From: a virus
Virus record (IMG/VR): IMGVR_UViG_3300020578_000369
Span: 1 to 26,634 of that record
Strand: one strand, 5' to 3'
Length of the DNA stretch: 26,634 nucleotides
Position 1 is the first letter of the stretch. Each line of letters starts with the position of its first letter. The translations under genes and the position numbers were made by a program. The notes beneath the pieces were generated by a model, which saw nothing but the letters and a program-made list of their open reading frames with translations, was not told the origin of the DNA and ran no database searches. This document shows, in pieces, positions 1 through 26,634 of the stretch.

Positions 1-2
1 CT

Positions 3-173
3 CAAGGTCCAAAAGCTACAGGGGAGCGGTATCTCCCCGAGGCGGCTATCAAGAATCTGTCTGCTTCTGAGTACGCGGCAACAACCAAAGCAAAGCGAGC
101 AGGAAAAGCAGCCGGTAAGCAGTTCGTTAAACAACCCAAAACCGTAGCAAAGAAAACAGCGAGGTTCAGATAA
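3..173 (+). CDS. Partial small basic protein (5' end outside window)
   Basis: An open frame runs in from the left edge and ends with TAA at 171-173, giving the last 56 residues of a protein. The tail is rich in Lys and Ala (for example KAKRAGKAAGKQFVKQ) and ends TARFR, so it is strongly basic. The stop shares one base with the ATG of the next gene (TAATG), a coupling used repeatedly in this operon. I do not recognise the family. A basic C-terminus next to head-tail adaptor genes could fit a DNA-binding or virion protein, but this is inference. The true start and length cannot be seen. Confidence 0.6.
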   Translation, partial: QGPKATGERYLPEAAIKNLSASEYAATTKAKRAGKAAGKQFVKQPKTVAKKTARFR

Positions 174-433
174 TGACGCTTAAACCCGTAGACAAAGAAA
201 AAAACCCCGGTTTGGCAAAACTGCCAACTGAAGTTCGCAACAAAATGGGGTTTGCAAAAAAAGGCGGTTTCATAAAAGAAGCCATCAAAAAGCCCGGTGC
301 TTTGCGTAAAGCGCTTGGGGCCAAGAAGGGTGAGCCAATCCCAGCCAAGAAACTTGCCGCAGCCGCCAAGGCTCCGGGTAAACTGGGTCAACGAGCACGT
401 TTTGCCCAAACCCTAAAAGGATTTAAGAAGTGA
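173..433 (+). CDS. Small lysine-rich basic protein
   Basis: The 86-residue product has about 20 lysines and few acidic residues, spread over KK-containing segments such as AKKGGFIKEAIKKPGALRK, with an Ala/Lys stretch near residues 57-68. It has no signal peptide, membrane segment or cysteine. The ATG overlaps the upstream stop by one base, and the TGA overlaps the GTG start of the adaptor gene (GTGA at 430-433), so translation is probably coupled across all three. Strong positive charge and position just before head-tail adaptor genes suggest a nucleic-acid-binding or head-associated role. The function is unknown and no enzyme motif is present. Confidence 0.75.
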   Translation: MTLKPVDKEKNPGLAKLPTEVRNKMGFAKKGGFIKEAIKKPGALRKALGAKKGEPIPAKKLAAAAKAPGKLGQRARFAQTLKGFKK

Positions 434-1368
434 CCACATCTGGCACCACTAGTTTTAATCTAGAACTAAAAGACATCATCGAAGAAGCCTTCGAGAGGTG
501 CGGTGCCGAGTTGCGTACTGGTTATGACCTTCGTACAGCCCGTAGATCTTTAAACCTTCTAACTATTGAGTGGGCTAACCGAGGCATTAACCTCTGGACC
601 ATAGAAGAGGGTTCAATTACTTTGCAGACGGGGCAGGCTACCTACGCTCTTCCAATCGATACGATTGACCTACTAGAACACGTAACTCGCCAAAACGCTG
701 GTATTAACGCCACTCAGTCTGACATCACGATTAGTCGTATTAGTGTTTCTACCTATGCTTCTATCCCAAATAAAACCGCTCAGGGCTTCCCAATTCAGGT
801 CTGGGTTAACCGGCAGTCTGGCACTACAGCGACTACTTCTCTGACGTTAAACGGCGGTATTTCATCGTCAGACACCACAATTACTTTATCTTCAACGGAC
901 GGATTGTCTGGTACGGGTTATGTACAGATTGGTGCTGAGATCATCAACTACACGGGTAAGACCTCAACCCAGTTGCAGAACTGCATACGAGGGCAAGCGG
1001 GTACTAGTGCTGCAGCGCACTTAACGGGTGTCGCTATATCGGTGCCGTACCTGCCAAGTATCAATATTTGGCCTACTCCGAACTCACCGGGGACCCAGTA
1101 TCAGTTTGTTTACTGGCGTTTGAAGCGTATTCAAGACGCAGGTGATGGGGGTATGAAGACCCAAGACATCCCGTTCCGTTTGCTCCCATGCCTTGTGGCT
1201 GGGCTGGCGTACCACCTGTCTATGAAGATCCCCGGTGCAGAACAGCGGGCGGAGATACTAAAACTAGCATACGAGGAGCAGTGGAACTTGGCGGCGGGTG
1301 AAGACCGTGAAAAAGCCTCGGTCCGGTTTGTCCCCCGTGAATTTTTTATTGGTGGCGGTGGGTACTAA
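430..1368 (+). CDS. Head-to-tail adaptor-like protein (P22 gp4-type) with inserted beta module
   Basis: The 312-residue protein opens with a helical region (DIIEEAFERCG, then RTARRSLNLLTIEWANRG at about 35-52) of the kind found in phage adaptor or packaged-DNA-stabilisation proteins that bind beneath the portal. A beta-rich part follows (SITLQTGQATYALP), and a C-terminal helical region with YHLSMKIPGAEQR. Residues about 131-205 look like an inserted beta domain, with GYVQIGAEIINYTG followed by CIRGQAGTSAAAH; the flanking adaptor sequence would read smoothly without it. The start is GTG at 430, preceded by AAAAGG at 415-420 with 9-nt spacing; no ATG fits better. The role is assigned by fold-like pattern and gene order, so gp4-type versus another adaptor class is uncertain. 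Confidence 0.65.
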   Translation: MTTSGTTSFNLELKDIIEEAFERCGAELRTGYDLRTARRSLNLLTIEWANRGINLWTIEEGSITLQTGQATYALPIDTIDLLEHVTRQNAGINATQSDITISRISVSTYASIPNKTAQGFPIQVWVNRQSGTTATTSLTLNGGISSSDTTITLSSTDGLSGTGYVQIGAEIINYTGKTSTQLQNCIRGQAGTSAAAHLTGVAISVPYLPSINIWPTPNSPGTQYQFVYWRLKRIQDAGDGGMKTQDIPFRLLPCLVAGLAYHLSMKIPGAEQRAEILKLAYEEQWNLAAGEDREKASVRFVPREFFIGGGGY

Positions 1369-1790
1369 TGACCTCAAAATTTACCCTAGGGCGCATCGCA
1401 ATTGCGATGTGCGACAGGTGTGGGTTTCAGTACCAACTGCATGAACTTCGCACGGAAATAGTCAAGACTAAGAATGTCAACCTTAAAGTCTGCCAAGAAT
1501 GTTGGGATCCAGATCAGCCCCAGTTATCGCTGGGTTTGTATCCTGTTGATGATCCACAGGCGGTTCGCAATCCTCGTCGTGACACTTCTTATCTGGCTGC
1601 GGGTGTTACAGGACTTCAGTTATTGGCTACAAACAGCCAAACTGTTGAGGGTTTTGGTACTCCCTCTGGAGGTAGTAGGCAGATTCAATGGGGTTGGAAC
1701 CCGGTTGGCTTAGGAAATGATGGTGGTTTGACCCCGAATAACTTGGTTGGTCAGGGACAAACTGGTACAGTAACTGTAACAACTTCTTAG
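1368..1790 (+). CDS. Small Cys4 (zinc-ribbon-like) phage protein
   Basis: The 140-residue protein has two CxxC knuckles: C15-D-R-C18 and C42-Q-E-C45, spaced as in a zinc ribbon. A conserved-looking segment ending NPRRDTS follows the second knuckle. The C-terminal half is Gly/Thr/Gln rich and ends GTVTVTTS, a low-complexity tail common on small virion proteins. The ATG overlaps the adaptor stop by one base (TAATG). Similar proteins occur beside adaptor genes in environmental phages as far as I recall, without assigned function. Structural zinc binding and a virion or adaptor-complex role are inferences. Confidence 0.7.
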   Translation: MTSKFTLGRIAIAMCDRCGFQYQLHELRTEIVKTKNVNLKVCQECWDPDQPQLSLGLYPVDDPQAVRNPRRDTSYLAAGVTGLQLLATNSQTVEGFGTPSGGSRQIQWGWNPVGLGNDGGLTPNNLVGQGQTGTVTVTTS

Positions 1791-1799
1791 GAGTAGATC

Positions 1800-1967
1800 A
1801 TGGCAGACAAAAAAGCGATGGAAGCACTTAAAAAGCATGCTAATAAGCCCGCTGGTAAGGCTCATAAAGGCCTAAAAGCAGGTGGTAAGACGAACCTTGA
1901 TATGAAAAAATACGGACGCAATATGGCTAAAGTCATGAACCAGCGTTCATCTGGAAGGGGTCGATAA
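1800..1967 (+). CDS. 55-residue basic protein with GRNMAKVMNQR motif
   Basis: A short complete gene lies between the Cys4 protein and the 88-residue gene. It starts at ATG 1800 after a clear ribosome-binding site, AGGAG at 1789-1793 with a 6-nt spacer, and ends in TAA at 1965-1967, sharing one base with the next ATG. The product is very basic and contains TNLDMKKYGRNMAKVMNQR near the C-terminus, followed by SSGRGR. The YGRNxAKVxNQ pattern recurs in small proteins of aquatic phages to my recollection. No membrane segment or signal peptide is present. Nucleic-acid binding is plausible from charge, but the function is unknown. Confidence 0.8.
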   Translation: MADKKAMEALKKHANKPAGKAHKGLKAGGKTNLDMKKYGRNMAKVMNQRSSGRGR

Positions 1968-2233
1968 TGGCTAAGTACAGTATGAAGGTTAAAGGTAAAG
2001 AGATCGGCCCCGCCGATGTCTACGCACCTCCTCACACGATGACTGGAAAAGATACAAACGCCCAGACTTACTCTCACTACGAGACCGGCGCTACAGAGAT
2101 AACTAAGATGAACATGTCTGTTGGCAATATTAGTAAGGGCGACTATCCCCCCGTTAATCCGTTTGGCGTTGGTGTAATGCGTGGGTACGGTGCTGCTACC
2201 AAAGGCCGCAAGATTAGCGGGAAGATGGGGTAA
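1967..2233 (+). CDS. Small conserved phage protein (88 residues)
   Basis: The 88-residue protein has no recognised domain. Its N-terminus begins MAKYSMKVKGKEIGPADVY, the centre is Thr/Asn rich, and the C-terminus carries RGYGAATKGRKISGKMG, a glycine/lysine tail resembling those of other small proteins in aquatic phage structural operons. It starts directly on the upstream stop (TAATG) and ends 3 nt before the GTG start of the next adaptor-like gene, so it is part of the coupled adaptor block. It could be a virion accessory protein. No catalytic or metal-binding motif is present. Confidence 0.7.
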   Translation: MAKYSMKVKGKEIGPADVYAPPHTMTGKDTNAQTYSHYETGATEITKMNMSVGNISKGDYPPVNPFGVGVMRGYGAATKGRKISGKMG

Positions 2234-2236
2234 GTT

Positions 2237-2920
2237 GTGAACTACTCTGCGCTGTTCGATACGATTCAAGGTTATGTGGAAAATGACTTTCCAACCACGA
2301 CGGTAAATTCATCGTCGGGTTCGGGCACGACCACGTTTACCTCTAAAGAACAGATTGACACCTTCATCCAAGAGGCTGAGCAGCGTATATACAACTCAGT
2401 CCAGATTCTTGCACTGCGAAAAAATGTTACTGGACAGACTACACAAGATAATAAATACCTCTCTACTCCGGCAGATTGGCTGGCTAATTTTTCCTTAGCC
2501 GTCATTGACCCGGTCACGGGTGGGTATGAGTATTTGTTAAACAAAGACGTTAACTTTATTCGTGAAGCGTTTCCATTCCCTGCTGTTTCAGGGAAGCCGC
2601 AATACTATGCTTATTTTGATGAAGACTCCTACATTCTCGGACCCACTCCAGATGCAGCATACACAATGGAGTTGCATTACTTCTATTACCCAACATCTAT
2701 TGTCACAGCAGGTACGTCTTGGTTGGGAGACAACTTTGACTCTGTACTGCTTTATGGCTCCTTACTTGAAGCCTATACGTTCATGAAGGGTGAGGCAGAT
2801 GTTATTCAAAATTATCTTGGGCGATATAGTGAGTCCTTGGCGATGCTCAAACAACTCAGTGAGGGTAAGAATCGTCAGGATATGTACAGAACTCAACAAG
2901 CGAGGTATCCAGTCCGATGA
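2237..2920 (+). CDS. Second adaptor-like / tail-tube-base protein
   Basis: The 227-residue protein starts at GTG 2237, with GGGG at 2227-2230 as the likely ribosome-binding site. It begins with a helix (MNYSALFDTIQGYVEND), then has a segment TSKEQIDTFIQEAEQRIYN followed by a beta-rich centre (LSTPADWLANFSLAVID, YILGPTPDAAYTMELHYFYYP) and a helical C-terminus. The helix-beta-helix layout with a tyrosine-rich strand resembles the tail tubular protein A / SU10-type adaptor group that forms a ring below the portal. The order after a gp4-like adaptor supports a head-tail junction role. Its ATGA junction with the next gene shows coupling. The exact family is unconfirmed. Confidence 0.6.
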   Translation: MNYSALFDTIQGYVENDFPTTTVNSSSGSGTTTFTSKEQIDTFIQEAEQRIYNSVQILALRKNVTGQTTQDNKYLSTPADWLANFSLAVIDPVTGGYEYLLNKDVNFIREAFPFPAVSGKPQYYAYFDEDSYILGPTPDAAYTMELHYFYYPTSIVTAGTSWLGDNFDSVLLYGSLLEAYTFMKGEADVIQNYLGRYSESLAMLKQLSEGKNRQDMYRTQQARYPVR

Positions 2921-3210
2921 GCAATCCAAGCGAAGTAGCGTTCCTTTTGGGTGGTGCGGTCCGTGTGGAGTCTACGCATGGTCGTGGGTTTTCGGCTGAC
3001 GAATTGGCTGATCGTGCGCTAGATAAGATTATTGCAGTTGGTGGCAATTCACACCCCGCCATCACTGAACAGGCAAGAGCATTTCGGGAGAACATCAGAA
3101 ACGTTCTGGTGTTTTACATGAATGAGGCCATGCGTTCACAACGAGTGACGTTGGTCGCAAAGTTCAGGAAAGCAGGACATCCTGAGTTAATTAAACTTTT
3201 AGACGAATAG
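2917..3210 (+). CDS. Small conserved helical phage protein
   Basis: The 97-residue protein is mostly helical, with HGRGFSADELADRALDKI near residues 21-38 and a C-terminal helix containing VLVFYMNEAMRSQRVTLV and ending AGHPELIKLLDE. Comparable proteins with a central AREFRE-like segment and an AGHPEL ending occur in structural operons of many environmental phages as I recall, with no known function. The start overlaps the previous stop as ATGA (2917-2920). No cysteines or membrane segments are present. Position at the end of the adaptor block suggests virion assembly, but this is inferred only from neighbours. Confidence 0.7.
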   Translation: MSNPSEVAFLLGGAVRVESTHGRGFSADELADRALDKIIAVGGNSHPAITEQARAFRENIRNVLVFYMNEAMRSQRVTLVAKFRKAGHPELIKLLDE

Positions 3211-3219
3211 GAGCCTCTT

Positions 3220-3693
3220 ATGGCAATTACACAAGCAATGTGTTCTTCTTTTAAGGCAGAGTTAATGCTTGCCGTTCACGATTTTCGTAACACCGGCGGC
3301 GATACTTTTAAAGTTGCACTTTATCTAAGCACGGCTGACATTGATGCAAATACCACTGCGTATACAGCAACCAACGAAGCCTCGGGTACTAACTACTCGG
3401 CTGGTGGTGTTTCTTTGACCAACACCGGTGTAAACGTTACCAACATCAACGCCAACACGGGTACAGGCTTTACCGATTTCTCGGATGCCACGTTTACCAA
3501 CGTGACGGTCACGGCCCGTGGTGCTCTGATTTATAACAGCACTCCCTCGGCAAACGGTGTTGCTAATACCGCCCTGACCAATGCTGCGGTATGCGTACTG
3601 GACTTCGGTTCGGACAAAACTTCTACGGACGGTGATTTCACCATCATCTTTCCGACGAATGACGCATCCAATGCAATTATCCGTATTGCTTAA
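3220..3693 (+). CDS. Conserved beta-rich virion structural protein
   Basis: The 157-residue protein begins MAITQAMCSSFKAELM, then alternates short Thr/Asn-rich strands. It has the conserved-looking pieces TFKVALYLST, ARGALIYN and VLDFGSDKTS, ending FPTNDASNAIIRIA. This pattern is common in aquatic phage genomes next to fibre genes, usually annotated only as structural or hypothetical. Strong ribosome-binding site AGGAG (3209-3213) with a 6-nt spacer fits an abundantly made virion protein. It lies directly before the repeat-bearing fibre gene, so it may belong to the fibre or a fibre-attachment ring. No enzymatic motif is visible. Confidence 0.65.
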   Translation: MAITQAMCSSFKAELMLAVHDFRNTGGDTFKVALYLSTADIDANTTAYTATNEASGTNYSAGGVSLTNTGVNVTNINANTGTGFTDFSDATFTNVTVTARGALIYNSTPSANGVANTALTNAAVCVLDFGSDKTSTDGDFTIIFPTNDASNAIIRIA

Positions 3694-3707
3694 AAAAGGC
3701 GCCCAAC

Positions 3708-4595
3708 GTGGCAAACGCATGGAGCGAAGGCTCTTGGTCTGAACTAGGTTTTGGTGGCATAGAAACTGTCACCGTTGATCTGACTGGTCTTGAGGCTTCT
3801 GCTACGTTGGGAGTCGTCCAAACGCAGACTCAAAATGCGTTTGCTGTTACAGGTGTTTCTGCAACTGGACAAATAGGCGAAGAGTTCCCCCTTGGTAATC
3901 AGGGGTGGGGCGGCAGTTTTTGGAGTAGCGACATTGGTTGGGGCGGTATTACTTCCGTAGATGTTGATACCACCGGAGTTGAGGGTTTAGGGCAGGTCGG
4001 GATTGTTGTAGCACAGGCTAAGGGTAGTGTTGTTGTTACTGGGGTTCAGGGTAATGTGTTTGTAGACCCAGTTGGAGTCAGTGCAGATAAGAACTCCCAG
4101 CCAGCCGGTGAACAAGCAGTTATTGGGATCGGTCAAGCAGATATTGTTGGTGAAGCCAATTTAAGTCTTACCGGGGTTGAAGGTGTTAGTGAAACTGGGA
4201 CTGCAACGACAAAAACTGTCAACAACTTCCAAGTTACGGGGGTTAGCGCAGTTGGTGAGACCGGCACTGTCGAGGTTGATAGCAAGGCAAATGTTGTAGT
4301 CACCGGGGTCTTTGGAACCGGACAACTTGGCGAAGAAGAGGTAGATGCGGGAGCGAATGTCTTCCCGACCGGGGTAGAGGCTGAAGGATTTGTAGGGACC
4401 GTTGACATTGGCGGTAAAGCGGTAGTGAATGTTACCGGAGTTGTCGGTACAATATTTGAAGGTGAAACGGATGAGAGCGGCAAAGCCTTCGTTACGGTCA
4501 CAGGGGTACAAGCAGTAGGACGAGTTTCTAGACCTTTGGTGTGGGGCTTAATCGATACAAGTCAGACACCAAATTGGCTTCCAATCGCAGCGTAA
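3708..4595 (+). CDS. Putative tail-fibre/knob protein with 22-residue repeats
   Basis: The 295-residue protein starts at GTG 3708; the ATG at 3719 is out of frame and only a weak purine-rich stretch (3692-3699) precedes it. TG(V/L) motifs sit at residues 26, 48, 89, 111, 155, 177, 199, 221, 243 and 265, and the last six are exactly 22 residues apart. Two Trp/Gly-rich segments near residues 5-30 and 67-92 are related copies 63 residues apart. The short strand, TGV turn and strand repeat suggests a beta-solenoid or stacked-strand fibre shaft. The C-terminus WGLIDTSQTPNWLPIAA looks like a conserved end-piece. It lies between a virion protein and a collar-type fibre. The fibre role is inferred. 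Confidence 0.6.
   Translation: MANAWSEGSWSELGFGGIETVTVDLTGLEASATLGVVQTQTQNAFAVTGVSATGQIGEEFPLGNQGWGGSFWSSDIGWGGITSVDVDTTGVEGLGQVGIVVAQAKGSVVVTGVQGNVFVDPVGVSADKNSQPAGEQAVIGIGQADIVGEANLSLTGVEGVSETGTATTKTVNNFQVTGVSAVGETGTVEVDSKANVVVTGVFGTGQLGEEEVDAGANVFPTGVEAEGFVGTVDIGGKAVVNVTGVVGTIFEGETDESGKAFVTVTGVQAVGRVSRPLVWGLIDTSQTPNWLPIAA
4170..4523 (+). repeat. In-frame 66-nt (22-residue) tandem repeats
   Basis: Five complete 66-nt units start at 4170, 4236, 4302, 4368 and 4434, with a partial sixth from 4500. Each begins with a Thr-Gly-Val codon triplet written ACNGGGGTN or ACCGGAGTT. Period is exact, but the bases between anchors have diverged, so selection at the protein level maintains it and slippage is not recent. 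Older, more degenerate units lie upstream at residues 26, 48, 89 and 111 of the same gene. Confidence 0.85.
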
Positions 4596-4605
4596 AGGAG
4601 TAGAT

Positions 4606-5652
4606 ATGCCATCCACGTACAGTAATATAAAGATCCAACTCATGGCGACCGGGGAAAATACCGGTACATGGGGTAACGTAACCAACGACAACCTTGGGGC
4701 TGCAATTGAGCAAGCCATTGTAGAAACGGCTACCGTTACTTTTGCCAGCGCCAATCAAACTCTAACCCTGACGGATACAAACGCCAGACAAGATGCTCGG
4801 GCGTTGCGTTTAAACCTCACCGGTACGACGGGTGGTGCAAGGGATCTAATCGTCCCAGCCATCCAAAAGCCTTACATCGTCAATAACGGCACGGCTGACA
4901 CCATCACGGTGAAAGTCTCCGGTCAGACAGGTGTAGCGGTCCCAGCGGCTCGGTCTATGCTGCTCTACAACAATGGCACAGATGTTGTGAACGCCTTAAC
5001 ACACACTCCTGTTTCTTCTGGCGGTACTGGAACAAACACACTAACTGCTGAAGCGGTTTTAATTGGTAACACAACGAGTAACGTCAAGTTCGTATCTCCC
5101 GGTACTTCTGGAAACGTACTGACATCTAATGGCTCTGCTTGGTCTTCTGCCGCAGCAGAATCTTTCCCTGCTGGTACGGTTATGTTGTTTGCCCAGACTA
5201 ATGCGCCCACTGGCTTTACAAAAGATACTTCTAATTTCAACAACTCTGCTCTTCGGGTAGTCACTGGATCGGCTTCATCTGGTGGTTCGGTTGACTTTAC
5301 AACTGCGTTTGCCTCGCAAACCCCAAGTGGTTCGGTGTCAATTAGTAGTATTTCAGGTTCGGCAGGCGCCACAACACTATCAACACCGCAGATTCCAAGT
5401 CATACACATAATATAAATAGGGGAAATAATTTCCCTCAAGGGTCTGGTAACACAACCGGAGACTCTCAATATCTGGGTTCACCTTTTACTACCATCACAA
5501 GTCCGGGCACCGGTGCAGGTATTGTAAATACGGGTGGTGGAAGTTCACATACCCACCCATTCTCGTTTTCAAGCGGCTCAGGATCATTTAGTGGTAACGC
5601 TATTAACTTGGCTGTTAAGTATGTTGACGTTATTCGGGCCACCAAAAACTAA
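4606..5652 (+). CDS. Tail fibre protein with collar-type C-terminal domain
   Basis: The 348-residue protein has an N-terminal segment NIKIQLMATGENTGTWGNV (7-25) typical of phage fibres that begin with a virion-anchoring region. A Thr/Gly-rich shaft follows, then a collar-like part from about residue 187 (PAGTVMLFAQTNAPTGFTK). Two HTH motifs (H266-T-H268 and H315-T-H317) lie in the C-terminal third, and the protein ends NLAVKYVDVIRATKN. Paired HxH motifs bind metal in some fibre tips such as T4 gp37. The ribosome-binding site AAAGGAG (4594-4600) with 5-nt spacer is strong. It probably contacts the host receptor. The distal tip may be host-range determining, which is inference. Confidence 0.75.
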   Translation: MPSTYSNIKIQLMATGENTGTWGNVTNDNLGAAIEQAIVETATVTFASANQTLTLTDTNARQDARALRLNLTGTTGGARDLIVPAIQKPYIVNNGTADTITVKVSGQTGVAVPAARSMLLYNNGTDVVNALTHTPVSSGGTGTNTLTAEAVLIGNTTSNVKFVSPGTSGNVLTSNGSAWSSAAAESFPAGTVMLFAQTNAPTGFTKDTSNFNNSALRVVTGSASSGGSVDFTTAFASQTPSGSVSISSISGSAGATTLSTPQIPSHTHNINRGNNFPQGSGNTTGDSQYLGSPFTTITSPGTGAGIVNTGGGSSHTHPFSFSSGSGSFSGNAINLAVKYVDVIRATKN

Positions 5653-5654
5653 TC

Positions 5655-6011
5655 ATGCAACTTAAAAACGGAACCTTCTGTCCGCTGATAAAAAAAGACT
5701 GTGTTGGTCTGACTTGCGCTTGGTTTACTCGGGTGCAAGGTGTAGATATGAATACCGGTAATCAGGTCGATGAGTATCAGTGTGCGATTGCTTGGATGCC
5801 AATGCTTTTAATTGAAAATTCAGGGCAACAAAGACAAACCGGTGCGGCGGTAGAAAGTTTTCGTAATGAGATGGTCAAATCTAATGAGACATCTCAGAAA
5901 GTTTTATTGGCGTCTTTGGGGTTTCAAAGACAACAGGATCAGACCCCTGTATTGGAAATAAGTCCTCCAAAGGCAAAAACTGTAAAACCTAGAACTGTTA
6001 GGAGTAAATGA
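5655..6011 (+). CDS. Small four-cysteine conserved phage protein
   Basis: The 118-residue protein carries four cysteines in its first 43 residues: C9, C16, C21 and C43, separated by 6, 4 and 21 residues. This is not a classical CxxC ribbon but could bind zinc or an iron-sulphur cluster. The segment VDEYQCAIAWMPMLLIEN is followed by a helical AAVESFRNEMVKSNETS, and the tail is Lys/Pro rich. Similar proteins sit after fibre genes in environmental phages to my recollection, with no known role. Only 2 nt separate it from the fibre stop and no good ribosome-binding site is seen, so coupling is likely. Its TGA overlaps the next ATG. Confidence 0.7.
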   Translation: MQLKNGTFCPLIKKDCVGLTCAWFTRVQGVDMNTGNQVDEYQCAIAWMPMLLIENSGQQRQTGAAVESFRNEMVKSNETSQKVLLASLGFQRQQDQTPVLEISPPKAKTVKPRTVRSK

Positions 6012-6301
6012 TGCGTATTACAATTGTTGGTGTTGATAACGCCGTTGGCGTAGACGGAAACTTTCGTGGCGACCTTGATTTATCTCAGTGTGGCCTTCCT
6101 GCAAATTTTTGGGCGTTTCAGTGGAATCAAGAAAGCAATAACACCGGGGAGATAGAATACAACTCGCCCATAATTCAAAACGACCCTGTAACAGAAATAC
6201 CTGCTTGGGCTACTGCATGTATCGCTGTTTGGCAAGCCAAGTTAGATCAAGAAGCCGCAGAAGCAGAAGCCGCACGACTTGCGGCACAACAAGGAGCGTA
6301 G
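6008..6301 (+). CDS. Small fibre-linked protein (assembly or accessory, tentative)
   Basis: The 97-residue protein has an N-terminal beta part with VDGNFRGDLDLSQCGLPANF, a WAFQWN strand, and an Ala/Glu-rich C-terminal helix after IPAWATACIAVWQAKLDQ. Short proteins with a VDG..DLS..P...WAVQW pattern and a trailing helix are common beside phage fibre genes and are sometimes called fibre-assembly proteins. ATG codons at 6008 and 6011 both follow GGAG (6001-6004); the first overlaps the upstream TGA and the second differs by one residue. The fibre-assembly role is a guess from location. Confidence 0.6.
   Translation: MMRITIVGVDNAVGVDGNFRGDLDLSQCGLPANFWAFQWNQESNNTGEIEYNSPIIQNDPVTEIPAWATACIAVWQAKLDQEAAEAEAARLAAQQGA
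6291..6296 (+). promoter_or_regulatory. Ribosome-binding site fixing the cupin start
   Basis: AAGGAG lies 6 nt before ATG 6303. It favours this start over an in-frame ATG at 6279, which sits inside the upstream gene, has no comparable site, and would add eight residues not expected in a cupin. Confidence 0.7.
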
Positions 6302-6302
6302 T

Positions 6303-6662
6303 ATGGCAAACCCAGAAGTTAAACTTGGGTGTGTGGCTAACTTGTTTAGCCGTATGATGCATTTTAAAAATGTTGGTGATATGGAGCATGGTCACACCCA
6401 TCAGTTTGACCACTTAACACTTTTGGCTTCTGGAAGGCTTCAAGTCACTGTTGATGGTCATGTGTCGGAATTTGAAGCCCCACATATGATTTATATTAAA
6501 AAAGATAAAATGCATGAACTTATAGCATTAGAACCAAACACAGTTGCATATTGTATTCACGCCATTCGCATTGGTGAAAGTGTAGATGATATTGTTGACC
6601 CGTCGATGGTTCCTGAAGGTGTTGAAATACCGCACGACTCACTACTATGCAATTTCAAATAA
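6303..6662 (+). CDS. Cupin-fold protein
   Basis: The 119-residue protein matches a single small cupin barrel. Motif 1 is HGHTHQFDHLTLLASGRLQV (29-48), with possible metal ligands H31, H33 and H37. Motif 2 is around P60-H61 to H71 (APHMIYIKKDKMHEL). Cupins of this size bind Fe, Mn or Ni and act as dioxygenases, isomerases or metabolite sensors, but the substrate cannot be read from the sequence. The ATG at 6303 is chosen because of AAGGAG at 6291-6296. The end overlaps the next gene by 16 nt, tying it to three following Fe(II)/2-oxoglutarate dioxygenases. Local base composition is AT-rich (14 G/C in the 60 nt at 6481-6540). Confidence 0.75.
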   Translation: MANPEVKLGCVANLFSRMMHFKNVGDMEHGHTHQFDHLTLLASGRLQVTVDGHVSEFEAPHMIYIKKDKMHELIALEPNTVAYCIHAIRIGESVDDIVDPSMVPEGVEIPHDSLLCNFK

Positions 6663-7231
6663 TTCAAAATAATTATCTACATGTTCCGGGTTTTATAACC
6701 TCACAACAAGTCTTAGATTTAGCAAAAGAGTTTAAAGAGTATTGCGCTAAGTTTAATCTTCAAGGAGATCCGCAAGCGCCAAACTCCCATTCAATGTATG
6801 ACTTTATGCCGTTTGTAAGGCTTCTTGTCGAGAAAGTGCCTGAAGTTTCAGACTTGTTGGGTGAAAAAGTGTTACCAACCTACACTTACGCTAGAGTGTA
6901 CAAAGAAGGTTCAGAACTACTTAGGCATCGAGACAGACCGGCTTGTGAAATTAGTCTCACGCTTAATCTTTCAAAAGATAAAGATTGGCCTATTTATTTT
7001 CAACGGCCTGATGGGTCTGAAACACCAGTTGAACTAGAACCCGGAGACGCAGTGATGTACTTGGGGTGTCAGGCAGATCATTGGCGTAACAAGTTTGAAG
7101 GACAGGAATGTGTTCAGTTGTTTATGCACTATGTTCGTTCTTACGGAACCAAGTCTTGGGCATATTTTGACAAACGACAACAACAAGAACCGACTCCGCC
7201 AGTTGCTGGGATTCCAAAGGCTATTCTATGA
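6647..7231 (+). CDS. 2-oxoglutarate/Fe(II) dioxygenase 1
   Basis: The 194-residue protein has the double-stranded beta-helix pattern of the non-haem Fe(II)/2OG oxygenases. The HxD pair is H94-R-D96, followed by strand EISLTLNLS. The distal histidine is probably H145 in GDAVMYLGCQADHWR, about 50 residues on. The 2OG-binding Arg/Lys is less clear than in the two following genes; R147 or K149 are candidates, and CVQLFMHYVR forms the last strand. The reaction would be oxidation or hydroxylation of an unknown substrate with decarboxylation of 2OG to succinate. The ATG lies inside the cupin gene (16-nt overlap) and its TGA overlaps the next ATG. The sequence is AT-rich relative to the virion genes. 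Confidence 0.8.
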   Translation: MQFQIIQNNYLHVPGFITSQQVLDLAKEFKEYCAKFNLQGDPQAPNSHSMYDFMPFVRLLVEKVPEVSDLLGEKVLPTYTYARVYKEGSELLRHRDRPACEISLTLNLSKDKDWPIYFQRPDGSETPVELEPGDAVMYLGCQADHWRNKFEGQECVQLFMHYVRSYGTKSWAYFDKRQQQEPTPPVAGIPKAIL

Positions 7232-7707
7232 GGCTTTCTATTTCAAGAATAATTAAACAATGGAAATATGCCCCAATGGTAAATCCATCTTTTAATTTTC
7301 AATTGAATGCTGCGGGAAACGGGCGGCGTTTTTCAACACAGGATATTGCACCTTATTGGGAAGAGGCGTTTAAAGAATTTGGGTTAAAGCCGGTTGAAGT
7401 AGAGCCTATATTTAAAAATTTCACTGGTAATCATTACCAAGATGGGGCGTTTGTTCATCCACATACAGACCCAGCACCGGACGGATTTGTACATACTAGG
7501 TGTAACTTGATGTTAAAAAAACCTAAAGAAGGCGGTAACCCTGTCCTTGATGGGGAAGAGATTAATGTCGAAGAAGGTGATTTGTGGTTGTGCCTTGCCA
7601 GTATAGAAACACACTCATCTACGCCAATTAAAGGCGGGGAAAGGTTAATCTTTTCTTTTGGGGGGCTTGTCCCCGTCAAACAAATTGAAGCAATTGTAGA
7701 AAGATGA
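7228..7707 (+). CDS. 2-oxoglutarate/Fe(II) dioxygenase 2
   Basis: The 159-residue protein is a compact Fe(II)/2OG oxygenase. The HxD ligands are H79-T-D81 in GAFVHPHTDPAPDG, the distal ligand is H129 in SIETHSSTP, and R139, ten residues later in GGERLIFSFGG, is placed to bind the 2OG carboxylate. All core residues are present in the expected order. It is only distantly similar to its neighbours, so the three enzymes are not recent duplicates. The ATGA overlap at 7228-7231 and again at 7704-7707 shows strict coupling. The substrate is unknown; candidates are a virion or host protein side chain, a nucleobase or a small metabolite. Confidence 0.85.
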   Translation: MRLSISRIIKQWKYAPMVNPSFNFQLNAAGNGRRFSTQDIAPYWEEAFKEFGLKPVEVEPIFKNFTGNHYQDGAFVHPHTDPAPDGFVHTRCNLMLKKPKEGGNPVLDGEEINVEEGDLWLCLASIETHSSTPIKGGERLIFSFGGLVPVKQIEAIVER

Positions 7708-8264
7708 AAAATATTAACGACTATATTGTTGTATTTGAAGACGTAATGACCCATGCTCTTTGCGATGCTATTTTAGAAGAATTTAGTGATGAAGAGGAAT
7801 GGCAAAAAACTGTTGTTGGTGATGGGCGTGTTAACGATAAGATAAGAACCGCAGAAACAGTTGTTATTTCTTATCCACATGTTATAGAAAAAAACCTTAA
7901 AGTTAGACAAAAGTTAGATAAATATATTTATACCTCTGCTGGTTTAGCAATAAAAAAGTATAACGAAAAGTTTAACGAAGCACGTATAGAAGAAGATTCT
8001 GGCTATGAATTGTTAAGGTATAAAGAAGATCAATTTTATACCCAACATACAGATTCATTTAAAGCAAGGCCCCGTGCAGTTTCGTGTTCCTTTGGATTGA
8101 ATGATGACTACGAGGGTGGTGAGTTTGCGTTCTTTAACAGAGAGATAAAGATCAAGGTTCCAAAAGGTGCTGCAGTGATGTTCCCTTCAAACTTTATGTA
8201 CCCCCATGAGATCTTGCCTGTTATCAAAGGAACCCGGTATTCTGTTATCACTTGGTTTATTTAA
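7704..8264 (+). CDS. 2-oxoglutarate/Fe(II) dioxygenase 3 (prolyl-hydroxylase-like)
   Basis: The 186-residue protein matches the prolyl-4-hydroxylase/PKHD-type group best. The conserved block begins LLRYKEDQFYTQHTD, with Fe ligands H115-T-D117. Next come GLNDDYEGGEFAFF and then GAAVMFPSNFMYPHEIL, with distal ligand H168 and 2OG-binding R178 in KGTRYSVITWF. The N-terminal part (NINDYIVVFEDVMTHALCD) is a helical cap typical of the family. All catalytic residues are intact. The enzyme would hydroxylate an amino-acid side chain or small molecule. The 5' half is AT-rich (14 of 60 G/C at 7861-7920) and the 3' end nearer the operon average. Confidence 0.88.
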   Translation: MKNINDYIVVFEDVMTHALCDAILEEFSDEEEWQKTVVGDGRVNDKIRTAETVVISYPHVIEKNLKVRQKLDKYIYTSAGLAIKKYNEKFNEARIEEDSGYELLRYKEDQFYTQHTDSFKARPRAVSCSFGLNDDYEGGEFAFFNREIKIKVPKGAAVMFPSNFMYPHEILPVIKGTRYSVITWFI

Positions 8265-8275
8265 AAGTTTAAGAT

Positions 8276-8491
8276 ATGAAAACACTAATCGAAGCACACA
8301 AGATTGACGGCGTTAAGATCTGTCGCACTGAAGAAGTTAAAGTCTGCGCTTCGTGTGGGTACGACCTTGACGAGGCTGAACTGACCGCCGATACTTGCTC
8401 TGACTGCGGGGCACCATTACGACTAAAACAATCCGTATCAGTATGGGCAACATCGGTGCCAAAAGCCGGGGCCAAGACATGGGGAGAATAA
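8276..8491 (+). CDS. Small zinc-ribbon protein
   Basis: The 71-residue protein has two CxxC knuckles, C24-A-S-C27 and C41-S-D-C44, 14 residues apart, giving a classic treble-type zinc ribbon. The surrounding text reads CASCGYDLDEAELTADTCSD. An additional C16 lies upstream. The C-terminal piece (RLKQSVSVWATSVPKAGAK) looks like a beta hairpin. Such proteins commonly sit just before lysis genes in environmental phages as I recall; their role is unknown, possibly protein or nucleic-acid contact. The start lies 11 nt after the last dioxygenase stop with only a weak purine stretch upstream. Composition returns to GC-richer values here. Confidence 0.75.
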   Translation: MKTLIEAHKIDGVKICRTEEVKVCASCGYDLDEAELTADTCSDCGAPLRLKQSVSVWATSVPKAGAKTWGE

Positions 8492-8887
8492 ATGATTGTC
8501 AACCCATTAGCAATCGTTGAGATTGGTGGAAGACTTTTAGACAAGATCATCCCAGATAAAGACGCACGGGATAGAGCCAAGGCCGAACTGATAAAAGCCT
8601 CGCAGGATCAGGACTTCCAGCGGGACATGGCCCAGATCGAGTTAAATAAAGAAGAGGCCAAGATGGATCTCTTCCGAGGAGGCTGGCGACCAGCCGTGGG
8701 GTGGACATGCGGGGTTGCGTTTGCTCTTCACTTTGTGTTGTTCCCACTTCTCAACTTCTTCCTAGCCGGTGCGGGGCAAGAGCAAATTGTTGTCGCCTTC
8801 GACATGGACACGCTGATGACGGTGTTGCTCGGTCTTCTGGGTCTTGGTGGTCTGCGTACAGCAGAGAAGTGGAAAGGGATTAAGTAA
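8492..8887 (+). CDS. Holin, gene-transfer-agent 3-TM type
   Basis: The 131-residue protein matches the 3-TM holin family named for gene-transfer-agent release. An N-terminal hydrophobic segment (residues 1-20) is followed by a charged helix rich in Asp/Lys/Glu. The signature FRGGWRPAVGWTCGVAFALH opens a strongly hydrophobic stretch to about 92, and MDTLMTVLLGLLGLGGLRTA (106-124) ends in the conserved TAEKWKG. It should insert in the inner membrane and let the endolysin through at lysis. GGGGAG at 8481-8486 is the ribosome-binding site. It directly precedes the peptidase (shared TAATG), the usual lysis pairing. Confidence 0.88.
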   Translation: MIVNPLAIVEIGGRLLDKIIPDKDARDRAKAELIKASQDQDFQRDMAQIELNKEEAKMDLFRGGWRPAVGWTCGVAFALHFVLFPLLNFFLAGAGQEQIVVAFDMDTLMTVLLGLLGLGGLRTAEKWKGIK

Positions 8888-9255
8888 TGGATTGGAGCCG
8901 TTATCCAAACTTCAAGGAGTCTGAGTTTGCCTGTAGTCACTGTGGCAAAACCGAGATGGATGCAGACTTCATGTTTCGGCTTCAACTTCTTCGTGCTCGG
9001 TATAACAAACCCCTCACCATCTCATCTGGCTATCGATGTCCACAACATCCAATAGAGGTTAAAAAAGCCTCTTCAGGAGCGCATACTACGGGTAAGGCTG
9101 CGGATATTGCGGTGCAGGGAGCCGAGGCTCATAAGATTTTGATGCTTGCATTAGATATGAACTTCAAAGGAATCGGGGTTCAACAAAAAGGCACTGGGCG
9201 GTTCATCCACCTAGACGACTGGGACAATAACAGACCAACGGTCTGGAGTTACTAA
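8887..9255 (+). CDS. Endolysin, peptidase M15 (D-Ala carboxypeptidase-like)
   Basis: The 122-residue protein is a compact M15-family peptidase. Conserved segments run in order: NFKESEFACSHCG with C16 and C19, a helix before PLTISSGYRCP (42-52), then GAHTTGKAADI with zinc ligands H66 and D73, and RFIHLDD with H108 and D110. It would cleave stem peptides in peptidoglycan. No signal peptide is present, so release depends on the upstream holin. Length is normal for stand-alone phage versions. The ATG overlaps the holin stop by one base. The CxxC is normal for this subfamily and not a special feature. Confidence 0.9.
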   Translation: MDWSRYPNFKESEFACSHCGKTEMDADFMFRLQLLRARYNKPLTISSGYRCPQHPIEVKKASSGAHTTGKAADIAVQGAEAHKILMLALDMNFKGIGVQQKGTGRFIHLDDWDNNRPTVWSY

Positions 9256-11112
9256 ATGCCGTTCATCAAAATGAACTTCAAACCGGGTTTAAACCGGGAC
9301 CAATCTAACTACTCTAACGAAGGCGGTTGGTGGGAGTGCGACAAGATCCGGTTTCGCTCAGGCTACCCTGAGAAGTTAGGTGGCTGGGTCAAGTACACAG
9401 TTCAGACCTTAATCGGCACATGCCGTCAGATGTTTGTATGGGTCACGTCATTTAGCGACAACCTGATGGCGATGGGTACAAACAAGAAGGTCTACCTTGA
9501 GGCTGGTGGCAACCTCTTTGATATAACGCCCATACGACAGACAACTGTAAACGCTGCCTCCTTCGCCGCAGTTAATGGCTCTTCAACTGTTACTGTCACC
9601 GATACCGGATCAAACCCCGCCGAGGGTGGCTATGTAACCTTTAGCGGTGCGGTTAGTCTTGGTGGCAACGTCACAGCAACAATACTTAATACTGAGTATG
9701 AGATCGCAACGGCTATCAACTCCAATGCCTACACGATTGTGGTGCCTGTTGTGGCTAACTCTTCTGACTCCGGCAGTGGTGGTGGTGCGGTAATTGCCGA
9801 GTATCAGATCGATCCGGCTCCGCCAAATTACACCTTTGGTTATGGTTGGGGAACTTCTACTTGGGGCCATGATGGATGGGGGTCAGGGTCAACTCAGCCT
9901 GTAGACCTGCCAACCCGTTATTGGTTCTTTGACAATTTTGATAATGATCTCGTTATGAACTACAACGAGGCTGGTAAAGGACCGATTTATTACTGGGAGC
10001 GTGGGTCTAATGCCAACCCCGCAACTGCTCTTGGAACCCCTGCGGTTCTTTTGTCTTCTTTATCAGGAGCCAGCGATGTTCCTACAAACGCAGGACAAGT
10101 CCTCGTGTCTCAAAACGATAAACACTTGTTATGTTTTGGTGCAACTCCTTTCGGCGGCGGTACTTTTGATCCCCTTCTTATTCGTTGGGCTGACCAAGAT
10201 AATCCTGTCAACTGGACACCGACGCCTACCAATTCAGCGGGGTTCATTAGGGTCTCCCGTGGAGATCAGATAGTTCGTGCAGTCGCCACCCGGCAAGAGA
10301 TTCTTGTATATACAAATACTGGCTTGAGTTCGCTTCAGTTTACTGGCACAACCGATGTTTTCTCTCTCCAAGAACTTGCAGACAACATCTCAATAATCAG
10401 TCCTCGTGGGGTCGTTACGGTCAACAACGTCACATACTGGATGGGACGGGATAAGTTCTATATCTACAGCGGTCGAGTCGATACCCTACCAACAACTCTT
10501 TGGACTCAGGTCTTTAAGAACCTAAATTATGATCGGGTCAACAATATCATTGCCGGTACGAACGAGGGCTTCAATGAAATCTGGTGGTTCTACCCCAGTG
10601 CCAACTCTGACGACAACGACTCCTATGTGGTGTACAACTATGTTGAACGTATCTGGCACTATGGTTTGCTTGCTAGGACGGCGTGGAATGACAGCGGTCT
10701 AAGGGAATATCCTCAAGCAATCGAAGGTCAGCACATCTACGACCATGAGCGTGGGCTGGATGATGATGGCGCCCCGATGGTGTCTTACATTCAGTCCTCT
10801 CAGTTTGATATAGGCGATGGTGAGCAATTTATGCTCACTCGTAGGATGATTCCGGACATCAAGTTCACCGGCTCGACTGCCCCAACACCGGAAGTCTACA
10901 TAACGCTAGTGCCTCGTCGGTTCCCCGGCTCTTCTCCTCAATCCGAACCTGATCTGCGGGTTATTGAGACAAGCGCAGACGTTTATACAAATGAGGTCTT
11001 TATCCGTGCCCGTGCCCGTGGAATGTCCTTTGAGGTTGGTTCAGACACGCTGGGTGTGGCTTGGCAGTTGGGTAGCCCCCGTCTAGATGCTCGTGTGGAT
11101 GGCAAACGCTAA
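9256..11112 (+). CDS. Tail hub / P22 gp10-like stabilisation protein
   Basis: The 618-residue protein resembles P22 gp10 relatives that form the tail hub and stabilise packaged DNA. It begins MPFIKMNFKPGLNRDQSNY and continues with a YPEKLGGW segment (about 37-44). The centre has a Trp/Gly-rich stretch YGWGTSTWGHDGWGSGS (196-212). Typical beta-propeller-like blades follow, with IYSGRVDTLP (403-412), FNEIWWFYPS (439-448) and a YVVYNYVERIWHYG strand. The C-terminal region has RARARGMSFEV, ending LDARVDGKR. It lies just after the lysis genes and before a small partner, as in many podovirus-like environmental genomes. Assignment to gp10 is by resemblance only. Confidence 0.7.
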   Translation: MPFIKMNFKPGLNRDQSNYSNEGGWWECDKIRFRSGYPEKLGGWVKYTVQTLIGTCRQMFVWVTSFSDNLMAMGTNKKVYLEAGGNLFDITPIRQTTVNAASFAAVNGSSTVTVTDTGSNPAEGGYVTFSGAVSLGGNVTATILNTEYEIATAINSNAYTIVVPVVANSSDSGSGGGAVIAEYQIDPAPPNYTFGYGWGTSTWGHDGWGSGSTQPVDLPTRYWFFDNFDNDLVMNYNEAGKGPIYYWERGSNANPATALGTPAVLLSSLSGASDVPTNAGQVLVSQNDKHLLCFGATPFGGGTFDPLLIRWADQDNPVNWTPTPTNSAGFIRVSRGDQIVRAVATRQEILVYTNTGLSSLQFTGTTDVFSLQELADNISIISPRGVVTVNNVTYWMGRDKFYIYSGRVDTLPTTLWTQVFKNLNYDRVNNIIAGTNEGFNEIWWFYPSANSDDNDSYVVYNYVERIWHYGLLARTAWNDSGLREYPQAIEGQHIYDHERGLDDDGAPMVSYIQSSQFDIGDGEQFMLTRRMIPDIKFTGSTAPTPEVYITLVPRRFPGSSPQSEPDLRVIETSADVYTNEVFIRARARGMSFEVGSDTLGVAWQLGSPRLDARVDGKR

Positions 11113-11414
11113 TGGGGATGCAGCAATTTCGGGCGCCAGCCATACCGCTGCCCTCGGATGAATATAACCGCCAACAGTTTGATGAGATTTTCCGTGCCTT
11201 AAGGATTTACTTTAATCAGTTAGATTCAACTACACCACTACAGTTAGACGGATTAAGACTTTTAAATTTGGCTACATCTGGCTACGGACTGCCGGACGGA
11301 ACGCTTTTTAGAATAGGTGAGGACGTAAAGATTGTTGTACCAAACATAGCCTATCCGCTGGGAGTGTCTTCTGTAGCCTCCGTAGGCACAGTAACAGTAA
11401 CAATCGTTCCCTAG
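11112..11414 (+). CDS. Small conserved virion-linked protein
   Basis: The 100-residue protein has a helical first half (YNRQQFDEIFRALRIYFNQL) and a beta-rich second half with GLPDGTLFRIGEDVKIVVP, ending VGTVTVTIVP. Short proteins with a LPDGTLF...V.IV pattern often follow hub genes in aquatic phages to my recollection, with no defined function. The helix may trimerise, as in a tail-tip or fibre-anchor piece, but this is speculative. It shares the TAATG junction with the hub gene; a second ATG at 11118 would shorten it by two residues. Confidence 0.7.
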   Translation: MGMQQFRAPAIPLPSDEYNRQQFDEIFRALRIYFNQLDSTTPLQLDGLRLLNLATSGYGLPDGTLFRIGEDVKIVVPNIAYPLGVSSVASVGTVTVTIVP

Positions 11415-11446
11415 CCAACGCTTGACAAATCAAGGATAATACTGCC

Positions 11447-12958
11447 ATGGACTACAAACAATCAGCCCAAAAACTCGCCAAACAAGGGCGCTATGGCGAC
11501 ACCATGCTCATGCACGTCAACCCTAAAGAGGTTGCGGGGCTAAATTATTTGGGCATTAAATATGGCACTAAAGTGACCATTAACCCAAAAACTGGGTTGC
11601 CAGAAGCGTTTAACTTTATGCGTTTTTTGCCGATGATCGCAGGTGCGGCTCTTGCTCCCTATACCGGGGGTGCCACTGCTGGACTAATTGTTACTGGTGT
11701 TGAAACTGCCCGTACAGGCAACCTGATGAAAGGTTTGCAGGCTGGTCTTGGCGCCTACGGCGGTGCAAGTCTTGCATCTGGTCTAGGAACTATGGGTGCA
11801 GAGCAAGCCGTTGCCGAGCAAACTGCTGCCGAACTTGCAAAATCAACTACAGTGCCCATGGCTGCACCAACTGGTCCAGACATACTTGTTGCACAACAAC
11901 CGGGTCAATTAGAGTCTTTTATTAGTCAACGGGCTGGTGGTGCTCAATTTACAGATCCTACAGTTACTGGGGTCCCACTTACTGCCGAACAGACTGCAGC
12001 CAATCAAGCCTACATTAAGGCTGCTCAAGACTACGGCGAAGCCGCTTATAAAGCAGCAAGACCAGAAATCTATAGCGCAGACTTTAGACCTACATATGGC
12101 GAGATAGGTCGTGGTTTTAAACGACTTGGTAGTACTGAAGGGTTATCGTCTGTAAGTTCTAACATCATGTCCAATCCTATGGGCACTGCTAGGACTGTTG
12201 GTTCTATATTGCTGGGTTCGCAGGAAGAGCAAGAACCATACAAAAAAGAGCCTGTTGATTATAGTAAGTATCCAAAGGCTGAGCCGTACAAGCGTAACTA
12301 TGTAGAGAATCCTGATCCCCTGCGTGATCGTGAGTTTGCTTATTTCCAACCCAACGCTTTGTATGTACGGGATGGCGGGCAGACTAGATTTAATATTGGT
12401 GGACTTGCTGGTGGCTACACCGATTACATGCGCCAACTGCAACAGATGGTGAATATGCGTGGTAAAGGCTACGGTGCAAACCCCAACCTTCCAACTCAAG
12501 CAGGCACAATGTCACCGCTAATGTCCATGGCTCCGAAACCACGGGAGATGGACAAGATGAATACCTACAAGGCTGGTGGGTCTGTCCCGATGCTTGAGGA
12601 TGGTGGATTTGTTCTGCGTGCCTCTACTGTCAACGGTGTAGGTAACGGTAGTTCAGAAGCAGGCATGAAGTACTTGCAGGCTAAATTGGGGGTGATGCCT
12701 GTTAAAGGTAGGGGTCACGGCACTTCTGATGAAATTGCTTCTTCTATTGAAAACCGTCGGAAGGTTCTTTTGTCTAACGAAGAGGCTTATGTGCCTCGCA
12801 GTATGGTGGCTCAACTTGGTAACGGTGATGTCAACAAAGGTGCTAAAAAATTAGATGCGTTTATGAAGAAGGTAGACAAGGCTCGCACTGGCAAAGCCAA
12901 GCCGCCTAAGACTATCAACCCCGATAAACTCATGCCTAAGAAAATAACCTATGCTTAG
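11447..12958 (+). CDS. Internal virion / structural protein with SDEI-type C-terminal motif
   Basis: The 503-residue protein begins with a helical segment containing YGDTMLMHVNPKEVAGLNYL, then INPKTGLPEAFNF, then Gly/Ala-rich hydrophobic stretches (about 59-110) that could contact membranes. The centre is Ala/Thr/Gln rich. The C-terminal part has GHGTSDEIASSIENRR (423-438) and LGNGDVNKGAKKLDAFM (457-473), matching a motif widely seen near the ends of phage structural and ejection-module proteins. The ribosome-binding site is AAGGA at 11432-11436 with 10-nt spacing after a 32-nt gap. It ends by overlapping the GNAT gene by 8 nt. The exact role (ejection, core or tail) is undecided. Confidence 0.6.
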   Translation: MDYKQSAQKLAKQGRYGDTMLMHVNPKEVAGLNYLGIKYGTKVTINPKTGLPEAFNFMRFLPMIAGAALAPYTGGATAGLIVTGVETARTGNLMKGLQAGLGAYGGASLASGLGTMGAEQAVAEQTAAELAKSTTVPMAAPTGPDILVAQQPGQLESFISQRAGGAQFTDPTVTGVPLTAEQTAANQAYIKAAQDYGEAAYKAARPEIYSADFRPTYGEIGRGFKRLGSTEGLSSVSSNIMSNPMGTARTVGSILLGSQEEQEPYKKEPVDYSKYPKAEPYKRNYVENPDPLRDREFAYFQPNALYVRDGGQTRFNIGGLAGGYTDYMRQLQQMVNMRGKGYGANPNLPTQAGTMSPLMSMAPKPREMDKMNTYKAGGSVPMLEDGGFVLRASTVNGVGNGSSEAGMKYLQAKLGVMPVKGRGHGTSDEIASSIENRRKVLLSNEEAYVPRSMVAQLGNGDVNKGAKKLDAFMKKVDKARTGKAKPPKTINPDKLMPKKITYA

Positions 12959-13385
12959 AACCATTCACGGTTGTGATTTTTCAGACTGGATTCTTGAGCG
13001 GATGCCTGTCAAGAATGGCAAACCCCGTTGGTATTACACGATCGGAATTGGCAACGAAAAAAAGTTGTTAGGCGCTGTAATTTTATTTGATTACGATGGT
13101 GTCAATGTATATTTTGGTGGTGTTAGTGATGGCGCTAAATATTGGTTAAACAAACGAATAATTGGAGAAATTTCTGACTTTGTGTTTAACCATCTTGGTT
13201 GTGTACGGGTTACTGCTAGAACGCAACCAGAAAATACAAAAGCACGTCGAATGTTAGAAAGTCTTGGTTTTGTATGTGAAGGTATTGTTCGTAAAGGTTA
13301 TGGCACTAAAGACATGTTGATATATGGGATTTTACAGTCCGAAGCAGAGCGTTGGATGAAACACAAAGAGGTCGAACATGCGTAA
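12951..13385 (+). CDS. GNAT-fold acetyltransferase-like protein
   Basis: The 144-residue protein has the C-terminal half of a GNAT fold: a strand VRVTARTQPENTKARR with N95, helix MLESLGF (101-107), then EGIVRKGYG. This is the RimJ/RimL-like ending in which the Asn and the xLxxLGF turn shape the acetyl-CoA site. The N-terminal acceptor part is divergent. T7 gp13, an internal virion protein in a similar position, has been linked to this fold, so the role may be enzymatic or structural. It overlaps both neighbours by 8 nt (12951-12958 and 13378-13385). It is AT-rich: 18 of 60 G/C at 13141-13200. Confidence 0.75.
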   Translation: MLRTIHGCDFSDWILERMPVKNGKPRWYYTIGIGNEKKLLGAVILFDYDGVNVYFGGVSDGAKYWLNKRIIGEISDFVFNHLGCVRVTARTQPENTKARRMLESLGFVCEGIVRKGYGTKDMLIYGILQSEAERWMKHKEVEHA

Positions 13386-14403
13386 TAACTATGCTGAACT
13401 AGAAGCCGGTTGGGTACCGGGGCACTCCGAAGCGTTTAAAAAGAACGCCGTAGGTAAGATTCAACTCTACGACTCGGGTGGCGGTGGTGGCGGTGGTCCT
13501 CAAGAGTCCACGACCTATACAACAAATCTGCCTGAATATGCCGAGCCGTACTACACCCGGATGGTTGAGCGTGCTGAAGCACTATCCCAAGAAGGCTATC
13601 AGCCATACACAAGTCAACGTATTGCTGGGTTTACTCCCGGTCAACAACAAGTTTTTGGTGAAACTCTGGGAATGCGGAGACCGGGAGAACTTGGTCAGGC
13701 TTCCGCTCTAACTGGGGCAGGCACGCTAGGTGCTCTACAGGCTAGTCAGTTTGCGCCTGAGCAGTTTGGTATTAATCAGATGCAGCAGTACATGTCTCCG
13801 TTCCAGCAGGGTGTGACCGACATTGCTCGCAGACAAGCCGCTGAAGATGCACGACGGATACAACAACAGGCTAATTTAGGTGCATCTCGCCAAGGCACTT
13901 ATGGTGGCGCACGTCAACTACTCGCTCAGACAGAACGTGAGAAAGGGTTGTTGCAGACTCTTGGTGATATTCAGATGCGAGGGTCTCAATCAGCGTTTGA
14001 GAATGCCCAACAACAGTTTGAACGTGATCAGGCCCGTCGCATGGGTGCTACTGAACTAGGACTGCGTGGCATCCAGACGGGTCTGCAGGGCGCTGGTCAG
14101 TTGGCTCAGATTGGCAAAGATGTTCAGGCCTCTGATCTCTCTAGACTTCAAGCACAACAAGCCGTGGCAAACGTCGAGCAGCAAATGGAGCAGCGTCGCC
14201 TTGATCAGGCTTATCAAGACTTTATCGCTCAGCGAGAGTATCCGTACCGTCAACTTGAGTTTTACAATGCTATGTTGCGTGGTCTACCAGTTCAGGCTAA
14301 TACAACTTCTACCCAATACAACGCACAGCCTAATATTGCTCAACAAGTTCTTGGCTACGGCATACCGGCTTTGGCTCTGTCTAAAGCGTTTAGCGCTACA
14401 TAA
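13378..14403 (+). CDS. Internal virion (ejection) protein, gp14-like position
   Basis: The 341-residue protein begins with a short charged part and a Gly7 run (34-40), then TTNLPEYAEPYYTRMVERA (48-66) and QRIAGFTPGQQQVF, a pattern recurring in aquatic phage ejection modules. A long Gln/Ala/Arg-rich helical region follows (about 115-285), with MQQYMSPFQQGVTDIARRQA near its start. Near the C-terminus is REYPYRQLEFYNAMLRGLPV. It resembles T7-like internal core proteins by size, helical composition and order between a GNAT gene and two larger internal proteins. It could form part of the ejectosome. Assignment is inferred; no catalytic motif is visible. Confidence 0.62.
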   Translation: MRNNYAELEAGWVPGHSEAFKKNAVGKIQLYDSGGGGGGGPQESTTYTTNLPEYAEPYYTRMVERAEALSQEGYQPYTSQRIAGFTPGQQQVFGETLGMRRPGELGQASALTGAGTLGALQASQFAPEQFGINQMQQYMSPFQQGVTDIARRQAAEDARRIQQQANLGASRQGTYGGARQLLAQTEREKGLLQTLGDIQMRGSQSAFENAQQQFERDQARRMGATELGLRGIQTGLQGAGQLAQIGKDVQASDLSRLQAQQAVANVEQQMEQRRLDQAYQDFIAQREYPYRQLEFYNAMLRGLPVQANTTSTQYNAQPNIAQQVLGYGIPALALSKAFSAT

Positions 14404-14412
14404 GGAATCATC

Positions 14413-16305
14413 ATGGCAATGCTTGGCATACCATTAGAGGAGCGTAAGAAGGCTTACGCTGGTAAAACGATACAGGATTTGGTGCAGGACTACCAAAAAG
14501 CAGAACGTAGTCGGGACCTACCGACAATGATTGCGTTGTTGGACATTATTAGGACTGCTCCTAAACCTAAGGCCGGTCCTAAGACTACTGTGGTGCAAGA
14601 CACCATGGCAGCACTAATGCCTCAACCTGCTCAACCTGCAATGGCTACCCCGGGTATTGAAGGTGCCGTTGACGCCATGGCTGCTCAAAATGCACCGCAG
14701 CAATTAGATATGCCTGCTGTTATGGCGGCAGATGGTGGTCTGATGGACAGTGGCGAGAAACCTGCTCGGTTCTTCCTTGGTGGTCAGGGCACTGTCGCTC
14801 CTTACTCTAGTTTTGCTGGCTTATCTGTAGACGACCTTGAGCGCATGGCACTTATGGGTGATCCAGATGCTCAGAAAGAACTAAATACTCGTCTGCGTGC
14901 AAACATTAGGCCTCCGGGAACTCCCGGACCCGGCGTTGGACCTACCACACCACAAGTAACTGATCAGTTTAGAACTTCTGTTAGACCTACGGCTACGCTT
15001 GGTGTTGCTCCTCCTTCTGCACCTATGGGGCCTGCACAAGTATTTCCTACACAAATTTCTATTCCAACTGGCACGGGCGTAACCCCAATTACGCCCACAT
15101 CTCCAGCCATGGGCGCTCCACGGGCGTTTCCCGGTCAAAATGTTCCTAGACTTGGAATACCCGGTGTAACTCCCGGAACTGCTCCGACGCCTTCAGCAGC
15201 GTCCCCAACCGCCGTGCCTACTACACCTGCTGCTCCCGCTACACCCCCTACTGGCATTCGTGGGTTAATTAATCGTGTTTCTAATTCCCCTGTTGGGCGG
15301 TTTGCGGGTATGGGTGCAAAAGGTCTGGGTATTGCAGAACTTCTTCGTCCCACAGAAGCCAACGTCGGTGAAGACGACATGCTGGCTAAAACTCGGATGC
15401 TTGAATCACAGGGGTCTTCGCTTGCTCCTAATGTTAGAGCGGCAGCACAAGCCGACGCTCTTCAACCTCGTATTTCACTTATAGAGTGGAAAGCCAAATA
15501 TTTCCCAGAAGCGGCTGCACAAGATCTTGCTCCCGGTGCTCCTAAAGGTTCCGATGACCGTGGTATGGCTATGCCTGCTTTTTCTCTTAATCTTGCTGAC
15601 CTCAAACCCAAGAGTATTGAGGACTACATAACAGAACGTAACCAGTACGAGGCTAAACTGGGTAGAGATAAGGGTGTTCGGTCTATTAAAGACATTCAGG
15701 CAGACCTTGAGAAGTTTCGTACTGAAGGTAAAGAGCGTGCTGCTGCAGATAAGGCGGCTGCTAAAGAAGCCTTTCAACAAGATGCTTTACTTGCCGCTGG
15801 TCTTGCCGCTCCTCAGTTACTAAAAGGCAGGGGTCTTGCACAGGCCGTTGCTCGATTTTCTGAAAAAGCCACACCCGGACTTATGGGTGCTGCACAAGCC
15901 CAAAGAGCCGCCATTAAAGAGGCCACTAAATCAGAGCGGGAAGCCGCAGATAAATTTAAGTTGGCCCAACTTGACCTTGACAAGTCTTATCGTGCTGAAG
16001 AACTTGGTAAATTTGATAAAGCAGCGGCTTTGCGTTCCGATAGTATGAAGACTTATATCCAAGCCTCTATTGAGAAGTACAAGGCTGATATGTCTTATGC
16101 TGCGACCATGGGGTATGTTAATCGAATCGTCGCTAAAGGTATGGTTGATGCGGCTACAGAGAGAGTTAAGGGACTGCAAAACAACCTTGAGTTTAGAAAA
16201 CTACCAATACCAGACCAACAGCGTATTATTAATTCGATCCTACAGGGTGCTATAAATCAAGAAGGTTTTCAAAAGCCTAAGATACTTGATGTTCCCGGAC
16301 AATAA
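14413..16305 (+). CDS. Internal virion protein with Pro/Thr-rich linker
   Basis: The 630-residue protein has a helical N-terminus (IPLEERKKAYAGKTIQDLV). Residues about 165-285 are a linker rich in Pro, Thr, Ala and Gly. A short Gly-rich segment follows (GRFAGMGAKGLGIAEL), then a long helical region from about 395 to 600, full of Lys/Glu/Ala (AADKAAAKEAFQQDALLAAG). This helical-linker-helical build suits an extended ejection protein. The start at 14413 is supported by AAGGA at 14402-14406 with a 6-nt spacer. It lies between the gp14-like gene and the giant gene, the position of gp15 in T7-like modules. Homology to T7 gp15 is not claimed. Confidence 0.6.
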   Translation: MAMLGIPLEERKKAYAGKTIQDLVQDYQKAERSRDLPTMIALLDIIRTAPKPKAGPKTTVVQDTMAALMPQPAQPAMATPGIEGAVDAMAAQNAPQQLDMPAVMAADGGLMDSGEKPARFFLGGQGTVAPYSSFAGLSVDDLERMALMGDPDAQKELNTRLRANIRPPGTPGPGVGPTTPQVTDQFRTSVRPTATLGVAPPSAPMGPAQVFPTQISIPTGTGVTPITPTSPAMGAPRAFPGQNVPRLGIPGVTPGTAPTPSAASPTAVPTTPAAPATPPTGIRGLINRVSNSPVGRFAGMGAKGLGIAELLRPTEANVGEDDMLAKTRMLESQGSSLAPNVRAAAQADALQPRISLIEWKAKYFPEAAAQDLAPGAPKGSDDRGMAMPAFSLNLADLKPKSIEDYITERNQYEAKLGRDKGVRSIKDIQADLEKFRTEGKERAAADKAAAKEAFQQDALLAAGLAAPQLLKGRGLAQAVARFSEKATPGLMGAAQAQRAAIKEATKSEREAADKFKLAQLDLDKSYRAEELGKFDKAAALRSDSMKTYIQASIEKYKADMSYAATMGYVNRIVAKGMVDAATERVKGLQNNLEFRKLPIPDQQRIINSILQGAINQEGFQKPKILDVPGQ

Positions 16306-16308
16306 ATC

Positions 16309-19300
16309 ATGCGAATCGTAGAAGATCCAACGCTGGGTAGGCTTACTTACCCAGACGGCACACCCGATGCAGCAATCTACGCCGACATTGACCGGCGGCT
16401 GATGAGCCTCCTAGAACCAAAACCTAAGACATCAGCGTTTGGTCAAGTACGAGAAGTTGTTAAAGGCGTTTTTCCCGGTATTGGGGGTTTTGCAGAATCC
16501 GCAGCAAAAGGTATTGGTGGGTATTACGCCGACTTAGCCAAGTCTTATGGCATTGGTCCCGGTGCTGAACCCGTTGTAAAAGGTATTGGTGAACTAGGTC
16601 AACAGGTTGCTGAAAGCCCTGTTGGAGAGTTTTTTGCGCCTAGAGAAGGCTACGAAGTTGCTCCGAAACTGGGCCGTGCGCTCGGTTCTATTGCTGGTAT
16701 AGCGGCTTTTGCACCCCTTGGCCCTCGTGCAATGTTTGGTGCTGGTGCGGCAGCAGGTACTGGTGAACAACTAGAGCGAGCCGTTGAGTCTGGTGCTGGC
16801 TTAGAACAGCGTCGAATCTCTGCCCTGCTTGGTGGGGCTACAGGTCTGACTGAGGCTATACCTATTGAGATGGCGTTTACTCGGGCTATGAAACTTATGC
16901 CCGGGTCAATAATGAACCAAGGCCTACAGGTCATCCGTAACGCTGCAATTACTGGTGGTGTAGAAGGTGCTCAAGAAGCAGCACAAAATTACTTACAAAA
17001 CCTGATTGCCCGAGGAATTTACAAACCAGACCAAGAACTTATTGAAGGTGTTGGTGAAGGGGCGGCTTATGGCGCCGGTGCCGGTGCGATATTGCAAGCG
17101 GCACTTGATCTTACATATGGTCGTCGGGCTATGCGGCAGCGCACAAGAGAAGAGGCACCTCCCGAAGAAGCCGAAGTCGTTGGGACAGGTGAGGCACCCC
17201 CGAGCGCAGAAGAGCAGGCTGTCACTCGTAGAGAAGCCATTCGTGCCAAACAGTTAGAACAAGGCATCAACATTATTGATGAGGGTGACTTAGAGGCTCT
17301 TGGCATCCCCAAGGGTAAGAAGGCTGACAACACTTACGCCAAACTCCTTGGCAAAAATCTCTCTGATCCAGACCAGTTTGCACAGGTCGAGAAGGTCATA
17401 GGTGAGTACCTCTCCGGTGCCCGTCAAAAATTTAACGACATCTCAACTATTGAGAAAGTGCTTGACAAGCAGATCGCTGGTGAACCCCTCAATTTGTTTG
17501 AGGAACTAGTAGTACGCAACTACAGCGGCGAGGATGTCGATGCCTATCTCATGGGTCGACTACAAGAACTGCGTGGTCGAGCACCTGTTACAGAGCGTGC
17601 AGCCGAGGCTGCTGCTGCTGCCAAGCCTAAAACTGCTAAAGAGATTGCGGCAGAGCAGGCGGCTATTGCCCGTAGAGAAGTTGCTGAAAGACAGGCTCAG
17701 CAGGCTCAACAAGAGAAAGAAGCCAAGGCAGCAGATAAAGCAGCCGGGGCTAGTGCTAGAGAACTTAAAAAATTAGGGTTAACCCCTATAGTTCCCCCTA
17801 CTGCAGAAGAAGGTGCCATGGCATTTTCCGAGGCGCAACCAGATTTGTTTGGGGAAATTACGACTCAAGGCCCAGAAGTTACCCGTGGGTCTAGCGAAGA
17901 GGCAGCGTTCCAGCGCCAGCGAGCCGAGTTTGAGAACACCCTGCAACAACTAGATGTTGCTGCCCAAGCCTCTGTGGCTGGTGTGCCTGATGCTGATGCC
18001 GTGGTGAGGGCTACTTCAAACCGTATTGCCGATGACATCCAGCGTCTGCCTTTCTCTCTAGGTGAACTAATTGACATTCGTAACCGCATCGTCCGTCAAG
18101 GCACCCAAGTTCCGGGGTCTGAAGTTCTTATGCGGGTGCTCAACGACAGGATCATTACTGAGGTTAGCCAAGGTGAAGCCGTTGAAGGCCAGATGGAGTT
18201 GCCGTTTGCAGAGACCATTCAAGGGGAATTGTTTGAGCCTGCAGGTCCAGTTAGTGCCCTACCTGAGGCAGGGGTAGAGGCTGAAGTTGAGGGTTTGACC
18301 CGTGAAGGGTTAAAAGCGCTTGGGATTGCGAGCAATAAGATTAGTCAGTACGAGGGTAAAAACCTCACTGATGAGGGCGTAGCCGAGGGTATTCGTGCTG
18401 ATCTGACTAACCGAGCCACTAACTTCCGCCGGGAACTGAACAAAGCAAAGAGCGAGTACGCAGCCATCCTTGGCCCTGAAGGGGTTATGAAGGGTAAGAA
18501 AACCCGGGCTGCGGAGTTAGAAAAAAGGATCGCTAATCTTGAACAATCGTTTGCTGCAGCGCAAGAAAACCTCCGTATGTTCCCTGCACTGGAGCAGGGT
18601 CAACTTACCTTTGATGCCCTCCAGCCAGTCGAGTCAGAAGTGTTTCCGACTGCTACTCAACAAGAGGAGGAGAAAAGGTTCAGAAAGATCCGTGCGGATG
18701 AAGCCGCTGTTGAGGCGGGTCTAGAAGAGGGTGTTGCCTCCGAACTTGAAACTCGGATGCCTACTAGTAGGACAGTACAAGATGTTGAAGATTTGATAGG
18801 ACGGATCAAGCCTCTGCGTGGCAAGATCAATAGCGGTAAGGCTACTCCTGAACAGCAGGCAGATTACGACCAAAACTTGTTTACCCTTTTCTCGATGGTG
18901 CGTGGTCCGGGGCGTATTCAGTTGCGGTTTGATACTACCGACCCTGCATCGCTGGCGTTTAACCGTGCCTTTGCCAAAGCCGAGGGCTTCCTTAAGAACC
19001 TCAGCCGAAAAGAGCGTAGCCGCCTAGCCAAGAAAATTGTTGGCATGCGTGGTCGTGATGTCGAGCGTGAGACAGTTACTAGGGTACTTGGCAAGCAGGC
19101 ACGTCGTGAAGCCGAGCAGTTTACTGAAGATGGTGCGAGGACAGAAGCACGACAGGAGCGTGAGCGCAGGGCACAGGAAGAGAAGTCTAAGGAGCGCAAG
19201 GCTCAACAACAGCCCACAAAGAATGAAGTCACCCGAGCAGCCGCCTCGGCTGTGATGAAAATTACGCCTGAAGAGGCGTTCCGTGATCAGTCTGACGTTC

Positions 19301-22300
19301 AAGACTTGCGTCAAGCGGTGCGGGATAGTTATGACGATGCGTCTAACACCGTAGATTTTGCTTATCTTGCACGTGCCTATGACCTCAAGACAGACAAGTT
19401 AGAAGAGGCATACAACTTAGAACTTGATCGCCTGCGGGGGGTGGACGTTGAGACCAAACGGGTAAAAGAGGAAGAAGCCCGTATTGAAGAGGCTCGACGT
19501 GAGAAGGCACTCAAGGATAAAGAACAGGCTGAAGCGAGTGCTAAAGAAGAACAACTTCGTACAAAGACCCTGCGTGAAATAAAAGGTATGGAGGCCCAGC
19601 CTCTTGCAGAACTTATTCGCAACGTAGAGAAGTTAGAGGGCACCGACTTCCAGCCTGTAATGCGTAACATTGCACGCACCGGGAAGGTTGCCGAGAACCT
19701 CCAGACTAAGATCGACCTGCCGTTTGATGAGGGTAAACCCGAATCTCGCAAACTTACAGCCAAAGAACTTGAAGAGAGCGAAGGCAAACTTACCAAACGA
19801 ATCTCTCGTACGCCTAAGGTCAACAAGTGGGTTCCGTTTGATACTGCCTATCAGTACGCCATTCTGCGTAGCGGTGACAACAAGTTCGCCATTATCGCCC
19901 CGGCTCGGTACAACGTGCGTGACCTGCTGGGTAGTTTCAAGGTTCAGTACCCTGACTCAGTCGTCGATGAATTAGGTTCTGGCACCCTAGCCAACGTCAA
20001 GTACTTGTCGTTTACGGCATCTAATGTTCCCGAGGGCACACGGCCCATGGCAGAGCCGGGAGTTGTCACTCCTCAGGCAGGTGCTCAACAACGACTTGCT
20101 GAACAACAGGCTGCTAAGAAGATCGCTGCTGTTACAGAGACACTTACTAATAGTACTTACGAGAATCTCAAGAACGGCAAGGCGGTTAAAGAGGCTGTTG
20201 ATAAACACGGGATGGATGCAACCTTCCGTGCCTTGGCTGACCTGCGTGCCCAGCGTGCTGACATGCGGGAGAAAACCGGCAACTTTGCCATGGACGACCG
20301 GGTGCTCAACGACGCTCTCGACTACCTAAACAAGACTTACGGAGTGCAGGTTTATTTTTCAACTAGGGAAGTTCAGGCTGAGGAAGAGCCAAATGTTGGA
20401 TACGCTAACGAACTTTTAAATAAAACATCTAAGGGAGGTTATAACGTAACCGAGTTACTTAAAACTATTTCAAAACATGAACGTAACTCTGAAACGGGGC
20501 GTCTTGCTAGGGTGCTTTTAACTAATGCAAACAAATTTAAGTTAGATGACATACCGGTTGTATACAATCCTTTAGATAGCGGTAGAAGTTACTATGCCGG
20601 TTTTTATGATCAGTCTAACAATAGATTTGCAACTATATCTATTGGAAAAGCGCATTTATATATGCCTGATGTTGGGCTTCACGAAATTGTCCATGCCTTA
20701 TCAGTCGAACAAATGCGTAAGGTATCCGATCCCACTTATAAGCGAACTGGGGATAGTTGGGAACAGGCTGCGGATGGGCTTAACAATCTACATAGTTATA
20801 TGGAGTTTTTTGTTGCTGATGCTTCAACAAATGAAAGCCTTAGAAAAAGTACTTCTTTGACGGAAAATGATATTAAAAAATTAAGAAGTCACTATGGTAT
20901 GACTAATTCTTTTGAGTTTGTATCAGAAGCCATATCAGATGAAGAATTTAAAACTTTATTGAAAAAAATTCCATCAAAAACATTTATTAATTTTTTAACT
21001 TACACAATTGGAAAAGGCCCAGTTGAGTTTGAAGAATTTAGAAATAAAACCAGAAAAGAAGTCAACGATAGATTAAATTATGTAGCCGAAGACATTTTTA
21101 GTTCTGTTCAAGAACGAGCGTTAGCCAAACGAATCATTAAAGAATGGTTTGATCAACCAGAAGGTGGTGGAAAACGTTTGCTATCAATTGGTCAAAAATA
21201 TGAAGATTCTGGAATTAAAAATGCTTACGAAATTGCTGAAATTCTTAAACGCAGTATAGACAATTGGTTTTATGGTAGAAAAAGTATTACTCAAAATAAA
21301 GACGTAGTTTCTAAACAACTTAGTATATTTCAAAGGCTTGTAAGAGGTACTAAAAATGCTTTTGAAATGTTTACCAAATTGCTTCGTCAAGCCCTTGGAC
21401 TCCCAAGTTCTTCGCAAAGTGTATTTGATATTGTTATTAACCAATTTGGTACGTTAATTGAAGAGACCCCAACATCAGCAGTTACTAGAGGTAGTCCAAG
21501 AAACTTAATAGTTACTCAAAAGGCCACTACACCAAAAAAGTACGGTCGGGACCCCCTGCCTGATGATGTCATCAAGTTGCTCGACAGCATCAAAAACAAC
21601 CCTGCACTCGATGTTCCTGTAATTAAGAGTGGTGCAGACGCTGCCCTTGCAGTCAAGACAGGGGCACTCCCGTTCCTAGCAATGAACCAGATCCGTGACA
21701 TTTACGGTTCTGACCCTCGCCTTGCAGAACTAAAAGACTACTACACGGCTACCCAAAAGATGGGCGGCTACCGCAACAAATTGCGTAAAGAGTTTGGTGA
21801 CGTTCTTAACGATTTCCATAAAGTCATCCGTGACCACAGAGGTCTTAAAGACAAGATTTACGAAGTGATTAACGAGGGTTCTCGCCTAGAAGTTGATGTG
21901 CTTAAGCCAAGCAAGGACTACACAGACCCTGCGGCTAAAGCCGATCACAAGCGCCTACAGGACATCTACAACACATTCCCGCAAGACGTTAAGAACTTCT
22001 ATCAAAAGTACCGCAAGCATAACGACTACATGCTCGACCAGATCAAGGAGTCAATGATCGCTCGGGCTACAAGTTATGTGACTGACCCTGCATCTAAGGC
22101 TGAGATTCGTGCCTTGATCAACAAAAAGATTGACTCGTTCAAGGACAAGGGACCGTATGCACCCCTGATGTTCTTCGGTAACAACTGGGTTGTGGCTGGC
22201 AAAGACGACAAAGCCACCCCGTTCTCGTTTGAGACTAAAGCCCAAGCCGATTCGTTTGCTAAAGGTATGAAGGCTCAGGGGTATGAGGTCAAACAATTTG

Positions 22301-24222
22301 AGTCAATCCAAGAACTTAAGGCTAAGTCTGCCCCCCGTGCTGGTTTCTTCAAGCAGTTAGAAGGGGTGCTCGACCGCAACCGGATTAATCCCAAGGCTAA
22401 AGACGAGATTTACCAGATGACTCTCATGTACTTGCCTGAAGAGTCATTCATGCGTCAGTTCCAAAACCGGAAGGGAGCACCCTCCTACGAGCGGGACGCA
22501 CTGCGTAACTACGGCGAGTTAGCCGACCGTATCGTCCACCAATTGCCCAAAGCCCGATACACCTCGGAGATGGACCAAGCAATTGAGACGATGAAGGCTA
22601 AGATCAAGCAGAACCCGGACGACGTTGCTGGTAGGGTGCTTGGTGAAGTAGAGAAGCACTTCGACTCTGCGATGAATCCGGTCATCAGCCCGTGGGCTAC
22701 CCGCCTTGGCAATCTTGGATTTGCTTGGTACATGGGTGCGAACCCCTCTTCGGCGCTGGTCCAGTTGCTTCAGACTCCGGGCGTTACCCTGCCATGGCTG
22801 GCACCTCGTTATGGTCTGAACCCGACCATGACAGAACTTACTCGTGCAGGTCGTGACTTTTTTGGTGGTGAAGTGTCTGGCGGTCAAGGCTTCTATAGTG
22901 TGACCACTAACAAGAACTTGTCGGCTCTAGAGAAGAAAGCCATCCAAGAGTTGTATGACCTGAACGTCATCCCTCCTGCCGCTACCGAGGTGGGTGACAT
23001 CGAGACTATGACGGGGCTAAAAGCCTCGACTCCCATGGAGCGCACGGGCAAGAAGATCAACTTCTTGGTTGGTTACTTGTTCCAAAATGCCGAGCGCTTT
23101 AACCGGGAAGTTACTGCTCTGGCTGCGTTCCGTCTTGAGTACAACCGCTCTAAGAACTATGACAAGGCAATGCAGGCGGCTAACGATGCCGTTGTTGAGA
23201 CTCAGGGTGACTACTCTGACTTGAATGCGCCTCGGGTGTTCAAGCGCCCTGTTGCCAAAGTGCTGCTGATGTTTAAGAAGTTCCTCCAGATGATGCTGTA
23301 TCTCTACGCCCGCAACGCACAGATATACATGCAGAAGAACAAGTTCTCTGATGAGGAGCGCAGGATTGCCCGTAACCGACTCGCTGGTCTGCTTGGCACT
23401 TCGGCGATGATGTCGGGCGTTGTTGGCATGCCGTTCTTCTGGATGGTTGAATTTATAATGAACAATGTATTCGATGACGAAGACGACCCCTACTACGACT
23501 TTGTCACTAGCCTGCGTGAGACGATGCCTGAGTTTATAACGGCGGGAATTCCCGGTGCTTTGACGGGGGCCAACATTGCTTCTAGAACTGGTTTCAGAGA
23601 TATGCCGCTCCTTGGCTTCTTCCCCGGCGTTGGTGCGGGGGCTTCTCGTTCAGAAGATAGTGAAGGCGCAATCATGGATGCGCTCAAGGCCGCTACTGGT
23701 CCAGTAGGATCTATGTTCCTTAATGTCGCCAAAGGTTCAGATCAGATCAACGACGGTCAAGTGTATCGAGGCATTGAGACTATGCTCCCCTCGGTCATCA
23801 AGAACTTTATGAAGTCCTACCGATTTGTAGACGAGGGTGCCCGCACCCTGCGTGGCGACCCAATTATGGAAGAAGTATCTGGGTATGACGCTGCACTCCA
23901 AGCCTTTGGTTTTGCCCCGCTAGAAGTAGCGACCAAGCAAGAAAAAGCCAATGCGGTTATGAAGATTCAGACCGAAGCCCAGCGCTCTAAACAGAAGGTC
24001 TACATGCTGGTCAACTTGGCTGTTAGTAGCGGGGATGAAGAGGGGTATGACGACGCTCTTAAATTGGTTGCCAAGCACAACGCTAAGTACCCCGGCATGG
24101 AGATAACTGACGACCAACTCACTCGGTCGATCGAGAACTTTGCTAAACGCTCGTCTGAAATGATTGATGGGGTGTATGTCGAGAAGAGCCTGCGCCCATT
24201 CTTAGCCCCAATGGTGGAGTGA
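16309..24222 (+). CDS. Giant ejection/polyvalent protein with HExxH metallopeptidase module
   Basis: At 2,637 residues this is almost a third of the window. Residues 1-275 are Gly/Ala rich with hydrophobic segments (121-156, 249-271) that may contact membranes. Residues 280-1100 carry long charged coiled-coil stretches (about 431-491, 706-758, 916-974 and 1038-1093). Residues 1345-1744 form an AT-rich module with HEIVH (H1458, E1459, H1462) and EFVSEA (E1536, E1540), fitting a zinc metallopeptidase. A helical region follows, then NPSSALVQLLQTPGVTLPWL (about 2146-2165). The C-terminal block around 2247-2390, with FLVGYLFQNAERFNREVT and hydrophobic helices 2318-2342 and 2358-2388, resembles large-polyvalent-protein domain LPD38. 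No soluble lytic transglycosylase motif was seen. It is probably ejected into the host with the DNA, by analogy with T7 gp16. Confidence 0.72.
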   Translation: MRIVEDPTLGRLTYPDGTPDAAIYADIDRRLMSLLEPKPKTSAFGQVREVVKGVFPGIGGFAESAAKGIGGYYADLAKSYGIGPGAEPVVKGIGELGQQVAESPVGEFFAPREGYEVAPKLGRALGSIAGIAAFAPLGPRAMFGAGAAAGTGEQLERAVESGAGLEQRRISALLGGATGLTEAIPIEMAFTRAMKLMPGSIMNQGLQVIRNAAITGGVEGAQEAAQNYLQNLIARGIYKPDQELIEGVGEGAAYGAGAGAILQAALDLTYGRRAMRQRTREEAPPEEAEVVGTGEAPPSAEEQAVTRREAIRAKQLEQGINIIDEGDLEALGIPKGKKADNTYAKLLGKNLSDPDQFAQVEKVIGEYLSGARQKFNDISTIEKVLDKQIAGEPLNLFEELVVRNYSGEDVDAYLMGRLQELRGRAPVTERAAEAAAAAKPKTAKEIAAEQAAIARREVAERQAQQAQQEKEAKAADKAAGASARELKKLGLTPIVPPTAEEGAMAFSEAQPDLFGEITTQGPEVTRGSSEEAAFQRQRAEFENTLQQLDVAAQASVAGVPDADAVVRATSNRIADDIQRLPFSLGELIDIRNRIVRQGTQVPGSEVLMRVLNDRIITEVSQGEAVEGQMELPFAETIQGELFEPAGPVSALPEAGVEAEVEGLTREGLKALGIASNKISQYEGKNLTDEGVAEGIRADLTNRATNFRRELNKAKSEYAAILGPEGVMKGKKTRAAELEKRIANLEQSFAAAQENLRMFPALEQGQLTFDALQPVESEVFPTATQQEEEKRFRKIRADEAAVEAGLEEGVASELETRMPTSRTVQDVEDLIGRIKPLRGKINSGKATPEQQADYDQNLFTLFSMVRGPGRIQLRFDTTDPASLAFNRAFAKAEGFLKNLSRKERSRLAKKIVGMRGRDVERETVTRVLGKQARREAEQFTEDGARTEARQERERRAQEEKSKERKAQQQPTKNEVTRAAASAVMKITPEEAFRDQSDVQDLRQAVRDSYDDASNTVDFAYLARAYDLKTDKLEEAYNLELDRLRGVDVETKRVKEEEARIEEARREKALKDKEQAEASAKEEQLRTKTLREIKGMEAQPLAELIRNVEKLEGTDFQPVMRNIARTGKVAENLQTKIDLPFDEGKPESRKLTAKELEESEGKLTKRISRTPKVNKWVPFDTAYQYAILRSGDNKFAIIAPARYNVRDLLGSFKVQYPDSVVDELGSGTLANVKYLSFTASNVPEGTRPMAEPGVVTPQAGAQQRLAEQQAAKKIAAVTETLTNSTYENLKNGKAVKEAVDKHGMDATFRALADLRAQRADMREKTGNFAMDDRVLNDALDYLNKTYGVQVYFSTREVQAEEEPNVGYANELLNKTSKGGYNVTELLKTISKHERNSETGRLARVLLTNANKFKLDDIPVVYNPLDSGRSYYAGFYDQSNNRFATISIGKAHLYMPDVGLHEIVHALSVEQMRKVSDPTYKRTGDSWEQAADGLNNLHSYMEFFVADASTNESLRKSTSLTENDIKKLRSHYGMTNSFEFVSEAISDEEFKTLLKKIPSKTFINFLTYTIGKGPVEFEEFRNKTRKEVNDRLNYVAEDIFSSVQERALAKRIIKEWFDQPEGGGKRLLSIGQKYEDSGIKNAYEIAEILKRSIDNWFYGRKSITQNKDVVSKQLSIFQRLVRGTKNAFEMFTKLLRQALGLPSSSQSVFDIVINQFGTLIEETPTSAVTRGSPRNLIVTQKATTPKKYGRDPLPDDVIKLLDSIKNNPALDVPVIKSGADAALAVKTGALPFLAMNQIRDIYGSDPRLAELKDYYTATQKMGGYRNKLRKEFGDVLNDFHKVIRDHRGLKDKIYEVINEGSRLEVDVLKPSKDYTDPAAKADHKRLQDIYNTFPQDVKNFYQKYRKHNDYMLDQIKESMIARATSYVTDPASKAEIRALINKKIDSFKDKGPYAPLMFFGNNWVVAGKDDKATPFSFETKAQADSFAKGMKAQGYEVKQFESIQELKAKSAPRAGFFKQLEGVLDRNRINPKAKDEIYQMTLMYLPEESFMRQFQNRKGAPSYERDALRNYGELADRIVHQLPKARYTSEMDQAIETMKAKIKQNPDDVAGRVLGEVEKHFDSAMNPVISPWATRLGNLGFAWYMGANPSSALVQLLQTPGVTLPWLAPRYGLNPTMTELTRAGRDFFGGEVSGGQGFYSVTTNKNLSALEKKAIQELYDLNVIPPAATEVGDIETMTGLKASTPMERTGKKINFLVGYLFQNAERFNREVTALAAFRLEYNRSKNYDKAMQAANDAVVETQGDYSDLNAPRVFKRPVAKVLLMFKKFLQMMLYLYARNAQIYMQKNKFSDEERRIARNRLAGLLGTSAMMSGVVGMPFFWMVEFIMNNVFDDEDDPYYDFVTSLRETMPEFITAGIPGALTGANIASRTGFRDMPLLGFFPGVGAGASRSEDSEGAIMDALKAATGPVGSMFLNVAKGSDQINDGQVYRGIETMLPSVIKNFMKSYRFVDEGARTLRGDPIMEEVSGYDAALQAFGFAPLEVATKQEKANAVMKIQTEAQRSKQKVYMLVNLAVSSGDEEGYDDALKLVAKHNAKYPGMEITDDQLTRSIENFAKRSSEMIDGVYVEKSLRPFLAPMVE
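20341..21540 (+). other. AT-rich island encoding the metallopeptidase module
   Basis: Inside the giant gene, from about 20341 to 21540, third positions shift to A/T. Hand counts give 19 of 60 G/C at 20881-20940 and 9 of 60 at 20941-21000, against 35 of 60 at 22321-22380 and 34 of 60 at 23341-23400. The reading frame stays open across both edges. The island encodes residues about 1345-1744, including the HExxH motif. Edges are estimated by eye to about 50 nt. Confidence 0.75.
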
Positions 24223-24249
24223 AAAAAACCCCCGGTGGTTAGCCGGGGG
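24222..24249 (-). terminator. Intrinsic terminator of the leftward operon
   Basis: Read on the - strand, a 7-bp all-G/C stem (24249-24243 pairing with 24235-24229) with a 7-nt loop is followed by seven T residues, the complement of the A run at 24222-24228. This is a textbook intrinsic terminator for the leftward genes. On the + strand the same hairpin has no T tract after it, so it should not stop rightward transcription well. The A run includes the last base of the giant gene's TGA. Confidence 0.88.
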
Positions 24250-24265
24250 CACCCCATGTAAGAGA

Positions 24266-24330
24266 GTAAACACCATGAGAAATGCAAGGAGAAGCATGAC
24301 TCAGGGAAAATACTAACCCAAGGTGTTTAC
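24266..24330. repeat. 9-bp inverted repeat in the convergent junction
   Basis: GTAAACACC at 24266-24274 and its exact complement GGTGTTTAC at 24322-24330 flank a 47-nt spacer. The right arm covers the stop codon of the 69-residue - strand gene. The spacer contains no supported gene. It could form a long-loop hairpin or be a protein site, but no function is shown. The stretch 24223-24326 otherwise holds only the terminator. Confidence 0.5.
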
Positions 24331-24536
24331 AAAGTCCATATCCTCACCCCCAAGACCCCATCCTCAATCCGAACACGTAGTACAAATTGTTGTATCCCAT
24401 GGTATTTAAGTTCGGTTTCTAGGGCATTTTTACCAAAATCAGTATCAAGGCACGGTACAAACACAGACTGTGGGGGTTTGCGTAGGGCTTCCCAATCTAA
24501 TTCGTAACTAGCCCCATCAAGAATCAGAACGTCCAT
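24327..24536 (-). CDS. Small conserved phage protein (69 residues)
   Basis: The 69-residue protein reads MDVLILDGASYELDWEAL, then QSVFVPCLDTD near residues 23-33, a short helix, and ends with RVRIEDGVLGVRIWTL. The sequence S-F-x-P-C at the first strand and (V/I)EDG(V/I)xGxR(V/I)W at the end is a pattern I recall in many small phage proteins of unknown function, which supports it as a real gene. It follows the glycosyltransferase stop by 6 nt with no clear ribosome-binding site, so coupling is probable. It is the last gene before the leftward terminator. Confidence 0.75.
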   Translation of the reverse strand: MDVLILDGASYELDWEALRKPPQSVFVPCLDTDFGKNALETELKYHGIQQFVLRVRIEDGVLGVRIWTL

Positions 24537-24542
24537 CGAGTC

Positions 24543-25322
24543 TTATTTGAGGTTGCCACCCGACTTGATGAGATCCCCACTGTAAACATACGTCCCAACA
24601 TGACTTAGTTTGACAAACGGGTTGGCGTAAATCTTCCCGCCGTGGTTCTTCCACAGATCACAGAAGTGGTAGTCTTCGGACAGCAAAGCACCCGTACTAT
24701 CAATACTTGTTGCAAAGAACTCATGGGTCAGGGGCTTTAAGTATTCACCGTCCTTGTCCTTGACTGTAGAGGTGCGGTAGGTAGGCACATGGTCTTTTAG
24801 AATCTCAAACACCCGACGCTTGATAAGCATGAACCCCGTGCCACCATGACGCACTTCGATCACCCCGTCTTGGTCACTCTCGGCAACTACTTGTCCGTGG
24901 TTGAAGTTCATCACGTATGCACCAGCGTAGTCTTGGAGGTTCTCTTGTCCTTCTTTAGCCGCTTGGTTTACACGATCCCAATCAATCTCTTTCTTGGGGT
25001 AAATGCCGCACACAACGTCTTTGTCAGCCGCCATCAGAGACGCTACATCTTGCCCACTAAACTGAATGTCGGCATCGATGAACATCAGGTAGTCTAAGCC
25101 CTTCTCTAGGAACAATCTAGCCAACTCGTTTCTAGCCCGTGTGATAAGGCTTTCGTTGATGAGGTATCCGTAGTAGAGCGGGACACGCACTTCCTGCATC
25201 CTCTTGGACAATGACAAGATGCCGTTTAGGTAATGACCCGTACACATCCCACCATACATCGGGGTTGCCACCATTATCGTAGGGCGTTTCTGTTCTTCTG
25301 CAACTTCTTTTAGATCACTCAT
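24543..25322 (-). CDS. Glycosyltransferase, GT-A-like
   Basis: The 259-residue protein begins after a short charged leader with TIMVATPMYGGMCTGHYLNG (15-34), the usual first nucleotide-binding strand of a GT-A fold. The DxD-type metal site is D83-A-D85 in LDYLMFIDADIQFSG. HGGTGFMLIKRRVFEIL (159-175) and LSEDYHFCDLWKNHGGKIY (214-232, with E216-D217 as a possible catalytic base region) complete the fold. It would transfer a sugar from a nucleotide-sugar; donor and acceptor are unknown. AAGGA at 25329-25333 (read on -) lies 6 nt before the ATG, within the end of the methyltransferase gene. There is no signal peptide or membrane segment. Confidence 0.85.
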   Translation of the reverse strand: MSDLKEVAEEQKRPTIMVATPMYGGMCTGHYLNGILSLSKRMQEVRVPLYYGYLINESLITRARNELARLFLEKGLDYLMFIDADIQFSGQDVASLMAADKDVVCGIYPKKEIDWDRVNQAAKEGQENLQDYAGAYVMNFNHGQVVAESDQDGVIEVRHGGTGFMLIKRRVFEILKDHVPTYRTSTVKDKDGEYLKPLTHEFFATSIDSTGALLSEDYHFCDLWKNHGGKIYANPFVKLSHVGTYVYSGDLIKSGGNLK

Positions 25323-25324
25323 TT

Positions 25325-25951
25325 TTAGTCCTTCATTTTCTTAACAGCAAGTTGATAGCCTACATACACGACTTTTAGTCTGTCGTGATAGATGTTAGTG
25401 AACATGTCGATAGCAATCTTGGGTTTGTGCAGTACGGGATAGTCTATACCCCACGAGTAATCATCAAACACCATTACGCCACCGACCTTGAGCACCTGCC
25501 AAGCCATGCAGGCATCAGCGAGTACGTCCGGTGCTTGATGTGACCCGTCAATATAAATCAGATCCATCATCTCTATGGGTGATGGCGTGTTCCAAATAAT
25601 ATGTGCCAACCCTTTGCTAGATGTTTGTTTATAGACGTTAATTTTTTTACTTAAGTCCTTAGCCTGCACCTTACGCATGTTCTCAAGAAACCTTTGCTTC
25701 ACCGCATACATATCCTCGACTGTGTGTTCTTCGCCACCCTTCCACGTGTCGATACAGTTGATGATGCCACCTGACTCAAGACCGTTCTCCACTAGCCACA
25801 CAGTACTGCGTCCCTCAAAGCAACCGATCTCAAGAAAGCGTCTCTTGGCTGGCAGCGTTTTAAATATTTCTCTAAAGAGCGGAGGCCCCCACTTCCACCA
25901 GTCGTGGGTAAACTCGTAGGTCTCGCTCGGGTTGATGTCCTCGGCGTTCAT
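25325..25951 (-). CDS. Class I SAM-dependent methyltransferase
   Basis: The 208-residue protein shows the Rossmann methyltransferase motifs in order. Motif I is FLEIGCFEGRSTVWL (39-53), the second strand is INCIDTWKGG (64-73), then MDLIYIDGSHQAPDV (129-143) and GGVMVFDDYSWG (157-168). The IDGSH and FDDY pair is typical of the Methyltransf_24 / TylF-CmcI-like group that methylates sugars, cephalosporins or other small molecules. It lacks the DNA-methyltransferase catalytic motifs (DPPY or PCQ). AGGAGA at 25961-25966 is a reasonable ribosome-binding site. It is 2 nt from the glycosyltransferase gene, so the pair may modify the same glycan. The substrate is inferred only. Confidence 0.85.
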   Translation of the reverse strand: MNAEDINPSETYEFTHDWWKWGPPLFREIFKTLPAKRRFLEIGCFEGRSTVWLVENGLESGGIINCIDTWKGGEEHTVEDMYAVKQRFLENMRKVQAKDLSKKINVYKQTSSKGLAHIIWNTPSPIEMMDLIYIDGSHQAPDVLADACMAWQVLKVGGVMVFDDYSWGIDYPVLHKPKIAIDMFTNIYHDRLKVVYVGYQLAVKKMKD

Positions 25952-26121
25952 AGCAGTGCTTCTCCTAGTTTGTTCATGGCGTTTATTTGTTCTTCTTTCG
26001 CAAACTTCTTCATATATTCAACGACTAGTTTACGTTCCTGAGGTGTTTTGAAGGGCCAGTCCCATCGCTCCCACGTCATGCCTGAGGGGTGCAGACCCTT
26101 ATTGGTTTTTGATTTCTCCAC
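25948..26121 (-). CDS. 57-residue protein with GTG start
   Basis: A short gene on the - strand begins at GTG 26121 and ends with TGA at 25948-25950, overlapping the methyltransferase ATG as ATGA. AAGGAG at 26128-26133 lies 6 nt before the GTG, which favours this start over ATG 26079, which lacks a good site. The product contains GLHPSGMTWERWDWPFKTPQ, then a helix with RKLVVEYMKKFAKEEQINAM and an ending LGEALL. Three tryptophans lie within an 11-residue span (W18, W21, W23). It overlaps the end of the upstream coiled-coil gene by 23 nt. The function is unknown. Confidence 0.7.
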   Translation of the reverse strand: MEKSKTNKGLHPSGMTWERWDWPFKTPQERKLVVEYMKKFAKEEQINAMNKLGEALL

Positions 26122-26320
26122 TGTAGGCTCCTTCTCGTAGTCCTAGATCTAAAGATAACGCTTGCACTTCACTAAGCAACCGCTTGTTGTTATCCTGTAG
26201 AAACTCAACCATGTATTGCTTACCCTCTAGTTCTTTCGCCGCCATATCCATGATGGCTTGTGCCTCGTTGAGATCAAAGGCTGGTTGACGCAGTTTTTCT
26301 ATGAGTTCTTCTATTTTCAT
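26099..26320 (-). CDS. Small coiled-coil protein
   Basis: The 73-residue protein is predicted fully helical: MKIEELIEKLRQPAFDLNEA, then a long charged helix including MAAKELEGKQYMVEFLQDNN and LLSEVQALSLDLG. Heptad-like leucines suggest a dimeric coiled coil. AGGA at 26327-26330 gives a ribosome-binding site 6 nt from the ATG. It follows the winged-helix gene by 2 nt, so the two may act together. No family was recognised. The end overlaps the 57-residue gene by 23 nt. Confidence 0.7.
   Translation of the reverse strand: MKIEELIEKLRQPAFDLNEAQAIMDMAAKELEGKQYMVEFLQDNNKRLLSEVQALSLDLGLREGAYSGEIKNQ
26128..26133 (-). promoter_or_regulatory. Ribosome-binding site fixing the 57-residue gene's GTG start
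   Basis: On the - strand this reads AAGGAG, with a 6-nt spacer to GTG 26121. It lies inside the end of the upstream coiled-coil gene and is the main reason for choosing the longer GTG-started frame. Confidence 0.65.
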
Positions 26321-26322
26321 GG

Positions 26323-26514
26323 CTAGTCCTTTACTTTATAAAATTTTGTTCTGCCTATGTTGACTACATCCAAAACATTTTTATCAGAAAGTTCTTTTAG
26401 TATGCGTCCCACATGCCCCTTGCTCACGATGAACCTCTTTGCTAACGTGGCTGCTTGCACCGGAGTTTTGTGTTTGACAAGGTAGTCCCAAATTTTTTGT
26501 TCAATGGAGGCCAT
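26323..26514 (-). CDS. Small winged helix-turn-helix protein
   Basis: The 63-residue protein is just one winged helix-turn-helix. Helix 1 is IEQKIWDYLVKH, helix 2 is TPVQAATLAKRF, the recognition helix is SKGHVGRILKELSDK (31-45), and the wing is VLDVVNIGRTKFYKV. It resembles the DNA-binding half of MarR-type or replication-linked regulators, without an effector domain. It probably binds DNA; whether it regulates transcription or acts in replication is unknown. AAGG in the upstream purine stretch about 7 nt before the ATG can serve as the ribosome-binding site. Its start lies 14 nt inside the preceding partial gene. Confidence 0.75.
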   Translation of the reverse strand: MASIEQKIWDYLVKHKTPVQAATLAKRFIVSKGHVGRILKELSDKNVLDVVNIGRTKFYKVKD

Positions 26515-26632
26515 TTCTCCACCTTTTATCGACGGCGTTCTTTAGGTTGAACGGGTTGTTGAAGAAGCTGCTAATCTCTGACAACTCGTACATGGGCGTG
26601 GTGCTTTCAGGAAGTGCCTCAAGTTTAAAAAG
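26501..26632 (-). CDS. Partial protein (5' end outside window)
   Basis: On the - strand an open frame enters from the right edge and ends with TGA at 26501-26503. The visible 43 residues include MYELSEISSFFNNPFNLKNA and end KRWRNGLH. An internal ATG exists before MYEL, so the part could in principle be a 30-residue ORF, but the frame stays open to the edge. The last 14 nt overlap the start of the winged-helix gene. I do not recognise it, and coding status rests only on the open frame and its tight packing. Confidence 0.45.
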   Translation of the reverse strand, partial: LFKLEALPESTTPMYELSEISSFFNNPFNLKNAVDKRWRNGLH

Positions 26633-26634
26633 CA

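Follow-up and report, generated by a model that had tools for sequence, protein, structure and literature searches.

Four overlapping genes of a freshwater/marine phage are predicted to encode a cupin (CUP) and three Fe(II)/2-oxoglutarate (2OG) oxygenases (OX1, OX2 and OX3), and this cassette raises the question of what such a set of enzymes would modify beside a tail fibre. The window analyzed here is the whole stretch of 26,634 nucleotides of the IMG/VR record IMGVR_UViG_3300020578_000369. The window had no DNA similarity to named phages, and a scan of prokaryote genomes for the host returned matches in MAG/SAG contigs only, several of them evidently viral.

The open reading frames of CUP, OX1, OX2 and OX3 overlap by 16, 4 and 4 nt (Table 1), in agreement with the earlier note, and judged from their sequences the four genes form one translational unit of intact metal enzymes kept beside the fibre genes. 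The placement of the cassette between tail-fibre and lysis genes was borne out as well, with the fibre upstream and the holin and M15 endolysin downstream. The G/C counts given earlier for three segments of 60 nt were exact, with 14 of 60 at 6481-6540, 14 of 60 at 7861-7920, and 35 of 60 at 8581-8640. The GC content of the cassette was 39.0% compared to 47.7% in the window, its GC3 was 29-32%, and only 0.4% of stretches of cassette size were as low in GC. Since the cassettes of eight relatives were also ~8-15 points below their surroundings, AT-richness belongs to the module and not to this genome. A second AT-rich stretch with 33.9% GC was seen at 20500-21500 inside a gene encoding 2637 aa and is possibly a recombined segment. 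Close to the end of the window, the minus strand carries a glycosyltransferase-like gene (weak PHROG match) and a methyltransferase-like gene at 24543-25951.

Table 1. Coordinates of the cassette and of the neighbouring fibre and lysis genes in the window
Feature	Position	Strand	Description
Fibre block	4606-6301		upstream of the cassette
Tail fibre	4606..5652	+	collar-type C-terminal tip; proposed substrate
Hypervariable fibre loop with prolines	5410..5547	+	between two HxH motifs
Pro codon after second HxH (HTHP)	5557..5559	+	candidate target residue
gp5655	5655..6011	+	conserved fibre-linked protein, four invariant Cys
gp6008	6008..6301	+	small fibre-linked protein; follows gp5655 in most loci
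CUP	6303..6662	+	119 aa; start ATG 6303, AAGGAG upstream
OX1	6647..7231	+	194 aa; Fe(II)/2OG oxygenase, predicted P4H fold; core member
OX2	7228..7707	+	159 aa; predicted small Fe(II)/2OG oxygenase, HxD..H..R; optional
OX3	7704..8264	+	186 aa; P4H/PHD2-type Fe(II)/2OG oxygenase; core partner of OX1
Holin	8492-8887		downstream of the cassette
M15 endolysin	8887-9255		after the holin

In profile searches, the C-terminal part of the fibre matched the tail-fibre structures 9qgo (4e-9) and 9nxk (2e-5), and its two HxH motifs enclose a hypervariable loop. The following protein, gp5655, had no family match and always occurred beside a collar-type fibre, and its residues C9, C16, C21, and C43 were invariant in 41 relatives. 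No family match was obtained for gp6008 in Pfam-type and PHROG searches; it is possibly an assembly partner of the fibre.

Predicted folds and metal sites

OX3 matched PF13640 at 5e-17, above the cut-off, and phrog_61 at 2e-38, and its profile matched solved structures of prolyl-4-hydroxylase (P4H), PHD2, PiuC, and LH3. H115, D117, H168, and R178 were invariant in 48 of 48 relatives, and with the Arg at +10 OX3 has the residue set of the 2OG oxygenase superfamily. This triad and Arg are shared with PHD2/EGLN, collagen P4H, and the viral P4H of PBCV-1 (5c5t), all matched by profile, whereas OX3 is encoded in a tailed-phage genome next to the gene of a fibre and its substrate is a proposal. Within phrog_61, a broad family of 2OG-Fe(II) oxygenases of aquatic phages, the OX1-linked OX3 proteins are a fibre-associated subset. 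EGLN3-like folds have been described in phage oxygenases with no substrate assigned (PMC12774648).

The match of OX2 to 2OG-FeII_Oxy_3 was 0.0024, below the family cut-off. Its AlphaFold model (pLDDT 94.2) predicts a DSBH fold with HxD..H and an Arg at +10, which places OX2 in the same superfamily, and H79, D81, H129, and R139 were invariant in 12 of 12 relatives. The model matched PiuC, P4H, and human AspH, the core of AspH being the tightest with an rmsd of 1.7 A over 87 columns. Despite this AspH-like core, no link was found between OX2 and Asn or Asp in the fibre tip (n=11). CUP matched Cupin_2 at 0.0005, below the curated cut-off, and KdgF-type cupins in the PDB at 6e-5 by profile. H31, H33, and H71 were invariant in 38 of 38 relatives and H37 was found in at least 90%; the HxH and the second-motif His are those of the cupin superfamily. 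CUP is thus on sequence grounds a small single-domain KdgF-like cupin, and an optional member of the cassette.

OX1 had no Pfam match, and because neither its profile nor that of OX2 gave a meaningful match to PDB sequences, the folds of both were predicted instead. The AlphaFold model of OX1 reached a pLDDT of 90.7 and a pTM of 0.85, and its best Foldseek match was the Pseudomonas putida P4H (4iw3/4j25) with an E value of 5e-9 and a TM of 0.66, while SnoN and HygX were matched too. Its BFVD neighbours were the 'ferrochelatase' of S-SM1 and phage prolyl-hydroxylase-like proteins. The P. putida enzyme is a bacterial protein hydroxylase acting on EF-Tu that has the same fold and HxD..H facial triad as modelled for OX1 at an identity of 17-18%, but an Arg ten positions after the distal His is not obvious in OX1. 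No conserved Arg was present at +10 after H145 in the family; the invariant R83, R147, and H161 are candidate binders of the 2OG C5-carboxylate. H94, D96, and H145 were invariant in 47 of 47 relatives with identities down to 47%. The modelled double-stranded beta-helix with its HxD..H triad, together with these conserved ligands, assigns OX1 by predicted fold and metal site to the 2OG-type oxygenases.

All metal residues that had been named in the four proteins were present and conserved in alignments of relatives, and a check for ligand loss, which would have counted against the cassette, found the ligands invariant in nearly all aligned sequences. Such conservation is, in these alignments, not a matter of chance. 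The three oxygenases are indeed not near-copies, as their mutual similarity in profile comparison was weak.

Linkage to the fibre genes

Gene neighbourhoods were compiled from the closest matches to the queries (best 80 per search), which are not a random sample, and some of the 'absent' gene calls rest on incomplete contigs. Among these closest matches, 93 of 109 OX1 loci outside the window had OX3 alongside, as a fusion in 41 and as a neighbouring gene in 52. A homologue of the fibre at 4606 occurred in 82 of these 109 closest matches, and many of the others were truncated contigs or divergent loci. The OX1-OX3 pair usually followed a collar-type tail fibre and gp5655. With gp5655 as the query, all 61 non-redundant loci among the closest matches had the fibre upstream, and 39 of them carried OX1, 43 OX3, 38 both, 18 CUP, and 5 OX2.

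The fused OX1::OX3 is typical of larger phages, with separate genes in the window, and six records with lengths of 62-186 kb had no PF13640 match besides the fusion. In the cultured Synechococcus phage S-SCSM1 (NC_070962, 213332-218269), two fibre homologues come first, followed by a homologue of gp5655, one hypothetical gene, and the fused OX1::OX3. The 'short tail fiber protein' of this phage (L227:1972-3237) carries a long Arg/Pro-rich stretch with RQPR-like repeats before the HxH tip. In the pelagiphage HTVC023P, OX1 stands close to an OX3-like gene and to a fibre homologue, in a different order.

CUP was absent from many OX loci and also occurred without OX1, while OX2 was found in a minority of loci, with divergent relatives in loci without OX1 (L104, L110, and L144). 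As CUP and OX2 are each found without OX1, the functional core is formed by OX1 and OX3. The linkage on which the earlier note had staked its reading was therefore tight for OX1 and OX3, but CUP and OX2 come and go. Its suggestion of four enzymes acting in series did not survive, since only OX1 and OX3 are a tight pair (adjacent or fused), and an obligate four-enzyme series was rejected because CUP and OX2 are optional across loci.

Proline in the fibre-tip loop

The hypothesis of a fibre substrate arose from the same data that were used to test it, which applies to all of the following comparisons. Proline made up 9.95% of the tip loop in 107 loops (106 distinct) from loci with OX1 and OX3 compared to 3.6% in 33 loci without them. 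Loops without any proline were found in 0 of the 107 and in 6 of the 33, and a Pro after the second HxH (HxHP) in 102 and 4, respectively.

Because relatives are not independent, phylogenetic GLS was fitted to 194 loci with fibre and gp5655, 151 of which carried OX1 and/or OX3, with locus GC as covariate and Pagel's lambda fitted. The pure Brownian model (lambda=1) was dropped for its numerical degeneracy, and so was the HxHP fit at lambda=1, for which counts and independent pairs were used instead. Presence of OX was associated with an increase of tip proline by 3.24 points on the gp5655 tree (n=194, t=5.75, p=3.6e-8) and by 4.15 points on the fibre tree (n=194, t=7.4, p=4e-12). No OX effect was found for fibre proline outside the tip (GLS p=0.42 and 0.63) or in gp5655 (p=0.86 and 0.74). 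Out of 11 other tip residues, only Tyr (both trees) and Lys (one tree) fell below p<0.05 in GLS, with weak and negative effects. GC bias was rejected as the source of the high proline content since the GC covariate was not significant.

In phylogenetically independent pairs, tip proline was higher with OX by 12:2 (p=0.013 in a sign test) and 14:1 (p=0.001); outside the tip, fibre proline ran the opposite way. HxHP differed in 8 of 17 independent pairs, all in favour of OX (8:0). Mean tip proline was 8-9% with OX1 and OX3, 5.1% with OX3 alone without CUP, and 3.4% with neither. Among loci with OX1 and OX3, neither CUP nor OX2 was associated with tip proline. Exceptions were two loci with proline-rich loops (L260 and L261, the latter with no PF13640 match in its possibly incomplete 74-kb record) and two with OX3 only and a loop without proline (L165 and L277).

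The association of proline with OX suggests that the phage may hydroxylate the receptor-binding tip of its own fibre. The explanation narrowly favoured as a whole is a cassette that would serve as a fibre-linked protein-hydroxylation module, with OX1 and OX3 as the core pair of P4H-type Fe(II)/2OG oxygenases. Late in infection, these may hydroxylate prolines in the hypervariable receptor-binding loop of the adjacent fibre, and the Pro after the second HxH is perhaps a further target. Hydroxylation would adjust or stabilise the tip, or supply an -OH group to which more decoration could be attached, and CUP and OX2 would be optional accessories with other targets or steps. Hydroxylation of the fibre had been one of several options in the earlier note; it is now the best supported, with the tip-loop proline as candidate residue and catalysis still presumptive, and modification of the host surface or of DNA bases, also among those options, is less probable. 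The prolyl hydroxylase activity of OX1 and OX3 is putative and rests on fold similarity and on the association with fibre-loop proline. That the pair acts on the receptor-binding tip is considered marginally probable, where we infer catalysis, substrate, timing, and benefit alike. Held more tentatively, at just under even confidence, is the wider reading that tailed phages carry a dedicated prolyl-hydroxylase pair for their own fibre tip, one half of it the so-called ferrochelatase, with extra decoration by a carbamoyltransferase or other enzyme possible in some lineages.

In the search of freely available journal papers, no account of a prolyl-hydroxylated phage fibre was found, and hydroxyproline in phage fibres gave a single match, on collagen-like proteins of E. 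coli prophages. A specific virion substrate, if true, would reduce an open question to one mass-spectrometry experiment on cultured phages, and post-translational modification would join the ways in which phages shape their receptor-binding tips.

Alternative substrates and the 'ferrochelatase' label

In loci without OX1 and OX3, fatty-acid desaturases, ACP, small cupins, or other 2OG oxygenases are often found in the slot behind the fibre block. Desaturases, HTHPW cupins, or other 2OG oxygenases were seen in L271 (also with ACP), L272, L279, L282, L289, L291, and L295. A GDSL-like hydrolase and a NodU-type carbamoyltransferase are inserted between OX2 and OX3 in two relatives (L009:6130-7729 and L107:4970-7132), and a B12-binding radical SAM protein lies between OX1 and OX3 in another (L153:3514-4995). 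These varied contents make the slot a hot spot for non-haem iron and modifying enzymes, and they are also compatible with small-molecule or envelope chemistry. The slot could then be an island of envelope or small-molecule enzymes whose oxygenases act on a lipid, glycan, or metabolite of the host, for instance in superinfection exclusion, with an indirect proline link. This reading draws on the slot contents of the relatives and on a predicted cyanophage capsule/secondary-metabolite cluster with carbamoyltransferase, 2OGFeDO, and cupin (PMC7824862), but is judged unlikely, as it does not predict a proline enrichment confined to the tip loop and as the folds of OX1 and OX3 are nearest to protein hydroxylases, though OX1 also has the matches noted above. 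The published cluster has enzyme classes in common with the cassette, and a carbamoyltransferase was found only in the relatives L009 and L107. In contrast to that cluster, no halogenase or HemK-like methylase was seen and the four-gene set is tied to the fibre, gp5655, and gp6008; membership was rejected as the cassette has no carbamoyltransferase, halogenase, or methylase.

The link between proline and OX is possibly indirect in another way, with host or receptor type selecting both. Proline-rich tips and OX1/OX3 would then share hosts or receptors, and the enzymes would have a host protein as their target, for example EF-Tu, the substrate of the P. putida P4H. That enzyme, including its EF-Tu complex, is the best structural match of OX1, yet the association persists in independent sister pairs and the position is locked to the fibre and not to early genes, which makes a common ecological cause somewhat less likely still.

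Relatives of OX1 also occur away from fibre genes, beside Dam, gp62, and regA in P-SSM7 (L230) and near a helicase in S-PM2 (L229), and since these stand beside replication genes, the family may have other substrates. Alteration of phage DNA bases by the oxygenases would fit such neighbours; it is nevertheless improbable for the present cassette, which lies among late structural genes, and no genes for thymidylate- or base-hypermodification turned up in the part of the window that was searched.

OX1 belongs to phrog_2954 (2e-56), which is labelled 'ferrochelatase', and phrog_3531 covers OX1 and OX3 as a single protein. The porphyrin metallation implied by the name is unsupported by fold and residues. 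No ferrochelatase Pfam match was found in any of the 47 OX1 family members, and a few of them matched 2OG families weakly. A true ferrochelatase was rejected for OX1 on these counts, and given the confident P4H-fold model with HxD..H, the name of phrog_2954 and phrog_3531 in cyanophages and pelagiphages is very probably a propagated misannotation. Auxiliary metabolic genes, comprising a real ferrochelatase and oxygenases adjusting the haem, iron, or 2OG metabolism of the host, are highly improbable against this evidence, despite the PHROG label, their publication as such (PMC9599517, PMC11561400), and a 2OG/NtcA proposal (PMC3037559).

Among the unexplained genes of aquatic phages, 2OG oxygenases and 'ferrochelatases' rank with the commonest, and the literature still calls them metabolic (PMC9599517, PMC11561400); a virion substrate, if true, would correct this propagated annotation. 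The OX1 family has been treated as a ferrochelatase auxiliary metabolic gene that is always beside a 2OG oxygenase (PMC9599517), and seasonal phages were enriched in phrog2954 and phrog61 (PMC11561400). In T4-like cyanophages, cluster T4-GC 615 is the 'ferrochetalase domain' protein of the OX1 family (PMC3037559), and the OX1 relatives of S-PM2 and P-SSM7 bear this cluster number.
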